NCBI RefSeq assembly: GCF_009177065.1
Contig: NZ_WEZF01000001.1
Span: 1-64,000 of the forward strand
Source: Tautonia marina
Lineage (GTDB): Bacteria > Planctomycetota > Planctomycetia > Isosphaerales > Isosphaeraceae
Length of the DNA stretch: 64,000 nt
Reading direction: 5' to 3'
The first letter of the stretch is position 1. Each line of letters starts with the position of its first letter. Below are positions 1 through 64,000 of this stretch, piece by piece. Under the pieces are notes generated by a model. It saw only the letters and a program-made list of their open reading frames with translations. It searched no databases and was not told where the DNA came from. A program made the position numbers and the translations under genes.

Positions 1-558
1 CGGAAGGTAGCCGAGCAGGAGCAGGGCGCGGTTCATCTCGTCGCGGTCCCAGATGATCCCCTGTTCCAGTTTGGCGTCGAGTTGGACCCAGTGGCGGCTG
101 AGCCACTCGCAGCCGAAGGAGGAGCTTTCCAGATCAAGGACGGTGTTCATGGGGTCTCGGGAGAGGTTTTGCGCGAGGCGTCGGACGGCGTGGCGCTGTT
201 TCTTTTCCCAGCGCTCGACGGCGTCGCGCGAGGACTGGGCCAGGGTGGCTTCCTCGACGGTGCGGCAGCGTTCGAGGCGGGCGTAGGCGAGGGCCGAGGC
301 GCGGATGAGGGCTTCCTCGGCCTCGGTGTCGGCGCCGAGCTGCTTCGTCCAGCGATCGGCGAAGCGTTGCATGAGGGCGGCCTCGGCGGCGCCGTCGGGG
401 AGCTGGGCGGTCAGTCCGTGGCGTCGGGCGTTGTGCCGGCTGCGGCGTTTGCCGCGCTCGGAGCGCGGTCCCGAGGGGCGGGGGGCGTCGGTGTGGGTGT
501 TGGGTTCCTGGGGACGGGGCGATTCATCGGGGGATGGGGAGATCTGGTGCTGGCTCAT
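1..558 (-). CDS. hypothetical protein, 3' end cut by window edge
   Basis: The frame is open from an ATG at 558 down to base 1, giving at least 186 residues. The N-terminus (about 1-38) is rich in Pro, Ser and charged residues and is probably disordered. Residues 40-51 read SRHNARRHGLTA, a signature that I recall in many planctomycete hypothetical proteins of unknown function. The rest is predicted helical, with many Ala, Arg and Glu residues. No catalytic motif is visible. The plus-strand open frames over the same bases are GC-driven shadows. The call as a real gene rests on the recognisable motif and planctomycete-like composition; the function is unknown. Confidence 0.6.
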   Translation of the reverse strand, partial: MSQHQISPSPDESPRPQEPNTHTDAPRPSGPRSERGKRRSRHNARRHGLTAQLPDGAAEAALMQRFADRWTKQLGADTEAEEALIRASALAYARLERCRTVEEATLAQSSRDAVERWEKKQRHAVRRLAQNLSRDPMNTVLDLESSSFGCEWLSRHWVQLDAKLEQGIIWDRDEMNRALLLLGYLP

Positions 559-1157
559 GAGGGTTGACCTTTGCAAGGGGGGCCGGGGCGATGGGTCGGG
601 GAGATCGTGCTGAAGCGGGATCGCGCGCGGCGGCGTCGCCGGCGCGGCATCAATCGAGGGACTCGTCTCTCATTACCATCGTGGAAACAGGCCGCGCCAG
701 TCACAAAAAGCGGGAGGAGAGGGAGATTGGCCCGGTCGGGCGGCTCTGGGGTGCTGACCCGTGGTGATCGGCCAACGGGCCCTTGTGCAGGGGTGGATCG
801 GGGCGGGGTGGTGAGGGGAGGCCGAGCTGGAAAGGGAGGGGCGAGGCGCCTTCGTCGGCCTCGTGCGGCTGCGCCGCCCGGACGACGGCCGTCGTCCGGG
901 CCACCCGCGAGCCCGATTGACGAGCACCGGGGCCAGCCAGTGAGACGTGATCAAGGCCATCGGGTCCGTGATGGATTCCGACTGCGAACCCCTCTGATCA
1001 CCGCCCGAACGCTCCCGTTGCCCCCTCGGTCACTCGCGCACCGGCCACCCGTCGTGGTCCCCGAACCGAGTCGCGTAGTTTCGGCCGCTCTGGCCGGGTA
1101 TGCTGGGTGGAGGAAACCGCGAGTCGTCAATATGGTCTGAAGCTGCGTGAGTTCGAG
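559..1157. other. intergenic region without a supported gene
   Basis: About 600 bases with no convincing gene. Open frames here are low-complexity Arg/Pro-rich products of high GC. It should contain the promoters of the flanking divergent genes, but no confident -35/-10 pair stands out. Confidence 0.5.
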
Positions 1158-1433
1158 ATGGAGATCCGCTTTCACTACGACCCGGACACCGGCCTACCCC
1201 ACATGTATGGGCACGGTGTGACCGAGGAGGAGGCGGAGTTCGTTCTGCGCCACCCTGGCGAGGATCGTCCCGGCCGTGACGGGTCGCGTCACGCGCTGGG
1301 GCAGACCGCTGCGGGGCGCTACCTTCGCGTGATCTACGTACCAGACGAGGACGGAGACGGCATCTTCGTGGTCACGGCCTACGACATCCGAGGCAAGGCG
1401 CTGCAGGCCTATCGAAGGAGGAGGAGACGATGA
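1158..1433 (+). CDS. DUF4258/BrnT-like small protein, putative toxin
   Basis: A 91-residue protein. The start chosen is the ATG at 1158, since the upstream extension is not protein-like. Its layout (His-x-Tyr start, a GVTEEEAEFVL helix, G-rich turn, then RYLRVIYVPDEDG and FVVTAYDI strands) resembles the DUF4258/BrnT branch of the RelE-like toxin fold, whose members are often mRNA interferases. The C-terminus is a run of Arg. The stop overlaps the start of the next ORF (ATGA at 1430-1433), so the two are translationally coupled in the toxin-first order known for brnTA. The family call is from pattern recognition; toxicity is inferred. Confidence 0.55.
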   Translation: MEIRFHYDPDTGLPHMYGHGVTEEEAEFVLRHPGEDRPGRDGSRHALGQTAAGRYLRVIYVPDEDGDGIFVVTAYDIRGKALQAYRRRRRR

Positions 1434-1633
1434 ACGAATCCAAGTATCCCGCCGGCTGGGACGCTGCCCGGGTCAAGAAGCTGATCGACGCCTACGAGAG
1501 CCAGTCGGAGGACGAGGAGGTCGCCGAGGACGAGGAGGGAGTGTCCGAGAGTAAAGGCCAAGCCGTCGTCACGGTGCCCGAGGAATTGCTGCCAGAAGTC
1601 CGCCGCCTCCTGGCAACGCACAAGAGCGCCTAA
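1430..1633 (+). CDS. small acidic protein, putative antitoxin partner
   Basis: A 67-residue protein overlapping the upstream DUF4258-like gene by 4 bases. It has an N-terminal amphipathic segment (AARVKKLIDAYE), a strongly acidic middle and a C-terminal segment (QAVVTVPEELLPEVRRLLA) that looks like a short strand-helix. Size, acidity and coupling fit a type II antitoxin, but I do not recognise the family. The stop codon TAA lies inside a GCCTAAC heptamer (1628-1634) identical to the integron core site; no partner GTTAGGC follows, so this is probably chance. Confidence 0.5.
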   Translation: MNESKYPAGWDAARVKKLIDAYESQSEDEEVAEDEEGVSESKGQAVVTVPEELLPEVRRLLATHKSA

Positions 1634-1697
1634 CCCCTCTCATGGCCTTGGCAGTAAGGCGGGCGGGGTGGCACTGGCGGATGAAAGGTGCTGATGT

Positions 1698-1763
1698 CTG
1701 GGTGCCATTGGCTCTGCCAGTGCTCTGGTTCGGCCCGGCACTGGCAGAGCCCGTGGCACCCAG
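1698..1763. repeat. REP-like inverted repeat
   Basis: Two 26-base arms (1698-1723 and 1738-1763) are reverse complements with about two mismatches, separated by a 14-base loop. The arm carries the GGTGCC...GGCTCTGCCAGTGC theme. It lies between the antitoxin-like gene and the end of intI, so it may also work as a bidirectional terminator. Confidence 0.7.
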
Positions 1764-1889
1764 CGAGCAACCGGAGCCACCCAGGGGGCGGGGTTCCTGT
1801 CCGAGTTTGGGGTGAAGCTCGGCGCGGGGGGGGGCGAAGCGTGGAGTCATGGCCATCGCTTCGAGGGAAGGGGACCCGGCAGGAGGGGT

Positions 1890-2852
1890 TCATCCGATGA
1901 GCAGGTCGATGGGGCTGCGGACGCCGAGGGGGCCGGTTTGCAGGACGTGGGTGTAGATCATGGTGGTGCGGACGTCCTGGTGGCCGAGGAGTTCCTGGAC
2001 GGTGCGGATGTCGGAGCCGGATTCGAGCAGGTGGGTGGCGAAGCTGTGGCGGAAGGTGTGGCAGGTGGCGGGCTTGGCGATGCCCGAGGCCCGGACCGCC
2101 GAGGAGACGGCATGCTGGACGGCCCGTTCGGCCAGGTGGTGGCGGCGGACGACGCCGGAGCGCGGGTCGATCCCCCGCTTCAGGGCCGGGAAGACGTATT
2201 GCCAGCCGGGCTGCTGGTCGGCATTGGGGTATTTGGTGGCCAGGGCATCGGGCAGGTAGACGCGGCCGTAGCCCTCGCGGAGGTCCTTCGCGTGGACGGC
2301 CAGGGCGTGCTCGATCTGCCTGCGGAGCGGGTCGGCCAGCGCCTTCGGGAGCAGGGTGACGCGGTCCTTCTGCCCCTTGCCGTCGCGGACGACCAGGTGG
2401 TTCTGGCCGAAATCGACGTCCTTGACCCGCAGGCGGAGGCCCTCCAGCAGGCGGAGCCCGGCGCCATAGAGCAGGCTGGCGATGAGCCATTTCTCGCCGG
2501 TGAGGAGGTCGAGGACCGCCTTGACCTCCTCTCGGGTCAGGACGACGGGGAGGCGATCAGGCCTCCGGGCGCGGACGACCTCGCCGACCTCGCCGAGGGG
2601 CCGGTCGAGCACCTCCTGGTACAGGAACAGCAGGGCCGCCATCGCCTGGTTCTGGGTCGAGGCCGCCACCTTCCGCTCGACGGCCAGGTGGGTGAGGAAG
2701 GCGTTGATCTCGTCTTCTCCCAGTTCGATCGGATGCCTGGTGCCGTGGAAGCGGATGAACTGCGTGATCCAGCCGATGTACGCGTCCTCGGTCCTGATGC
2801 TGTAATGCCGGACCCGGATCGCCTTGCGGACCTGATCGAGCAGCTTCGCCAT
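1890..2852 (-). CDS. intI: integron integrase IntI (tyrosine recombinase)
   Basis: A 320-residue tyrosine recombinase that catalyses site-specific recombination between attI and attC sites. The start is taken at ATG 2852 ([18 protein letters not shown]), matching the usual IntI N-terminus and preceded by GAGGGATC; a longer reading to 2942 is less likely. The catalytic set is visible: R134 in [17 protein letters not shown]265-x-x-R268 in CHTFRHSF, H291 in LLGHQD and Y300 in MIYTHVL. Residues 203-223 ([21 protein letters not shown]) are the extra IntI-specific segment that separates integron integrases from XerC/D. The gene points away from the cassette array, the normal integron arrangement. 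It appears intact. Confidence 0.95.
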
Positions 2853-3011
2853 CGCCGTAGATCCCTCGCGCACGGTCTTCGTTCGTGTTTGTCCGTCGAA
2901 GACCGGGAATTTCCTTGCAATCTCCCGCGATTGCCGCCACATTATGATGTGACGCCCGGGATGATACGAGCGTTCAGTCGTGTTCTTTCACGAATTTTCG
3001 GTCGCCGGTGT

Positions 3012-3025
3012 GTCGCAATTGCGAC
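3012..3025. promoter_or_regulatory. 14-bp perfect palindrome near attI
   Basis: GTCGCAATTGCGAC is a perfect palindrome 20 bases left of the attI core, in the intI-array intergenic space (2853-3045) that should hold the integrase and cassette promoters. It could be a regulator operator or an accessory integrase site. It does not look like the Escherichia coli LexA box. Role inferred only from position. Confidence 0.35.
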
Positions 3026-3045
3026 GAATCGTGCGCCGAAACAAG

Positions 3046-3052
3046 GTTAGGC
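3046..3052 (+). other. attI: attI recombination core site
   Basis: The first GTTAGGC after the intI start, without a preceding paired GCCTAAC half, which is expected for attI rather than attC. By the known mechanism the exchange falls between G3046 and T3047. The leader GCGGCG follows, as after the attC sites. Outer limits of attI cannot be set by eye. Confidence 0.8.
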
Positions 3053-3071
3053 GGCGCGGGAAGTTTCGTAC

Positions 3072-3620
3072 GTGGTGACCGCCTTTGCACGACTTTGCGG
3101 TGCTGTCCCACCCCCGGCCAAACCCGTCGAAGCCGGGACGATGGAAGGCTTCGCGGCGGTGGAAACGCGCCTGGCCCTCGAACTACCCAACGACTATAAG
3201 CGCCTGGTCTGCGCCTATGGCTCCGGCTCCTGGAAGGGGTTCCTTTGGGTTCTCAACCCGTTCTCGCCGAACCCGTACCTGAACCTCTTGGAGCAAGCGC
3301 AGCGGCATCTCGACGCCGAGCGGGTCATCCGCGCCGGCTGGCCCGCCGATGCCCCGTTCGCCCTGTACCCCGAGCGTGGCGGGCTGTTCCCCTGGGGCAT
3401 GACGGACAACGGAGACCGGCTCTACTGGCTGACGGAGGGCGACCCCGGATACTGGCCGACCGTCGTTTACGAGTCGCGCGGCCCGCGGTATGATTTTCAC
3501 CGGTTGGGGTGTTGCGAGTTCCTGCTGCGCTGGGTGGCCGGCGAGCTACGGGTTTCCGTCTTCCCGGACGATTTCGAGTACGGGTTCGCGGGTGCATTCG
3601 CGCCAATCGAGGCCGCCTAA
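3072..3620 (+). CDS. cassette 1: SMI1/KNR4 (SUKH) family protein
   Basis: A 182-residue protein from GTG 3072 (GTG 3075 also possible). It shows the SUKH pattern: ALELPNDYKRLVCAYGSGSW near residues 35-54, then FLWVLNPFSPNPYL, and WGMTDNGDRLYWLTEGDP around residues 107-124. SUKH proteins are known as immunity proteins against polymorphic toxins and as general regulators; no toxin gene lies beside it. It is the first cassette, nearest attI, so by the integron model it is the most recently inserted and best expressed. Its stop TAA is provided by the R'' core of attC1 (GCC TAA C). Confidence 0.85.
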   Translation: MVTAFARLCGAVPPPAKPVEAGTMEGFAAVETRLALELPNDYKRLVCAYGSGSWKGFLWVLNPFSPNPYLNLLEQAQRHLDAERVIRAGWPADAPFALYPERGGLFPWGMTDNGDRLYWLTEGDPGYWPTVVYESRGPRYDFHRLGCCEFLLRWVAGELRVSVFPDDFEYGFAGAFAPIEAA

Positions 3621-3714
3621 CCTCGCGCTGCAGCGGACCCGGCCCGCCGCGGCGCTCGGTGGTCAGTCACAGCTTTACCTCGGCGGGCCGGTCCGCTGAG
3701 CTTGGTCGTTAGGC
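3615..3714 (+). repeat. attC site 1
   Basis: R'' GCCTAAC at 3615-3621 and R' GTTAGGC at 3708-3714 bound a 100-base imperfect palindrome. The L'' arm GCAGCGGACC pairs with L' GGTCCGCTGAGC, leaving unpaired bases typical of extrahelical positions that set attC strand choice. The central loop carries a GGTCAGTCACAGCTT type sequence shared with attC4. Confidence 0.92.
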
Positions 3715-3731
3715 GTCTCGGAGGGCACACG

Positions 3732-4058
3732 TTGGGCGAGGGCTGGCGGCAACTTCGCGTCGAGGGGCTTGGCCCCGTCTCCCGAGTCACGGCCGTCTTC
3801 CAGGTCGGCCCGCCCCTCGCGGCACTCCCGTTCGCCAGCCTCAAGGTCAAGGTCGTCGAGCGGGCCGACGGCTCCTTCCTCGGTGTCCCCAACGTTGCCG
3901 TCTTGTCCCCGGACGGCTCCCCGGATTGGGTCAGCGGGCTGGGCGGCACCGTCGAGGAGGCCCTTGCCGATACGTTGCGATTCTTCGTAAGCTCGCTGGG
4001 AGGTCGGTCGGGGCTGGGCGAGGAGTCCTTCGCATGGGCGGCGCCGGAGGACTTCTGA
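3732..4058 (+). CDS. cassette 2: hypothetical protein
   Basis: A 108-residue protein. I chose the TTG at 3732 because GGAGGG sits 5 bases upstream, whereas the longer reading starts inside attC1. The protein is a plausible alpha/beta fold, with strands such as LASLKVKVVER-type segments and a final helix TVEEALADTLRFFVSSL. I do not recognise the family. Size, context and absence of signal peptide are like the immunity-type cassettes nearby, but function is unknown. The TGA stop is just before attC2. Confidence 0.65.
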   Translation: MGEGWRQLRVEGLGPVSRVTAVFQVGPPLAALPFASLKVKVVERADGSFLGVPNVAVLSPDGSPDWVSGLGGTVEEALADTLRFFVSSLGGRSGLGEESFAWAAPEDF

Positions 4059-4059
4059 C

Positions 4060-4160
4060 GCCTAACCTCGCGCTTCAGCGGACCCGGCCCGCCGCGGCGC
4101 TTGCTGGTCACATCAAGGTTTCCCTCGGCGGGCCGGGTCCGCTGAGCTTGGGCGTTAGGC
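4060..4160 (+). repeat. attC site 2
   Basis: GCCTAAC at 4060-4066 and GTTAGGC at 4154-4160; 101 bases with the common inverted arms. The left arm reads CGCTTCAGCGG instead of the usual CGCTGCAGCGG. Confidence 0.92.
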
Positions 4161-4182
4161 GTCCCTCCCGAGACTTCTCGCC

Positions 4183-4422
4183 GTGGGAAAGATCGTCTGC
4201 GGCACTTGCATCGCATCGCTCGGCGGTTTCCTCATCCTCTTCGTGCTCGCTTTCGCCAGCATGATCGACCCGGCTCTGTCGGGGAGGCAGTGGTGGTCCG
4301 AGTTTGTCGTCCATATCAGCTCGGGTAATGGCTGGCCTCCTATCTTCCTGGGGGCTATCCTCCTCGTATCGGGTATCGTGCTCGTCGCATCGGGGGCTCG
4401 GGGGCTGCGCCGGGGAGGCTGA
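4183..4422 (+). CDS. cassette 3: small two-helix membrane protein
   Basis: 79 residues from GTG 4183. Two hydrophobic segments are clear: about residues 8-28 (IASLGGFLILFVLAFASMI) and 53-70 (PIFLGAILLVSGIVLVAS), with a basic C-terminal tail. This indicates an inner-membrane hairpin protein of unknown function. It fits wholly between attC2 and attC3. Confidence 0.65.
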   Translation: MGKIVCGTCIASLGGFLILFVLAFASMIDPALSGRQWWSEFVVHISSGNGWPPIFLGAILLVSGIVLVASGARGLRRGG

Positions 4423-4423
4423 C

Positions 4424-4523
4424 GCCTAACCTCGCGCTGCAGCGGACCCGGCCCGCCGCGGCGGCTTCTGGTATCATCAAGGCTTCTCTCGGCGGGCCGG
4501 TCCGCTGAGCTTGGTCGTTAGGC
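4424..4523 (+). repeat. attC site 3
   Basis: GCCTAAC at 4424-4430 and GTTAGGC at 4517-4523, 100 bases. The central loop carries the TGGTATCATCAAGG type also found in attC11, attC12 and attC16. Confidence 0.92.
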
Positions 4524-4534
4524 GGCGGAGAGCC

Positions 4535-4879
4535 ATGCCGGCGTGCGATTCCGCCGAACTTGCGTTCGAGAACGCCCGGGTCCTCGACTTGGTCCAGGCG
4601 ATGTTCGGCGCCATCTCGCCCAACATGCGGGCGATCTCATTGGAGTGCGTCGACGGCGGGGTCCTCCTTCGCTTCCTCCTCGCCGAGGAAAGCGAAGTCG
4701 ATCGCGAGGAGATCGACGACATCCTCTTCGAGTTCGAGGCGCTGCAGGAGCGAGCCATCGAGATCAGGTCGTCCGTCGTGGTATCATCCAGGCCGGAGGC
4801 AAGGGTCGAACTGCCCGGCCGCTGGGTATTCGGCCGCAAGGAAGAATATCCGGTGCCTCCGGGCGGAGACGCCGCCTAA
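4535..4879 (+). CDS. cassette 4: hypothetical acidic protein
   Basis: 114 residues from ATG 4535, with GGAG just upstream and directly after the attC3 core. It has an N-terminal helix (LVQAMFGAISPNMRA), a strand (ISLECVDGGVLLRFLL), a strongly acidic helix (SEVDREEIDDILFEFEALQ) and a C-terminal basic segment. The layout looks like small immunity or antitoxin-type proteins, but I cannot name a family. The stop TAA lies in the R'' core of attC4, so the Asp-Ala-Ala end is partly attC-encoded. Confidence 0.65.
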   Translation: MPACDSAELAFENARVLDLVQAMFGAISPNMRAISLECVDGGVLLRFLLAEESEVDREEIDDILFEFEALQERAIEIRSSVVVSSRPEARVELPGRWVFGRKEEYPVPPGGDAA

Positions 4880-4973
4880 CCTCGCGCTGCAGCGGACCCG
4901 GCCCGCCGCGGCTCTTCTTGGTCAGTCTCAGCTTTCTCTCGGCGGTCCGGTCCGCTGAGCTTGGTCGTTAGGC
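4874..4973 (+). repeat. attC site 4
   Basis: GCCTAAC at 4874-4880 and GTTAGGC at 4967-4973, 100 bases. The central loop is of the same type as attC1 (GGTCAGTCTCAGCTT). The right arm has CGGCGGTCCGGTCC instead of CGGCGGGCCGGTCC. Confidence 0.92.
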
Positions 4974-4985
4974 GGCGGAGGGACT

Positions 4986-5357
4986 ATGCTGTCGTACCCG
5001 CCTGATGGTTCCGACTTGCCTGAGCCGTGGGAGCCCATCGCCGACGAGTCGCGAAGCCTTGAGTTCCCGCGAGTCATGGGCGAATTGTTCGGGGGTTACG
5101 AGGCCGATGCATCCCTTTCGGCTGAACTTCAGCGCGAGTGCTGCCCGGCCCACCCCTTGCGCGATCGGACTTGCGTTCCCGTCGCCGCGGCGCGAGACGA
5201 CCCGAACGAGTTCCTGTTCGTCACGGACCACCCAGAATACGCGATCGCTTTCGTGCATCTGACATGGTCGGTCGAGAGGGACCGGATGTTTCCCTACACC
5301 GTAGGCTATGGCTCCTGGGAAGCGTTCAGGCGGGCCTGGCAGAAATCACGCGCCTAA
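4986..5357 (+). CDS. cassette 5: hypothetical protein with VHLTW motif
   Basis: 123 residues from ATG 4986, with GGAGGG 5 bases upstream. The middle reads HPLRDRTCVPVAAARDDPNE, then EYAIAFVHLTWSVERDRM and a C-terminal GSWEAFRRAW. I recall small bacterial proteins with the same order (His-Pro-Leu, an Arg/Asp-rich turn, then VHLTW) but no characterised function. No signal peptide or membrane segment. The stop TAA is supplied by attC5. Confidence 0.65.
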   Translation: MLSYPPDGSDLPEPWEPIADESRSLEFPRVMGELFGGYEADASLSAELQRECCPAHPLRDRTCVPVAAARDDPNEFLFVTDHPEYAIAFVHLTWSVERDRMFPYTVGYGSWEAFRRAWQKSRA

Positions 5358-5451
5358 CCTCGCGCTGCAGCGGACCCCACCCGCCGAGGCGCGGTCTGGT
5401 AGACTCGAAGGTCGCTCGGGCGGGTGGGTCCGCTGAGCTTTTTCGTTAGGC
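5352..5451 (+). repeat. attC site 5
   Basis: GCCTAAC at 5352-5358 and GTTAGGC at 5445-5451, 100 bases. This copy carries paired changes: GGACCCCACCCGCC on the left is matched by GGGCGGGTGGGTCC on the right, so the hairpin is kept while the sequence differs from its neighbours. Confidence 0.92.
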
Positions 5452-5464
5452 GGCCTTCACATCA

Positions 5465-5704
5465 ATGGCCTTCCGCTGGTCAAAGCCCCTTCGTCTCCTG
5501 ATCTTGGCGCCTCTCTGCTTTGGCGGCGCGCTCGGGGCCATGCTTGCGATGCTGAGGTTGTGGCTCGCCGTACCGACTTGGGGTATCCTCGGAATCGCTG
5601 CCGTCATGATCCCGGCGTGCTGGGCCTTCGCCATGGTCACGGCGGATTGCCTGACCGGTTTCATCGAATGGCTCGCGCGTGGAGGGCGGCGGGACTCCGC
5701 CTAA
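5465..5704 (+). CDS. cassette 6: small membrane protein
   Basis: 79 residues from ATG 5465. Two hydrophobic stretches, about residues 10-31 and 38-60, suggest a two-helix membrane protein with a basic N-terminus and C-terminus. No recognised family. The stop TAA falls in the R'' core of attC6. Confidence 0.6.
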   Translation: MAFRWSKPLRLLILAPLCFGGALGAMLAMLRLWLAVPTWGILGIAAVMIPACWAFAMVTADCLTGFIEWLARGGRRDSA

Positions 5705-5798
5705 CCTCGCGCTGCAGCGGACCCGGCCCGCCGCGGCGCTCTTTCGTCAGTCGTACCTTTCTCTCGGCGGTCCGGTCCGCTGAGCTTTGGCGTTAGGC
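5699..5798 (+). repeat. attC site 6
   Basis: GCCTAAC at 5699-5705 and GTTAGGC at 5792-5798, 100 bases, with the standard arms. Confidence 0.92.
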
Positions 5799-5809
5799 GG
5801 CGGGGGCGA

Positions 5810-6190
5810 ATGGTGCACATCCGGCCTGAAGACCGGTCGTTCCTCGGCGATGTCTCTTCCTTCAACGGTCGCTACAATGCCGTGCGCGTCGGCCAAGGCA
5901 TCCAGGAGTTGCACCACGGCTTCTGGAGGGACGCGGAAATCGCGAAAGCCGAGGCGATCAAGGCAGATTGGGAAGTGCCGAACGGCCTGGTCCCCTTCTA
6001 CGGCGATTGGCATGACCTCATCTGTCTGCACGCCGATACCGGCCGCGTGGTAGCGATCGACGATCGTCGCCGATTCGTCGCTGAGTGGCCTTCTGCCCAA
6101 GCGTTCGCCGACTCACTCTGCTGGGTCGCGGAGGAGCAGTCGGCAGGGGATTCGGGGATCGTCGAGGATGAGTCGTGGCTCGACTTCTAG
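5810..6190 (+). CDS. cassette 7: SUKH-like (SMI1/KNR4) protein
   Basis: 126 residues from ATG 5810. The C-terminal half carries GLVPFYGDWHDLICLHADTG at residues 59-78, followed by VVAIDDRRRFVAEWPSAQAFADSL, matching the second half of SMI1/KNR4-type proteins (fixed Pro-Phe, Asp-Trp-His, Asp-Thr-Gly and a final helix). The N-terminal half is shorter and divergent. If correct, it is a second SUKH cassette and a possible immunity protein. Confidence in the superfamily is moderate. Confidence 0.65.
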   Translation: MVHIRPEDRSFLGDVSSFNGRYNAVRVGQGIQELHHGFWRDAEIAKAEAIKADWEVPNGLVPFYGDWHDLICLHADTGRVVAIDDRRRFVAEWPSAQAFADSLCWVAEEQSAGDSGIVEDESWLDF

Positions 6191-6194
6191 GCCC

Positions 6195-6295
6195 GCCTAA
6201 CCTCGCGCTGCAGCGGACCCGGCCCGCCGCCGCGCTTCTTCTTCTTGTCGTAGCCTGCTCACGGCGGGCCGGTCCGCTGAGCTTGTTCGTTAGGC
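6195..6295 (+). repeat. attC site 7
   Basis: GCCTAAC at 6195-6201 and GTTAGGC at 6289-6295, 101 bases; the central loop (CTTCTTCTTGTCGTAGCCTG) is unlike the other copies. Confidence 0.92.
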
Positions 6296-6302
6296 GGCGA
6301 AG

Positions 6303-6752
6303 ATGGATGCTACCGATCGCGTTCTCGGTTGCGACCGGCTCACGTCCGTCTTCGGGTACTGGCCGACGTTCCACGACGCCGAGGTCGTCTGGCTCCGCCT
6401 GGACCGACGGCCGTCCGGCGAGGGTTACGGCCCGACCGTCGAGGCGATGATCCACGCGTTCGAGATGACCAGCGAGGTCGGGTCCGACGGGTGCTACGTC
6501 CTGCGGAACCACGTCCTGGTCCACTTCTGCTTCCGAGACGTGGTCGAGCTGCGACTCGATGGCTTCAACCACCAGAACGCCCTTAGCGGCCTGGTTATCG
6601 CCGATCTCCGCGAGCGCCAGTGGGAGCACATCCACTTCCAGGTGTCGCTTGACCCGGCCTTCGGCGTCGGCGCATCATTCCAGTGCCACGAGGTCGAGGT
6701 CGTGAGCGTGACTCCGTGCGACAGGGAGGGCGCAGCGGTCGCCGACGCCTAA
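6303..6752 (+). CDS. cassette 8: Imm50-family immunity protein
   Basis: 149 residues from ATG 6303. The sequence follows the immunity protein 50 layout: FGYWPTFHDAEVVWLRLDR at residues 17-35, VEAMIHAFEMTSE, LRNHVLVHFCFRDVVELRL, and the diagnostic DGFNHQNALSGLVI, then a C-terminal strand set with Phe-Gln-Cys-His. Imm50 proteins are found beside polymorphic toxins and are believed to neutralise them. Here it sits alone in a cassette with no toxin. The stop TAA lies in the R'' core of attC8. Confidence 0.85.
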   Translation: MDATDRVLGCDRLTSVFGYWPTFHDAEVVWLRLDRRPSGEGYGPTVEAMIHAFEMTSEVGSDGCYVLRNHVLVHFCFRDVVELRLDGFNHQNALSGLVIADLRERQWEHIHFQVSLDPAFGVGASFQCHEVEVVSVTPCDREGAAVADA

Positions 6753-6846
6753 CCTCGCGCTGCAGCGGACCCGGCCCGCCGCGGCACTCACCGGTCATGC
6801 AACGGTTTCTCTCGGCGGGCCGGTCCGCTGAGCTTGGTCGTTAGGC
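6747..6846 (+). repeat. attC site 8
   Basis: GCCTAAC at 6747-6753 and GTTAGGC at 6840-6846, 100 bases, standard arms. Confidence 0.92.
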
Positions 6847-6858
6847 GGCGGGGGCCCT

Positions 6859-7110
6859 ATGGACGAACTCCCGGAGGTGAAGCTTGTCCCTGCCGATGGC
6901 CGCGAGGTCTCCGGCGGCACCCAGTTCGGCGGCAAGCCAACCTTCATTCAGGGCGACTACACCCCCGAGTGCTGCGGGCATCGCATGGTCCTGCTGGCCC
7001 AGCTCGACGGCCTCGACTATCCGGAGGCTCGTCTACCCGACAGCGCCTTGGTGTACGTCTTCCTGTGCCCGAAGTGCTTCGATGTTTCGGCCGAGCTTCA
7101 GTGCATGTAG
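6859..7110 (+). CDS. cassette 9: DUF1963 (YwqG)-like protein
   Basis: 83 residues from ATG 6859. It contains GGTQFGGKPTFIQGDYTPEC at residues 19-38, then CGHRMVLLAQLDGLD and LVYVFLCPKCFDVSAELQC. The Gly-Gly-x-Pro-x-x-Ile-Gln motif, the Leu-x-Gln-Leu-Asp strand and the cysteine pairs recall the core of DUF1963/YwqG-type proteins, though this one is much shorter than typical members. Four of five Cys are in CC or CxxC-like spacing and could bind metal. Function unknown. Confidence 0.55.
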   Translation: MDELPEVKLVPADGREVSGGTQFGGKPTFIQGDYTPECCGHRMVLLAQLDGLDYPEARLPDSALVYVFLCPKCFDVSAELQCM

Positions 7111-7117
7111 AATCGCC

Positions 7118-7218
7118 GCCTAACCTCGCGCTGCAGCGGACCCGGCCCGCCGCACAGGTTTCCGGGAGTTCGGTAGGCTTGTCTCGGCGGGCCGGTCCGC
7201 TGAGCTTTGTCGTTAGGC
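7118..7218 (+). repeat. attC site 9
   Basis: GCCTAAC at 7118-7124 and GTTAGGC at 7212-7218, 101 bases; central part (CACAGGTTTCCGGGAGTT) differs from the others. Confidence 0.92.
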
Positions 7219-7234
7219 GGCTCGGGAGGCCCTT

Positions 7235-7513
7235 ATGCTCAAGCGGCCGTCGTTGCACAACGGTTACTTGTGGGTCTGCCGCACCGCCTGGTCGGTCGCA
7301 CAGGCCCAACGTCTGGAGCAGGAACTCGGCAACATCCGCTGCGAGTTGCGGGTCTGGGATGTCCCCGAGCCGGGTGACCCGTCCGCAGGGCAGATCGTCG
7401 AGTTATGGGTGCACCCGGACGACGACGCACGAGCATGCGACCTCGTGAGTCGCATCTCGGCCGATCATCAGCCTCCGAGCACAAGGGATTCCGATCCGTT
7501 TTCCGCAAACTGA
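7235..7513 (+). CDS. cassette 10: small protein, possibly DUF2007-like
   Basis: 92 residues from ATG 7235, with GGGAGG 6 bases upstream. A helix (SVAQAQRLEQELGNIRCELR), a strand pair and a final IVELWVHPDDDARACDLVSRI resemble the ferredoxin-like arrangement of DUF2007 putative signal-transducing proteins, where the last helix follows a Val-x-x-x-Asp turn. The match is weak. The C-terminal 15 residues are polar and probably flexible. Confidence 0.55.
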   Translation: MLKRPSLHNGYLWVCRTAWSVAQAQRLEQELGNIRCELRVWDVPEPGDPSAGQIVELWVHPDDDARACDLVSRISADHQPPSTRDSDPFSAN

Positions 7514-7527
7514 GGCGGCGATAGCCC

Positions 7528-7628
7528 GCCTAACCTCGCGCTGCAGCGGACCCGGCCCGCCGCGGCGCTCGCCGGTAGAATCGAAGGTCACACTCGGCGG
7601 GCCGGTCCGCTGAGCTTGGTCGTTAGGC
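7528..7628 (+). repeat. attC site 10
   Basis: GCCTAAC at 7528-7534 and GTTAGGC at 7622-7628, 101 bases; central GGTAGAATCGAAGG is related to attC5. Confidence 0.92.
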
Positions 7629-7642
7629 GGCGGAGGGGCCTC

Positions 7643-8128
7643 TTGAGGATCGAGCAACCGAGCGACTTGAGGCCACTCTACGTCGCGTTGCTTCGAAGGA
7701 GCACGCGCCTTGGCATTCGGCAGGTCATCGGCTTCGGCCTGCTTCCGAGTGTCCTCATGACCGGCATGCTCGCGATGCAAGCGGCCAACGGTGAGCATGT
7801 CTCGCCTTTGCGGTGGTTCGCCGGTCTTGCAATAGGCCCCCTCTGTCTCGCGCTGTTCAAGCCCAGCATCATGCTGCTCTCCGGCGGCGATCGCTTCGCA
7901 GAGTTTGTCGACGGTCGAGTCCGCCTCCATCCAATCGGTTACTCGTTTCGTCCGGGGGACCTCGTCCTGGGAGACGTCGTGCCGTACAGCGACTTCCCCG
8001 GGGTCTACTGGTTGCACCTTGGCTTTCGTCGCTCACCCTCCGCTCGCCCACTCTACTGGTCCATGCTTGTGGAGGCTCCGGATCAGGCGGAGGGCTTTAT
8101 TCGGGAACTCAGGGGCCATGCCGCCTAA
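7643..8128 (+). CDS. cassette 11: membrane protein of unknown function
   Basis: 161 residues from TTG 7643, chosen because GGAGGGG lies 4 bases upstream; earlier starts fall inside attC10. Two hydrophobic segments occur at about residues 25-45 and 56-79, followed by a soluble C-terminal domain with beta-like repeats (FAEFVDGRVRLHP, YWLHLGF, RPLYWSMLVE) and a closing helix. The two-helix plus PH-like tail layout recalls YcxB/bPH-type proteins, but this is only a resemblance. The stop TAA lies in attC11. Confidence 0.6.
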   Translation: MRIEQPSDLRPLYVALLRRSTRLGIRQVIGFGLLPSVLMTGMLAMQAANGEHVSPLRWFAGLAIGPLCLALFKPSIMLLSGGDRFAEFVDGRVRLHPIGYSFRPGDLVLGDVVPYSDFPGVYWLHLGFRRSPSARPLYWSMLVEAPDQAEGFIRELRGHAA

Positions 8129-8222
8129 CCTCGCGCTGCAGCGGACCCGGCCCGCCGCCGCGCTTGCTGGTATCATCAAGCTTTGTCTCGGCGGTCCGGT
8201 CCGCTGAGCTTTGGCGTTAGGC
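8123..8222 (+). repeat. attC site 11
   Basis: GCCTAAC at 8123-8129 and GTTAGGC at 8216-8222, 100 bases; central loop of the GGTATCATCAAG type. Confidence 0.92.
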
Positions 8223-8238
8223 GGCGGAGGGCCACATC

Positions 8239-8568
8239 GTGACCGCGAGGGCCGTGGTTCTGGCCGCTGAGTCGCTGGCGTGCATCTACGTCGGTTTTCT
8301 GGCGTACATGCTGTCGGGCTGGATGCTGGACGACGATCTAGCCTTCCGACTGGCTCCGTCGGGCTGGACGTGGATCGCGGCCCGCCGTTTCGCGTCATGG
8401 GCGCTGGTCGGCCTGGCCTTCGGCGGCGGCATCATCCTCGCGAACCGGCTCCTGCTCCCGCGCGCCAAGCGGGCGTCCCTCTGGCTCGGCGTGTCCGCCG
8501 CGGTGCTCATCCTTGCTGCGTCGCTCGCCGGCGCTGTACGCTTCATAGTCGAGAAGCCATTCCTGTAG
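8239..8568 (+). CDS. cassette 12: three-helix membrane protein
   Basis: 109 residues from GTG 8239 with GGAGGG upstream. Three hydrophobic segments, about residues 5-29, 53-71 and 80-102, indicate an integral membrane protein. No family recognised. Confidence 0.6.
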   Translation: MTARAVVLAAESLACIYVGFLAYMLSGWMLDDDLAFRLAPSGWTWIAARRFASWALVGLAFGGGIILANRLLLPRAKRASLWLGVSAAVLILAASLAGAVRFIVEKPFL

Positions 8569-8580
8569 GCGGAGCGAGCC

Positions 8581-8695
8581 GCCTAACCTCGCGCTGCAGC
8601 GGACCCGGCCGCCGCGGCAGGTTTCTGGTATCGAGGTTTCTGGTATCATCGAGGCTGTTCTCGGCGGGCCGGTCCGCTGAGCTTTGTCGTGAGGC
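8581..8695 (+). repeat. attC site 12, enlarged and with altered R'
   Basis: GCCTAAC at 8581-8587; the 3' core is GTGAGGC (8689-8695) instead of GTTAGGC. A 15-base unit, AGGTTTCTGGTATC plus G or A, is duplicated in tandem at 8619-8633 and 8634-8648, making this site 115 bases. One C is missing in the left arm (CCCGGCCGCC). Confidence 0.88.
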
Positions 8696-8712
8696 GGCAG
8701 AGAGCGTACGGG

Positions 8713-9369
8713 ATGTTTGGCCGATTCAAGCGTGATGGAAGGGGTGCAGCGAAGCCTTCGCTCCACTCCGTCCGCTTCGACACGACCGGCTACGACTTCC
8801 GGGGCGAGCCGCAACCTGGCGAGGTCCAGGTGTGGTACACGCCCGAGGGCGACGGCCTCGGCGTGTACTACTTCCCGGTTCCACCCGATCTGCCCGCCAA
8901 CGCCTGCTCGGTCGAGGAGTTGGCCGGGTTCTACCAACGACTCCTCGGGAACTCGGGCGGCAAACTGGTCGAGACGGAGGTGGTGATCGCGGGCGGTTGC
9001 CCGGCGATTCGCACCATCCTGTCCGTCCCGCAACAGCCGCACGGCCGCACCTGCCTCGGGTCGCTCACGGTGCCGTTCCGGGATTTCAGCTTCGTACTCA
9101 AGTGCCAGTGCGCCGAGCACGGGGTGACCGGCCTCAAGGCCGCCGTACTGTTCGACCGCAGTCGGGCTGCGAACGAACCGATACAGTTCGAGGGCGAGCG
9201 GTTCCACATTCCGGGCTTCGACCCGGACGACCCGAAGCACGACACCGAATTCCCGGACGACCCGGTTGCACGCGCCCGGCGGGTGCTGGATCATGTGGCC
9301 GGGTCTCTGGTGGTCGCGGCTGAGGTCAGGGAGCTTCCGGGGTTCGCCCTCCCGCAACGGCCGGCCTAA
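8713..9369 (+). CDS. cassette 13: hypothetical soluble protein
   Basis: 218 residues from ATG 8713; the longer reading begins inside attC12. Largest cassette protein. Segments VRFDTTGYDFRGEPQPGEVQ, GDGLGVYYFPVPPDLPA, CPAIRTILSVPQQPHGRT and GSLTVPFRDFSFVLKCQCAE give it a mixed alpha/beta look. I recall similar uncharacterised proteins from bacteria but no named domain. No signal peptide or membrane span. The stop TAA is supplied by attC13. Confidence 0.7.
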   Translation: MFGRFKRDGRGAAKPSLHSVRFDTTGYDFRGEPQPGEVQVWYTPEGDGLGVYYFPVPPDLPANACSVEELAGFYQRLLGNSGGKLVETEVVIAGGCPAIRTILSVPQQPHGRTCLGSLTVPFRDFSFVLKCQCAEHGVTGLKAAVLFDRSRAANEPIQFEGERFHIPGFDPDDPKHDTEFPDDPVARARRVLDHVAGSLVVAAEVRELPGFALPQRPA

Positions 9370-9464
9370 CCTCGTGCTGCAGCAGACCCGGCCCGCCGCG
9401 GCGGTTGCTGGTCACTCGAACGGTTACTCTCGGCGGGCCGGTCCGCTGAGCTTGGGCGTTAGGC
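9364..9464 (+). repeat. attC site 13
   Basis: GCCTAAC at 9364-9370 and GTTAGGC at 9458-9464, 101 bases. The left arm has CTCGTGCTGCAGCAGACCC, two substitutions from the array consensus that weaken pairing. Confidence 0.9.
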
Positions 9465-9478
9465 GGCGGGGGCTTGTT

Positions 9479-9742
9479 GTGGCTCAGGACGAATTCCCCG
9501 ATCCTGAATCCGTCGCATCGCGGCTCGCTCTGGCGCAGTTCGTCGATCGCCTCCACGCTAATCTCCAGGCCGCGCCCTCCGATTGGGAGAACCCTACGCT
9601 GGAGCAGTTCCTCGAGGCGCTCGCAGCCTACCTGCGGGATGTGCCGGGCTATCTGAAGAATGCTCGCTCTCCCCTCGATCCCGAGAGGCCGAGTTGGGAG
9701 CTGTTCGCCTTGGTCCTGGCCGGGGCTCGCGTCTACGAGTAG
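9479..9742 (+). CDS. cassette 14: DUF7660-like protein
   Basis: 87 residues from GTG 9479 following a GGGGG leader. The pattern is an N-terminal helix (LALAQFVDRLHANLQ), then DWENPTLEQFLEALAAYLRD, then PSWELFALVLAGARVYE. This matches the order of DUF7660-type proteins (Trp-Glu-Asn-x-Thr-Leu-Glu, an Ala-rich helix and a final Ala-x-x-Tyr-Glu), a small family with unknown role seen near immunity genes. Moderate confidence in the family. Confidence 0.65.
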   Translation: MAQDEFPDPESVASRLALAQFVDRLHANLQAAPSDWENPTLEQFLEALAAYLRDVPGYLKNARSPLDPERPSWELFALVLAGARVYE

Positions 9743-9753
9743 GCTGATGCCCC

Positions 9754-9855
9754 GCCTAACCTCGCGCTGCAGCGGACCCGGCCCGCCGCGGACGGCTTCA
9801 GTTGATCATCGAGGCATCACTCGGCGGGCCAGTCTGCTGAGCTTGGGCGTTCGGC
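9754..9855 (+). repeat. attC site 14, degenerate R'
   Basis: GCCTAAC at 9754-9760; the 3' core is GTTCGGC (9849-9855). The right arm reads CCAGTCTGCTGAGC instead of CCGGTCCGCTGAGC. Recombination is probably impaired. Confidence 0.85.
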
Positions 9856-9878
9856 GGCGGAAACGCGGAGGGAACACA

Positions 9879-10325
9879 GTGGTCCGTAAGTCGTCCAAGG
9901 CCGCCGAGCCGGTCGCCGAGGAGCCGAAGCTCCTCTCGGGTGGCAACCCCCAGATTCCGAAGGGCGACGGCGACGCGCCCGTGCAGGCCTACATCGCCGC
10001 CATGCCCGGCTGGAAGAAGGAGGTCGGGCGCCACCTGGACTCGCTCATCGTGCAAACCGTGCCCGATGTCCGCAAGGCCGTGCGATGGAACACGCCCTTC
10101 TACGGGCTCGAAGGACGGGGCTGGTTCCTCGGCTTCCACTGCCTCACGAACTATGTGAAGGTTGCCTTCTTCCGCGGCACGTCGCTCGATCCGGCGCCTC
10201 CTATCGCTTCCAAGCAGGAGGCCGTGAGGTACCTCCACATCCACGAGGGCGATCATCTCGACGGGGAACTACTCGCGAGTTGGATACGGCAAGCATCGGA
10301 GCGGCCCGGAGAGCCCTGTTTCTAG
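9879..10325 (+). CDS. cassette 15: DUF1801 family protein
   Basis: 148 residues from GTG 9879, with GGAGGG 6 bases upstream. It carries the DUF1801 core: AYIAAMPGWKKEVGRHLDSL around residues 36-55, VPDVRKAVRWNTPFYGLEGR, GWFLGFHCLTNYVKVAFFRG and the C-terminal VRYLHIHEGDHLDGELLASW. DUF1801/YdhG-like proteins have an iron-transport-like fold of uncertain function and recur as integron cassettes. The gene looks intact; its own attC is decayed. Confidence 0.85.
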   Translation: MVRKSSKAAEPVAEEPKLLSGGNPQIPKGDGDAPVQAYIAAMPGWKKEVGRHLDSLIVQTVPDVRKAVRWNTPFYGLEGRGWFLGFHCLTNYVKVAFFRGTSLDPAPPIASKQEAVRYLHIHEGDHLDGELLASWIRQASERPGEPCF

Positions 10326-10380
10326 CGGGGGCGGGGAGGGGCACGAGGGATTTCCGGAGACTTGCGAGTCGCGGGAGGCT

Positions 10381-10480
10381 GCCCGACCCCGCGCATGAGC
10401 GGACCCCGGCCGCCGCGATGGGTTCTCGTGGTCCCGAGGTCGTGCTCGCTGGCCAGGTCCGCCGATCTCTGGCATTTGGA
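10381..10480 (+). repeat. attC site 15, strongly decayed
   Basis: GCCCGAC at 10381-10387 replaces GCCTAAC, followed by a recognisable left arm (GAGCGGACCCCGGCCGCCGCG) and a remnant right arm (GGCCAGGTCCGCCGATCTCTGG). No GTTAGGC is left at the expected 3' end near 10474-10480. Position and spacing identify it as a former attC. Confidence 0.65.
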
Positions 10481-10497
10481 CCCTCGGAGGGTTCATT

Positions 10498-10698
10498 GTG
10501 ACTCAAGGTCAGAAACGTTCGATCTTTCGTTGGATTCACATCATCTCTACCATTCCGGTCATCGGCTCTGCTTAGAGTCCGTTCGAAGAACTACCGAACT
10601 CCGCACCTGTAGTTCGGTACGTTGCCATACCCGCGATCATCCTTACAGGGCTATGGATGTGGAAAGGCCATCTCCTTAGGCGTCGGGCTCTTCATTAC
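10498..10698 (+). pseudogene. cassette 16: small membrane protein with in-frame amber stop
   Basis: From GTG 10498 (GGAGGG upstream) the frame reads QKRSIFRWIHIISTIPVIGS, then an Ala and TAG (10573-10575), then continues in the same frame as SPFEELPNSAPVVRYVAIPA, followed by a hydrophobic stretch and GLWMWKGHLLRRR. I recall a widespread two-helix protein family with a Gly-x-Ile-Tyr-Ser-Pro-Phe-Glu-Glu turn, so the TAG most likely replaced a Tyr codon. No frameshift is needed. The reading ends near the R'' remnant of attC16. A pseudogene is likeliest, with sequencing error or amber suppression as alternatives. Confidence 0.65.
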
Positions 10699-10799
10699 GT
10701 CGAACCTCGCGCCGCGGCGGTCCCGGCCCGCCGCGGCGGTTATTTGGTATCATCGGGGCTGAACTCGGCGGGCCGGTTCGCTGGGCTTGGGCGTTCGGT
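10699..10799 (+). repeat. attC site 16, degenerate
   Basis: R'' is GTCGAAC (10699-10705) and R' is GTTCGGT (10793-10799). Arms are still recognisable (CCCGGCCCGCCGCGG and CGGCGGGCCGG) with a GGTATCATCGGGG loop. Both core sites deviate from consensus. Confidence 0.8.
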
Positions 10800-10826
10800 C
10801 ACTCTTCACTCAAAAGGACTGATCCG

Positions 10827-11507
10827 ATGAGCATCATGAAGGACGTGAATTCCTACTCGAAGGAGCTTACGAGTGAAGAAATCAGCAAAAAGGCGCACAG
10901 GGATTTTGTCGGAGGGTTGTGGGATGAGTTAGGGAAACTGCAACTTGAGTTTTTGATCAAGTCGGGGCTCAAGCCGAACCATAAGCTTCTTGATATTGGT
11001 TGCGGCTGCTTGAGAGGCGGTCTTCACTATCTGAAATATCTTGACGTTGGGAACTATTATGGATTGGATCTCAATGAGTCATTGATTGAAGCCGGGAAAA
11101 TCGAAGTGGACGAGGCGGGGCTTTCGCACAAGAAGCCGAACCTGATTGTTGACGATGCTTTTAAGGTTGGGGCGTTTGGCGAAACGTTTGATTTTATGGT
11201 GTCTGTGTCGCTATTTACCCATCTTCCATTCAATATGATTGTTCGGTGTTTGACGCGAGCGAGAGAAAACCTGTTGCCGCATGGCGTGTATTATTCGACC
11301 TACTTTCAGGCTCCAACGTCTTCGTACCTGGAACCGCTCAGGCAGGAACCTGGTGAGATTGTCACACACTACGACTCCGATCCCTTTCACTGTTCCGTGG
11401 ATGAGTTGGCTTATCTGGCGAAGCTTGCGGGGCTTGAACTCAGTGTCGTTGGCGACTGGGGGCATCCGAGAAATCAAAAAATGGCGGCGTTTCGGTTGCC
11501 AAAATGA
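10827..11507 (+). CDS. class I SAM-dependent methyltransferase
   Basis: 226 residues from ATG 10827, with AAGGA upstream. Motif I is KLLDIGCGCLRGG near residue 54, followed by YYGLDLNESLIEAG (motif II acidic residue) and FDFMVSVSLFTHLPFNMI. The substrate cannot be deduced. Codon use is strikingly AT-richer than all neighbours, indicating recent transfer. It follows the last recognisable attC and is trailed by a decayed attC-like end at about 11550-11577, so it may be the most distal cassette. Confidence 0.8.
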   Translation: MSIMKDVNSYSKELTSEEISKKAHRDFVGGLWDELGKLQLEFLIKSGLKPNHKLLDIGCGCLRGGLHYLKYLDVGNYYGLDLNESLIEAGKIEVDEAGLSHKKPNLIVDDAFKVGAFGETFDFMVSVSLFTHLPFNMIVRCLTRARENLLPHGVYYSTYFQAPTSSYLEPLRQEPGEIVTHYDSDPFHCSVDELAYLAKLAGLELSVVGDWGHPRNQKMAAFRLPK

Positions 11508-11549
11508 CATCACAGGGGGTTGCGCCGCCGGCAATTCCGCGATGCGTCC

Positions 11550-11577
11550 GTGCCGCCGGTAAGCTTGATCGGGAGGC
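11550..11577 (+). repeat. possible attC 3' remnant
   Basis: GCCGCCGGTAAGCTTGATC followed by GGGAGGC and GGCGG resembles the array attC right end (GCTTGGTC, GTTAGGC, GGCGG) in both order and spacing. No R'' counterpart is visible after the methyltransferase stop. Tentative. Confidence 0.35.
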
Positions 11578-11586
11578 GGCGGTGTG

Positions 11587-11835
11587 ATGCCTCGCGGAAT
11601 TGTGAGCGGGCTCTTGCACGGTTCACGGAGCGGCATCCGCATTCTCGTCCGCGCGGGGCGATCTGTGGTCGTCGGACGCCGCCCAGACTGCGAGGTCGTG
11701 CTCGATCGCCGGGTGGTTGGGAGTCGAGCGTTTCTGCTCCAGACGGACAAGGGATGTCTCGTTCTGGAAAATGTTCATGCGAGGCTCCCGATTCGCGCTG
11801 GGGAAGGTTCTTGTTGCTGGCGCTTGTCGGGTTGA
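11587..11835 (+). CDS. FHA-like fragment, small protein
   Basis: 82 residues from ATG 11587. Residues 24-56 (SVVVGRRPDCEVVLDRRVVG, then a SRAFLLQTDKG-type strand pair) resemble the first half of a forkhead-associated domain, with the Gly-Arg and Ser-Arg positions. FHA domains bind phosphothreonine. It is shorter than a full FHA domain, so it may be a truncated gene. It overlaps the next ORF in another frame. Confidence 0.4.
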   Translation: MPRGIVSGLLHGSRSGIRILVRAGRSVVVGRRPDCEVVLDRRVVGSRAFLLQTDKGCLVLENVHARLPIRAGEGSCCWRLSG

Positions 11836-12053
11836 TCGGGGTCGTCAAGGGAATGGCTTCTCGGGGATTGTCGCTCGGAGGACCGAAGCAATGTCCGAAG
11901 TGCGGAGGCGGACTGTTGAAGTCGGAGTCAAGAGGGAGATGCGAGGACCTGAACTTCTCGGTCGAACTTTCGTGTGAGAACTGCGGGCATCATTTCCGAT
12001 GGCGACCACTTCGACCCCTCGCCCGGGGTCGGCTCGCGCGGAACCCGGGGTAA
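11754..12053 (+). CDS. zinc-ribbon protein with one membrane segment
   Basis: Up to 99 residues from ATG 11754; starts at TTG 11811 or ATG 11853 are alternatives that avoid the overlap with the FHA-like ORF. A hydrophobic segment (RFLLLALVGLIGVVKGMA) is followed by CPKCGGGLL and, 20 residues later, CENCGHHF, a treble-clef or zinc-ribbon arrangement. Function unknown. The existence of the zinc ribbon is clearer than the start site. Confidence 0.45.
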   Translation: MSRSGKCSCEAPDSRWGRFLLLALVGLIGVVKGMASRGLSLGGPKQCPKCGGGLLKSESRGRCEDLNFSVELSCENCGHHFRWRPLRPLARGRLARNPG

Positions 12054-12130
12054 CTGGCGTTTGGCGGGACGATGCCGAAGGCGAGAGGATGTCCCGCCCC
12101 GGTCCGTCTCCCGCATTGCCAAGGATGGCT

Positions 12131-13099
12131 TTAACCCTGCCACGGCGATCCCAGCGCCAATTCATTACCGAAGAGGAACTTGGAGATCGCTCGCATGATC
12201 TTCGACTCGTTGGCTGGCCGCCTGGGTCGGGCCTCGAATTGCACCTCTCTCAGTCCTTCCAGGTATCGTTGCGGGGTGGGGTCGGGCATCCCGGCGCGAT
12301 CGGGGATGAAGTACAGTTCGTGCCAGGAGAACTTCGGCTTGTACCCGAAGAAGGACAAGCCCAGGAGTTCTCGAGTGAAGACGCGTGGTCCCCACGGTTC
12401 GAAGAAAATCGACCTGTTTGAATTGAAGAATTGTTTCCAGGTGTCGTCGCACATTTGTGATCGTCCATGTCGGTTGATGACGCCCTGCTGAGCTTTGTTT
12501 GAATACGTTGCGAACAGTTTCCGCCATGCCGCTTGTTCCTCGGGGATCAAGCCCAGCCTGAAGATCTGGCCCGAGGTGATTCCCCCGAGGATCAAGGCGT
12601 CATTCAGGATGGGGGTCCAGTTCTGTTCGCTCAGGATGCTCCCCCCCAGGGTGACCGGGGAGGCCAGCCGCGCGGCGGTCTGCTGCTTCAGTTGATCCCG
12701 CTCCTGTCGCAGTTCCGGGGTGTTCGCCGAGCGTTCGAGGAACCTCGGATTCAAGACCCCGGCACCATCCTTCGGGAACCTGGCCCGTAAGGCCCGCGTC
12801 TGCCGCTCGTTCTGCACGATCCTCCCCGTCACCCTGTCCTGGATCCCGTTGGCCCCGGTCACCCCGAAGTTCTTGATGAGCTGGATGTTCATGCGGATTG
12901 CTGTCCCGCCCAGGATCGTCATCTTCAGCTTGTTGGTGGCCGTGGCGGCGTACAGGTTCCACGCGGCCTCGATGTACTCCTCCATCATCTCGTCATCGTT
13001 CCAGCTTCCCGGATTCCATTTGCCGACCCAGGCGTTGTCGTCCCGATACTGCTGCTTGAGGTCATCCAACTGGGCCTTGAAGTTGTCCTCGGAAAGCAT
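12131..13099 (-). CDS. hypothetical protein
   Basis: 322 residues from ATG 13099 to TAA 12131. The protein is soluble and charged, with aromatic-rich stretches (SWNDDEMMEEYIEAAWNLYA, FFNSNRSIFFEPWGPRVF, FSWHELYFIPDRAG). No signal peptide, membrane span or known motif was recognised. Fifteen bases upstream of the start, on the coding strand, lies GCCTAAC (13115-13121), identical to an integron core site. It lies in reverse orientation to the cassette array. It might be an old cassette or simply a chromosomal accessory gene. Confidence 0.6.
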   Translation of the reverse strand: MLSEDNFKAQLDDLKQQYRDDNAWVGKWNPGSWNDDEMMEEYIEAAWNLYAATATNKLKMTILGGTAIRMNIQLIKNFGVTGANGIQDRVTGRIVQNERQTRALRARFPKDGAGVLNPRFLERSANTPELRQERDQLKQQTAARLASPVTLGGSILSEQNWTPILNDALILGGITSGQIFRLGLIPEEQAAWRKLFATYSNKAQQGVINRHGRSQMCDDTWKQFFNSNRSIFFEPWGPRVFTRELLGLSFFGYKPKFSWHELYFIPDRAGMPDPTPQRYLEGLREVQFEARPRRPANESKIMRAISKFLFGNELALGSPWQG

Positions 13100-13121
13100 G
13101 TGCTCGCTCCGGTTGTTAGGC

Positions 13122-13738
13122 GTCTCGTCCGAGGTTCGCCGATGCACTGCGGATCCATCGCGGTTGCACGCCGAGAGGCGACCGGAGGTCTCGACTCGAA
13201 GACGGGGGCGTCCGCAGTCGGGTTCGCGGATCGGCTCGAAAGGGATGGCGACTGGGCCGGGGCTCGCGGTTCGTCGGGGTTGGCCATCCTGTCCAAGACG
13301 CCGATTGGCGGTCACCGGCTCGCGAATGATGCTCACGCCGGGTGAAGGCGGCCGACAGCCACGGTCTCGGTATGCTAACCCCGTCTCCGAGTCGAAACCA
13401 GACTCGGCTTGCTGGGACCGGCTCGTCAGGACGCGACCAGGAGATGCTGACGGTTGATCTTCCTGCAAGAACGTATGCCGAGTGGCCAGGACAGCGCGTG
13501 GAGAATGTTGGATCAATTGTTGACATGCGGGTACGCGACGCCTTTGGGGAGGCGTTGGTCATGAGGAATCGGCCTCGAAGGATGTTCAAGCCCAAGTGTC
13601 ATCCGCTCATGCCTTACGCGGTGGCGACTTCCCGATGGAGCATTGATTGGCAGGATCGTATCAGGGACCATTCCCATCGAGGGGGAAGCGCCCGGAGCGC
13701 TGATGTTCTTCATGAAAGGAACGCAAAGGAGATTATAG
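13122..13738. other. intergenic region without a supported gene
   Basis: About 617 bases. Several short frames exist on both strands but none shows a motif or a credible start with ribosome-binding site. It may hold remnants of a lost gene. Confidence 0.45.
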
Positions 13739-14089
13739 ATGCCCGGACATCGAATCTTTGCGATGCCGTTTGCGGGGGTGTATCCCCGGTATGTCGAGAA
13801 GGCCATGCGCAAGGGACGCACGAAGGAGGAGGTGGACCAGATCATCTGCTGGCTGACCGGCTATGACGAGGCGGGGCTGCTCCATCAGATCGAACAGAAG
13901 ACGGATTTCGAAACGTTCTTTGCTCAGGCGCCGGCAATGAATCCCAATCGTGCGCTCATCAAAGGGGTCGTCTGTGGCGTCCGCGTTGAAGAGGTGGAGG
14001 ATCCGTTGATGCAGGCGATTCGCCAACTGGATAAGCTCGTGGATGAGCTGGCCAAGGGAAAGGCGATGGAGAAGATCCTTCGCGCGTGA
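13739..14089 (+). CDS. DUF2200 family protein
   Basis: 116 residues from ATG 13739, preceded by AAAGGAG. The sequence matches DUF2200 across its length: [70 protein letters not shown] and the closing [19 protein letters not shown]. The family is highly conserved in bacteria but its biochemical role is unknown. Complete and intact. Confidence 0.92.
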
Positions 14090-14321
14090 GGATTGCGGCG
14101 GGTGGCCGGGGCAGAGCGAGTCTTCGAGCGTGCCCCGGTGAGAGCAGGTGTTGCGGGGCGGGGCACGAAGTCGTTGCTTCGGCCACCCGCCCGATCGGCC
14201 GAAGGGTGATGGGACAAGGCCGCCACATGATGGCAACGTCGAGGTGCCCGGGATCAACTCGGTCGAGTCCGGGGAGCAGGGGGAGGATCGAGTTCCTCTC
14301 GGGAAGGCGGAGCGCGGTGCC

Positions 14322-14918
14322 GTGACATCGGAAATCGGGACGAGCGGACCGGCCACGCCCTGGCGGTTGATCGACGTGATGGTGATGATCGCGGCGGTCG
14401 CGCTGGGGTGTCAGGCCGCGATGATCCTGTCGCCGCGGGGGCCGACCACGGTCGGGGATCTCGTGGGAGGGGGGGGGACGCTCTCGGCGATTGACTGGGT
14501 CGAAGTGGTGGTGGATGTCGGCCTGTACTCGTTGCCGTTCGGGATGACGGTGACGCTCGGCCACCTCGTCCTGCTGGCGATCCGGCCGGCCGAGACGCGG
14601 CGGGCCTATTGCGGGACGCGCTCCGGGAAGGCCCAGGTGGTGAGCTCGGTGGTTGTGGCGTGGATCTACCTGAGTGGATGCGTTGTTTACGTCATCGACC
14701 AGGTCTTCAAGATTCATTCCCTCAACGTCATTTACAGTCTCTGGACATTCAGCATCATCCTTTCACCGCCAGTGCTGGGGATCGGCTTTCTCGTGGCGCT
14801 GGTCGGGCGTTCCGGAGACGGGGCGGGCGGGCTTGGCCGGCTCGGTAAGGCGATCGCGGCATACTGGGTCATCGTCATTCCGATGTTCGCCTACGCCTTG
14901 ATCTTTTTGTCAGATTAG
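14322..14918 (+). CDS. multi-pass membrane protein, hypothetical
   Basis: 198 residues from GTG 14322; the longer reading has a Pro/Gly/Arg-rich tail typical of noncoding sequence. Four hydrophobic segments: about residues 15-32, 60-88, 106-128 and 137-157, with a fifth near the C-terminus (AAYWVIVIPMFAYALIFL). No recognised family; similar four- to five-helix proteins are common in planctomycetes. Confidence 0.6.
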   Translation: MTSEIGTSGPATPWRLIDVMVMIAAVALGCQAAMILSPRGPTTVGDLVGGGGTLSAIDWVEVVVDVGLYSLPFGMTVTLGHLVLLAIRPAETRRAYCGTRSGKAQVVSSVVVAWIYLSGCVVYVIDQVFKIHSLNVIYSLWTFSIILSPPVLGIGFLVALVGRSGDGAGGLGRLGKAIAAYWVIVIPMFAYALIFLSD

Positions 14919-14950
14919 CGCGGTGTTCGTTTGCATGGAGCGTCTCTGCC

Positions 14951-14998
14951 GGAACGGGGGACGGGCACCTCGAAGACGCGGAGCCAGTCCCCCGTTCC
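14951..14998. repeat. REP-like hairpin
   Basis: Arms GGAACGGGGGACGGGCACC (14951-14969) and GGAGCCAGTCCCCCGTTCC (14980-14998) are inverted with small mismatches around a CTCGAAGACGC loop. The form resembles REP/RAYT-type hairpins I recall in planctomycete genomes. It lies downstream of the membrane protein gene and may end its transcript. Confidence 0.65.
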
Positions 14999-15139
14999 TG
15001 ACACGCAACAGTCACGCGGAAACAGCGCTCGCCTTCCCTGTCGTCGTTCGGGACCGGAGAGGGAACAGAGATCGGACAGATTGCATGAACGCCGGTGTCG
15101 ATCGGTGGAGGGGGGATGGCCCGAACCACGCGGCGAGCG

Positions 15140-15550
15140 TTACCGTCCGAGAACCACGCCGTAATCGTAGAGTTCGTCGATCTGCTGCTCAGTAAAGCGA
15201 TCAATGCGTTTCTTTTCGGTGAAGCGAGCGATCGAGCAGCTGAGCAGATAGCGCGATTTGGCACTGAGGCCGGCGATGGGAATCAGCGGGTTGCGCGACC
15301 GGTGGATGCAACGTCCGCCATCCCACTCTTCGAGCTCCCCGCCGGGGCCGACTCGGATCTCGTACATCGACGAACGGCGCACGGTTTCGCGGCCTTCGTT
15401 GGGGCCAATCTGGTGGCTCTGCGTGATGTGTCCGTACTCATTGGGCCCCTGGGCCGGACTGGTCAGGAAGTAGACGGTGGGATTCTGGTCGATCTGACCG
15501 GTGTAGCCGATGATGTTCTCGACGATGTAGAAATCGGCGCGATCGTTCAT
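15140..15550 (-). CDS. hypothetical protein
   Basis: 136 residues from ATG 15550, with GGGAGATCG just upstream; the longer in-frame reading upstream is not protein-like. Soluble, with FYIVENIIGYTGQIDQNP near the N-terminus, RRSSMYEIRVGPGGELEEWD in the middle and a C-terminal helix (RFTEQQIDELYDYG). No recognised domain. Confidence 0.6.
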   Translation of the reverse strand: MNDRADFYIVENIIGYTGQIDQNPTVYFLTSPAQGPNEYGHITQSHQIGPNEGRETVRRSSMYEIRVGPGGELEEWDGGRCIHRSRNPLIPIAGLSAKSRYLLSCSIARFTEKKRIDRFTEQQIDELYDYGVVLGR

Positions 15551-15905
15551 CTCGATCTCCCAGGAGGGTTGATCCCCGGGCGGCCGGGACAATCTGTTGG
15601 GGATGTTCGATCGATCATTTCCTAGACGACAACAGACGCGAATCTCTTCGGTTGAGGGGAGCATTTCCCCGATGAACCGCGCCGAAGGGGGGCCGGATCG
15701 GCGCGAGATCCTACCATGGCCTTGCTCAGCGAGCCCCCCCTCAGGCGATCGGCCGAGGCGGGTGACCTCCCGCTGAGTGTTGGTCTCGTGCGAGCGCGAG
15801 ATGGTGCGATTGGCGTGGAGTGCGGGCGGGGCGGGGCGTGTTGAAAAGGGGGGGAGGCTCATTTAGAGTGAGTCGGCAGACAAAAGCGTTCTGGAGGAGC
15901 AAACG

Positions 15906-16817
15906 ATGCCGATTCATGTGCAAGCGTTGTCCCGAAGAGGGTTTCTGGCGGGCAGCGCGGCGGCGGTGGCCGGATTGGCGGTGGGGAGAGGGGCGATCGG
16001 GGCGGAGTGGGACGCGAATCGGTTTGCGTTGCTGTCGGATACGCACATCCCGAGTCGGCCGGAGATCGAGGCCCGAGGGGTGAACATGACCCGCAACTTG
16101 CAGCGGGTGGTGGGCGAGCTGCTGGCTCTGGAGCAGAAGCCGGCGGGGGTGATTCTGAACGGCGATTGCGCGTATTTGAAAGGGCTGCCCGAGGATTACG
16201 CGAACCTGGCCTCGTGTGTCGAGCCGATGGCCGGAGGCGGGCTGGACCTGCACGTGACGATGGGGAACCACGATGATCGCGGGCCGCTCTACGACGCTTT
16301 GGTGATGCAGAAGCCGGATCGGGTGGTGGTCGCGTCGAAGCATGTGAGCGTGATCGAGTCGGAACACGCCAATCTGTTCTTGCTCGATACGTTGTTTGAG
16401 GTGGACGTGGTGACGGGGGAGCTGGGGCAGGAGCAGCTGGCGTGGTTGGCCGAGGAACTGGATCGGCGGAGCGAGAAACCGGCGATCCTCTTTGCGCACC
16501 ATAACCCGCAGTTTACGCCGCCGGAGGAAGGAACACGGTGGTCGGGCATTCAGGATACGGCGGCCTTTTTTGAGCTGATCGCGGCGAGGCCGCAGGTCAA
16601 GGCGTATGTGTACGGGCATACGCATCGGTGGTCGATCGGGCGGAGGGACGGGCTGTACCTCATCAACCTGCCGCCGGTGGCGTATCTGTTCGAGGACGGG
16701 TTGCCGAACGGTTGGGTTGATGCGCACCTGAGGGCCGGAGGGATGACGCTGGAGTTGCGGGCGATCGACCCGAACCACCCGCAGCACGGGCAAGGCGTGG
16801 CCCTGGAGTGGGCGTGA
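15906..16817 (+). CDS. Tat-exported metallophosphoesterase
   Basis: 303 residues from ATG 15906 with GGAGGAG upstream. A twin-arginine signal (SRRGFLAGSAAAVAGLAVG) opens the protein. The calcineurin-like phosphoesterase motifs follow in order: LLSDTHIP (Asp-x-His), LNGDCAY (Gly-Asp), MGNHDD (Gly-Asn-His-Asp), FAHHNPQ and YGHTHRW. These bind two metal ions for phosphoester cleavage. The predicted location is periplasmic or on the cell surface. The natural substrate cannot be told from sequence. Confidence 0.88.
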   Translation: MPIHVQALSRRGFLAGSAAAVAGLAVGRGAIGAEWDANRFALLSDTHIPSRPEIEARGVNMTRNLQRVVGELLALEQKPAGVILNGDCAYLKGLPEDYANLASCVEPMAGGGLDLHVTMGNHDDRGPLYDALVMQKPDRVVVASKHVSVIESEHANLFLLDTLFEVDVVTGELGQEQLAWLAEELDRRSEKPAILFAHHNPQFTPPEEGTRWSGIQDTAAFFELIAARPQVKAYVYGHTHRWSIGRRDGLYLINLPPVAYLFEDGLPNGWVDAHLRAGGMTLELRAIDPNHPQHGQGVALEWA

Positions 16818-19019
<2,202 letters not shown>

Positions 19020-19052
19020 CCGCCCGCTCGATGAGCCCGATCGGTTAGAATG

Positions 19053-19096
19053 CGACGGAGGCGACGGCCCAATCTGTGGGGCGTTCGCCTCCGTCG
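19053..19096 (+). terminator. hairpin after enolase gene
   Basis: CGACGGAGGCGA (19053-19064) pairs perfectly with TCGCCTCCGTCG (19085-19096), with a 20-base loop, 34 bases after the eno stop. No long T-run follows, so the strength is uncertain. Confidence 0.6.
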
Positions 19097-19139
19097 GTCG
19101 TTTGTGGCCCCGGTCGGAAGTCAAAAGGGAGCCTGGGTG

Positions 19140-19757
19140 ATGGCGACGCTCGTGCTCGATTCGTACGTCGAAGATCAGATCCTGGAGCAGCGGCGGGCTT
19201 CGGGGGGGGATCGGTTCGATGAGGTCTGGGACGGGGTCTATGTAATGTCGCCGCTCGCGAACAACGAACACCAACTGATCGCCACGCGGCTTTCGACGAT
19301 TCTTCAGGTGATTTTGAATTTTGGAGAGCGAGGGCTGGTGTTCGCCGGGGTGAATGTCAGTGATCGTGATGACGGTTGGAAGCAGAATTACCGCTGCCCC
19401 GATGTGGCCGTCTTCCTGAACGGCACGTCGGCGATCAACCGGGAGTCGCACTGGCTGGGGGGGCCGGATTTCGCGGTGGAGGTGGCGAGCCAGGGGGATC
19501 GGTCGCGGGAGAAGCTGGGGTTTTATGCGACGGTGAACACGCGGGAAGTGTTGATTGTGGACCGCGATCCGTGGGCGCTGGAGCTGTATCGGCTGGTCGA
19601 GGGCACGCTGACGCGGGTGGGGACGAGTCGGCCGGGGGATGCCGAAGCGTTGCCTAGTGAGGTGGTGCCGTTGGCGTTCCGCCTGATCGCCGCCGAGCCG
19701 AGGCCGATGATCGAGGTCGCTCGCCGAGACGAGAGGGGAGAATCGTGGCGGATCTGA
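19140..19757 (+). CDS. Uma2 family protein, copy 1
   Basis: 205 residues from ATG 19140. Uma2 (DUF820) proteins have a restriction-endonuclease-like PD-(D/E)xK fold. Here RCPDVAVFLNG and GGPDFAVEVASQGDRSREKL carry the conserved Asp and Glu positions, and the C-terminal strand-helix set (YATVNTREVLIVDRDPWALE) is typical. No target is known; the family is strongly expanded in planctomycetes and cyanobacteria. A near-identical gene follows 44 bases downstream. Confidence 0.88.
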   Translation: MATLVLDSYVEDQILEQRRASGGDRFDEVWDGVYVMSPLANNEHQLIATRLSTILQVILNFGERGLVFAGVNVSDRDDGWKQNYRCPDVAVFLNGTSAINRESHWLGGPDFAVEVASQGDRSREKLGFYATVNTREVLIVDRDPWALELYRLVEGTLTRVGTSRPGDAEALPSEVVPLAFRLIAAEPRPMIEVARRDERGESWRI

Positions 19758-19801
19758 GGTCAAGGGGATCAGGGCGGCCGGATCACCAGGGAGCCTGAAC
19801 G

Positions 19802-20419
19802 ATGGCAACGCTCGTGCTCGATTCGTACGTCGAAGATCAGATCCTGGAGCAGCGGCGGGCTTCGGGGGGGGATCGGTTCGATGAGGTCTGGGATGGGGTG
19901 TATGTGATGGCGCCGATGCCGAACGACGAGCATCAAGAAATTGTGATGGGTCTGTCGTTTGTCTTGCAAACGGTGGTTGGCCTGGCGGGGCTCGGGCGGG
20001 TTCGGCCAGGGGTGAACGTGAGCGATCGAGATGACGGTTGGAAGCAGAACTACCGATGCCCTGACGTCGTGGTGTTTTTGAATGGGACGTCGGCGATCAA
20101 CCGGGAGACGCACTGGCTGGGGGGGCCGGATTTCGCGGTGGAGGTGGCGAGCCAGGGGGATCGGTCGCGGGAGAAGCTGGGGTTTTATGCGACGGTGAAC
20201 ACGCGGGAAGTGTTGATTGTGGACCGCGATCCGTGGGCGCTGGAGCTGTATCGGCTGGTCGAGGGCACGCTGACGCGGGTGGGGACGAGTCGGCCGGGGG
20301 ATGCCGAAGCGTTGCCCAGTGAGGTGGTACCGCTGGCGTTTCGCCTGATCGCCGCCGAGCCGAGGCCGATGATCGAGGTCGCTCGCCGAGACGAGGCAGC
20401 GGAGTCGTGGCGGATCTGA
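19802..20419 (+). CDS. Uma2 family protein, copy 2
   Basis: 205 residues from ATG 19802, the same length as copy 1. The first 38 residues and residues from about 100 onward are nearly identical to copy 1 at both protein and DNA level, while the segment between (NDEHQEIVMGLSFVLQTVVG and following) is clearly divergent. This suggests tandem duplication followed by gene conversion at the ends, or a mosaic. Catalytic-type residues are kept (CPDVVVFLNG, DFAVEVAS), so both look functional. Confidence 0.88.
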   Translation: MATLVLDSYVEDQILEQRRASGGDRFDEVWDGVYVMAPMPNDEHQEIVMGLSFVLQTVVGLAGLGRVRPGVNVSDRDDGWKQNYRCPDVVVFLNGTSAINRETHWLGGPDFAVEVASQGDRSREKLGFYATVNTREVLIVDRDPWALELYRLVEGTLTRVGTSRPGDAEALPSEVVPLAFRLIAAEPRPMIEVARRDEAAESWRI

Positions 20420-20675
20420 AATCCTGACGACGGGCAGAATTCGTTTCCAATCGGATGAGCGGACGATCGAAGACCCGGACACGCAGAGTCATGGAGGAGC
20501 GGAGCCGGGGGATCGGTCTCCGTGTGCAGTGATGCGTTCGGAAAAATGAGACGACAGCGGATTTTTTTCGTGCGGCAGAACGATGGGGAACGCGTAGAAT
20601 CGAGAACGTGAGATTTTGTCATAGAGACTTCTTCTGTGAATGGTCGGCCGGCCGAGGTGCTGCCTGGCCGGGAGA

Positions 20676-22376
20676 ATGGACGCAACGATGGCGAAGCGAG
20701 CTGATCTCCGAGTGTCTGGTGCGGACACGACACTCGGCGTGACCCGTGCCGGCTACGCGGCCCCGGCGATGGCGTATGGGGACGTGATGCGCGCCGTTGT
20801 GTATGGCGACGCGATGGTCGATGGAACGTCGTCGCAGGCGGCCCAGCGCGTCGGTGCAGAGCAGGAGGTGCAGGAGGTTTCGGGGGCCTTTTGGTATGCG
20901 AGGCCCACCTTGCCGAACCGGGTGGGGGTGGTGATTCCGACCCGGAATCGGCCGCACTGGCTGCCGCACATGCTCGGCTCGCTGATGATGCAGACGCATC
21001 GGCCGGAACGTGTCCTGGTGGTGGACGACGGCGATGACGATTCGGCCGAGGAGGTGGTTGGGCGCTATCCGGGGGTGGAATACCTGCGGGCGAGGGTCGG
21101 ATCGGGCCTGAGCGGCAACCCGGCGCGGAATGTCGGGATGCGAGAACTGGCCGACCTGCCGTATCTCTGCTTCCTTGATGATGATGACATGATCCCGCCG
21201 GATTACCTGGAGGTCTTGCTGGCGACGATCGCCACCGACTGCCGGGCGGCGGCGGCCTATCCTCGTTTGTGGTTCTGTGGCTCGCGTCAGGGGACGTTGA
21301 GCGTTCCGTACCATCCGGACCTGCTCGGTCGATCGAACCTGTCGGGGGTGCCGGCCCTGATCCGGACCGATGCGCTGAGTCAGGTCGGTGGCTGGCCGGT
21401 CTTCGCTCCCGATCCGAACGGCACGGTTCCTCACGACGACTGGGCGCTCTGGCGGCGGTTCCGCGACCACGGCTGGCGGATGATCCCCGCGCCGGTGGAT
21501 TATTACTACTATCGCCACGACGACGGCGTTTGCCGATCGAAGGCCCGCGCCAACCACCAAAGCGAGTGGCGGCGGACGATCGACCCGACCGACCTGGTCA
21601 CGCTGGCGATTCCCTGGTCGGGCCGGGAGCATTTGATCGACGCCGTGCTTGACGCGGTGGCGCGGCAGTCGTATCCGGCGTCGCAGTTGCATTTGCTCTT
21701 TTATGATAATTCGGGATCGGAAGCGGTGGGGAAGCGGCTGCGTCGGTGGTTGCTGGAGCAGGACGGCTATGCCGGGCACTCGTACCACCGCGACCCGAGG
21801 CCGGCGGTGGCGGGGCTGTCGGCCTCGGAGCTGGCCGATGCGCCGCTGGACGAAGGGGAGCAGGGGCGTCGGCGGCATGGCCGGGCCGTGAACCACCGAG
21901 TGGGAGCGATCTGGAACCGGATCGGGCAACTGGCCCAGACCGACCTCATCTGGTGTCTGGAAGATGATGTGATTCCCCCGGCCGATGCGCTCGATCGGTT
22001 GCTCGATCGGATGGGGCCGACGGTCGATGGAGTGACGGCGAACTATCGCTCTCGGGTGGTTCCGGGGTGCAGCGTGGCCTGGCGATACACGAACCTGGAG
22101 ACGGGGGAGCTGGTCCACCTGGAAGGGGGGGCGGGCCTGGAGCCGATCGGGGGAACGGGCCTCGGGTGTGCGTTGGTGCGTCGCGGGGTGTTTCGGGAGG
22201 GGCCCGCACGGTCGGGCGGCGAGGCGGTCGGGTACGATTGCAATCTGTGGCTGGATGTGGCGCGACGGGGCGGAACGGTGTTGATTGATTGGGAATTGCG
22301 GTGTGAGCATCGGATCGGTCGTTGGGAAGGTCGGGAAGGTGTCGCAGCCCTCGAAGGTTCGAGGGAAATGGTCTGA
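20676..22376 (+). CDS. two-domain family 2 glycosyltransferase
   Basis: 566 residues from ATG 20676 (20640 and 20688 are alternative starts). The N-terminal GT-A domain shows VGVVIPTRNRPHWLPHMLGS, VLVVDDGDDDSAEEV, CFLDDDDMIPPDYLEVL (the DxD motif) and HDDWALWRRFRDHGWRM. A second GT-A-like domain begins near VTLAIPWSGREHLIDAVLDA, with LLFYDNSGSE and IWCLEDDVIPPADALDRLLD. Such enzymes transfer sugars from nucleotide sugars to glycans; donor and acceptor are unknown. No signal or membrane span. Stands alone, not in a polysaccharide operon. Confidence 0.82.
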   Translation: MDATMAKRADLRVSGADTTLGVTRAGYAAPAMAYGDVMRAVVYGDAMVDGTSSQAAQRVGAEQEVQEVSGAFWYARPTLPNRVGVVIPTRNRPHWLPHMLGSLMMQTHRPERVLVVDDGDDDSAEEVVGRYPGVEYLRARVGSGLSGNPARNVGMRELADLPYLCFLDDDDMIPPDYLEVLLATIATDCRAAAAYPRLWFCGSRQGTLSVPYHPDLLGRSNLSGVPALIRTDALSQVGGWPVFAPDPNGTVPHDDWALWRRFRDHGWRMIPAPVDYYYYRHDDGVCRSKARANHQSEWRRTIDPTDLVTLAIPWSGREHLIDAVLDAVARQSYPASQLHLLFYDNSGSEAVGKRLRRWLLEQDGYAGHSYHRDPRPAVAGLSASELADAPLDEGEQGRRRHGRAVNHRVGAIWNRIGQLAQTDLIWCLEDDVIPPADALDRLLDRMGPTVDGVTANYRSRVVPGCSVAWRYTNLETGELVHLEGGAGLEPIGGTGLGCALVRRGVFREGPARSGGEAVGYDCNLWLDVARRGGTVLIDWELRCEHRIGRWEGREGVAALEGSREMV

Positions 22377-22454
22377 GGCATCGGGTCCGCCGGCGTGCCG
22401 TGGTGAGGATGGGACCTCCCGGCATCGGTTGGCGATTGTGGGAGTGATGATCTC

Positions 22455-24314
22455 ATGTCGAGCAACACCCCGAACCCGCACCTTGAGCCAACAGCACGTG
22501 ATTCGGCGGTCGGTGGTCGCCGCAAGGCTCCGCCTCCTCCTCCGCGTCCTGCCAACTCGGTGCAGCCGACGGAGCCGGGGACCGAGGTCGGCGAGACCAT
22601 GCCGATGTCGGCGATTGATGTGAGGAATGCCGCCCGAGCCGACGAGACGATCCGGCTGCAGCCCGACTCGGCCCCCGATCCAACGGTCCCGGTGGCGATC
22701 GACCGGGTGATCGCGGGTCGGTACTGCCTGGAGCGCGAGCTGGGCAGGGGGGGCTTCGGGGTCGTGATGCTGGCGTACGATCGGGAATTGCAGCGGCAGG
22801 TGGCGATCAAGATCGCGCGGCGGACCTCGGACCTGAGCATCGACTCGTTGATGGAAGAAGGCCGCAAGGTTGCGCAGCTCGATCACCCGAATATCGTTCC
22901 AGTGTATGACTGCGGATACTTGGATCAAAAGACGGTTTTTATCGTCTCGAAGTACGTGGACGGGGGGAGCCTTTCGAGCCAGCTTGCCCTGCGACGGCTG
23001 CCGGTCGACGAGGTGGTGGCCATCGGCGGGCAGGTGGCCGAGGCGCTGGCCCATGCGCACGAGAAGGGGTTCATCCACCGCGATCTAAAGCCATCGAACA
23101 TCCTGCTCGATTTGCGGAACAACGCCTACGTCGCCGATTTCGGCCTGGCGCTGCGCACGACCGACCGGAGCGACCAGGACTGCGTGGAAGGGTCGTTGCA
23201 GTACATGAGTCCCGAGCAGGTCAGCGGCAAGTCTCGGCTGGTCGATCGGCGGACGGACGTGTTTTCGTTCGGGGTGATCTTGTATGAGATGCTGACGGGT
23301 CGTCGGCCGTTTCCGGGGCGATCGAGCGCCGAGTACCGCGAGCAGTTGATTCACGATGAACCGCCGCCGCCACGTCGGTTGGTGCCGGACCTCTCGCCGT
23401 GTCTGGAACAGATCTGCATGAAGGCGATGGCCAAGCACCCGGCCGATCGGTTCGCGTCGGCCTGGGAGCTGGCCGAGGCGCTTCGACCGTGCCGATTGGT
23501 CCCGAGCCGCCGCGAGCGTCGGGCCCGTCTGAACCGATGGGTGATCCCGGCGGTGGTGGTGCTGGGGGCGGTGGTGCTGGGGCTGGGGCTGGGGGCCTGG
23601 GTGTGGTCGTGGAGGGGGGCGGGGGGTGGCCCGGCGCTGCCGGAGCGTGTTCCCGCCGTGGCCTTGCCGCTCGATCGGGAAGTGGCCGAATGGGTGCTGT
23701 CGCGGGGAGGAGCGGTCGATTTCAACACGCACCCGGCGACGATCACCCGGCTCGACCAGTTGCCGGATCCGTCGGCCACGGCCGCGCTCCGGACCGTGGA
23801 ACTGATTGGGATCAAGCCGATCAGCGGATCGGAGATGGCGGCCCTCTGCGCCTTGCCGAGCCTGACCTACCTGCACCTGGGAGAGGCGGATCTGAGCGAT
23901 GAAGACCTGATGCTCATCTCCCAGTGTTCCAACTTGCAGATGCTCTGGGTCTGCTGGAGCGATTTGACGGATCGAGGGATCATGCAACTGGGCCGCCTGA
24001 AGGAGCTGAGATACCTGGACCTGCGACGGACCCAGCTGACCAACGCCGGGGTGCCGGCGTTGGCCAAACTGCCGAACCTGGAGCACGTGATCCTCTCGGG
24101 GACCCAGATCACCGACGGCGGTTTGTCGCCCTTGCAAGGACTGCCGAAGCTTCGGCGGCTCATCCTCAACCAGACGATGCTGACCGACGCCTCGATCGAC
24201 GACCTGCTGAACTTTCAGGGGCTGACGCGGATCGAACTGAAAGACACTGGCCTGACGGCCGAGGGGGTTGATCGGCTCAAGGCGGGTTTGCCGGGATGCG
24301 AGATCGTGCGCTGA
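22455..24314 (+). CDS. membrane Ser/Thr protein kinase with leucine-rich repeats
   Basis: 619 residues from ATG 22455. A disordered N-terminus (1-84) leads to a Hanks-type kinase domain: glycine loop GRGGFGVV at 97-104, catalytic Lys119 in VAIKIA, HRDLKPSN at 208-215, DFG at 228-230 and an APE-like MSPEQ. A single membrane span follows (WVIPAVVVLGAVVLGLGLGA), then leucine-rich repeats (LRYLDLRRTQLTNAGVPALA, LEHVILSGTQITDGGLSPLQ and others). This gives a cytoplasmic kinase with an extracytoplasmic LRR sensor, a planctomycete-typical design. Confidence 0.9.
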   Translation: MSSNTPNPHLEPTARDSAVGGRRKAPPPPPRPANSVQPTEPGTEVGETMPMSAIDVRNAARADETIRLQPDSAPDPTVPVAIDRVIAGRYCLERELGRGGFGVVMLAYDRELQRQVAIKIARRTSDLSIDSLMEEGRKVAQLDHPNIVPVYDCGYLDQKTVFIVSKYVDGGSLSSQLALRRLPVDEVVAIGGQVAEALAHAHEKGFIHRDLKPSNILLDLRNNAYVADFGLALRTTDRSDQDCVEGSLQYMSPEQVSGKSRLVDRRTDVFSFGVILYEMLTGRRPFPGRSSAEYREQLIHDEPPPPRRLVPDLSPCLEQICMKAMAKHPADRFASAWELAEALRPCRLVPSRRERRARLNRWVIPAVVVLGAVVLGLGLGAWVWSWRGAGGGPALPERVPAVALPLDREVAEWVLSRGGAVDFNTHPATITRLDQLPDPSATAALRTVELIGIKPISGSEMAALCALPSLTYLHLGEADLSDEDLMLISQCSNLQMLWVCWSDLTDRGIMQLGRLKELRYLDLRRTQLTNAGVPALAKLPNLEHVILSGTQITDGGLSPLQGLPKLRRLILNQTMLTDASIDDLLNFQGLTRIELKDTGLTAEGVDRLKAGLPGCEIVR

Positions 24315-24331
24315 GACGGACGAAGGGCCGA

Positions 24332-25408
24332 TCAGCGCTGATAAATGGGCAAATAGCGATATTCGACCGCCAGGGCAAGCACTCCCATTGCGGTGCAGTA
24401 GTTGCGGCCTCCGGTGCGGTCGTTGCCGGAGGTGGAGAACCAGGAGCCGTCGGGGTCCTGGTGGTCGAGCAGGATGGGGATGAGCTGTCGGTAGTAGGGA
24501 AGGAAGTAGTCGTCGCCGAGCTGAAAGAGGGCCTGCGAGCAGTAATAGGCTTCGTAGAAGAAGTAGTCGGAGCCCCAGCTGGGGGGGTGGCTCATGAGGT
24601 AATCGCCGCCGGCAAGGGCTTCGGGCGAGGCGTGCTCGCCGCAGAGTTCGAGGGAGAGGATGCCGGTGCCGGTCCTCGGGTTGTTCGGCCCGCCGCGGCC
24701 GGCCTGGTAGCTGAAGCCTCCGGAGCGGGGCTCGACGCAGCGCCGGACGTAGTCGAGGGCGTCGTCGATGGCCTCGGAGGGGACGGTGCAGCCGGCGTCC
24801 CGGGCGGCCCGCAGGGCGACGACCTGCCAGCCGGAGACGCTCAGGTCGCTGTCGTAGCTGCCCGGCTGGTAGCGCCAGCCGCCGGCGTGGTCGGGCGACT
24901 TGGGCACCTGCTGGGCGCGGACGATCAGCTCGACGGCCTTCGCCAGGGCGTTGCGGGCACGCGCGGCGAGGTCGGGATCGGGGGTCATGCCGACGACCTC
25001 GGCGAGCATCAGGGTGCTGATGCCGTGGCAGTAGAGCGGCCCGTGGCTCGTGTTCGAGACGAGCATGCCGTCGGGCCGCTGGTGATCGAGGACGTAGGCG
25101 ATGCCGCGCTCGATGGCCTCGCGGTACGGGCCGTCCTCTCCCGGAACGTGGCCGCAGGCGAGGAAGGCCATGACGGCCAGCGACGTGACCGAGGTGGCCT
25201 TGCCGAACCCGCCGGATTCCCAGGCGCCGTCGGCCTGCTGGGCACCGGCCAGGTAGTCGAGCGCCCGGCGGGCGGCGAGGTCGGTCTCGGCGTTCGAGAA
25301 GGAGGCGCGGGGAGGCTCGGGCAGATCCTGGGCGAAGGTGGTTTCTGAAGGAGCAATGAGCGGCAGGATCAGCCCGAGGAGGACGACTGGGGCGGAGAAT
25401 CGCGTCAT
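24332..25408 (-). CDS. secreted prenyltransferase/squalene-oxidase repeat protein
   Basis: 358 residues from ATG 25408, with a signal peptide (VVLLGLILPLIAPSETTFAQ). The body consists of alpha-alpha toroid repeats of the prenyltransferase/squalene oxidase type: ALDYLAGAQQADGAWESGGF, AIERGIAYVLDHQRPDGMLV, ALDYVRRCVEPRSGGFSYQA and LLDHQDPDGSWFSTSGNDRT. The acidic motif of true cyclases is not evident, so it may be a structural or glycan-binding toroid rather than an enzyme. Its start overlaps the stop of the DUF6768 gene (ATGA), so it is the last gene of the sigma-factor operon. Confidence 0.82.
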   Translation of the reverse strand: MTRFSAPVVLLGLILPLIAPSETTFAQDLPEPPRASFSNAETDLAARRALDYLAGAQQADGAWESGGFGKATSVTSLAVMAFLACGHVPGEDGPYREAIERGIAYVLDHQRPDGMLVSNTSHGPLYCHGISTLMLAEVVGMTPDPDLAARARNALAKAVELIVRAQQVPKSPDHAGGWRYQPGSYDSDLSVSGWQVVALRAARDAGCTVPSEAIDDALDYVRRCVEPRSGGFSYQAGRGGPNNPRTGTGILSLELCGEHASPEALAGGDYLMSHPPSWGSDYFFYEAYYCSQALFQLGDDYFLPYYRQLIPILLDHQDPDGSWFSTSGNDRTGGRNYCTAMGVLALAVEYRYLPIYQR

Positions 25409-25809
25409 GACGAGGGGCCTTTGTGGGAGTTCAGCTCGTGGGCCAGGTGGGCGACGGCAAGCTCGATGCGCTTGATCTCTCGGGAGAGGGAATGCCGTTG
25501 CATGTCGAGCCAGAACCAGACCTTCAAGGCCAGCGAGACGGCCAGGCCGAGGCCGAAGCCGAGGCCCCAGCGGAGGATGTCGACGACCTCGTCGGTCTGA
25601 AAGATCTTGACCGCCGAGACGACGGCGAGGCCGAAGAAGGCGAACGTGACGACCGTGGCGTAGACGTTGATCCAGCGGCGACGGCCCCGGAAGCTCTCGG
25701 TCATCAGCTCGGGGAGCGACGGCTCGCCGAGGCGGTCGAACATGGTGCGTTCCTCGGCGGAAAGGGCTGCTCGAATCAGTGTATCGAGTTCGTGGTCCTG
25801 GGTCTTCAT
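25405..25809 (-). CDS. DUF6768 family membrane protein
   Basis: 134 residues from ATG 25809. The N-terminal half is cytoplasmic (ELDTLIRAALSAEERTMFDR, then an Arg-rich FRGRRRW), followed by two membrane segments (VYATVVTFAFFGLAVVSAV and ILRWGLGFGLGLAVSLALKV) and a conserved tail (REIKRIELAVAHLAHEL). This matches the DUF6768 pattern. In this family the gene commonly follows an ECF sigma factor gene. It is coupled on both sides by 4-base overlaps. A role as a membrane anti-sigma factor is plausible but is inference. Confidence 0.8.
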   Translation of the reverse strand: MKTQDHELDTLIRAALSAEERTMFDRLGEPSLPELMTESFRGRRRWINVYATVVTFAFFGLAVVSAVKIFQTDEVVDILRWGLGFGLGLAVSLALKVWFWLDMQRHSLSREIKRIELAVAHLAHELNSHKGPSS

Positions 25810-26405
25810 GGCGATTGCTCCATCCGGCGTTTGAGATGTTGGCGGGCGTGGAACAGGCGAGACTTGACCGTTCCTTCGGGAATGGCGAGCAACTCTGCGA
25901 TCTCTCGAACCGAACGGCCCTCGGTGTAGGAGAGGGCCAGCAGGAGTCGCTGATCGCTTGGCAGATCGTTCAGGGCGCGTCGGAGCCGATCGACGGCGTC
26001 GAGCGGTTCCTCGGCGTCGGGTGATCGGGTTTGGGGATTGGGGTCGATGACTTCGGGATGGGCCTGGAGCCGGTCGTCGAGTGATCGCTGGCGGCGGCGA
26101 CGGCGGAGCCAATCGACCGCCTTGTGATCGACGATGCGGTAGGCCCAGGCCGGAAAGCGAGACGGATCGTGGAGCCGAGGCAAGCCGCGGATGATCGCCA
26201 GCCAGGCCTCCTGGGTGGCCTCGGTGGCTCCCTCGGTGTGCGCCGTGCGACGGTAGGCATGGGCGATCAGGCGACGATGCCAGCGCCGGGCGAGCGTTTC
26301 GAAGGCATGGACCTCCCCCTCTTGAGCGGCCAGCACGAGCCAGTCGTCCAGGACCTCGTCGGGTGATCGGCCCACCGGTTTGTTCTCCGCGTTGCCTGAA
26401 GGCAT
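25806..26405 (-). CDS. ECF-type RNA polymerase sigma factor
   Basis: 199 residues from ATG 26405. Region 2 reads FETLARRWHRRLIAHAYRRT, with ATEATQEAWLAIIRGL and FPAWAYRIVDHKAVDWLRRR; region 4 reads LPSDQRLLLALSYTEGRSVR and EIAELLAIPEGTVKSRLFHA, with the expected helix-turn-helix. Extracytoplasmic-function sigma factors redirect RNA polymerase to stress or envelope promoters. It is first in a three-gene operon whose members overlap by 4 bases each. Confidence 0.92.
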   Translation of the reverse strand: MPSGNAENKPVGRSPDEVLDDWLVLAAQEGEVHAFETLARRWHRRLIAHAYRRTAHTEGATEATQEAWLAIIRGLPRLHDPSRFPAWAYRIVDHKAVDWLRRRRRQRSLDDRLQAHPEVIDPNPQTRSPDAEEPLDAVDRLRRALNDLPSDQRLLLALSYTEGRSVREIAELLAIPEGTVKSRLFHARQHLKRRMEQSP

Positions 26406-26744
26406 GGGCTTGTCCGTCTCAACATTCAGTCGGGCGCCGAGCGGATGGGTTCACGAAAATCGAGAAAGGAACGCGCGAGGGACATGGAATCGGAATGCAT
26501 GCACGTCCATTCGCATCTGGGGGGCTTGGATCGCTGCGGCTCTTGGTCTACGATGGGACCGCAATGCATGAGGCACAGGAGACGCGGGTTGGCTTGACCC
26601 TGGGGTCAGGATGCCCTGAGCGATCCCGACTCGCAAGCGTCGTCGCGGTCGAACGAGCCTGAGTGGTCAGAGAGAGAACGGCCTTCGGTCCGACGGTCCG
26701 AGGCGTTGGGGGCGCGGAAGAACCCAAGAGGCCAGGAGAGATCG
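26406..26744. promoter_or_regulatory. divergent intergenic region
   Basis: About 340 bases between the divergently transcribed sigma-factor operon and the kinase gene. It must contain both promoters. I cannot define -35/-10 elements with confidence. Confidence 0.4.
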
Positions 26745-29700
26745 ATGAGCGAGTCGTTGGCAGACCGCGACCCGGTCGAGTTGCTGGCCGATGCAATCAT
26801 GGAGCGCTTCCGGAACGGGGAGCGGCCCGATGTCGAGGAGCTGATCCGGGATTATCCCGAGCTGGCCGATGATCTGCCCGCGATCCTCCAGACGATGATC
26901 GACCTGGAACGCATGTTTCCCCGAGAGGGGACGGCCGTCGATGACGCGACGTCAGCCTCGGGAGACGTGCCCCTTCGCGCGACGGGCGAGCCCCGGTTCT
27001 GGCAGGTGGGCGATTACCACCTCTTGCGAGAGATTGGGCGAGGGGGGATGGGGGTCGTCTACGAGGCCGAGCAAATCTCGCTCGGCCGACGGGTGGCGTT
27101 GAAGATCTTGCCGAGCCACATCGTCTTCGATCCGGCCATGCTCGAACGGTTCCGGCGCGAGGCGAGGGCGGCGGCCCGCCTGCATCATACGAACATCGTG
27201 CCGGTGTTCGAGGTCGGCCAGGAAGGGGAACTGGCCTACTACGCCATGCAGTTCATCCAGGGGCGCGGGCTCGACCGGGTGATCGAGGAGCTGCGGAAGC
27301 ACCGCGAGCATCAGGTGGCCGAAACCCTCTCACCCGAGGAGGCGAGGGCGATCAAGGCGGAGGCCCTGACCTCGGATCGGGACGAAAGCAGCCTGAGCCT
27401 GGCCGCCCGATCGCTCTGGACCGGGCAGTTCGCGGTTCGGGCGTTCGACGCGGGCACCAGCCTGATTGCCATTCCCAGCACCGACGCGACGTTGATCGAA
27501 CCCTCGGAGTGGTGGGAAGACGTCCGGAGGCTCGGCAATCCCTCGGACCCGGGGGCCAGGACCGACCGGATCGGCTCATCGACGTTGCGGTCGAATGGGC
27601 GGTTGCCCTATTTCCGGAGCGTGGCCAGGCTCGGAAAGCAAGTGGCGCAGGCGCTGGCATATGCTCATGGTCGGGGGATCATTCACCGCGACATCAAGCC
27701 GAGCAACCTGTTGCTCGACGACGACGGGGTGATCTGGGTCACCGACTTCGGGCTGGCGCAGGTGGAGCAGGATCGGCCGTTGACCCGGACGGGGGACCTG
27801 CTGGGGACGCTCCGTTACCTGGCTCCCGAGTGCTTTCGGAACCGGGCCGACGCGAGGGCCGATCTGTATGCGCTGGGCCTGACCTTGTACGAGATGCTGG
27901 CCCTGCGTCCGGCCTTTTCCGCGGCCGACCGGCTGCTGCTGATCGAGCAGATCCGGACCGAGGAGCCGACACCGCTCCGGCAGATCGACGCGAGCATCCC
28001 GCGGGATCTGGAAACGATTCTGCTCAAGGCGACGGACAAGGACCCCGACGCGCGGTATCAGACGGCTTCGGCCCTGGCCGAGGACCTGGGCCGGTTTTTG
28101 GAAGACCGGCCGATCGCGGCGCGGCCGATCGGCGTGCCCGAGCGTCTGGTGCGCTGGTGCCGTCGCAAGCCGGATGTGGCGGCGATGACCGGGGCGATCT
28201 TCGGGCTCTTGCTGACGATTGCCGTGGGGGCGTCGGTTCTGGCCGTGCGGCTGGAACGCTCGGCCCGCGATGCCTTTGCCTCGGCCGAGGCGGCCAACGA
28301 CGCGGCGACGAGGGCGCTGCGCGCCCGGGTTGAAGCCGATGCGGCCAACCGAGAGCTGTTCGCCACCCAGGATCGGCTGCGACGGAACCTGTACGCCTCT
28401 CGGGTCAACGCGGCGCTTTCGGCCTGGAACGCGAACGATATGGGGCAGTTCCACGTCTTGCTCGACAAGGCCGAGCCGAGCGAGGAGGATCAGGACCTGA
28501 TCGGCTGGGAATGGGATTATCTGCGGCGGCTGAGCGGTCCCGATCGGCTGCGGTTCGACGAACACACCCGAGAAGTCAATGCGGTCCACTTCAGCCCCGA
28601 CGGCCGGACGCTCGCCTCGATTCAGTGGGGCGGCCGGGTCGTGCTTCGGGACGTGAGGACCGGCTCGGTGCTGCGCACGTTGCCGGGGTCGGACAATCTT
28701 GAGATTACCGGCCCGAAAAGCATCGGGGTGTTCGGGGTGGCGTTCAGCCCCGATGGTCGGATTGTGGTGGCGCAGAATCCGGACACCCTGCAGCCGACCA
28801 GTTACGAGGTGGCGAGCGGTCGGCGGCTGACCTCGTATGACGGGGTCGAAGGTTCGGTCATCGACCTGGAGATCAGCCCTGATGGGCGATGGCTGGCCGG
28901 GGCGATCTCGACGCACCGCCTGATGCTCTGGGACCTGGCGACGGGGCGGCTCGTGACCACGATCGACGGCGCCCATCGGTCTTCGGTGTTGAGTCTGGCG
29001 TTCAGCCCCGATGGTCAGACGCTGGTGACGAGTGGGATGGATGGCGTGATTCAGCTCTGGGACGTCGAGCCGTTACGGTCGAGGGCGCGGTTGGTGGGGC
29101 ACGCGGGGCAGGTCTTCGGGGTGGCGATCAGTCCCGACGGCCAGACGATCGCCTCGGTCGGGCGGGACGGCTCGATCCGGCTCTGGGACATGGAGGAGCA
29201 GCATGAGAGCGCCCTCGTGCAGCGTGCCGGTCCCTTGCAAATCGCCGTGGCGTTCAGCCCCAATGGTCGGCAGCTGGCCTCGGCCGGCCTGGACAAGGCG
29301 GTGACGGTCTGGGACCTCGATTCGGGGGAGCCGGTTCGGGTCTTCCAGGGGCACGAAGATACCGTGGTCAGCCTCGACTTCAGCCCCGACGGCCGGTTGA
29401 TCGCCTCGGCGAGCTTCGACCGAACGGTACGACTCTGGAACCTGGACGAAGCAAACCAGCCGCGCACGCTGCGGAACGTCGAGGCCCTGGCAAGCCTGGA
29501 CCGACCCATCGACCTGGCCTTCACTCCCGACGGTCAGCGGGTGGCGGCCTCGTACGCCAACGGATTTTTGAAGGGATGGACGGTGGATCAGGGAGAGATC
29601 GTCATCTTCTTCCCCATGCTCGATCCCAATGATGGGCGCCAGGATCGGCGGATCGACGCGATTGCCTTCAGCCCCGATGGTCGTCGGCTTGCGATGAGCA

Positions 29701-30578
29701 GCCCCGACCATCAGATCATTTTCTACGACGCGGACCCGCATTTCATCGCGGGGGTCATCCCCTCGGCTCATGAGGATACGATCAAGGATCTTGCCTTCAC
29801 CCCGGACGGGAAGCGGATCGTCTCGGTCTCGGACGATGGACGATTGCGGCTCTGGGATGCGACGACCTACGAGAATCTTTTTACGTATGAAGGCTTGTTG
29901 GAAGGAATTCATCACGTGACGATCAGCCCCAACGGCCGGTTGATTGCCGCGGCAGGCGTGGATGGGCGGGTCAAGGTGCTGGAGGCCGCGACCGGCGCGG
30001 AGTTGCACTCGTTTTCCGGCCATGCCGGGGCGGTCTACAGCGTGGTCTTTCATCCCGACGGGCGTCGGCTGGCCTCGGCCGGGGTCGATGCGAGGATTTG
30101 CTTCTGGGACGTGGAAAACGGGAAGCCGCTCGACACGATGACCGGGCACTCGGGAGTAATTCATGACCTGGCCTTTAGCCCCGATGGGCGTCGGCTCGCG
30201 TCGGCCGGGTCGGACCGAACGGTTCGCCTCTGGGACATGACCAGCGGTCTGGAAGTGCTGACCATGAAAGACCACACCGATCGGGTTCGCCGGGTCGCCT
30301 TCAGCCCCGACGGCCGGACCCTGGCTTCAATCAGCGATGACCAGACGGTCAAGCTCCGGGACGCCTTGCCGATGCCAGACGGTTCCGACGCGACGACCGT
30401 TGCGGACGACTCGGAAACGCCCGCGCGGCTTGCCGACGAACCGAACCTTGCGGTCGGCGAGTGGTCGGAGGCGGTGCGTCGGCCTCAAGGAGCAGGGGGA
30501 GGTGTGGGAGTGGACGGCGTCGGGCCGGGTGGTTCGGGGGCCGGGGCCGAGGAGGCGCGGGCGATCTCCTGGAAGTAG
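26745..30578 (+). CDS. Ser/Thr protein kinase with WD40 repeats
   Basis: 1277 residues from ATG 26745, with GGAGAG 5 bases upstream. The kinase domain has GRGGMGVVYEAEQ, VALKILPS, HRDIKPSNLLLD and TDFGLAQVEQD; between the N-lobe and the catalytic loop lies an insert of about 110 residues not seen in standard kinases. One membrane span follows (GAIFGLLLTIAVGASVLAV), then a short coiled coil and roughly 14 WD40 blades marked by FSPDGR and LWD (for example VHFSPDGRTLASIQ and SGSIRLWD-type ends). The last residues (about 1205-1277) are disordered and overlap the convergent gene by 94 bases. Likely a membrane signalling kinase with an external propeller. Confidence 0.92.
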   Translation: MSESLADRDPVELLADAIMERFRNGERPDVEELIRDYPELADDLPAILQTMIDLERMFPREGTAVDDATSASGDVPLRATGEPRFWQVGDYHLLREIGRGGMGVVYEAEQISLGRRVALKILPSHIVFDPAMLERFRREARAAARLHHTNIVPVFEVGQEGELAYYAMQFIQGRGLDRVIEELRKHREHQVAETLSPEEARAIKAEALTSDRDESSLSLAARSLWTGQFAVRAFDAGTSLIAIPSTDATLIEPSEWWEDVRRLGNPSDPGARTDRIGSSTLRSNGRLPYFRSVARLGKQVAQALAYAHGRGIIHRDIKPSNLLLDDDGVIWVTDFGLAQVEQDRPLTRTGDLLGTLRYLAPECFRNRADARADLYALGLTLYEMLALRPAFSAADRLLLIEQIRTEEPTPLRQIDASIPRDLETILLKATDKDPDARYQTASALAEDLGRFLEDRPIAARPIGVPERLVRWCRRKPDVAAMTGAIFGLLLTIAVGASVLAVRLERSARDAFASAEAANDAATRALRARVEADAANRELFATQDRLRRNLYASRVNAALSAWNANDMGQFHVLLDKAEPSEEDQDLIGWEWDYLRRLSGPDRLRFDEHTREVNAVHFSPDGRTLASIQWGGRVVLRDVRTGSVLRTLPGSDNLEITGPKSIGVFGVAFSPDGRIVVAQNPDTLQPTSYEVASGRRLTSYDGVEGSVIDLEISPDGRWLAGAISTHRLMLWDLATGRLVTTIDGAHRSSVLSLAFSPDGQTLVTSGMDGVIQLWDVEPLRSRARLVGHAGQVFGVAISPDGQTIASVGRDGSIRLWDMEEQHESALVQRAGPLQIAVAFSPNGRQLASAGLDKAVTVWDLDSGEPVRVFQGHEDTVVSLDFSPDGRLIASASFDRTVRLWNLDEANQPRTLRNVEALASLDRPIDLAFTPDGQRVAASYANGFLKGWTVDQGEIVIFFPMLDPNDGRQDRRIDAIAFSPDGRRLAMSSPDHQIIFYDADPHFIAGVIPSAHEDTIKDLAFTPDGKRIVSVSDDGRLRLWDATTYENLFTYEGLLEGIHHVTISPNGRLIAAAGVDGRVKVLEAATGAELHSFSGHAGAVYSVVFHPDGRRLASAGVDARICFWDVENGKPLDTMTGHSGVIHDLAFSPDGRRLASAGSDRTVRLWDMTSGLEVLTMKDHTDRVRRVAFSPDGRTLASISDDQTVKLRDALPMPDGSDATTVADDSETPARLADEPNLAVGEWSEAVRRPQGAGGGVGVDGVGPGGSGAGAEEARAISWK

Positions 30579-33268
30579 AGACGGATCAAGGAGGCGTAGT
30601 CGGGGTGGTAGCGGTCGGTTGAGGAGCGGAGCATCTCGGTGCGGAGGTGGCCGGGCAAGGAGCCCCAGAGGCGATCGGAGCGAAGGTTGAGATCGGCGTC
30701 GGGATCAGTCTGTCCGGCGGCGGTCGATCCGGAGGGAGGGGCGGAGGGCTCCTGATCGGTCGGAGCCGAGGGGGGGGCGGAGCCGGAGGATTGGGCGAGC
30801 ATCTGGGCGAGCTGTTCGGCCTGGGCGTTCGGGTCGGCGGGGCCGGAGGCCTGGCGGAGCTGTTCGGCGGCGCGTCGCATGGCGTCGGCGGCAGATCGGG
30901 CGGCGTCGGAGGCCTGCGAGGGGTCGCCGCCGGCCTGTTCCAGATCGCGTTGCGCGGCGTCGGCCTCGGCTCGGGCCGACTGGGCGGCCTCGTCGAGTTC
31001 CGGAGTGCGTTCGATGAGATCGGCCAGGGCCTGGGTGAGTTGTTCCTGGGCCTGGCGAAGCTGTTCGAGGGCCTCGGGAGAGATCGAGGGTTCGGCGGCG
31101 GCAGGGTCTTTGGGGGGGGCGGTCATGGCCTCGGCCTGGTCGGCCAGGTCGGATTCCTGGCGGGCGAGGTTGGCCAGCTCGGGGCGAGCGGCGGCGGCCC
31201 GGGCGAGGTCGTCGAGCCGTTCCGAGAGATCGTCGAGCCGGTCGGAGGTGGCGGCTAGTTCCTGCTCGGCGCGGCGGAGGTCGTCGGGGCGGTCGGCGGT
31301 TTCGGCGGTCTGGGCGTCGTTGAGGGCGGCTCGGGCAGCCTCGGGCTCGGCCTCGGCGGCCTGGCGGATGGCGTCGCCGATCGGGCCGAGCATGGCGTCG
31401 TCTCGGAGTGATTCGGCGAGGGCCTGGAGCCGATCGACCCGTTCCTGGGCCGATTCGGCGAGGCGGTCGAGATCGCTTTGCTGGCGGTCGGACCAGCGTC
31501 TCGGGTCTCGCTGGGCGGCCTCGGCGGCGGCGCGGAGTGGGCCGGAGCGGAGGCGATCCTCGGCGGCCTGGCGGGCGAGGTCTTCGAGAGCCTCTCGGAT
31601 CGGCCGGAGGGCCTCGTCTCGCTGCTCGGCGGTGTGGCGTTCGATGTCGGCAACGATGGCGACCGGCCGAGGGCTCGACCAGGCCTCGTTCGGCCCGCGA
31701 GGGGGGGGCAGAGAGTCGATGACCCGAACCCGGAGGGACACGGTGTCGCCGTCGTTCAGGGCCAAGGGGGTCAGATCGAACTCGGCCAGCCCCTTCGCCG
31801 AAGGGGAGCCGAGGCCGTCGAGCGTCAGCGGGATGACTTCCTGTTCCGGCTCGTCGTGCGGGGAGTCGAGGCGGTTGATCGTGACATGCAACTCGGCGGC
31901 GGTGACGGCCAGATCGTCTCGGGAGGCGACGGGGACGACCAGGCGATCGCCGGGGCCGACGGCCTCGGCTCCGGCACCCAGGGCGACGGCCGGAGGAGCA
32001 TCGGGCTGGACCTCCAGGCGTCCGGAAGGGCCGGAACGATCGGTCAAGCCTTGCGCATCGGCGGCGGTGAGGCTGAAGCGTCCCGAGCCGGTGGCGACGA
32101 CCTCGGCGGTCCAGATCGTGCCGTCGGTGTCATCGCTTGCGGGCGACAACGAGATCGGGGCGATGGAGCCGTCCTCCTCGGTCCAGTCGAGGGTCACGCG
32201 GCGGCTCGGGAGGTCGGTGGTCGTGGTGATCGCTACGAGGCTGTCTTGCCAGGCGACGACGACGGAGGACGAGGGGTCGTCGATCGTCGAGGCTGGCAGG
32301 CCGGTGTACGACGGCGGGGTGATCGTCCAGCGTTGCGACACGATCCGGGGAGGATCGACGACCGAGATGCGGAAGGCCCGGCTTCGGGCGGAGCCGGCGG
32401 TGATGCGGTAGGTGATCGCATCCTCCACCGAAGGAAGGGTGAGGGCGAAGGTCTGATCGTCGGGGTTGCTCCCTTCCAAAGGGGAGCCGAGGCCCATCGT
32501 CAGGGAATGGGAGGCTCCGGAGGCGTCGGCCCATTCAAGCTGGGCGGAGTCGGGGACGGATGGGCCGAATCGGGAGTGGACGACGGCGGAGATGGTCAGG
32601 GAATCGCCGCGGGCGAGGAGCGTGTCTCCCGGCTCGACGAGGATGGCGAGCCGCCCGGCGGTTCCGGGATCGGTCCAGGGCATCAGGACTCGACGGGCGA
32701 GCAGGGCGAAGGGATCGGGGACGAGCAGAGGGGGCAAGGTGACGAGGGCGACCGCCGCCAGGCCCAGAGTGAGGCGTCGCCGAGGGCGGCGAAGCGGGAC
32801 GGCGAGGCGAGGGGCGATCGCTCGGGCGTCGTCGGCGGCGCGATCGACGAGCGCGGCGATCAAGGCGGGAGAGCCGTGGGCCAGCTCGCCGTCCTCGACC
32901 AGGGCGACGGCCGTCGAGAGGCGATCGCCGGCGTCGGGGCATGCTCGCTCGGCCACGGCGGCCAGGGCCTGGCGGGTCGGGCGTCGGAAGGCGGCCCGCA
33001 GCAGGATCAAGGCGAGCCCGATCGAGGCCAGGCCCACTCCCGCGAGCCAGACGGCCCAGCGGGTGGGATCAGACATCGGCCGGAGTCCATCGAGAACCAT
33101 GACCGCGGCGACGATCACCGCCAGGGTGCCGAGCAGCCAGCCGAGCCCCGTCATGATCCCCGCCAGGCGCAACCGGCGATCGACGCCTCGGAGCGCCTTG
33201 CGGATCGGCAAGGGCAGTCGAGGCGATCGGGGACGCTTCGGTGCTGCGGCGGGCGGGGCGAGGGTCAT
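30485..33268 (-). CDS. DUF4175-like membrane protein with long coiled coil
   Basis: 927 residues from ATG 33268. The N-terminus has two membrane spans (IMTGLGWLLGTLAVIVAAVM and AVWLAGVGLASIGLALILLR), and a third near residue 165 (LTLGLAAVALVTLPPLLVP). A beta-rich region follows (about 180-540), then a very Ala/Glu/Arg/Gln-rich coiled coil (about 560-860) and a Pro-rich end. The layout matches DUF4175-type proteins, which in planctomycetes accompany MoxR/vWA gene clusters. Function unknown. The 3' end overlaps the kinase gene end-to-end. Confidence 0.75.
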   Translation of the reverse strand: MTLAPPAAAPKRPRSPRLPLPIRKALRGVDRRLRLAGIMTGLGWLLGTLAVIVAAVMVLDGLRPMSDPTRWAVWLAGVGLASIGLALILLRAAFRRPTRQALAAVAERACPDAGDRLSTAVALVEDGELAHGSPALIAALVDRAADDARAIAPRLAVPLRRPRRRLTLGLAAVALVTLPPLLVPDPFALLARRVLMPWTDPGTAGRLAILVEPGDTLLARGDSLTISAVVHSRFGPSVPDSAQLEWADASGASHSLTMGLGSPLEGSNPDDQTFALTLPSVEDAITYRITAGSARSRAFRISVVDPPRIVSQRWTITPPSYTGLPASTIDDPSSSVVVAWQDSLVAITTTTDLPSRRVTLDWTEEDGSIAPISLSPASDDTDGTIWTAEVVATGSGRFSLTAADAQGLTDRSGPSGRLEVQPDAPPAVALGAGAEAVGPGDRLVVPVASRDDLAVTAAELHVTINRLDSPHDEPEQEVIPLTLDGLGSPSAKGLAEFDLTPLALNDGDTVSLRVRVIDSLPPPRGPNEAWSSPRPVAIVADIERHTAEQRDEALRPIREALEDLARQAAEDRLRSGPLRAAAEAAQRDPRRWSDRQQSDLDRLAESAQERVDRLQALAESLRDDAMLGPIGDAIRQAAEAEPEAARAALNDAQTAETADRPDDLRRAEQELAATSDRLDDLSERLDDLARAAAARPELANLARQESDLADQAEAMTAPPKDPAAAEPSISPEALEQLRQAQEQLTQALADLIERTPELDEAAQSARAEADAAQRDLEQAGGDPSQASDAARSAADAMRRAAEQLRQASGPADPNAQAEQLAQMLAQSSGSAPPSAPTDQEPSAPPSGSTAAGQTDPDADLNLRSDRLWGSLPGHLRTEMLRSSTDRYHPDYASLIRLYFQEIARASSAPAPEPPGPTPSTPTPPPAP

Positions 33269-33483
33269 GGGTCACGATTTCCCTTTGGCCGCGGTCCTTC
33301 GACATCGGAACCGCTCGGGCGCGGGTTCTCCGTGTGTTCTCAGTGTATCGCGGGGGGCGAGGACCGGCCACGCGGTTGCCTCGGGGTGTTTCGAGGCCTC
33401 GGCTGCCCTTCCCGGAGGCGACGCTGGGTGGGGGACGGCGGCGGGAGAAGCGAGATGGTCACGAGGGAACAGCGCGGGCTGGT

Positions 33484-34431
33484 TTAATTCCCCTTTTCGG
33501 CGCGGGGGGGAGGGGGCTCGATTTCGGGCTCGGTCCACTTGAGGGCGCGGGCGCGGCCGATGGGGGCGATGCGGAGAACGATCTCGCCGTTCTGGAAGAT
33601 GCGGACGGTGCCGGTGGACTCGCTGACGGCGACGGCGACGGCGGTGGTGACCTTGGTGATGGCCGCGCCGGTCCAGTGGCGGGTGCCGAGCCCCTTGGGA
33701 AGGGCAAGGCCGGTGGTCGGGGCGTCGATCATCTGGCAGGCGGCCTCGACGGTGCCGTCTCGGGAGACGACGATGGCGCCGTCGAGCTGGGCGATCTCCT
33801 TGATCGCCTCGCGGACGCGGGCATCGCGGATGTTGCGTTCCTTGCGGCGGTAGCCCTTGACCGGGTCGAAGCCGAGGGTGCGGGAGCGGGCCATGACCTC
33901 TCGGGTATCGCCGACGACGATCAAGGTGCCGACGGGCTTGCCCTCGCGGCCTTCGCGGCCGACGGCCACGGCGATATCGACGATGGCCTTGAGGGTTTCG
34001 AAGGGAACGCTGGTTTCGAGGGCACGCAGGTCTCGGGCGCTGAGGCGTTCGAGACGCTCGCCAAGGCGGATGGTGCTGATCGAATCGAGCTCGGAATCGA
34101 AGGCCGCGTACACGACCACGACGCGAGCGCCGGAGCGGAGCAGGTCGTTGGCGACCGACTCGATGAGCGCCAGGGTGATCCGTTCGACGATGCCGGCATC
34201 GACGGGCTCGACCTCGACGGGGATCAGGCCGGCCTCGGCCACGGTTTCGACGTGTTTTTCGACCACGGCGACGAGGACGCGGGTGGTCTGGCAGACCTCT
34301 CGAACGGCGTTCCAGTCGAGGTTTCCCTCGGGGAGCACCAGCAAGCCGGCGGCGCCGAGCTGATCGACGGCCTCGCAGGCCATTTCCAGCAGGTGCGCCG
34401 TCGCCTTGTTCAGTGTGCTCTGCAACGTCAC
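33484..34431 (-). CDS. DacZ/DisA-type diadenylate cyclase (DAC domain)
   Basis: 315 residues from ATG 34431. The N-terminal domain (1-160) resembles a pyruvate-kinase C-terminal fold (LLVLPEGNLDWNAVREV), as in archaeal-type DacZ. The C-terminal DAC domain carries LDGAIVVSRDGTVEAACQ (DGA at 217-219) and GLGTRHWTGAAITKVTTAVA, with SESTG at 270-274. DAC enzymes condense two ATP to cyclic di-AMP. The usual Arg-His-Arg is Arg-His-Trp (251-253) here, so activity needs to be considered with care. No membrane span, unlike CdaA. Confidence 0.85.
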   Translation of the reverse strand: MTLQSTLNKATAHLLEMACEAVDQLGAAGLLVLPEGNLDWNAVREVCQTTRVLVAVVEKHVETVAEAGLIPVEVEPVDAGIVERITLALIESVANDLLRSGARVVVVYAAFDSELDSISTIRLGERLERLSARDLRALETSVPFETLKAIVDIAVAVGREGREGKPVGTLIVVGDTREVMARSRTLGFDPVKGYRRKERNIRDARVREAIKEIAQLDGAIVVSRDGTVEAACQMIDAPTTGLALPKGLGTRHWTGAAITKVTTAVAVAVSESTGTVRIFQNGEIVLRIAPIGRARALKWTEPEIEPPPPRAEKGN

Positions 34432-34831
34432 GACTGGCCCCCGCCTCGGTGCGTCACGACGAACTCCGGATTCCGAACCGATCCACCGGCCGACTGAACC
34501 ACCCGGAGGACGGACGCGGAGCGCAGCGTTTAAGTGCCCGGATGAGCCCTCCCGGCATCGACCCGTCTGCCCTCGCTCGATCGTTCCTCCGAGCCCGGCA
34601 GCTTAACAGCGCATGGCGGATCTGCCAAGCCGATCGCTCTGATCGGAGCGCCGAATCTTGTGAGGAAGGTGGCCGGTGGGGCCTGCCCACGGGGCGACAG
34701 GATTGGGGAGGGGAGGATGGTCCCCCCCCTCGTTCAAGGAGGCGGGGGACGCGTGGAAAAGGAGCGAGGACGTCGAAGGGGGCGGGACCGCCGGGGGTGG
34801 CGGTCCCACTCGGGGCGGGTGAGGGTGGCGA
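34432..34831. other. intergenic region without a supported gene
   Basis: About 400 bases between two minus-strand genes. It holds the promoter of the diadenylate cyclase gene. Nothing else recognised. Confidence 0.4.
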
Positions 34832-36073
34832 TTACTCGGGAAGCCGCTCGGTCTCGACCGGGGGCAAGGGGCCGGTGCAGGCTTCCATGAAGGCGACGAG
34901 GTCGAGCTTTTCTTGCTCGGTCAGGTCGATCGGCTTGATCTTGTCGCTGAGGTTTTTGTTGGGGATGCCCCCCTTGGCGTAGTGCTCGACGACTTCGAGG
35001 AGGGTTTTCTGGCTGCCGTCGTGCATGTACGGGGCGGTCTGGGCGACGTTGCGAATGGTGGGAGTCTTGAACGCTCCCCAGTCCTTCGGGTCGCCGGTGA
35101 CGGCAAAGCGGCCGACGTCGGGGTCGTCCGAATCCATGCCGACGCCGAGGTTGTGATACAGCTCGTCGGCCAGGTTTGCACCGACGTGGCAGGCGGAGCA
35201 GTTGACGCGCTGGCTGAAGAACAGCTCTCGGCCGCGGCGGGCGTCCTCGGTCATCGGGTTCTTGGCGGCGTCGGCCTTCAGGGCGAGGTACTGCTCGTAC
35301 AACTCGGGCTCGAATTCCTTGATGTCTTCAAGGTCTTCGGGGGTGAACTGCTCGAACTTGGCCAGTTCCTCGGCATAGTCGAAGGGAGACGGGCCGGTGA
35401 CGATGGCGCGTTCGAAGGTGGCAATGGCCTTGCCGATGGTCTCGATCGTCACGCCGTCTTCGGGGAAGATGCGCTCGAACTGGAGGACGTAGCCGGGGAT
35501 GCGGCGGATGGTGTCGACGGCGACATCGTGGGTGTTACCCATTTCGATCGGGTTGGCGATCGGGCCGATGGCCTGCTCTTCGAGCGAGGCGGCCCGGCCG
35601 TCCCAGAACTGAGCGCCGGAGAGAATGCGGTTGTAGGCCGTCGGCGAGTTGCGGTTGCCTTGCTGGTCGAGGATGCCGATGCCGAACTGCGTTGGGGCGG
35701 CATACCCCGTGCCGGGAGCGTGGCAGGTGGCGCAGCTGATCGTGCGGTCGGCCGACAGGCGGGTGTCAAAGTAGAGCTGACGGCCGAGCTCGACCTTGGC
35801 GCGGGTCATCGGGTTTTCGGTCAGGCCGATCATCTGCGCGGCGCCGGCCGAGAGGCCCAGGGGCAAGGTCACGTCGAGGACCTTGTGGTTGTCCTCGTCG
35901 GCCAGCCAGGCCTTGATCTGATCGGTCGTCAGGGGGCCTTCGCCCGGGATTCCGGCGGTCAGGGTCGGGTCGCCGAGGACGACGGCAAGTCTTGCGTCGT
36001 CCTGAGCGCGGATCGGAGCGGCCAGGGCGACCGCCAGCAAGGCGGCCGGAACAATTCGGGGCATCATACGCAT
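34832..36073 (-). CDS. di-haem cytochrome c peroxidase family protein
   Basis: 413 residues from ATG 36073, with AGGAGT upstream. A signal peptide (IVPAALLAVALAAPIRAQ) is followed by two CxxCH haem sites, ISCATCHAPGTG and VNCSACHVGANL, and by the CCP/MauG motifs KVELGRQLYFDTRLSADRTI, NRNSPTAYNRILSGAQFWDG, RGRELFFSQ, FKTPTIRNVAQTAPYMHDGS. Such periplasmic enzymes reduce hydrogen peroxide or oxidise protein cofactors. In planctomycetes they are numerous. The upstream Met at 36292 is rejected because the signal peptide would be buried. Confidence 0.92.
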   Translation of the reverse strand: MRMMPRIVPAALLAVALAAPIRAQDDARLAVVLGDPTLTAGIPGEGPLTTDQIKAWLADEDNHKVLDVTLPLGLSAGAAQMIGLTENPMTRAKVELGRQLYFDTRLSADRTISCATCHAPGTGYAAPTQFGIGILDQQGNRNSPTAYNRILSGAQFWDGRAASLEEQAIGPIANPIEMGNTHDVAVDTIRRIPGYVLQFERIFPEDGVTIETIGKAIATFERAIVTGPSPFDYAEELAKFEQFTPEDLEDIKEFEPELYEQYLALKADAAKNPMTEDARRGRELFFSQRVNCSACHVGANLADELYHNLGVGMDSDDPDVGRFAVTGDPKDWGAFKTPTIRNVAQTAPYMHDGSQKTLLEVVEHYAKGGIPNKNLSDKIKPIDLTEQEKLDLVAFMEACTGPLPPVETERLPE

Positions 36074-36627
36074 CGACTCCTGGGAAGCATGCCGATTCCG
36101 CAAAGTCTTGCGAGCGTCTCGGGGAAACCGGCGGGGGGGGAGAGGGCGGATGGACGGTGGGGAAAACGGACAGCGCACACATCCGGCCAGCGGAACGCCA
36201 GGCAATCGACCCAATTCTTGTGTACGGTTCGGCGTACCGGGCCGATCGGCGGAATCCGTTCCGGAGTGATGACCTGGGCGGCAAACCGGCATTGGTCGCG
36301 CCTTCGGTCATCTTTCATTGTAGTATGATGATTCCACCGGTGACAGTCCCCTGTTTCGGCGGTCTTCCCGAGGTCCGGTCGCCGGGTGAGGGTCCTCAGA
36401 GGGTTCGGGTGGAGAGGTGACCGGGGGGGTTGGGGGCTTTGCGTTGAGCGATTTGAAGCGAGGGGCTGATGGGATGATCGGATTCTGGCCATCGTGCCGA
36501 GAAGGTGAGCCGTTCGGAAGGAAATTATGACTTAAGGTTGAGAGAGAACGCGAAGGATCGCCGGGGACGGATCCATCAGGAGGGAGCAACCGTTTCACTT
36601 CGGATCGCACCGACGAGCGCGGCATCC
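36074..36627. other. intergenic region, divergent promoters
   Basis: About 550 bases between a minus-strand peroxidase gene and a plus-strand surface-protein gene. A GGAGGGAGC at 36580-36588 is too far from the ATG at 36628 to be its ribosome-binding site and no in-frame start follows it closely. No other gene is supported. Confidence 0.4.
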
Positions 36628-38937
36628 ATGAGCACGATCCGGCGGCGAAACCGGGCAACCCGGTTGGAGGTCTGTGCGCTCGAAGCGCGAAGGCTGATGA
36701 GCGTCGATCTCGATGGAGTGCATGCGCTCTTTCATGCGCATCTGAACTACGGTCGCCAGGTGGGTATGTCGCACTGGGGGCCGCTGGGAGTGAAACCGGA
36801 GGCGATGGTGGGCTGGGAGCCTCGACCGCCGTTGACTCCTGAAGCGGGGGCTCGGGCCGCGAACGTGGAGTGGGCGAGCCGGATCGACGAACTGCAGCGG
36901 CTGGGGCATGCGGGGCTTCACCACATCGACCCGATCACCGGAACGACGCCCACCGACCGGCACGAGGGGCACGTGATCGCCGGGACGGGCATGGCCGAGA
37001 ACGTGTACGGAGGGAATCTCCCGGGTTCACTGAACCTGACGCCGCGAGGGCCGATCGAGGCGCTCGGGCCGTGGGTCGCCAGCCCCGGTCACTTCAACAA
37101 CCTGAACACGATCTGGGACGGTTGGGATTCGCAAATGCTCAAGAACATCGACCGCTACGGGGTGGGGTCGAACTGGGAAGGCACGCCGGAGGATCGGCTC
37201 AGCGGGTCGTTTGTCTCGTTCTCGACGTATGGGAGCGTCTTCCCGAGTCCGCCGTTTGCAACCCGAGCCCTGACGGGGGTGGTCTTCGACGACCAGAACG
37301 GGAACGGCTGGCTCGACCTGGGAGAGGGGCGGTCGGTGACGATTCGGGCCACGGCGCTGGACACCGGAGCGGTGGTCGAGACGACCTCGACCAGCGGGGG
37401 CCTGTATCAGCTGTCGCTGGCGACCGACGCAAGCTATCGGGTGGAGGTGACGGTCCAGGGAATCACGTCGCCAATGGTCGCCGATGTGTCGATGAGCCAA
37501 TGGAACCGGACGGCGAACGTGGTGATCGGGCGAGGGGTGTTCTTCGATTATGCCGAGGTGATCGTGCCGACCATCCCCCGAACCGGGCCGTCGGCCTTTC
37601 CCGAAGCGGTGAATGTGGTGGCCGGATCGCCGATCGTGGTTGAGCTGACCGATTCGGCGCTGCCGGGGCAAGGGGCTGGGGTGTTCGTGGTCGATGCGAT
37701 GACCACCGAGGGAACCCCGGTCACCACAACGGACAGCGGCATCACGCTGACCCCCGTGGTGGGCACGACGACGGTGATTTATGTGATCGCCAACGAGGCA
37801 GGATTGCTCGACGCCTCGACGGTGACGATCACCGCGACAAGCCCCCCTCCCGGATTCCCGACGCCTCCGCCACCCCCCACGGAACCAACCGAGCCGACCA
37901 CGAACGAACCGGCCGATTACGACGGCGACGGGATCACCGACCTGGCCCTGACGCACTTCGATACGAGCCTTGGCGCGATGGTCTTCGAGCTTCGGCTCTC
38001 GAACGGGGGGAACCCGCGGACGGAGCAGCGGAGGATCGACGGCGTGTCGCCGAACGTGATTCCGGTCGTCGGGGATTTCGACGGCGACGGGAAGACCGAT
38101 CTGGCGGTGGTCGATCCGATGGCGGTGGTGGGAAGCGGATCGGTGCCGAACGCGACGGTCTGGATCGTCGTGGCGTCGCGATCGGGCCTGCGCCAGGAGA
38201 TTCCGTTCGGGGCCGCGGGGGTGCTTGATCGACCGGCCCCGGCCGACTTCGACGGCGACGGGATCACGGATATCGCCACCTTCCGCGCCAGCAGCGACCT
38301 GACCCCCGGCGCGGCCGAGTGGTTCATCCTGCCTTCAGGGGCGGGAGGGGCGTTCCGGGTGGCCTTCGGCGCGGCGGGAGGGTCGGACCTGCCGGCCCCG
38401 TTCGACTTCGACGGCGACGGCCGGGCCGAGATTGCCACCTTCCGGCCGGTCAGTGACCTGGCCCCCGGCGCGGCGCAGTGGTTCATCTTGCCGTCGTCGG
38501 CGAATGACCTGCAATTCCGAGAGCGTCGGGGGGCGTATCCGGTGACGTTCGGGGCCTCGGGCAATGCCGATCAGCCGGTGGTGGCCGACTACAACGGCGA
38601 CGGCCGGGCCGACATCGCCGCGTTTCGATCGGTCAGCGACCTGGCCCCCGGGGCGGCGCAGTGGTTCATTCTGCCTTCGGCCGAGCCGTTCCCGAACTTC
38701 GGCGGCGGCTATCCGCTGACGTTCGGGGTGGCCGGGGTGATCGCCGCCGTGGGGGACTACGACGGCGACAAACGGCCCGATCCGGCCGTCTTCGACCTCG
38801 TTTCGGGCCGGTGGACGATCCGACGCTCAACGGACGGGATGATTGAGGAGATCGCCTTCGGATCGACCGGCGCTCAGGTGGCGCCGGTGCTGGCGCCGCT
38901 CTATTTCCGGCTGCGGGCGACGCAGAACCTGGCGTGA
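36628..38937 (+). CDS. exported surface protein with FG-GAP/VCBS repeats
   Basis: 769 residues from ATG 36628. The N-terminus has LEVCALEARRLMSVD, the LE-x-LE-x-R-x-L motif typical of planctomycete surface proteins. Residues about 60-200 look CAP-like (ENVYGG, WVASPGHFNNL, YGVGSNW). A Cna-B/SdrD-like segment follows (GVVFDDQNGNGWLDLGEGRS), then a Pro/Thr linker and a set of FG-GAP-type repeats with Asp-Gly-Asp-Gly calcium loops (YDGDGITDLAL, FDGDGKTDLAVVD, FDGDGITDIATFR, YNGDGRADIAAFR). Probably extracellular and calcium-binding. Ends in the REP hairpin region. Confidence 0.78.
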   Translation: MSTIRRRNRATRLEVCALEARRLMSVDLDGVHALFHAHLNYGRQVGMSHWGPLGVKPEAMVGWEPRPPLTPEAGARAANVEWASRIDELQRLGHAGLHHIDPITGTTPTDRHEGHVIAGTGMAENVYGGNLPGSLNLTPRGPIEALGPWVASPGHFNNLNTIWDGWDSQMLKNIDRYGVGSNWEGTPEDRLSGSFVSFSTYGSVFPSPPFATRALTGVVFDDQNGNGWLDLGEGRSVTIRATALDTGAVVETTSTSGGLYQLSLATDASYRVEVTVQGITSPMVADVSMSQWNRTANVVIGRGVFFDYAEVIVPTIPRTGPSAFPEAVNVVAGSPIVVELTDSALPGQGAGVFVVDAMTTEGTPVTTTDSGITLTPVVGTTTVIYVIANEAGLLDASTVTITATSPPPGFPTPPPPPTEPTEPTTNEPADYDGDGITDLALTHFDTSLGAMVFELRLSNGGNPRTEQRRIDGVSPNVIPVVGDFDGDGKTDLAVVDPMAVVGSGSVPNATVWIVVASRSGLRQEIPFGAAGVLDRPAPADFDGDGITDIATFRASSDLTPGAAEWFILPSGAGGAFRVAFGAAGGSDLPAPFDFDGDGRAEIATFRPVSDLAPGAAQWFILPSSANDLQFRERRGAYPVTFGASGNADQPVVADYNGDGRADIAAFRSVSDLAPGAAQWFILPSAEPFPNFGGGYPLTFGVAGVIAAVGDYDGDKRPDPAVFDLVSGRWTIRRSTDGMIEEIAFGSTGAQVAPVLAPLYFRLRATQNLA

Positions 38938-38964
38938 TCAAAGCGGGGCCGCGAGTGGCTCGGC

Positions 38965-39050
<86 letters not shown>

Positions 39051-39057
39051 ATTGGAA

Positions 39058-40386
39058 TCAGATCAAGCGACGAATCGGCCTGGCCGTGCTGGGGAGGATG
39101 GGGATGGGGCGGCCGGCGAGGTCGTCGACGAAGGCGTGGGGGTCGATCCCCATCGCATGGTAGACGGTGGCGAGGACGTCTTGATAGTGGATTGGCGAGG
39201 CGACGGCGTAGGCGGCGTGCTTGTCGGTCGAGCCGATGACCTGGCCGACGTTCAGGCCGCCGCCTGCGATGAGGGCGTTGGAGACGGGGGCCCAGTGGTC
39301 GCGGCCGGCGTCCTTGTTGATCTTCGGGGTGCGGCCGAACTCGCCCCAGACGACGACGGTGACGTCCTTGTCGAGCCCTCGGGCGTAGATGTCGTCGACG
39401 AGGGCGGAGATGCCGCGGTCGAACAGGGGCAAGTGGTTGCGGAGGTGGTTGAAGTTGTTGCCGTGGGTGTCCCAGAAGCCGTAGGCGACGGTGACGACGC
39501 GGGCGCCGGACTCGACCAGGCGACGGGCCATCAGGAGCTGATCGTTCCACATCGGGGCGCCGTCGCCGAGGTGCTTCGACGAGCCGATGCCGTAGCGGTC
39601 GCGAACCTTCGGGTCTTCCTTGGTGACGTCGAGGGCTCGGGCGACGGTGTCGGAGGTCAGGACGTTGAAGGCCCGCTGATAGAAGGCGTCGAGGCCGGCG
39701 ACGGGCTGGCTATCGACCTCGCGTCGCCAGTCGTCGAAGCGGTCGAGCAAAGCGCGGCGGCGGTCGAAGCGATCGGGCTCGACGGTGGTCTGGGTCATCA
39801 GCTTGGCGTCGCCGTCGCCGAGGCGGGCACCGGCGTAGGCCAGGCCGAGGTGGCCGGGGCCTCCGCTGTTGTACGGGCGGTGCTGCATGGTCGGGAAGAG
39901 GTCGACGAACGGCGGCACGACGGGATCGACCACCCCCTGGACGCGGGAGACGATGGAGCCGAAGTGCGGCTTGCCCTCGCGCTGGGCCTGGCTCATGGGG
40001 TAGCCGGTGAGGTTCTGCCAGCTCGTGTGCTCGTCTCGGAGGCCGACGATGGAGCGGATGACGGCGAGCTTATCGGCCGATCGGGAGAGCATCGGCAGGA
40101 GTTCGCCGAACTGGACGCCGGGGAGGGCGGTGTCGATCGGGTTGAACTCGCCTCGGATCTCGGCGGGGGCGTCGGGCTTGAGGTCGAACGTGTCCTGGTG
40201 GGAGATGCCGCCGGAGAGGTAGACCATGATGACCGCCTTGTGCGATCGGCCGATCCCCGCGGCCTGTTCGGCGCGCAAGAGGCCGGGGAGGCTCAGCCCT
40301 CCCATCGCCAGGCCGCCGAGCTTCAGGAACGATCGGCGCGACTGGCCGTCGCAGTAGCGATACGAAGGGCCTCCAAGCGTCATCAT
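39058..40386 (-). CDS. DUF1501 family Tat-exported protein
   Basis: 442 residues from ATG 40386. A twin-arginine signal (SRRSFLKLGGLAMGGLSLPG) opens the protein, then the DUF1501 sulfatase-like body: AVIMVYLSGGISHQDTFDLK, PDAPAEIRGEFNPIDTALPG, VVTVAYGFWDTHGNNFNHLR, DVTVVVWGEFGRTPKINKDA and GRDHWAPVSNALIAGGGLNV. DUF1501 genes are hallmarks of planctomycetes and usually pair with a DUF1549/DUF1553 cytochrome gene; no such partner is beside it here. Alkaline-phosphatase-like fold, exact substrate unknown. Confidence 0.93.
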   Translation of the reverse strand: MMTLGGPSYRYCDGQSRRSFLKLGGLAMGGLSLPGLLRAEQAAGIGRSHKAVIMVYLSGGISHQDTFDLKPDAPAEIRGEFNPIDTALPGVQFGELLPMLSRSADKLAVIRSIVGLRDEHTSWQNLTGYPMSQAQREGKPHFGSIVSRVQGVVDPVVPPFVDLFPTMQHRPYNSGGPGHLGLAYAGARLGDGDAKLMTQTTVEPDRFDRRRALLDRFDDWRREVDSQPVAGLDAFYQRAFNVLTSDTVARALDVTKEDPKVRDRYGIGSSKHLGDGAPMWNDQLLMARRLVESGARVVTVAYGFWDTHGNNFNHLRNHLPLFDRGISALVDDIYARGLDKDVTVVVWGEFGRTPKINKDAGRDHWAPVSNALIAGGGLNVGQVIGSTDKHAAYAVASPIHYQDVLATVYHAMGIDPHAFVDDLAGRPIPILPSTARPIRRLI

Positions 40387-40505
40387 CGCCGATCGCCTCC
40401 CGAGTCAGTCTGAACGGATCATTCCACCGATGTTCGAAGAGTATCAAACAGAAGGGGGTGAGCGATAGATGGATGTGGTGATCGGAGCGGGTTGCGCGCT
40501 CCAGT

Positions 40506-41162
40506 TCAACGCGAGCCGAAGTAGAAGCCGATCCAGGCGGCGGCCAGGTGCTCGGGGCCGTTCGAGCCGAGCCGGGGGATGACCACGCGGAGGTCGTCGG
40601 GCAGGAAGGGGGAGGCCTGATCCCAGGTCAAGACGACCAGGACGGCAGCGGCACCGAGCGCGATGAAGGCCTTGAGATCCTCGACCAGTCGCATGGCGTC
40701 GGGATTCTTGGAGAAAGCGTCGCCGGGCATCAGGGCCTTGAACAGGGCTCCGAGCAGGAACCCACCGATGAGCAGGAGGGTGACGGCGGCCGGGCTGGTG
40801 TCGATCGGGCCGAGCCGGTTCTCGCCGTAGAGGAAAACGGCCACTCCCACAAAGGCGCCGACGAGGAGCAATCGGACGGTCCCCTTCGGCAGGTAAAGCG
40901 GCGGCGGGACAGCGGTGTCGGCCTCGGTGTGGGCCTCGGAGCGGGGGCGGCTCCGGGAGGCGAAGTAGTGGCCGAGGATGATGAACATCAGATCGCGGAG
41001 GTAGGCCGGCACCTCGCGATCGGGGTGCAGGACGAGCGATCCGCAGACCGTCGCCGCGATTGCCAGGGCGAGCAAGGCCCGGACACTGCCCGGAGGCAGG
41101 CCGAAGGCGTTGCGCTTCTTCCATTCGGGGGGACTCGGAGGCTTCTCGTAACGATTTGCCAT
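40506..41162 (-). CDS. multi-pass membrane protein
   Basis: 218 residues from ATG 41162; the longer reading upstream crosses the REP region. About five hydrophobic segments: SVRALLALAIAATVCGSLVL, DLMFIILGHYFA, VRLLLVGAFVGVAVFLYG, AVTLLLIGGFLLGALFKAL and AFIALGAAAVLVVLTW. An N-terminal basic segment (PPEWKKRNAFGLPPGSVRA) recurs at residue 97 as LPKGTVRLL, suggesting internal duplication of two halves. No recognised family. Confidence 0.65.
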   Translation of the reverse strand: MANRYEKPPSPPEWKKRNAFGLPPGSVRALLALAIAATVCGSLVLHPDREVPAYLRDLMFIILGHYFASRSRPRSEAHTEADTAVPPPLYLPKGTVRLLLVGAFVGVAVFLYGENRLGPIDTSPAAVTLLLIGGFLLGALFKALMPGDAFSKNPDAMRLVEDLKAFIALGAAAVLVVLTWDQASPFLPDDLRVVIPRLGSNGPEHLAAAWIGFYFGSR

Positions 41163-41254
41163 GGGTTCAATGGCTCTTGGGTGAGACGGATGGGTGTGTT
41201 TTCGAAGGCTCGACGGCACCCTGCGAGACTTTCCACTCAATCAGGGTGGGTATT

Positions 41255-41377
41255 CCCTGGGTGGCCCCGGTTGCTCGCCAACCGGGGTCGCGGAGCGACG
41301 AGCGGATTCGGAGCGGCCTCCCACCACCTCTTGCGGCTGCGCCGCCCCGGTTGGCGAGCAACCGGGGCCACCCAGGG
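41255..41377. repeat. 33-bp perfect inverted repeat of REP type
   Basis: Arms 41255-41287 and 41345-41377 are exact reverse complements. Each arm also contains its own hairpin (CCCCGGTT and AACCGGGG around a 7-base loop). It sits in the 408-base space between the divergent membrane-protein and DUF1080 genes. The same unit occurs as a single copy near 17500. Confidence 0.8.
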
Positions 41378-41570
41378 CAAGGGCAACGCATCAGTTGAGG
41401 GTCGAAGCGTTCCTACGGGAAAGGCGAAACGCTGGGGCGTTGCGTCGTGAGGGCTGCGTCCGCCATCCTATCAGGGAGTTCGTCGGATCTGGTCCTGGAT
41501 TCTTCGCCTCGGCCGGATGGCCTTCGATTCGTTGCTCACATTCGCATGTCCAAAGAAGGGGGAAGCTCCC

Positions 41571-42317
41571 ATGATCGCGATGCCCCGTTCCGGTTCCGCG
41601 CCCAGGTTCGAGGCCCGAGCCGGGTCCATCGCCCTTGGGGCCTGGCTGATGATGACGATGATCGTGGTGCCATCGGTTCTCGCCGCAGACGCCGAGGAGG
41701 CCCCGGCGACCATCGTCCTGTTCGACGGCGAGACGCTCGACGGCTGGAAGGCGGCCGACTTCTACAAGCCGGGCGAGGTGTCGGTGAAGGACGGCGCGAT
41801 CATCATGGCCGCCAGCGCCGTCTCGGGGGGGATGACGGGGGTTACCACCACCCGAGAGGACCTGCCGACGACCAACTACGAGTTCTCGTACCGCGCCAAG
41901 CGCTTGTCCGGCCGCGACTTCTTCGCCGCCGCGACCTTCCCGGTGGGCGAGACGTTCCTGACGCTCGTCAACGGCGGTTGGGGGGGGAGCGTAACCGGCC
42001 TGTCGAGCATCGACGGGGCGGATGCCTCGGAGAACCTCACCGGAACGTATCAGAAATATGCCGACGATACCTGGTACAGCTTCCGCATCCGTGTGACCGA
42101 CGCCGCCATCGAATGCTGGATCGATGACGAGAAGCTGATCACCTTCACCGACCCCGGCGATCACCACCTCGACACCCGGCTCGAAACGCGGATGAACCAC
42201 CCGCTCGGCTTCGCCACCTGGCAGACCGGAGGGGCGGTGAAGGACATCACGGTGCGCCCGCTCTCGGCTGAGGAGGTCGCGGCCGTCAAGGACAAGGATC
42301 AGGGCGACGACCGCTGA
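41571..42317 (+). CDS. secreted DUF1080 (3-keto-disaccharide hydrolase-like) protein
   Basis: 248 residues from ATG 41571 (ATG 41577 also possible). A hydrophobic signal (IALGAWLMMTMIVVPSVLAA) is followed by the DUF1080 concanavalin-like fold: IVLFDGETLDGWKAADFYKP, VKDGAIIMAAS, NYEFSYRAKRLSGRDFFAAA, DTWYSFRIRVTDAAIECWID and a closing IT-x-R strand. DUF1080 proteins include 3-keto-glucoside hydrolases; planctomycetes carry many copies. Predicted periplasmic or surface. Confidence 0.88.
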   Translation: MIAMPRSGSAPRFEARAGSIALGAWLMMTMIVVPSVLAADAEEAPATIVLFDGETLDGWKAADFYKPGEVSVKDGAIIMAASAVSGGMTGVTTTREDLPTTNYEFSYRAKRLSGRDFFAAATFPVGETFLTLVNGGWGGSVTGLSSIDGADASENLTGTYQKYADDTWYSFRIRVTDAAIECWIDDEKLITFTDPGDHHLDTRLETRMNHPLGFATWQTGGAVKDITVRPLSAEEVAAVKDKDQGDDR

Positions 42318-42342
42318 GCCTTCAGGTCGATCAACGGAGATG

Positions 42343-42478
42343 GGGGAGGGGGATTGCGCGCAGTGACGCGGAGTCGCAGAGGAGAGAGAGGAGAGCGTGG
42401 GACGGAGACTCCTCTCTCTTCCTTCTCTGTCTCTCTCCTCTCTGCGACTGCGCGTCACTGCGCGCAATCCCCCTCCCC
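42343..42478. repeat. long inverted repeat
   Basis: The stretch 42343-42395 pairs with the stretch ending at 42478 in an almost perfect stem of about 50 bases, with GGGGGATTGCGCGCAGTGAC and GGAGTCGCAGAGGAGAGAGA on one side. The loop is short and C/T-rich. It separates the DUF1080 gene from the VTT-domain gene. Much longer than a terminator, and probably another dispersed repeat family. Confidence 0.78.
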
Positions 42479-42637
42479 GTCGCCAGCATCCCCTGGCGCC
42501 TCCTTGAGCCGTTCGATCGACAGCACGGTTCTCGACAAACATGGTAGACTTGACGGAGGTTGCCAGGTTTGCCACCCGGCGATGGCCGCGATGCGCCGAG
42601 GCGCCGCACCCCCGAACGGCTCGGAGGGATCCTCCCG

Positions 42638-43324
42638 ATGAACTTCCGCCGCAAATTGATCCTGCTGGTCGTGGTGATTGTGGCCGTCTTGCTCACGCCG
42701 TATTTCCTCTGGCACGAGCAGATGGACGCCTATTTCGAGTCGGAGGGCTACCAGGCGTGGCTGATCTCGGTCAAGCCGTTCGCCTGGCTGATCGGGCTGT
42801 CGTTGATCGTGGGCGACCTGGTCTTGCCGATCCCGACCCCGCCGATCATGGCGACCTTGGGGACGCTCTACGGAACCTTGCTCGGCGGCATGATCGCCTC
42901 GACCGGGTCGGTTCTGGCGGGCTTGACCGCCTATGGCCTGGCCCGGATCTTCGGCGATCGGGGGACCCGGTTGCTCGCGAGCGAGGAGGAGATGATCCGC
43001 TTCCGAGGATTCTTTGACTCGTGGGGGGCGGCCGGGATCATCGCCTCGCGGGCCTTGCCGATCTTGCCGGAGGTGCTGACCCTGCTCGCCGGAGTGGCCG
43101 GGATGCACTTCGGCCGGTTCCTGGTCGCGCTGGTCATTGGCTCGGTGCCCGTCGGGATGCTCATGGCCGGGGCCGGGGCGTGGGCGGGAAGCTCGTCGAC
43201 CTTGCTGGTGGTCTTGACCCTGATTCCGGCGAGCTTGTGGATCGGGTATCTGCTCGTGATGGGAGGTCGCGCCGAACCCGTCGCCGCGAGCGAGGCCGAG
43301 CCAATCGCCGAGCCGACCCAGTAA
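42638..43324 (+). CDS. VTT-domain (TVP38/TMEM64 or DedA-like) membrane protein
   Basis: 228 residues from ATG 42638. Hydrophobic segments at about 6-25, 47-66, 70-96 and 125-215. The VTT core is visible: DLVLPIPTPPIMATLGTLYG, GTLLGGMIASTGSVLAGLTA, YGLARIFGDRG and ASRALPILPEVLTLLAGVAGMHF-type residues (Arg-x-x-Pro then Gly-x-x-x-Met). The family includes flippases for undecaprenyl phosphate or phospholipids; the specific role here is unknown. Confidence 0.82.
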   Translation: MNFRRKLILLVVVIVAVLLTPYFLWHEQMDAYFESEGYQAWLISVKPFAWLIGLSLIVGDLVLPIPTPPIMATLGTLYGTLLGGMIASTGSVLAGLTAYGLARIFGDRGTRLLASEEEMIRFRGFFDSWGAAGIIASRALPILPEVLTLLAGVAGMHFGRFLVALVIGSVPVGMLMAGAGAWAGSSSTLLVVLTLIPASLWIGYLLVMGGRAEPVAASEAEPIAEPTQ

Positions 43325-43365
43325 CGGAGGTCTGCGAGGCGAGGCATCCACCGGAGGGAATTCGC

Positions 43366-44679
43366 GTGCCTCATGTCGCCTTCGTGCCGTTCACCGGGTT
43401 TCGCGTCCGGGATGAGGAGATGCGGGACCTGGGGATGGCGATGCCCGGCCTGCAAGAGCGGGCCGGGGCGATCGGCCAGTTGCCGGCGCTGGGGGTGTTG
43501 ACCCTGGCGGGGATGATGCCGGCGTCGTGGTCGGCCAGCCTGCATGAGTCGGGAACCTTGGACCTGGAGGACCTGGCCGAGCGGGTGCTCGAAGGGCGGC
43601 CCGATCTGGTGGCCGTCTCGGCGCTGACGGCGTCGGTGGAGGAGGCGTATCGGTTCAGCGCCCTGGTCCGACGGGCAGGGGTGCCGGTGGTGCTGGGCGG
43701 TCTGCACGCGGCGGCCTGCCCGGAGGAGGCAAGTCGATCCGTCGATGCCGTGGTGGTGGGGGATGGGGAATCGTCGTGGCCGGTGGTGTTGCAGGATGCC
43801 GAGCGGCGGGCCTTGAAGCCGATCTATCGGGCGGAACGGCCCTTTGATTTGAGGCAGGCGCCGATGCCGAGGTTCGACCTGCTCGGCAAAGGGAATCGGC
43901 CTCGGTTCACGGTCCAGACGCAGCGCGGGTGTCCGTTGGCGTGTGATTTCTGCGGGGCGAGCCGATTGCTCGGCCCGTGGCGAGAGAAGCCGGCCGCGAA
44001 GGTGGCGGAGGAGCTGGCGGCGATCCGGGCGATCGAGCCGCGCCCGGTGGTCGAGCTGGCCGACGACAACACGTTCGCCGGGCGTCGGGAGACAGGGCCG
44101 TTGCTGGAGGCGTTGGCCGGGTCGCGCGTGCGGTATTTCACCGAGGTCGATTGGCGGGTGGGAGAGCGGCCGGAGATTCTGGAACGCCTGGCCGCGTCGG
44201 GATGCGTTCAGGTGCTCATTGGTCTGGAATCGTTGGAGATTCGCCACGCGGGGATGGGGCCGAAGGCGGCCCCGATGGCTCGGATGATGGAGGCGGTCGC
44301 GGCGATCCAGGAGGCGGGGGTGGCGGTCATCGGCTGCTTCGTGGTCGGGGCTGAAGGAGAGACGGAAGGGTCGCTCGACCGGCTCGGCGCGTTCCTGGAA
44401 TCGGCCCCGCTGGCCGATGCGCAGCTCACGCTTCAGACGCCGTTTCCGGGGACGGCGTTGTACGATCGGCTCCGCAAGGAGGGGCGACTGCTGGCCGAGC
44501 GCGGCTGGTCGTCGTATACCCTGTTCGACGTGACGTATCAGCCGGATACGATGAGTGTCGCGGCGCTGGAAGCGGGGTTCCGGGGGCTGGTCCGTCGTGT
44601 CTTTTCGGCCGAACCGGCGAAGCGGAGGCGGGCGATTCGGCGAGCGGTCTGGGCCAGGCATCCGGGGATAGCACCATGA
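43366..44679 (+). CDS. B12-binding domain radical SAM protein
   Basis: 437 residues from GTG 43366, with GGAGGGAA 5 bases upstream. The N-terminal part (about 1-140) has the cobalamin-binding-type fold (DLVAVSALTASVEEAYRFSA, VVLGGLHAAACPEEA, VVVGDGESSWPVVL), though no Asp-x-His-x-x-Gly is seen. The radical SAM motif is CPLACDFC near residue 189 (CxxxCxxC) preceded by VQTQRG. Downstream ELADDNTFAGRRE and the LESLEIRHAGMG region fit the MiaB/B12-radical SAM type. The reaction is unknown. It is coupled to the next gene by an ATGA overlap. Confidence 0.85.
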   Translation: MPHVAFVPFTGFRVRDEEMRDLGMAMPGLQERAGAIGQLPALGVLTLAGMMPASWSASLHESGTLDLEDLAERVLEGRPDLVAVSALTASVEEAYRFSALVRRAGVPVVLGGLHAAACPEEASRSVDAVVVGDGESSWPVVLQDAERRALKPIYRAERPFDLRQAPMPRFDLLGKGNRPRFTVQTQRGCPLACDFCGASRLLGPWREKPAAKVAEELAAIRAIEPRPVVELADDNTFAGRRETGPLLEALAGSRVRYFTEVDWRVGERPEILERLAASGCVQVLIGLESLEIRHAGMGPKAAPMARMMEAVAAIQEAGVAVIGCFVVGAEGETEGSLDRLGAFLESAPLADAQLTLQTPFPGTALYDRLRKEGRLLAERGWSSYTLFDVTYQPDTMSVAALEAGFRGLVRRVFSAEPAKRRRAIRRAVWARHPGIAP

Positions 44680-45944
44680 GCATCACAGCGGTCTTTGCGT
44701 ATTTGATGGGCGATCGGCGGGCGATCCTGGCGATTGCGTCGGACCGGAAGGCGCTGGTGGTGGGGGCGTTGCTGGTGCTCTCGGCGGCATTGGCGAGGAA
44801 TTATGATCGGGTTTGGTTGATCCACGAACCCTGGCGATTGCTCGGGCCGTTCGTGGCCTCGCTGGCGATCAGCGTCCCGTTGTTCTTGACGATTTATGGT
44901 TTCGCTCGCCTGAAGGGGATGAAGCCGGTGGGGATGGCTCGGGCGTATGGCTCGTTCCTCGCGCTTTACTGGATGACCGCGCCCCTGGCCTGGCTGTACG
45001 GGATTCCGTACGAGCGATTCCTCCGGCCTCTGGACGCCGTGAGCGCGAACCTCTGGACGTTGGCGTTGGTGTCGGTCTGGCGGGTGGCGTTGATGGTCGA
45101 GGTCGTTTCGGTGATCTTCGGGATGAAGGTGCGGGTGGCGATCCCCCTGGTGATGCTGGTGGCCGACGCGGCGGCGTTGACGGCGCTCTGGTTCATCCCC
45201 TTGCCGGTCGTCGGCATGATGGGAGGGGTGAGCCCCGAGCAGTCGGCCGTGGCGATGACGGCCTTGCTGGTCAGGGCGTGGGGAATCCTGAGCCTGCCGG
45301 TCTGGATCATCCTGGTCATCTGGTTCGCGAGCAACTCGGAGGATATCCCCAAGTGGCAGGTGCCCGCGGAACCCGAGCCCCGCTCTGCCGGTCGAGGGGC
45401 GATCGTCTTCACTGGGCTGGCCCTGCTCGCCTGGGCGGCCTTGCTTCCGATCACGCAGCCGGAGCAACTGCGGGCGCACCGGGTCGACCGGGCCTATGAC
45501 GAGGGCGGCCCGACGGCGGCCCTGGCGTTGATGTCGGACCACGATCGGGGCGATTTTCCCCCCGCCTGGACCGCTCCTCCGCATCGTTTTCCCGGCGAGC
45601 CGACGACCGACGAGGTACTCGACATGCTGGAGGCCCTCGCCGAGCAGCCTCATGCCGACTGGGTCGAGGATGTGTATGCCGATCGGTTCATGGATCGAGT
45701 CCGCTATGACTGGTTCGAGTGGCCCCCGGAACTGCTGGATCAGCATGCCGAGCGGCTCGCCGCCATCCTGCCCCGCCTGCGACGCGGTCCCGAGATGATT
45801 CGGGAACTGGATCGAGTGGCCCGGGAATGGGGGAACCAATCGATCGAGCGACGGTTGGAGGACGAAACCCTGTCGGAATCGAAGCAGGAGGCCCTTCAGA
45901 CCCTGCATCGCCTCTCCCGCTCCGAAGACGAATCGAATCCCTAG
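44676..45944 (+). CDS. multi-pass membrane protein
   Basis: 422 residues from ATG 44676, overlapping the radical SAM gene by 4 bases. Seven or so hydrophobic segments occupy residues 15-265 (for example LVVGALLVLSAAL, LLGPFVASLAISVPLFLTIY, SLPVWIILVIWFA and AIVFTGLALLAWAALLPIT), then a soluble acidic C-terminal domain of about 150 residues with helix-rich content. The split into a membrane and a tail domain recalls planctomycete hypothetical proteins; no named family. Coupling suggests a shared pathway with the radical SAM enzyme. Confidence 0.7.
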   Translation: MSITAVFAYLMGDRRAILAIASDRKALVVGALLVLSAALARNYDRVWLIHEPWRLLGPFVASLAISVPLFLTIYGFARLKGMKPVGMARAYGSFLALYWMTAPLAWLYGIPYERFLRPLDAVSANLWTLALVSVWRVALMVEVVSVIFGMKVRVAIPLVMLVADAAALTALWFIPLPVVGMMGGVSPEQSAVAMTALLVRAWGILSLPVWIILVIWFASNSEDIPKWQVPAEPEPRSAGRGAIVFTGLALLAWAALLPITQPEQLRAHRVDRAYDEGGPTAALALMSDHDRGDFPPAWTAPPHRFPGEPTTDEVLDMLEALAEQPHADWVEDVYADRFMDRVRYDWFEWPPELLDQHAERLAAILPRLRRGPEMIRELDRVAREWGNQSIERRLEDETLSESKQEALQTLHRLSRSEDESNP

Positions 45945-46060
45945 CCCTGGAGGGTCCGCTGTGCAGATCGCTGCCGCCGGGAGAGGTCCGCGCACCGGAG
46001 ACTACGGGGCTCAACCCATGAGATGGAAAAAAAGGCAATTCGATGTTCTTGAAAATTTTC

Positions 46061-46085
46061 TTGACTCCCCCCCCCCCGATATTCT
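46061..46085 (+). promoter_or_regulatory. promoter-like element with an 11-C tract
   Basis: TTGACT (46061-46066), a run of 11 C and GA, then TATTCT (46080-46085). The elements resemble -35 and -10 boxes but the spacer is 13 bases, shorter than the optimal 17. It lies about 50 bases before the lipoprotein gene in a notably AT-rich stretch. The C-tract could slip and change the spacing. Confidence 0.3.
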
Positions 46086-46137
46086 AGAAAAGCTGAATCG
46101 TACAGAAGTCCATGTTTAAACCAGATGGATTGAGAGA

Positions 46138-46638
46138 ATGAGAATAAAGACGTGCTGGGATGTCCTGGTTCGACAGTGTCCTCTCAATCTCTTGATGTTC
46201 GTCGTGTGTTCAGGATGTGGCCAGTCACGGGAAGAGTGGCCCCGGATCACAGAAACTCCCAACGAATATGAAGTGCGCATTGTTGAACCAGGCGAGGGAG
46301 CGGTTGTCACCATTGGGCAACCGATCGAGGTCAGGGTCGAGGTCGCAAATCTGACCGGTGATGGGGCCCCAACGAGTTTGAGCGTTTCCATTCGGCATCG
46401 TGGGATGAGCTACGATGCGGCCGGCTTTCCGCTTTCGAGCGAGCCGCGGGACTCGGAGAACGCTCCGTTCGTGTTTCTTGGCTCGCTCAAGTTGCCTGGT
46501 AGTGCTCCTGAAGGGAAATACATCATCCAGGCACAGGCCGTTTCGACGTGGGTTGAGGAATCCACGGGAACGGACGAACCTCCGGCTTTGGAGTCTCGCA
46601 GTTTCAAAGCCCCGGAGATTGAAGTTGTGGCGAAGTAG
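46138..46638 (+). CDS. lipoprotein, hypothetical
   Basis: 166 residues from ATG 46138. The N-terminus is a lipoprotein signal (LNLLMFVVCSGCGQS) with the likely lipidated Cys in the SGCG lipobox. The mature part has a beta-sandwich look (YEVRIVEPGEGAVVTIGQPI, EVRVEVANLTGDGAPTSLSV) ending in acidic and aromatic residues. Base composition is lower in GC than the surroundings. Leads a cluster with a DUF1559 protein and a secreted protein. Confidence 0.7.
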   Translation: MRIKTCWDVLVRQCPLNLLMFVVCSGCGQSREEWPRITETPNEYEVRIVEPGEGAVVTIGQPIEVRVEVANLTGDGAPTSLSVSIRHRGMSYDAAGFPLSSEPRDSENAPFVFLGSLKLPGSAPEGKYIIQAQAVSTWVEESTGTDEPPALESRSFKAPEIEVVAK

Positions 46639-46685
46639 ACGCGGTGGCGGCGATTGTGGCGAGCGTGCCGCTTGGAGGCTTTCAG

Positions 46686-47627
46686 ATGGCTAGGGTGATT
46701 CGTCGAAAAAAAGGGGTGACGCTGATTGAGATTCTGGTCGTGATCGCCGTGATCGCCCTTCTTGCCGGGCTCTTAATCCCCGCCGTCTCGGCGGCCCGCT
46801 CAGCGTTTCGCCGTGCGGAGTGCGCGAACAACCTGCGTCAGATCGGGCTTGCCTTGCATGCGTACGAAGCCGTCTCTGGAATGTTCCCCACAGCATCGAG
46901 CGGTCCCCCAAGTGTTCGATCGTTTCTGGTGGCGATCCTCCCCCAACTGGAACAATCGCCACTTTATGACACAATTAACTTTCAATTTGATCTTGCTAAG
47001 CACGGAGGACCCAATCATACGGTTCAGTCGATAAAACTCGATGTTTTAACGTGCCCATCCGACGATTCTATCCTGACCGGCTGGCCCTCCGCGACGAACT
47101 ATGCGGGCAATCAGGGGAGCGGTGTCCAGAAATATGGCGAGAACGGCGTCTTTCGAGGACTTCAGGCGGTGCGGATTCGCGACATCAGCGATGGAACGAG
47201 TCATACAGTCGCGGTTTCGGAATGGTTGATCGGGCCGCAATCTCCCGAGATCCGCGACCCTCTCCGCTCAGTTTTTCAAACACCAACCAGGCTCATCGAG
47301 CCGGATCAACTCGATCGCTTCACGGAGTCCTGTCGGGCTGTGAATCCCATCGAAACGCCGGTGACCATTCATCCCAAGGGGAGCAACTGGTTCTTCGGCC
47401 AGTTGGGATATTGCCTCTACAATCATGTCCTGACGCCCGGAGAGAAGAGTTGCCTGAACGGTACCGCGTATCAGCAGGGGGCCTGGACCTCGGGAAGTTT
47501 CCACGGGGCCGGTGTGAATCTCCTCTTTGCGGACGGGCGAGTCCAATTCCTGCGAAGCAACGTCGACCTGGAGGTCTGGCGTGCGTTGGCGAGCCGAAAT
47601 GGGCGTGAGGCCGTCAGCGTTCCTTGA
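46686..47627 (+). CDS. DUF1559 prepilin-type protein
   Basis: 313 residues from ATG 46686. The class III-like leader and pseudopilin helix are clear: RRKKGVTLIEILVVIAVIAL followed by LAGLLIPAVSAARSAFRRAE. Then come the DUF1559 marks CANNLRQIGLALHAYEAVSG, the TCPSD-x-x-x motif, SDGTSHTVAVSEWLIG and the C-terminal FHGAGVNLLFADGRVQFL. These proteins are massively expanded in planctomycetes and are believed to be processed and exported by type II secretion or pilus-like machinery; the role is not established. Confidence 0.92.
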   Translation: MARVIRRKKGVTLIEILVVIAVIALLAGLLIPAVSAARSAFRRAECANNLRQIGLALHAYEAVSGMFPTASSGPPSVRSFLVAILPQLEQSPLYDTINFQFDLAKHGGPNHTVQSIKLDVLTCPSDDSILTGWPSATNYAGNQGSGVQKYGENGVFRGLQAVRIRDISDGTSHTVAVSEWLIGPQSPEIRDPLRSVFQTPTRLIEPDQLDRFTESCRAVNPIETPVTIHPKGSNWFFGQLGYCLYNHVLTPGEKSCLNGTAYQQGAWTSGSFHGAGVNLLFADGRVQFLRSNVDLEVWRALASRNGREAVSVP

Positions 47628-47724
47628 AGTGAATGAACGCCCGCGTCCTCAACGAAGTGCCGGTTGGGCGAGAGATGCCACTCCTGCTTGGCTCACTTCG
47701 GCGAGGCTAATTCTAGGGGATATC

Positions 47725-48165
47725 ATGATGACTGTAAGACGATTTTATTTGTTCCCGATCGTCGCCACGGCCTTCGTCGGGTTGCTCGCTCAACCGCTCT
47801 ATGTGGTGGCGGCCACGGTTTCCATCACCACTTTCAGTGCCGACGGCTCAACGGTGCCTCCGGGCACGAAGTTGCATGTTGCTGGCAACACCTCGTGGTT
47901 GACCTCGAGCGTCGATACGGTCCAGGTCCGAGTTCGACACTCGAATTCCGGCGATATCACCGACTCGATGGGCTTGCTTGTTACGAAATTACCGGCTCCT
48001 GCCAGGTTTGGAACGTGGGATTCCTTGGACTCTGGTCCCTACGCCAAGACGGCAACCGGGCATACTTCTGGCGATACTTACTTCGTCGAGGTAGAAGCAT
48101 ATAATGCTGCGGTGGGTCCGTTCAATCCCTCCGTGGAGGATTCGGTTGATTTTGTCATCAATTAA
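47725..48165 (+). CDS. secreted hypothetical protein
   Basis: 146 residues from ATG 47725 (ATG 47728 also possible). The signal peptide reads RRFYLFPIVATAFVGLLAQP and is followed by Thr/Ser-rich beta-type sequence (VSITTFSADGSTVPPGTKLH, YFVEVEAYNAAVGPFNPSVE). No recognised domain. Follows the DUF1559 gene and is lower in GC than the rest of the window, as that cluster is. Confidence 0.6.
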   Translation: MMTVRRFYLFPIVATAFVGLLAQPLYVVAATVSITTFSADGSTVPPGTKLHVAGNTSWLTSSVDTVQVRVRHSNSGDITDSMGLLVTKLPAPARFGTWDSLDSGPYAKTATGHTSGDTYFVEVEAYNAAVGPFNPSVEDSVDFVIN

Positions 48166-48191
48166 GGGATCGAAGCAGATGTTCTGAGGAT

Positions 48192-48223
48192 GACTGGGTG
48201 GGGTTGTCGGATTCCACCCAGTC
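48192..48223. terminator. hairpin after secreted protein gene
   Basis: GACTGGGTGG (48192-48201) and CCACCCAGTC (48214-48223) form a perfect 10-base stem. A second inverted pair, TAGAGTCCG near 48227 and CGGACTCTA near 48287, encloses the stretch just downstream, so the region is rich in repeats. Confidence 0.6.
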
Positions 48224-48310
48224 CCGTAGAGTCCGTGGTGCAGATCTCCGACCAGACCGCTCCGGCCAGGGGAGGTGTGAATAGCGGACTCTACAGGGTT
48301 CCTGACGCGC

Positions 48311-48589
48311 TCACTCGATGATGTGTCGAGAACGCTCCGCGGCCCAACGCATCGCTGCGTTGGGTTCGGGGTCGGTCTGGTCGAGGAATGCAAGGAATCG
48401 ATCACGCTCCTCGATCGAGAGGATCGTGACATCCCGTTCGTGAAGGACTTCAACGGCTTTCGGGATCGCCAGGCTCAGGATGAAGCTGCTGACCGGCTGG
48501 CCGAGCCACTCGGCCGCCTGTTCGATGAGCCGCTTCTGTTCGGCCGGGAGCCGCAGGTCAATGCGGTCGTCCTGGGGAATGGTGCTCAT
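48311..48589 (-). CDS. DUF1778 family antitoxin-like protein, orphan
   Basis: 92 residues from ATG 48589. The ribbon-helix-helix pattern of DUF1778/TacA antitoxins is visible: RIDLRLPAEQKRLIEQAAEW, LGQPVSSFILSLAIPKAVEV, then a C-terminal toxin-binding-type region (LSIEERDRFLAFLD). Usually a GNAT acetyltransferase toxin follows; none is present in the adjacent sequence, where only repeats occur. An orphan antitoxin is therefore likely. Confidence 0.85.
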   Translation of the reverse strand: MSTIPQDDRIDLRLPAEQKRLIEQAAEWLGQPVSSFILSLAIPKAVEVLHERDVTILSIEERDRFLAFLDQTDPEPNAAMRWAAERSRHIIE

Positions 48590-48696
48590 GATCGAGGCCC
48601 CTTGAGAGGTTCCCGCACGGACAATCACCATACAGGACCAGTGTTCGGCCCGCAGCGAGACGGGTCAAAGTGACGATCGAAGCGGCCGGGTGAGGG

Positions 48697-48726
48697 AGGC
48701 CACGCCGAGACGAATCGGCGTGGCCT
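48697..48726. terminator. terminator-like hairpin
   Basis: AGGCCACGCCG (48697-48707) and CGGCGTGGCCT (48716-48726) form a perfect 11-base stem with an 8-base loop. It begins 7 bases past the stop of the aminopeptidase gene (minus strand), a good position for its terminator. Confidence 0.75.
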
Positions 48727-48732
48727 TTCGAT

Positions 48733-51159
48733 TCATGATCCGTTGTCGGTGGCCTCGTCCTTCTTCTCCTCCGACGCCTTCGCTTCGGCCTCCTCGGCCT
48801 TCTTCTCGGCTTCCTGGGCGCGGCGCATGGGGTTGTCGCCGGAGCCGCGGCCCTGGGATTTGAAGAGCTGGAAGCGGGAGGGGGTGGGGCGGCGGGGCCA
48901 GTGGTTGTTGGCGAGGTCGATGTCGGCGGTCTCGAGGTGAGGATCGAGCGTGATCGAGACGACGGGCTTCTCGGTGATGAGGAGCTTGGTCACGTGCTCG
49001 GCGTTGCGGCGCCAGATCTCGGCGGGGATGCGGACCTCCTCGGTCGAGTCGTCCTCGAAGGTCAGTTCGAGGATGACGGGCATGACCAGGCCGCCGACGT
49101 TCGACAGCTCGACGATCGAGAAGTGGGCCTTGGTGGCGAGCAGCTCTTTTTCCTCGTCGGTGAGGCCGGCGAGGAAGCGCTCGAAGGATTCCTTCTCATC
49201 CTCGGTGACGGCGAGGTCGTCGTACTCGTTGTAGAAGTCCTTCAGCTCGGGCTTCTCGTCGACGAACTTGGGCAGGTCCTTGTTGCGGGCCTGGGAGAGG
49301 GTGGTGGGGGCCTCCTCGCGGGCCTTGCGTTCGAGGGCCTTGCGGACCTCGGGATCGCCGGTGTCGATGGTGTAAAGGGTGAGGTTATCAAGCGACAGGT
49401 CGACATGATCGGTGGTGTAGAACCAGCCGTGGAAGAACCAGTCGAGGTCGGTGCCGGTGGCGTCTTCCATCGTGCGGAAGAGGTCGGCGGGCATCGGCCG
49501 CTTGAACTTCCAGCGCTGGGCGTACTCCTTGAAGGCGTAGTCGAACAGGTCGCGGCCGAGGATGCTCTCGCGGAGGATGTTCAGCGCCGTGGCCGGCTTG
49601 GCGTAGGCGTTGGGGCCGAACTGGAGGATCGTCTCGCTGTTGGTCATGATCGGCACCTGCTGGGTGCTGCGCATGTAGGAGACGATGTCCTGCGGCTCGC
49701 CTCGGCGGGAGGGGTAGTTTTCTTCCCACTCCTGCTCGGACAAATATTGCAAGAAGGTGTTGACCCCTTCGTCCATCCAGGTCCACTGGCGTTCGTCGCT
49801 GTTGACGATCATCGGGAAGTAGTTATGCCCGACTTCGTGGATGATGACCGAGATGAGGGCGTACTTGGTGCGGTCGGAATAGGTGCCGTCCTTCTCGGGC
49901 CTCGGGCCGTTGAAGCAGATCATCGGGTATTCCATGCCGCCGACCGGCCCGTTGACCGACTGGGCGATCGGGTACGGATAATCGAACGTGTAGCGCGAGT
50001 AGACGTTCAGGGTGTGGATGATCGAGGCCGTCGAGTACTGGCTCCAGAGCGGTTCCCCCTCGTTCGGGTAGAAGCTCATGGCCATGACCTTGTTGCCGCC
50101 GACGTCGTGCCCCTGGGCGTCCCAGATGAACTTGCGGGAGGAGGCGAAGGCGAAGTCGCGGACATTCTCGGCGCGGAAGATCCAGGTCTTCTTGCCGGAA
50201 GGTTTGGACTTCTCGTTCTCCTTGGCTTCCTCGGGGGTGACGATGAAGACGGGTTTCTCGGCGGTCTCGGCCTCATTGAGGCGCTCGATCCATTCGGGCT
50301 TGAGCACGTCTTCGGGATTGACCAGGACGCCGGTCGAGGAGACGACGTGGTCGTCGGGCACGGTGATCCGCACGAGGTAGTCGCCGAATTCGAGGGTGAA
50401 CTCGCCTCGGCCGAGGTACTGCTTGTGCTGCCAGCCATTGACGTCGGTGTAGGCGGCCATGCGGGGGAACCACTGGGCGATCTCGTAGATGCAGTTGCCG
50501 TCTTCCTCGAAGTACTCGTAGCCGGTCCGGCCGCCGATGACGCTGGAGTCGTTGATGGCGTAGTCCCAGGCGATCGAGAAGACGAACTGCTCGCCGGTGC
50601 GCAGGGGGTTCGGCAACTCGACGCGCATCATCGTCTTGTTGATGGTGTAGTCGAGCGCCTCGCCCGAGGAGGCCTCGACCGATTCGATCGTCACGCCGCC
50701 ATCAAAGGTCTGACGCGCAAGGATGCCCTTGAGCGCATTGAACGAGACGCGATCGCCGAAGCCGGGGGCGGTCTCGGTGGTCACGGCGTCGGCGTCGGGG
50801 CGGAAGATGTTCGGGTCGAGCTGCAGCCAGACGTACTTCAGCGTGTCGGGCGAGGCGTTGGTGTAGGTGATCGTCTCGCGGCCGATGATCCGGCGGTTCT
50901 CGTCGTCGAGTTCGACGTCGATGACGTGGTCGGCCCGCTGCTGCCAGTAGCCCTTGCCCGGCGCCCCGGAGGCAGTGCGGGCCTCGTTGGGCGTGGGGAG
51001 CACTTCCTCAAGCTGTCGGAATTTGTCTTCCTGAGTGTATTTCTCGTTCTTGATCTGAGCCGAGGACGGCGAGACCACGAGCAAAACGGCAAGGATCGGG
51101 ACCATTGCCGCCGAAGGGCAGGGGAATGATCGGGTTCTGAGGCGCATCGTCATCGGCAT
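48733..51159 (-). CDS. exported M1 family aminopeptidase
   Basis: 808 residues from ATG 51159. A signal sequence occurs at about 19-34 (MVPILAVLLVVSPSSAQ). The gluzincin signature is complete: IIHEVGHNYFPMIVNSDERQ near residue 440 (HExxH) followed by WTWMDEGVNTFLQYLSEQEW, where the Glu of MDEG supplies the third zinc ligand. Upstream GPVGGMEYPMICFNGPRPE matches the GxMEN substrate motif in altered form. A coil rich in Glu/Lys/Ala closes the protein. Periplasmic peptide degradation is the likely role. Confidence 0.9.
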   Translation of the reverse strand: MPMTMRLRTRSFPCPSAAMVPILAVLLVVSPSSAQIKNEKYTQEDKFRQLEEVLPTPNEARTASGAPGKGYWQQRADHVIDVELDDENRRIIGRETITYTNASPDTLKYVWLQLDPNIFRPDADAVTTETAPGFGDRVSFNALKGILARQTFDGGVTIESVEASSGEALDYTINKTMMRVELPNPLRTGEQFVFSIAWDYAINDSSVIGGRTGYEYFEEDGNCIYEIAQWFPRMAAYTDVNGWQHKQYLGRGEFTLEFGDYLVRITVPDDHVVSSTGVLVNPEDVLKPEWIERLNEAETAEKPVFIVTPEEAKENEKSKPSGKKTWIFRAENVRDFAFASSRKFIWDAQGHDVGGNKVMAMSFYPNEGEPLWSQYSTASIIHTLNVYSRYTFDYPYPIAQSVNGPVGGMEYPMICFNGPRPEKDGTYSDRTKYALISVIIHEVGHNYFPMIVNSDERQWTWMDEGVNTFLQYLSEQEWEENYPSRRGEPQDIVSYMRSTQQVPIMTNSETILQFGPNAYAKPATALNILRESILGRDLFDYAFKEYAQRWKFKRPMPADLFRTMEDATGTDLDWFFHGWFYTTDHVDLSLDNLTLYTIDTGDPEVRKALERKAREEAPTTLSQARNKDLPKFVDEKPELKDFYNEYDDLAVTEDEKESFERFLAGLTDEEKELLATKAHFSIVELSNVGGLVMPVILELTFEDDSTEEVRIPAEIWRRNAEHVTKLLITEKPVVSITLDPHLETADIDLANNHWPRRPTPSRFQLFKSQGRGSGDNPMRRAQEAEKKAEEAEAKASEEKKDEATDNGS

Positions 51160-51346
51160 CGACTCGCTCGGGCGGGGCCGTTGGGGGCGTCGATCGGAGC
51201 GTCACAAAGAGCGCGTGTGCTGGGAGAGGGTCTTCGATCTTGTCGATCTGCCCTGGCCAGTGTCAAGGAGACGGACCTGGAGAACCCTTGCCGGCACGGT
51301 TCGCGCCCGAGCCCAAGGAGAAGGAAGGCCGGATGCTTCGGAGCGG

Positions 51347-52291
51347 TCAGCGGAAGTTGTAGCCGGGGTTCGTCGGGTCGAAGTCCTCGTCGCTCAGGAC
51401 GACGCTGGGATCGAACGTCTCGATGACGTAGCGGCCGCCCAGGACGGGCTCCGAGCCGGGAGCGTCGGGCCAGTCGTGGAAGGAGTAGGCGCGGGGCAGG
51501 AGGGTTTCGGGGTCGTAGTGGACCTCGAAGCGAGCGAAGGGGCGGTCGGGCGAGGGCTCGACGTAACGATGGAACGATCGGTAGAGGGGTTGGCCCTCGT
51601 CGTCGGTGATCCGGTCGAGCGTGACCGAGGCGTTGGGGTCGTTCAGGTCGCGCTGGATGTCGTTCAGGAGCATGCGGGCGACGGGAAGCACGCCGGCCTC
51701 GGTGATCGGGAAGCGGCTTTGCGACATGGCCAGGCTCGATCGGGGCTCGACCTCGATCGGAGGCATGAGCATGCCGAGCAAGCCGCCGCCGGTGTGGGTG
51801 ATGAGCTTGCCGTTGCGGACCCCATCGACATAGATGATTTCGCAACCTTTGGGGCGGCCGATGTCTTTCATGTAGACCGAGACGGGCTCGTGGCGAACCT
51901 TCAACTGAAGGGTTTGCTCCATGAGCCATCGGCCGTTGACGCGCTCGTGACGCCAGATGGTGGCCTCGTACCCGCGGAGGGCTTCAAGGCGGGTGACCAG
52001 GTCGGTCAAGGCTCCGTTCAGGAGTTGCTTGGCCTTGGGGCCTTCCAACGGATCGAGGGGCCAGTTCGTGAGGCTCTCGTCCAGAGGGGCCGGCGGGTCC
52101 GGTGGGTTCAGAGGAGCCGCGATCGAATCGGCCGGTTCCTCCGAGATCGTTGCGAACGATCCGGCGGCGTCCAGCGGCGCCGCGATCATCCATCGAGCCA
52201 CGAAGACCAGGGCCACGGGCGCCAGGCAGAGGGCCAGGGCTCGCTTGCGGTATTGCCGGAAGGTGAGAAGACGAGAGAGCGTGTCAGTCAT
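51347..52291 (-). CDS. DUF1571 family protein
   Basis: 314 residues from ATG 52291; the upstream extension lacks a good start. A hydrophobic N-terminal segment (ALALCLAPVALVFVARWMIA) probably anchors or exports the protein. The body follows the DUF1571 layout: LVTRLEALRGYEATIWRHER, LQLKVRHEPVSVYMKD, GCEIIYVDGVRNGKLITHTG and a C-terminal RFEVHYDPETLLPRAYSFHD. The fold is thought to be LolA-like, so lipid or lipoprotein handling is possible but unproven. Confidence 0.82.
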   Translation of the reverse strand: MTDTLSRLLTFRQYRKRALALCLAPVALVFVARWMIAAPLDAAGSFATISEEPADSIAAPLNPPDPPAPLDESLTNWPLDPLEGPKAKQLLNGALTDLVTRLEALRGYEATIWRHERVNGRWLMEQTLQLKVRHEPVSVYMKDIGRPKGCEIIYVDGVRNGKLITHTGGGLLGMLMPPIEVEPRSSLAMSQSRFPITEAGVLPVARMLLNDIQRDLNDPNASVTLDRITDDEGQPLYRSFHRYVEPSPDRPFARFEVHYDPETLLPRAYSFHDWPDAPGSEPVLGGRYVIETFDPSVVLSDEDFDPTNPGYNFR

Positions 52292-52782
52292 GGGCAGTTC
52301 ATCAGGGTGGCGAATCGATGATGACGCGAGAGACGACTCGACAGGGGGCGCAGGCCCCGGCCACGATCGCCAATCCTTCGAGGAGCCCGAGCCGGACCAG
52401 GCAATCGGGCGAGGCAAGGAGTTCCGGGAACCTCAGAGGATCGAGGCGTCGGAAAGAGCGGGGGAGTTCTTGAGTCGGAATCACGCGATGCAAATGGAGT
52501 TCCATCGGTGAAAACGTCATGAGTGTCTGGACCAGTTTATCTCGCAACTTGGGGTGTGGTCAATTTTTTCGTCACAGAAATCCGGACAGGGTGGGATCGG
52601 GGCGCAGGGGAAAGCTGGTCGGGTTCGGGTGAGAATGAGGGCGGATTCGCCAGGACTCTGGCATCGGTCGGGCCGATTGGTGCCCCCCTTGACGAGGCAA
52701 GCCCGCTCGCCCTCGACGTGGGTACGTGAGGGGAGCGGGCTTGCTGGATTCAGTCAGACGAGCCCTTGAGACCTGACGGCGA
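52292..52782. other. intergenic region, no confident gene
   Basis: About 490 bases between two minus-strand genes. A minus-strand frame of 81 codons (52302-52547) exists but shows no motif or clear ribosome-binding site. The stretch 52540-52580 is AT-richer and could hold the promoter of the DUF1571 gene. A terminator-like hairpin occurs at 52697-52744. Confidence 0.45.
52697..52744 (-). terminator. terminator-like hairpin
   Basis: GCAAGCCCGCTC (52697-52708) and GAGCGGGCTTGC (52733-52744) are perfect complements with a 24-base loop. It lies 39 bases past the stop of the LE-motif surface protein gene. Confidence 0.68.
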
Positions 52783-54732
52783 TCAGGGGATGAACAGCGG
52801 GCCGATCGGCGGCAGGTTGGGAATCACGATCACGTCGGGCCGGGTTCCCGGCGGCCTCGGGGCGGGGGTGACGAGCGAGACGTTGCGGCTTCCTGGTCCG
52901 AGATAGACGTGGTTCAGGGGGAAGCCGGCGATGAACGAATCGCGGGCGCGGTTGATCCCGACCAGATGCAAGGTGCCCAGGGTGTTGAGCACCAGCCCTC
53001 GGGCATCCTGGGCGAGGAACGCCTGGACGTCTCCCTGAATGTCGAAGACGGCCGTGCCGGTCAGTTCGGGGCGGAACGACTCGGAGAGCCCGTTGAGCAG
53101 GTTCGGATAGTCGAGTTCGGTCGAACCGACTCGTGCCAGCGTGGTCCGGCTGACGAAGTTGACCTGGTTCTTTCCACCGTCCACCCCGACCACGCGAGCC
53201 ACGGCACTATCGACGCTGCCGAGGGCTTCGTCGGTTCCCAGCGGAGGAGCCAGCGGCAAGCCAGGGGCCCCGGTCCGGTCGAGTTCCTCAAGGGACGTGC
53301 CGGTGGTGTCGATCGCCATTGCGCCGAGAATTTCGGTCGTCGGCTGGAACTCGTCGAAGAAGCCTCGGCCGAGGACGGCGAGGGGGTCGAAGCCGGGAAC
53401 ACCAGTTGCCCCGCCGAGGAAGGTAAACTCTCGTGTCGGCGAGAAGGCCGCGGGATTGGTCGGAACTGCCTGACCGCCGGCGAGGCTCGCCGCGAGATCG
53501 ACCCCCTGGGCCGCGCCGATGCCTCCGGAGGTTGCGTCGATGAGGACGGTGCGCAGGTCGGTTGTGCCGATGCCGTCGATGGCGTTGATCGCCGGCAGGG
53601 TGTCGGTCGTGAACTGGCCGACCGGCGAGCCATCGAGCGCGTCGAAGGCCCGGACGAGATTGGCCTGACCGACCAGGACCAGGAGGCGGCCGTCGACCTT
53701 GGCCGTACTGACGCCGGCCGAGGTGGCGATGCTGGGCACGACCGTCGATTGCAAGACGGCTCCCGTGACGGCATCGAAGCGAAGCAGTTGACCGGCCGCC
53801 GCATCGTAGCCGTAAATTTGCGGGTTCCCGATCGTCAGCTCGTCGTGGGGATCCGTGCCCGGGGGGAGCGGGGCGAGCGGCTCGGCGTTGATTCGCCCGG
53901 CGATCTGAATACGGATGCCCGGCGGCGGCCCGGTTTGCTCGACCGGGGCCGGAGTCAGGACCGGGAAGAAGTTGCCGTCGGTCAGGACCAGCTCGACGCC
54001 GCCGGCCTGATCGGTGGCGAAGGTGGTGTCGCGTCCAGCCTGAGCGGCGCGTTCCAGGGCGACCTCGGGAAGCTCTCGGAGGAAGACCTGGGTGTTCGCG
54101 CCGACGTTGTTGATGCCAAGGCGACGGACGCCGCCGATCAGGTTGATCGTACCGCCATCGATCAGGTTGAACGGTCGGAATCCGGCCAGTCCAAGCTGAT
54201 TGGCCCCGGCCCCGGCCTGGGCATCCACCGGCACGTCGGCGTCTCGAACCGTGGCAAGCGGAGCAACGCCGGTTGCATGGGCGAAGATCTGGCTGTTCGG
54301 GCCGGTGCCGTCGTAAACCAGGTCGAGCGCCCCATCGGGCCGAACCGTCGAGCCGGCCAGCGTGCCGGGACCGCTCAGGTTGACGGCGACCCGCACCCCG
54401 CGAGGCGTGGTGTAACGCAGGGTTTTGACCGGGGGCTCGGGCAGGCCGTTCTGGGCGGCGGACTGCTCGGCCGAAGTCGATGAGGCCGCCACCATCGTCA
54501 CGCCGACATCGGCGAGTGTGGGGCCATCGGACGCGCCTTGATCGGACGAGATCGCCACCGAGCCGGGGGCAAGGCCGTCGGATCGCAGCTCGACGGGGTT
54601 GAGCGTTGCACTGGTGGCTCCCGGTCCGAATCCGAGGCTGAGCCCGCCGCCGTCCAAGAGCTGGCGGCCCTCCAGCGACTCCAAGCCCGGCCGGGCCTTT
54701 CTGGTCCTGCTCCTGGTCGCTCCCCGAGGCAT
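52783..54732 (-). CDS. surface protein with LE-motif N-terminus
   Basis: 649 residues from ATG 54732. The N-terminus is basic and carries GLESLEGRQLLDGG at residues 17-30, the LE-x-LE-x-R-x-L motif of planctomycete exported proteins, instead of a classical signal. The remainder is Gly/Pro/Ala/Thr-rich, with beta-propeller-like repeats (LLVLVGQANLVRAFDALDGS and similar quinoprotein-like segments). A role in the cell envelope is likely; no enzymatic motif seen. Ends with a proline-rich tail. Confidence 0.72.
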   Translation of the reverse strand: MPRGATRSRTRKARPGLESLEGRQLLDGGGLSLGFGPGATSATLNPVELRSDGLAPGSVAISSDQGASDGPTLADVGVTMVAASSTSAEQSAAQNGLPEPPVKTLRYTTPRGVRVAVNLSGPGTLAGSTVRPDGALDLVYDGTGPNSQIFAHATGVAPLATVRDADVPVDAQAGAGANQLGLAGFRPFNLIDGGTINLIGGVRRLGINNVGANTQVFLRELPEVALERAAQAGRDTTFATDQAGGVELVLTDGNFFPVLTPAPVEQTGPPPGIRIQIAGRINAEPLAPLPPGTDPHDELTIGNPQIYGYDAAAGQLLRFDAVTGAVLQSTVVPSIATSAGVSTAKVDGRLLVLVGQANLVRAFDALDGSPVGQFTTDTLPAINAIDGIGTTDLRTVLIDATSGGIGAAQGVDLAASLAGGQAVPTNPAAFSPTREFTFLGGATGVPGFDPLAVLGRGFFDEFQPTTEILGAMAIDTTGTSLEELDRTGAPGLPLAPPLGTDEALGSVDSAVARVVGVDGGKNQVNFVSRTTLARVGSTELDYPNLLNGLSESFRPELTGTAVFDIQGDVQAFLAQDARGLVLNTLGTLHLVGINRARDSFIAGFPLNHVYLGPGSRNVSLVTPAPRPPGTRPDVIVIPNLPPIGPLFIP

Positions 54733-55009
54733 GATTTCCGCCCTCCTTGGTCAGTCGGCCTCAGATCCAAACCGGCCCCAGCGACGCAGGCGCGCCGGCT
54801 GTCCGGACGATCCGTCACACCGACAAGATCGGCAAGATCGGCCCGAGACATCAGCCCGAGCGTTCGGAACGCCCGTGCTGGGGGAGCGCCCGCTGACCCG
54901 AACGCCGAGCCGGTTGACGATCGAGACCGTTCCAAGCACGATGGAACGCGGGTGTTCATGCGACCGATCAATCCGGGGTGGTTCCCCTGTTCTCAAGGAG
55001 ATTTTTTCG

Positions 55010-55582
55010 ATGCGATGGCGCGCTTCGCATGCCTGGGGCCTGGCGGTTCTGACCGTTTCCGCACTGGGCGCGGCGGCGGTTCTGTCCGCTCAGGCGCCCG
55101 AGTCTGGACCGAAGCTGGGTGAAATCGTCACGCCCTTCGACGTTTACGATGTCACCGGTCCGAACCAAGGCAACGAGCTTTGTTACGTCTGACAGTACGG
55201 AATTAGCCCGGTCGTCTGCATCTTCACGCGGACGACATCCGGGCCCTTGACCAGTTTGGTCAAGGCCGTGGAAGACACGATGGCGGAGCATCCCAGGCTC
55301 AATGCCTTCGTCGTTCACCTGACGGATACCGAGAACGAGGCCAAAACCGTCACGAATCTCCGGAAGATCGCGGCCGATGCCGGGATTTCCAAGATCCCGC
55401 TGACCCTGATGGAAAACCCCGCCGGCCCTCCTGCGTACAAGATCGCGGAAGAGGCTGAGGTGACCGTGCTTTTCTATCGCTTCTTCGATGTCCGAGCCAA
55501 GCAGGCCTTCGGCCCCGGCGAGCTGACCGAGGCCGAGGTCGAACGGGTCGTCGCCGACCTGTCGAAAATTCTCGGTGAATAA
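55010..55582 (+). CDS. putative selenoprotein, exported thioredoxin-like (copy 1)
   Basis: The frame from ATG 55010 (AAGGAG upstream) to 55582 encodes 190 residues, with one in-frame TGA at codon 61 (55190-55192). A signal peptide (WGLAVLTVSALGAAAVLSAQ) precedes VYDVTGPNQGNELCYV, then U, then QYGISPVVCIFTRTTSGPLT. Reading UGA as selenocysteine makes a C58-x-x-U61 redox motif before a strand, as in thioredoxin-fold proteins. The same TGA occurs at the same codon in the neighbour at 55826, while both halves stay open and conserved. A hairpin follows the TGA. The alternative is a stop codon mutation, unlikely given two conserved copies. Confidence 0.72.
55190..55192 (+). other. in-frame TGA, proposed selenocysteine codon (copy 1)
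   Basis: TGA replaces what would be the second Cys of a CxxC motif. The frame is open for 60 codons before and 129 after it. Confidence 0.72.
55207..55243 (+). promoter_or_regulatory. candidate SECIS-type hairpin (copy 1)
   Basis: Starting 14 bases after the TGA, CCCGG (55207-55211) pairs with CCGGG (55239-55243), and TCGTCTGC (55212-55219) pairs with GCGGACGA (55228-55235) with one T-G wobble, leaving an 8-base loop (ATCTTCAC) and a 3-base CAT bulge. The loop begins 27 bases past the TGA, within the range known for bacterial SECIS. A loop G, expected in bacterial SECIS, is only present if the terminal pairs open. Confidence 0.55.
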
Positions 55583-55825
55583 AGGAGCGCGCCGACCCCT
55601 CGCCGCGCTCGTCGTTCGTGCGACGAGGCGCGGCAGGAGTCGGGAACCGTCTGGACCGTTTCGACGACGCAAGGCCTCGGACGGGAGCAACCTGGCGATC
55701 GTCGCGCGACGAAACGCGATCGTCCCGTTGACGATCGGATCGGTTCCGGCAACGATGGACAGTGGAAGTCCACGCGACCGCTCGGCAGGAAGGGTTTGGG
55801 CCCTTTCCGAAGGAGGTTTTTCCCT

Positions 55826-56398
55826 ATGCGATTGCGATCTTCGCACGCCTGGGGCCTGGCGGTACTGACCGTCTCCGCACTGGGTGCGGCGGCGGCCTTG
55901 TCCGCACAAGGTCCCGATTCCGGGCCGAAGATCGGCGATGTCGTCAACGCCTTCGACGTTTACGATGTCACCGGTCCGAACAAAGGCAACGAGCTCTGTT
56001 ATCGCTGACGCTACGGTGCCAGCCCGGTCGTCTGCATCTTCACGCGGACGACATCCGGGCCCTTGACCAGTTTGGTCAAGGCCGTTGATGAGAAAGTCGC
56101 TGAGAACGCCAACCTCAAGGCCTTTGTCGTCCACCTGACGGACACCGACAACGAGGCCAAAGCCGTCTCGACCCTTCGGGACCTGGCGGCTGAAAAGGGC
56201 ATCAAAGAGGTGCCGCTGACCCTGATGGACACCCCCGCCGGTCCTCCCTCGTACAAGATTGCCGAGGACGCCGAGGTGACGGTCCTGCTCTGGCGATTCG
56301 CCGAGCTGCGCTCGAAGCACTCCTTTGGCCCCGGTGAACTGACCGAGGCTGATATCGAACGCGTGCTCGCCGATCTGCCGAAGATTCTGGACGAGTGA
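55826..56398 (+). CDS. putative selenoprotein, exported thioredoxin-like (copy 2)
   Basis: The frame from ATG 55826 (AGGAGG upstream) to 56398 encodes 190 residues with an in-frame TGA at codon 61 (56006-56008), as in copy 1. Signal peptide WGLAVLTVSALGAAAALSAQ; then VYDVTGPNKGNELCYR, U, RYGASPVVCIFTRTTSGPLT. The two proteins differ at many residues (for example IPLTLMENPAGPPAYKIAEE versus VPLTLMDTPAGPPSYKIAED) but keep length and frame, showing selection for the full protein. Homologues I recall have CYRC at this place, so selenocysteine replaces a cysteine. Selenocysteine machinery genes are not in this window. Confidence 0.74.
56006..56008 (+). other. in-frame TGA, proposed selenocysteine codon (copy 2)
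   Basis: At codon 61, at the same alignment position as in copy 1, forming CYRU. Both sides are open in one frame. Confidence 0.74.
56023..56059 (+). promoter_or_regulatory. candidate SECIS-type hairpin (copy 2)
   Basis: Identical in sequence and spacing to the copy 1 hairpin: the 65 bases 56021-56085 equal 55205-55269 without a single difference, although adjacent coding sequence has diverged at both wobble and amino acid positions. Confidence 0.55.
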
Positions 56399-56598
56399 TC
56401 GACTGACACGTCCCGCTGCTCCCTCGTCGTTCGGGGGACGCGGCGTTCCTCAACGGTTTCTTGAATGTCCGGGCTTGCCTGACGTGCCGAAACGGTCGCC
56501 GACTTCCATCGATCCGTTTCGTCTGGCTCTGACCTGGCGAAACTGCAAGCTCCGAAACGTGATGCGTCGTCTTTCATGTCGAGACGGCGCACGCAAAG

Positions 56599-56630
56599 AC
56601 GGCCCGAGACGCGGGGGTGTCTCGGGCCGT
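56599..56630. terminator. terminator hairpin
   Basis: ACGGCCCGAGAC (56599-56610) and GTCTCGGGCCGT (56619-56630) form a perfect 12-base stem with an 8-base loop, followed by TTTGG. It lies between the selenoprotein copy 2 (plus) and the convergent secreted protein gene (minus), so it can serve both. Confidence 0.78.
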
Positions 56631-56744
56631 TTGGCATGGTGGGTTGTGGGTGGGGGTGGGCCCGATCCGGTCGTTGCAACTCGCCTGGAATGAAGGCGAG
56701 GCGCGGTGCTCAGCCAGCCAAAGCCGTTTCCGCGATGAGAGGCA

Positions 56745-57203
56745 TTAGCGGCGACCACGGAAGCCTCGGCCGAAGCTTCGCACCCCTCCTGCGTACGGAC
56801 TGATCATCCGAGGCGCATACGGGTTGCCGACTCGGTAGCCGGGACCGTAACCGTAGCTGTAGTTGAGCGGGTAGCGGGGATATCCGCGCGTGACCATCAC
56901 CCCGGCATCCGGAGCCACGTAGCCGTAACCATAGCCACTGGTGTAGTAGGGGGTGCCGGTGGTGTAGGGGGCGATGGTCGGATAGGCATAGGCCGGGTCG
57001 GTCGCATACGGTGAGACAACACCGCCGTACGGGATGCCGGCAACCGCGGTGGGCTGGGCCGCGACGGGCTGGCGGACGATCACCTGGGCTCCTCGGCTGA
57101 CCGTGGGATAGCCGTACGTCATGCGGACCTGAGCAAACGCGGTGGACGTCAGGCTCACGAGCATCGCCACGGCGACAATGAGCGATGAGGCAAGGCGCAT
57201 CAT
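56745..57203 (-). CDS. secreted Gly/Tyr/Pro-rich protein
   Basis: 152 residues from ATG 57203 (the second Met also possible). The signal peptide (LASSLIVAVAMLVSLTSTAF) is followed by tyrosine- and glycine-rich repeats: YGYPTVSRGAQVIVRQPVAA, YATDPAYAYPTIAPYTTG, SGYGYGYVAPDAG and NYSYGYGPGYRVGNPYAPR, ending in a basic RGFRGRR. It looks like a low-complexity envelope or matrix protein. No enzymatic features. Confidence 0.7.
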   Translation of the reverse strand: MMRLASSLIVAVAMLVSLTSTAFAQVRMTYGYPTVSRGAQVIVRQPVAAQPTAVAGIPYGGVVSPYATDPAYAYPTIAPYTTGTPYYTSGYGYGYVAPDAGVMVTRGYPRYPLNYSYGYGPGYRVGNPYAPRMISPYAGGVRSFGRGFRGRR

Positions 57204-57534
57204 AAGAGGGTTCCCCGTGTGTGTGTCGATCGAAGGCAGGGTTGGCGCCGAGATTGCCGGAAAAACGGTCGAAACGGCGTTCCGGGCGATCGTGTCTTGT
57301 CCTGTCTTGCCGGACCTTCCCAAGGCTCCGAGGCGCCCGACCGGGGGCGGATCGTCTCCCCGGTTCGCTTCCCAGTGGCGGCAAGTCATATCTGACTCTA
57401 GTTCAGGTTGCGGGCAGGTTCCTTAAAAAAATCGGGTCGCCGTCCGTTGCTCAGCAGGAACGACGAACGCTCTGGCCCGAGGGAACGCCAAGGGCAGGGC
57501 AGTGCAGGGAGGCGGGATCGCGGTGCCCAGGCGC
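57204..57534. other. intergenic region without a supported gene
   Basis: About 330 bases between two minus-strand genes. No coding or RNA gene recognised. Confidence 0.4.
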
Positions 57535-57744
57535 TCAGGGCTCTTGGTTGTCGGTCTGGCCCATCGGCGTGAAGCTCGGCCACCCTTCGGGGGGTTCTTC
57601 GTGATCGTCCCTGGCCTGGGGAGTGTATCCGGGCATCGTCCGGGCGGCCTGCTCAGCCTCGCGCCGGGTGGCCTCGTCGGGACGGTGTTTCTCGACCTGA
57701 GGGTCGGGCTTCTCGTCGTGATGGGGGGCGCGGCGGTTGGTCAT
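57535..57744 (-). CDS. small polar hypothetical protein
   Basis: 69 residues from ATG 57744. Composition is rich in Pro, Glu, Asp, Arg and His (PHHDEKPDPQVEKHRPDEAT, RTMPGYTPQARDDHEEPPEG), suggesting an unstructured protein. No family recognised. It sits just before another small polar protein of similar character on the same strand. Confidence 0.5.
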   Translation of the reverse strand: MTNRRAPHHDEKPDPQVEKHRPDEATRREAEQAARTMPGYTPQARDDHEEPPEGWPSFTPMGQTDNQEP

Positions 57745-57813
57745 CGGAATCGCCTCAGTTTCATGTGTAAGGATGAGTACGCAGGTGATAGGAACTTCTG
57801 GTCGTGCCGTCAA

Positions 57814-58050
57814 TCATTCCTGGGCGTCGGGGCCGCGAGGGCCGCTCGGATCACCGGGAACCTGGGGATCGTCGGCGCGGTTTGGGGTTCGGGGAGCCTT
57901 GGCCTCTCGGCCGAAGGCGGCCTCGTCGTGTCCCTGGCCGACGGGCGGCTCGATCCCTTCATCGCCGGTCGTTTCGTCGGTTCGGTGCAGGGGTTTCTGG
58001 CCCCAGCCGAAGGCATCTCCCTGGGGGGGGCGGTTTGGGTCGTCGGCCAC
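57814..58050 (-). CDS. small polar hypothetical protein
   Basis: 78 residues from GTG 58050, supported by GGAGG 6 bases upstream. The sequence (NRPPQGDAFGWGQKPLHRTD, ETTGDEGIEPPVGQGHDEAA) is polar and low in hydrophobics. Together with the gene at 57535 it forms a pair of small disordered proteins, possibly stress-related. No known domain. Confidence 0.6.
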   Translation of the reverse strand: MADDPNRPPQGDAFGWGQKPLHRTDETTGDEGIEPPVGQGHDEAAFGREAKAPRTPNRADDPQVPGDPSGPRGPDAQE

Positions 58051-58357
58051 GGGAAGCCTCCTCGTGGGTTGAGTCTCAAGGGGATGTGTTCCGAACGCGA
58101 GGGCCCCTCTCGATCCGAGCCGGATGAGAGGGCAGGTCGAGGGGGAGTGATCCTGATCACTCGGTCTGTCCAAGAGACGCTGTGCATCCTGCGTGCCGCG
58201 GTTGGCGTTCGATTCCAAAGGTGAGGCCCGGGATGTAGACGAGGATTCGAGGTGTCGTCCTCTCGTCATCCGGCGATCCTCGGCATAGACTACGCGGAAA
58301 TCGTTCCCGAGCCCTGGTGATTCATTCCTTTGAGACGAACTCGACGGAGCGGCCTCC

Positions 58358-59335
58358 ATGAACCCCTTGATTCTGGCGTTGTCTCGATGGTGCCTCGTGA
58401 CGGCTGGGGCCCTGGTCCTGGCGTCGGCCTCTGCCGCGTCGGCCTTGCCCGATGAGGGGGGAGATCCGGACGGCTCACGCAACCGGGCCGCGACCAGCCC
58501 CTTGCCTCGGGGCGACGGACTGGCCGCGGCGTTCGAGGCCGATCGTGGGATCGAGGCCCATCCCGACGTGATCTTCGCTGACGATTTCGAGGGGGATGCT
58601 CCCATCGGCGCGACGTGGGACGAGGTCAGCTACCGTGGCGGTTCGGTGCTGAGCCTGGTCGATGAGTCGGCCGCCGACCCTCGCACCGGGTCGAAGGCGC
58701 TCCGGGTCGAGGCCCGGCTTTCCGAAAATACCGGAGGCGGCTTGACCACCTGGTTCGAGTCGAGCGAAACCCTCTTTTTCCGGTTTCTCGTGAAGTTCGA
58801 CCCCGATTGCGACTACGTTCACCACTTCGTCACCCTTCGGGCCAACAAGGGCTTGACCGGCGGCGACCGCTGGTCCGGGTTCGGGGGAGCGGGGAACCGT
58901 CCGGAAGGGGATGAGCGCTTCTCGACCGCCATCGAAGCCTGGGGCGATTGGGGCCGACTTCCTCCTCCCGGCCAGTGGAACTTCTACAGCTACTGGCACG
59001 AGATGACGGCCTCTCCCGATGGCCGCTACTGGGGGAACGCCTTCCGACCCGCCGAACAGCCGAACATCCGCAAGGGGGAGTGGATCTGCGTCGAGTTCAT
59101 GCTCAAGCACAACACCCCCGGCGAAGCCGACGGCGAGCAAGCCTACTGGATCGACGGCAAGCTGGCCGGCCACTGGACCGGGATCAACTGGCGAACCTCC
59201 CCCACCTTGATGGCCAACGCCTTGACCCTCGAAAGCTACGTGACCGACCGCTGGACGAAGCAAGAGGTCAACGTTGTTTTGTTCGACGATGTCGTGATCG
59301 CCCGCTCCTACATCGGTCCGCCTGCGGCCCCCTGA
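58358..59335 (+). CDS. secreted polysaccharide-lyase-like (concanavalin-fold) protein
   Basis: 325 residues from ATG 58358. Signal peptide CLVTAGALVLASASAASALP. The body has a jelly-roll look: DVIFADDFEGDAPIGATWDE, GSKALRVEARLSENTGGGLT, YVHHFVTLRANKGLTGGDRW, QWNFYSYWHEMTASPDGRYW, GEWICVEFMLKHNTPGEADG and WTKQEVNVVLFDDVVIARSY. The pattern of aromatic and polar strands suggests the polysaccharide lyase 14 or LamG-like superfamily. The 3' end overlaps the convergent DUF188 gene by 28 bases. Substrate unknown. Confidence 0.68.
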   Translation: MNPLILALSRWCLVTAGALVLASASAASALPDEGGDPDGSRNRAATSPLPRGDGLAAAFEADRGIEAHPDVIFADDFEGDAPIGATWDEVSYRGGSVLSLVDESAADPRTGSKALRVEARLSENTGGGLTTWFESSETLFFRFLVKFDPDCDYVHHFVTLRANKGLTGGDRWSGFGGAGNRPEGDERFSTAIEAWGDWGRLPPPGQWNFYSYWHEMTASPDGRYWGNAFRPAEQPNIRKGEWICVEFMLKHNTPGEADGEQAYWIDGKLAGHWTGINWRTSPTLMANALTLESYVTDRWTKQEVNVVLFDDVVIARSYIGPPAAP

Positions 59336-59832
59336 TCGGAGCCGGAGCCGGACCCAGACCCGGGGGCGCGACGGGCCGCGCGCTCCCGTTCCTTGCGAAT
59401 GGCGACGAGCATTTCGTCGAGCTTGCCCAGGAATCGCGAGCGATCGGTCTTGGCAAAGGCCGACGGCCCGCCGCCGTACTGCCCGGCCTGGCGAAGCTGG
59501 TCGAGGATCGCCCGGGTGGCCAGCCGCTCGCCGATCGAGTCGTCGGTAAACGGATAGCCTTTCGGTCCCAGGGCGCGGGCCCCGGCCTTCAGGCAGCGAT
59601 CGGCCAGGGGAATGTCGGCCGTGACGACGAGATCGCCGGGTCCGATCTGCTCGGCGATCCAGTCGTCGGCCGCTTCGAAGCCGCCTCGGACGACGACTAG
59701 CTCAATCTGATCGTGCTCGGGCACCCGGAGCGGCGCATTGGCCACGACCCGGACGGTTTCGCCATAGCGCCGGGCGACCCGGTAGACCTCGTCCTTGACC
59801 GGGCAGGCATCGGCGTCAACGTAAATGGCCAT
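59308..59832 (-). CDS. YaiI/YqxD (DUF188) family protein
   Basis: 174 residues from ATG 59832. Diagnostic pattern: IYVDADACPVKDEVYRVARR at 3-22, VVRGGFEAADDWIAEQIGPG, DLVVTADIPLADRCLKAGAR, ALGPKGYPFTDDSIGERLAT. DUF188 proteins have a PIN-like nuclease fold with conserved acidic residues, though no biochemical activity is firmly assigned. A Gly/Ser-rich tail (about 155-174) is additional to the usual length. Confidence 0.9.
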   Translation of the reverse strand: MAIYVDADACPVKDEVYRVARRYGETVRVVANAPLRVPEHDQIELVVVRGGFEAADDWIAEQIGPGDLVVTADIPLADRCLKAGARALGPKGYPFTDDSIGERLATRAILDQLRQAGQYGGGPSAFAKTDRSRFLGKLDEMLVAIRKERERAARRAPGSGSGSGSDQGAAGGPM

Positions 59833-60126
59833 GACAACAAAGGGCTCCGAGATCAAAGGGGATCAGGAACAAGGCATTCCGGAACGCTTCGCAAGTGCGG
59901 GGCCTCGCTCCGTTTTGGGCGAACATTACGGAAAATCGACCCGCCGGAACGGGGCGATTGATCGACGATCGAAGCCGGTTCCGCCGGTCAGGCATAGAAT
60001 TCTCAGGAACCTCGTCCGATGCTGGAAGGGGGTGTTGCCGTCGTCTCGGAGGTCGAGACGAACGCCAGAGGGTTCGAACGCCCTGGTGGCAACCAGTGTC
60101 GAGAGGCGGATCGGGAGGGTGAACTC

Positions 60127-61068
60127 ATGGCCGACGAGATCAAATTACACAAGCCCTGGATGGTCGCCGTCTGGCCGGGAATGGGCCATGTGGCGATCAG
60201 CGCCGGCTATTATCTGATGGCCAAGCTCGGCATGCACATGGTCGCCGAGTTCCAGGCCGAGGAACTGTTCGACGTTGAGCACGTCGAGGTCAAGCACGGC
60301 CTGATCCGCACCGGACGGCTGCCCCGGAGCCGCTTTTTCGCCTGGCACGACCCGGAAGGCCGCCACGACCTGATCGTCTTCATTGGCGAGGCTCAGCCGC
60401 CGAGGGGCAAGCTTTCCTTCTGCCGTCGATTGATCGAGTTCGCCAAGGAAATGGGGGTCGAGCGGGTCTTTACCTTTGCCTCGATGGCCACCCAGATGCA
60501 CCCTTCGCACGAGTCGCGGACCTTCGGCGCGGCGACCGACCAGACAACGCTCGACGAACTGACGCAACTGGAGCTGACGATGCTCGATGACGGGCACATC
60601 AGCGGGCTCAACGGCGTCTTGCTCGGCGTCGCCGCCGAGGCCGGCTTGCCGGGCACCTGCTTGCTGGGAGAGATGCCGCACATCTTCGCTCAGCTTCCGT
60701 TCCCGAAGGCCGCGCTCGGCGTGCTCGAAGTCTTCTCGACGATCGCCAAAATTCAGCTCGATCTGACCGAACTGGCCGAGCAGGCGGTCGATGTCGAGCA
60801 GCGGCTGGGCGAACTGCTCTCCCAGGTCGAGCATGCGATGGAAACCCAGCACCAGGAACCGACCGAGGAGGAGGCGTTCCTGGGCTCCGACGGTCCCGAA
60901 GAATCGGAGGAGGAGGCCGTCAGCGCCAAGGACCGCCAGCGCATCGACCGCCTGTTCGAAGAATCGACCCGCGATCGCTCGAAAGCGTACGAACTGAAGC
61001 GCGAGCTGGATCGCCTTGGTATTTATTCCGAATACGAAGACCGTTTTCTTGACCTGTTCAAGCGTTAA
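60127..61068 (+). CDS. PAC2 family protein
   Basis: 313 residues from ATG 60127. The PAC2 (proteasome assembly chaperone 2-like) fold is visible: PWMVAVWPGMGHVAISAGYY at 9-28, YLMAKLGMHMVAEFQAEELF, RHDLIVFIGEAQPPRGKLSF, AKEMGVERVFTFASMATQMH, ISGLNGVLLGVAAEAGLPGT and CLLGEMPHIFAQLPFPKAAL. The last 80 residues form an acidic coil (TEEEAFLGSDGPEESEEEAV) with a helical end. PAC2 proteins in archaea and bacteria are of uncertain role; no proteasome genes are in the window. Confidence 0.82.
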   Translation: MADEIKLHKPWMVAVWPGMGHVAISAGYYLMAKLGMHMVAEFQAEELFDVEHVEVKHGLIRTGRLPRSRFFAWHDPEGRHDLIVFIGEAQPPRGKLSFCRRLIEFAKEMGVERVFTFASMATQMHPSHESRTFGAATDQTTLDELTQLELTMLDDGHISGLNGVLLGVAAEAGLPGTCLLGEMPHIFAQLPFPKAALGVLEVFSTIAKIQLDLTELAEQAVDVEQRLGELLSQVEHAMETQHQEPTEEEAFLGSDGPEESEEEAVSAKDRQRIDRLFEESTRDRSKAYELKRELDRLGIYSEYEDRFLDLFKR

Positions 61069-61114
61069 GAGGGAAGGGTTCGACCACCCGTCGCCGGAGG
61101 GAGTGTTCAGGATC

Positions 61115-61996
61115 GTGCCTCGCTTGCTCAAGATGCTTGTCGGAGCGTTCGCCGTTCTCATCGGTGCCCTGGGAACGGTCTTCGGGGTCGGCGCGGTGGT
61201 CGGGTCGTGGACCCTGGCCGATCGCCTGAGCCGGGAGGTGCCGGCCTCGATCGCCGACCTCGAGCAGGTCGTCGATCTGGTCCGGCAACAGGGAGACGCC
61301 TCGTTGACCCTGATCGACACCGTCCGCGATCGCGTCCGGTTTGTGGGAGAGACGGTCGAAGACCTCTCGGGCATCGCCGAGCGCGACCCGAACGCCCCGA
61401 CGTTGCTCGAAGCCCTCGACCCCGACATCGAGCAACGGCTGGAAGCGGCCGAGACCTTCATTCTTGCCTTGCAAGACAGCCTTCGCAGCCTCAATCGGGC
61501 CCTGGTTCTGCTCGATTCGGTCCCGTTCTTCCCAAGGCGGAGTCCCTCGGAGCGCTCGGCCGACGCGCCACCGCTGAGGAGCGTTGCCGACAGTTTGAAC
61601 GAAGCCACCGCGCTGCTCGACGAAGCCTCTCGCACCCTGAATCGGATTCGACTGGGCCAGGCGCTGTCTCTCCGGCAGCGGACGCAGTTTCAGGAATTGC
61701 TCGACGAGGTCGATTTCACGCTGGGGGATGTCCGCAATCAGATTGACACGTTCTTCGCCAGCCTGAACCAGGCGAGCGAGCGCCTTGCCGTGGTCCGATC
61801 GGCGTCCTCGGTCTGGATCGACCGGGGGGCGGGGGTGGCGACGGTCTTCTTTGTCTGCTTCGCCGCCTCGCAGTTCAGCCTGATGCTGCACGGGTGTGCT
61901 TTGGTCAACCGGGCGGCACGGTTCAGGCCGATCGGAGCGGAACCTCAGGCGGCCGGTTCCGATCCGGAGCGTTCGGGGAAGCGGCCGGCGCCCTGA
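61115..61996 (+). CDS. hypothetical membrane protein with coiled coil
   Basis: 293 residues from GTG 61115 (GTG 61103 and ATG 61130 also possible; GGAGGG occurs at 61096-61101). An N-terminal membrane span (MLVGAFAVLIGALGTVFGVG) is followed by a helical, coiled-coil-like region (SIADLEQVVDLVRQQGDASL, TFILALQDSLRSLNRALVLL) and a second span near residue 245 (VATVFFVCFAASQFSLML). The orientation suggests a two-span protein with a long extracytoplasmic coil. Function unknown. Confidence 0.6.
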   Translation: MPRLLKMLVGAFAVLIGALGTVFGVGAVVGSWTLADRLSREVPASIADLEQVVDLVRQQGDASLTLIDTVRDRVRFVGETVEDLSGIAERDPNAPTLLEALDPDIEQRLEAAETFILALQDSLRSLNRALVLLDSVPFFPRRSPSERSADAPPLRSVADSLNEATALLDEASRTLNRIRLGQALSLRQRTQFQELLDEVDFTLGDVRNQIDTFFASLNQASERLAVVRSASSVWIDRGAGVATVFFVCFAASQFSLMLHGCALVNRAARFRPIGAEPQAAGSDPERSGKRPAP

Positions 61997-62047
61997 GTGT
62001 TGAGCCACCATGTTGCCGGGCCAGAACCGACCCCAGGGGAGGGGACC

Positions 62048-63463
62048 ATGACGACCGACCCTGTCTTCGCCGTTCGCCATCGAGTCCGATCGTTCCTCGG
62101 CCGATGGCGGCGCAGGACGGAAGGCTCGGGGATCGTCCTCGCCGTCTCGGGAGGGGGCGATAGCGTGGCGCTGTTACGGGCATCGTGCGAGGTGGCGCAG
62201 GATCTCGGCCTGCGGCTGTCCGTTGCCCACTTGCACCACGGAGCCCGCGCCGAGGAGGCCGACCGCGATGCCCAGTTCGTAAGCGAACTGGCCGATCGCC
62301 TCGGTCTGCCCATGGATCTGGGCCACTGGCGGCCGGAGCGTCTTGCCCATTTCGAGGCCGACGCGAGGCAGGCCCGCTACGGGTGGCTCCTCGACATCGC
62401 CCGGCAACGCTCGGCCGAGGCCGTGGCCGTCGGCCACACGAGTGACGACCAGGCCGAAACAGTCCTCCACCGGATCATTCGGGGCACGGGCGTTCGAGGA
62501 CTGGCGGGCATTCCTCCGCGCCGACGATTGGCCGAGGGGATCGAGCTGATCCGCCCCTTGCTGACGACCTCTCGCGACGAGGTCCGGGCGTATCTGAATG
62601 CCCTGGGCCAGCCCTGGCGAGACGACTCAAGCAACGCCGATCCGAACCGAACGCGGACCTTGATCCGCCTCGAAATGCTCCCGAGGCTCGCCACGATCAA
62701 CCCGAAGGTGACCGAGGCCCTGATCCGGCTCGCTCAGAGCAGCCGAGACGCCGCCCGAGAGGCCGAACGGCAGGCGGCAGGGCTGGCCCGAGCCGTGGTG
62801 GTGACGGTTGAGCCGTTCGAGATCACCCTGCGACGCGATCGACTGGCCGGCCTCCCCCGGTCGGTTCGGACCGAGATTCTTCGAATCGTCTGGCGGCGGG
62901 CCGGTTGGCCCGAACGGGCGATGTCGAGTGATCGCTGGCGGCGCATGGCGGCCCTGGTCACCCGCGATCACGGGCGGTACGCGATCGGGGCCGGGGTCGA
63001 TTTGCTGCTGAGTCCCGATCGAGTTCGGCTCGTTCCTCAGGCTCCGGTTGAAGCTCCCGTCATTCCCCCCGCGTCGGCCACCTTACCGATTCCTGGAACC
63101 GAGGTTTGGGCCGATTGGCGCATCGTGGCCGAGATCGACCCCGGCCCCGAGGTTCCCAGCGACGAACGCATCGATCTCGACGCGGTGGACCCGTTCCTCG
63201 ATGCCTCGGGGGCGCATCTGGTCATCAGCGCTCCGCTGCCGGGCGACCGCTTCGCGCCGCTCGGCATGGGGGGGCGATCGATGACCCTGACCGACTTTCT
63301 GCGGGGCCGACGCATTCCCCTGGCGGATCGCGGGCGGGTGCCCGTGGTCCGAGATCGTCGCGGGGTGATCTGGGTCGTCGGCCACCGGATCGCCGATCGG
63401 GTCCGTCGCACCCAGGGAACCACGCGGCTGCTTGGCCTGCGCTGCGAGGCGGCCCGACGGTGA
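62048..63463 (+). CDS. tilS: tRNA(Ile)-lysidine synthase
   Basis: 471 residues from ATG 62048. TilS attaches lysine to C34 of the tRNA-Ile anticodon so that it reads AUA. The ATP-PPi loop SGGGDS lies at 34-39, followed by LSVAHLHHGARAEEADRDAQ, FEADARQARYGWLLDIARQR, AVGHTSDDQAETVLHRIIRG, TGVRGLAGIPPRR and PWRDDSSNADPNRTRTLIRL. The C-terminal TilS substrate-binding region follows (GDRFAPLGMGGRSMTLTDFL). Length and motifs are normal for the family. Confidence 0.93.
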   Translation: MTTDPVFAVRHRVRSFLGRWRRRTEGSGIVLAVSGGGDSVALLRASCEVAQDLGLRLSVAHLHHGARAEEADRDAQFVSELADRLGLPMDLGHWRPERLAHFEADARQARYGWLLDIARQRSAEAVAVGHTSDDQAETVLHRIIRGTGVRGLAGIPPRRRLAEGIELIRPLLTTSRDEVRAYLNALGQPWRDDSSNADPNRTRTLIRLEMLPRLATINPKVTEALIRLAQSSRDAAREAERQAAGLARAVVVTVEPFEITLRRDRLAGLPRSVRTEILRIVWRRAGWPERAMSSDRWRRMAALVTRDHGRYAIGAGVDLLLSPDRVRLVPQAPVEAPVIPPASATLPIPGTEVWADWRIVAEIDPGPEVPSDERIDLDAVDPFLDASGAHLVISAPLPGDRFAPLGMGGRSMTLTDFLRGRRIPLADRGRVPVVRDRRGVIWVVGHRIADRVRRTQGTTRLLGLRCEAARR

Positions 63464-63615
63464 TCGGAAACGACACCTGGGCCGCTCGGTTCCGATCGTT
63501 CCACAAATCCTCGCTCAAATCATTTTTTTGGAATCGGCGCTCCTGGATCGGTACGATGCAAAGAGGCATCGAGGCCGGTTCGGGGGAAGGGCTCCATCTG
63601 GGGAGGATCACGCGC

Positions 63616-63948
63616 GTGGGATGGTTTGGATTCGGAAAGAAGACGACCTACATCGTCGCCGTCTCGCACGAAGGGCCCAACCGCCTTCGGCTCAACGGAA
63701 ATCACTGCCGGGGCGCCCAGTTCAAGCGCAATGCCGCCGCTCACGGTCAGACGGTGCTGTGGATGGAACTGACCACCGGAGGCGGTCGGATCGATCAAGG
63801 GCTCGGCCCTTCCGCGTCTCGTCTCGATTCGAAGGAGCTGGAACGCCTTCAGCGCGACGTTCCCCTTTCGATGGCGTTCAAAGCGATCGTCGAGGAGCTT
63901 GACGCCGGCCAGGAGCAGGCGAGCAAGTGGTACAAGCGGGGCGATTGA
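63616..63948 (+). CDS. small hypothetical protein
   Basis: 110 residues from GTG 63616, preferred because GGGGAGGA is 8 bases upstream; GTG 63460 (overlapping the tilS stop) and ATG 63556 would give longer proteins. The N-terminus reads GWFGFGKKTTYIVAVSHEGP, then NRLRLNGNHCRGAQFKRNAA, a Gly-rich turn and a C-terminal helix (FKAIVEELDAGQEQASKWYK). Basic and soluble. I recall similar planctomycete proteins of unknown function starting with the same GWFGF. Confidence 0.6.
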   Translation: MGWFGFGKKTTYIVAVSHEGPNRLRLNGNHCRGAQFKRNAAAHGQTVLWMELTTGGGRIDQGLGPSASRLDSKELERLQRDVPLSMAFKAIVEELDAGQEQASKWYKRGD

Positions 63949-64000
63949 TCGGCCCCGACCGGTCGGGGCGCCGATTACCGGAGTCTCGCCAGCCGACGAT

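Follow-up and report, generated by a model that had tools for sequence, protein, structure and literature searches.

Two neighbouring genes of Tautonia marina very probably encode exported selenoproteins in which UGA-61 specifies selenocysteine, a hairpin farther downstream (HP2) serves as the SECIS, a second hairpin lying between the two (HP1) shortens the distance to it, and the product has a redox role outside the cytoplasm. The genes lie in a stretch of 64,000 nucleotides, hereafter the window. In the proposed mechanism the UGA at codon 61 would be decoded as selenocysteine by the SelA, SelB, SelC and SelD of the host, with SelB binding HP2, the loop of which begins 60 nt after the UGA. 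The intervening HP1 would fold away approximately 39 nt, leaving an effective distance of roughly 21 nt between the UGA and the HP2 loop in the window genes. The product would adopt a thioredoxin fold of the TlpA/peroxiredoxin type in which a short helix ahead of the central strand begins with a Cys-x-x-Sec redox pair. Its most likely function would be that of an extracytoplasmic reductase, of either the thiol/selenol-disulfide or the peroxide type.

Both genes are on the forward strand. Copy 1 spans positions 55010..55582 (190 codons and a TAA stop) and copy 2 spans 55826..56398 (190 codons and a TGA stop). Each starts with ATG and holds one internal TGA, located at 55190..55192 in copy 1 (context ELCYV-TGA-QYG) and at 56006..56008 in copy 2 (context ELCYR-TGA-RYG). 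Read as Sec at codon 61, these complete the motifs CYVU and CYRU at residues 58–61. A sequence-only reading of this DNA had described two adjacent paralogues of 190 codons each with a single TGA at codon 61 in C-x-x-TGA, which the sequence confirms. The ribosome-binding sites that it had claimed are likewise in place, as AAGGAG (54995..55000) and AAGGAGG (55810..55816), both on the forward strand and both 9 bases before the ATG.

The proteins encoded by the two copies are 73–74% identical, and the duplicated block comprises 669 aligned bases at 77.7% identity. Around 100 bases 5' of each ATG were carried along in the duplication (54910..55009 for copy 1 and 55724..55825 for copy 2, forward strand). 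The same tandem pair was found in one further genome of the genus Tautonia (G041) and a single copy in two others (G040 and G042), which makes the duplication a recent event in the genus. The tandem duplication of the sequence-only reading thus stands as a local feature, since sister species carry one copy. Tandem duplication of TGA members has happened more than once, as a second such pair occurs in a different bacterial family (L187, G114:C127). In another genome the distance between a Sec copy and a Cys copy is no more than ~1 kb (L097, G197:C57). A DUF1571 protein (E 1e-52) is encoded ~2.6 kb upstream of the pair, at window positions 51347-52417 on the minus strand. No DUF1571 gene was found beside the other family members examined, nor was any conserved gene neighbour found in the neighbourhoods of about ten loci.

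The Tautonia genome (G000, 7.07 Mb) contains a tRNA-Sec (selC) with anticodon tca, selA (522 bits) and selB (367 bits) adjacent to each other on the same contig, and selD (350 bits), which itself has one in-frame TGA. All four genes that had been proposed as a check on the selenocysteine claim were accordingly found. A search of the genome with Rfam SECIS_1 (RF00031) gave no match; this is the eukaryotic element and it gave no match in the controls either.

Across 45 genomes from the same bacterial family, each close relative carries a single TGA, always at the same codon, which is more than chance would give. In a scan of named genomes, relatives with TGA were observed in Isosphaeraceae bins and in four Acidobacteriota/Blastocatellia-like genomes, and relatives with Cys at codon 61 in Gimesia, a Schlesneria-labelled bin and others. 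Other Planctomycetia also have relatives with TGA. The Sec and Cys relatives have in common the motif L-C-Y-x-[U/C]-x-Y, the in-frame TGA aligning with the Cys of homologues between flanks that are conserved on both sides. Codon 61 of homologues is therefore TGA or Cys and the sequence stays conserved past it, as the sequence-only reading had proposed to check, and its interpretation of the TGA as selenocysteine is supported by this exchange together with the Sec machinery of the genome. Of 397 genomes in the class, 324 gave a relative at E < 1e-6. At least 5 changes were needed on a tree built from 79 TGA and 38 Cys sequences, the TGA rows having partly been sampled through the hairpin model. 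The Cys rows of this tree fell mostly into one supported block inside the TGA lineages, which suggests conversion from Sec to Cys.

Two kinds of unusual members were also noted. One gene (L103, G176:C58:63384-63920) has a TGA at codon 58, where the first Cys would be (UxxC), and lacks a downstream hairpin. On account of the absent hairpin this TGA was left uncounted as Sec, and it may be a sequencing error, a pseudogene or something else. Three distant relatives (L043, L044 and L045) lack the CxxU/CxxC motif but show a similar layout (e.g. DLVADRAAKPTVYVF) and may represent a branch of this fold without redox function.

Synonymous codons 78–83 were found to be unusually conserved in the TGA genes but not in the Cys genes, and it was the sharpness of this conservation that led to HP2 being spotted by reading that stretch. 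In copy 1 the hairpin, CCUUGACC-AGUUU-GGUCAAGG, occupies 55245..55265 with its loop at 55253-55257, and in copy 2 it occupies 56061..56081 with its loop at 56069-56073, on the forward strand in both and in both with the loop 60 nt after the UGA. The general pattern, [CU][UC]G[AG]CC-NNNNN-GGUC[AG][AG], starts exactly 54 nt after the TGA. It was present in 40/40 TGA genes, which had been gathered by protein similarity independently of the motif, and in 1/38 Cys genes (Fisher p ~1.5e-21). The 7-bp stem is paired in 280/280 cells and three pairs show changes on both sides (C-G to U-A once and U-A to C-G twice). Paired cells and covariation both exceeded every shuffle, counts that amount to a lean and not a probability owing to the relatedness among the sequences. 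The loop contains the codon for Ser-82, which is AGT in 30 of 30 Ser cases, while AGT makes up 13% of the Ser codons in these genes. Loops were AGUUU, AGUCU, GGUCU and AGGUU, with AGUAU and CGUGU as rare variants, giving the pentaloop consensus N-G-[U/G]-N-N'.

HP2 shares much with the published bSECIS consensus model of the E. coli fdhF type (PMC13188914, Fig. 2), namely an N1-G-[G/U]-N-N2 loop with N1-N2 pairing, a stem of ~7 bp, an energy < -7.5 kcal/mol and a location inside the coding region 3' of the UGA. Three HP2 sequences that were folded gave -8.6 to -13.1 kcal/mol, and stem and energy are thus within the limits of the model (4–16 bp; -7.5 kcal/mol or lower). It differs in its spacing, as the model places the loop 16–37 nt from the UGA and the HP2 loop is found at 60 nt, or at 57 or 69 nt in variants, usually with an additional hairpin in between. 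The same review acknowledges that not every element satisfies the model and that there may be distinct classes (PMC13188914). In the variants the stem starts 63 nt (L195-L199) or 51 nt (L200-L202) after the TGA, so the position of HP2 can shift along with codon gains or losses in the protein. As would be looked for in a bacterial selenoprotein, a SECIS-like hairpin is found 3' of the UGA that is limited to the TGA members save for one Cys gene (L134, G074:C2:22285-22833, minus strand). This gene has TGT at codon 61 and the full hairpin at 54 nt in a genome with selA, and its hairpin is probably a fossil SECIS left after a recent change from Sec to Cys.

The selD genes served as a control. In the same bacterial family, 15/15 selD genes with a TGA have a pentaloop (GGUUC, GGUCC, AGUUU and so on) on a 6–7-bp stem exactly 32 nt after the UGA, and this type of hairpin was absent from 3/3 selD genes with Cys. 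As the pentaloop is of the same kind, the local SelB most likely reads N-G-U-N-N', the loop being 28 nt farther from the UGA in the new family than in selD. Based on its restriction to TGA genes, the covariation in its stem and the recurrence of its loop in TGA selD genes, HP2 is very likely the SECIS of the family, displaced to 60 nt. In many selD genes of Isosphaeraceae (L018, L219-L235) a small hairpin is predicted directly 5' of the SECIS hairpin, like HP1 and HP2, and such pairs of hairpins may be the general arrangement in these bacteria.

The 39 nt of HP1 occupy 55206..55244 in copy 1 and 56022..56060 in copy 2 on the forward strand, with the same sequence in both, and abut HP2 with zero bases between. 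Predicted closure of HP1 was 0.71–1.0 in 40/40 TGA genes (mean 0.98), as compared to 0.43 in protein-preserving shuffles and a mean of 0.45 in the Cys genes. In 40 further loci mean closure was 0.69 vs 0.34 in shuffles, about a quarter of these loci being without HP1. Its sequence, length, loop and register vary between lineages. RNAalifold applied to all TGA genes together returned no consensus structure on account of these register shifts. Restricting codon-preserving folding to the first 63 nt gave a modest separation of TGA and Cys genes (z -1.30 vs -0.47, p 5e-4).

The reach of the family was surveyed employing a covariance model composed of the TGA and HP2, which counts hits of that type only. 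Matches at E <= 1e-9 were obtained in 104 of 397 genomes. selA was present in 95 of these 104 as compared to ~113–133 of the 293 others, depending on the cut-off, or ~45% (p ~6e-18). Out of the 9 matching genomes without selA, 4 have selB, 4 are incomplete and one (G351) has neither. selA was also found in all four acidobacterial genomes of the family. Of the 41 matches that were read, all except one proved to be C-x-x-TGA proteins, among them a divergent clade whose motifs are CLV-U, CPV-U, CYT-U and CYV-U; the exception, L203, was dropped as it is in the wrong frame. The distal SECIS hairpin and a large family spanning two phyla go beyond what the sequence-only reading had described.

An explanation without selenium, in which the TGAs are nonsense mutations or readthrough of the UGA inserts Trp or some other amino acid, could appeal to G351. 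Neither selA nor selB was found in this genome, which is 99% complete, and it nevertheless has a TGA gene (L191, G351:C57:2237-2314) that keeps the loop on a rearranged stem, UGGUC-AGUUU-GACCA. We regard such an explanation as very improbable, as two paralogues and dozens of species have retained the TGA at one codon and conserved the protein beyond it, the alternative residue at that codon is Cys, and the genes are associated with selA and with a conserved RNA hairpin specific to TGA. It is also doubtful, to a lesser degree, that HP1 is the real SECIS and that HP2 has a stabilising, pausing or similar function. The apical loop of HP1, ~27 nt after the UGA, does fall inside the standard range of 16–37 nt and, at -24.3 kcal/mol, the hairpin of the window genes is very stable. 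Its sequence, length and loop differ by lineage, however, and many of its loops lack G at both of the first two positions, whereas the HP2 loop is nearly invariant, matches the bacterial SECIS loop pattern, recurs in selD genes and persists where HP1 is weak.

The AlphaFold model of the protein had a pLDDT of 88, with low confidence for residues 1–25, and its structural neighbours were TlpA, ResA, Tpx and Prx proteins (Z 14–16.5). The modelled fold and topology are those of the TlpA/redoxin thioredoxin fold. The fold is shared with FetE (8t4c), ResA (1su9) and Tpx (3hvv) at Z 15–16.5 over 133–150 residues, as is the N-terminal 'vGd..p.F.v.D.tG' pattern of the TlpA/ResA/DsbE and peroxiredoxin/Tpx proteins, but identity is 10–18% and there is no Pfam redoxin match. 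In the predicted secondary structure C58-x-x-U61 opens a short helix that precedes the central strand (residues 68–73). The canonical site, a CxxC or peroxidatic Cys at the helix start after that strand, is missing; the next helix is predicted from residue 78, and residues 74–80 (R-T-T-S-G-P-L), of which 77–80 (SGPL) correspond to the canonical position, are without Cys. Where TlpA and Prx proteins have their 'SDLKGK' loop, the new family presumably has the CxxU. The designation 'thioredoxin-like' given by the sequence-only reading thus agrees with the modelled fold, with the CxxU away from the usual CxxC position. Other CxxU selenoproteins (SelW-like, Trx7/PDZ NF041199 and Prx-SUH NF045827) are also small thioredoxin-fold proteins with C-x-x-U, but their motif follows the central strand whereas that of the new family precedes it. 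The deiodinase family protein NF038285 showed weak profile similarity over residues 31–96 (E 1e-4 to 0.003), though at bit scores of ~17 against a cut-off of 250. A sequence search of the PDB found no relative, and hhalign against a neighbouring AhpC/TSA protein aligned the N-terminal segment alone.

Export, which had been claimed on the basis of a signal peptide, is plausible as a prediction from the hydrophobic N-termini, which resemble signal peptides and, in the Gimesia forms, lipoproteins. Our best guess from the motif and the modelled fold is an extracytoplasmic thiol/selenol oxidoreductase or peroxide reductase. Alternatively, selenocysteine insertion may be real in a protein that is not a redox enzyme and that binds a metal(loid) or a substrate. 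The absence of Cys from the fold's usual CxxC position would fit with this, as would the metal binding suspected for several bacterial selenoproteins (PMC13188914). We consider a binding factor a tentative and somewhat unlikely alternative, as C-x-x-U/C at a helix start is a classic redox pair and both positions are kept in the Sec and Cys forms.

No matching family was found in Pfam, NCBIfam 20.0 or Rfam, and no NCBIfam selenoprotein model exceeded its curated cut-off. A 2026 inventory of 119 families holds no fitting family and a 2025 paper on a selenoprotein predictor does not mention planctomycetes. Among openly accessible journal papers there was one on planctomycete selenoproteins, the main text of which discusses others. 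Within this scope the proteins are a large uncatalogued selenoprotein family and the hairpin signal at ~60 nt is new here. We lean towards HP2 representing a distinct bacterial SECIS class, in which SelB would read a hairpin 60 nt downstream while a variable helix folds the spacer away, and which would serve exported selenoproteins of multiple lineages with a Cys-Sec pair placed non-canonically on a thioredoxin fold.

The spacing rule behind bacterial SECIS search programs would consequently miss a whole class. The folded spacer helix, if true, would offer a concrete and testable explanation for the way in which SelB, bound to a distal hairpin, gets to the ribosomal A site, and the Sec/Cys pairs along with the hairpin-bearing Cys gene are natural controls. 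For a phylum with a hardly studied selenoproteome, the analysis brings in a large family of selenoproteins that can reach several copies per genome.
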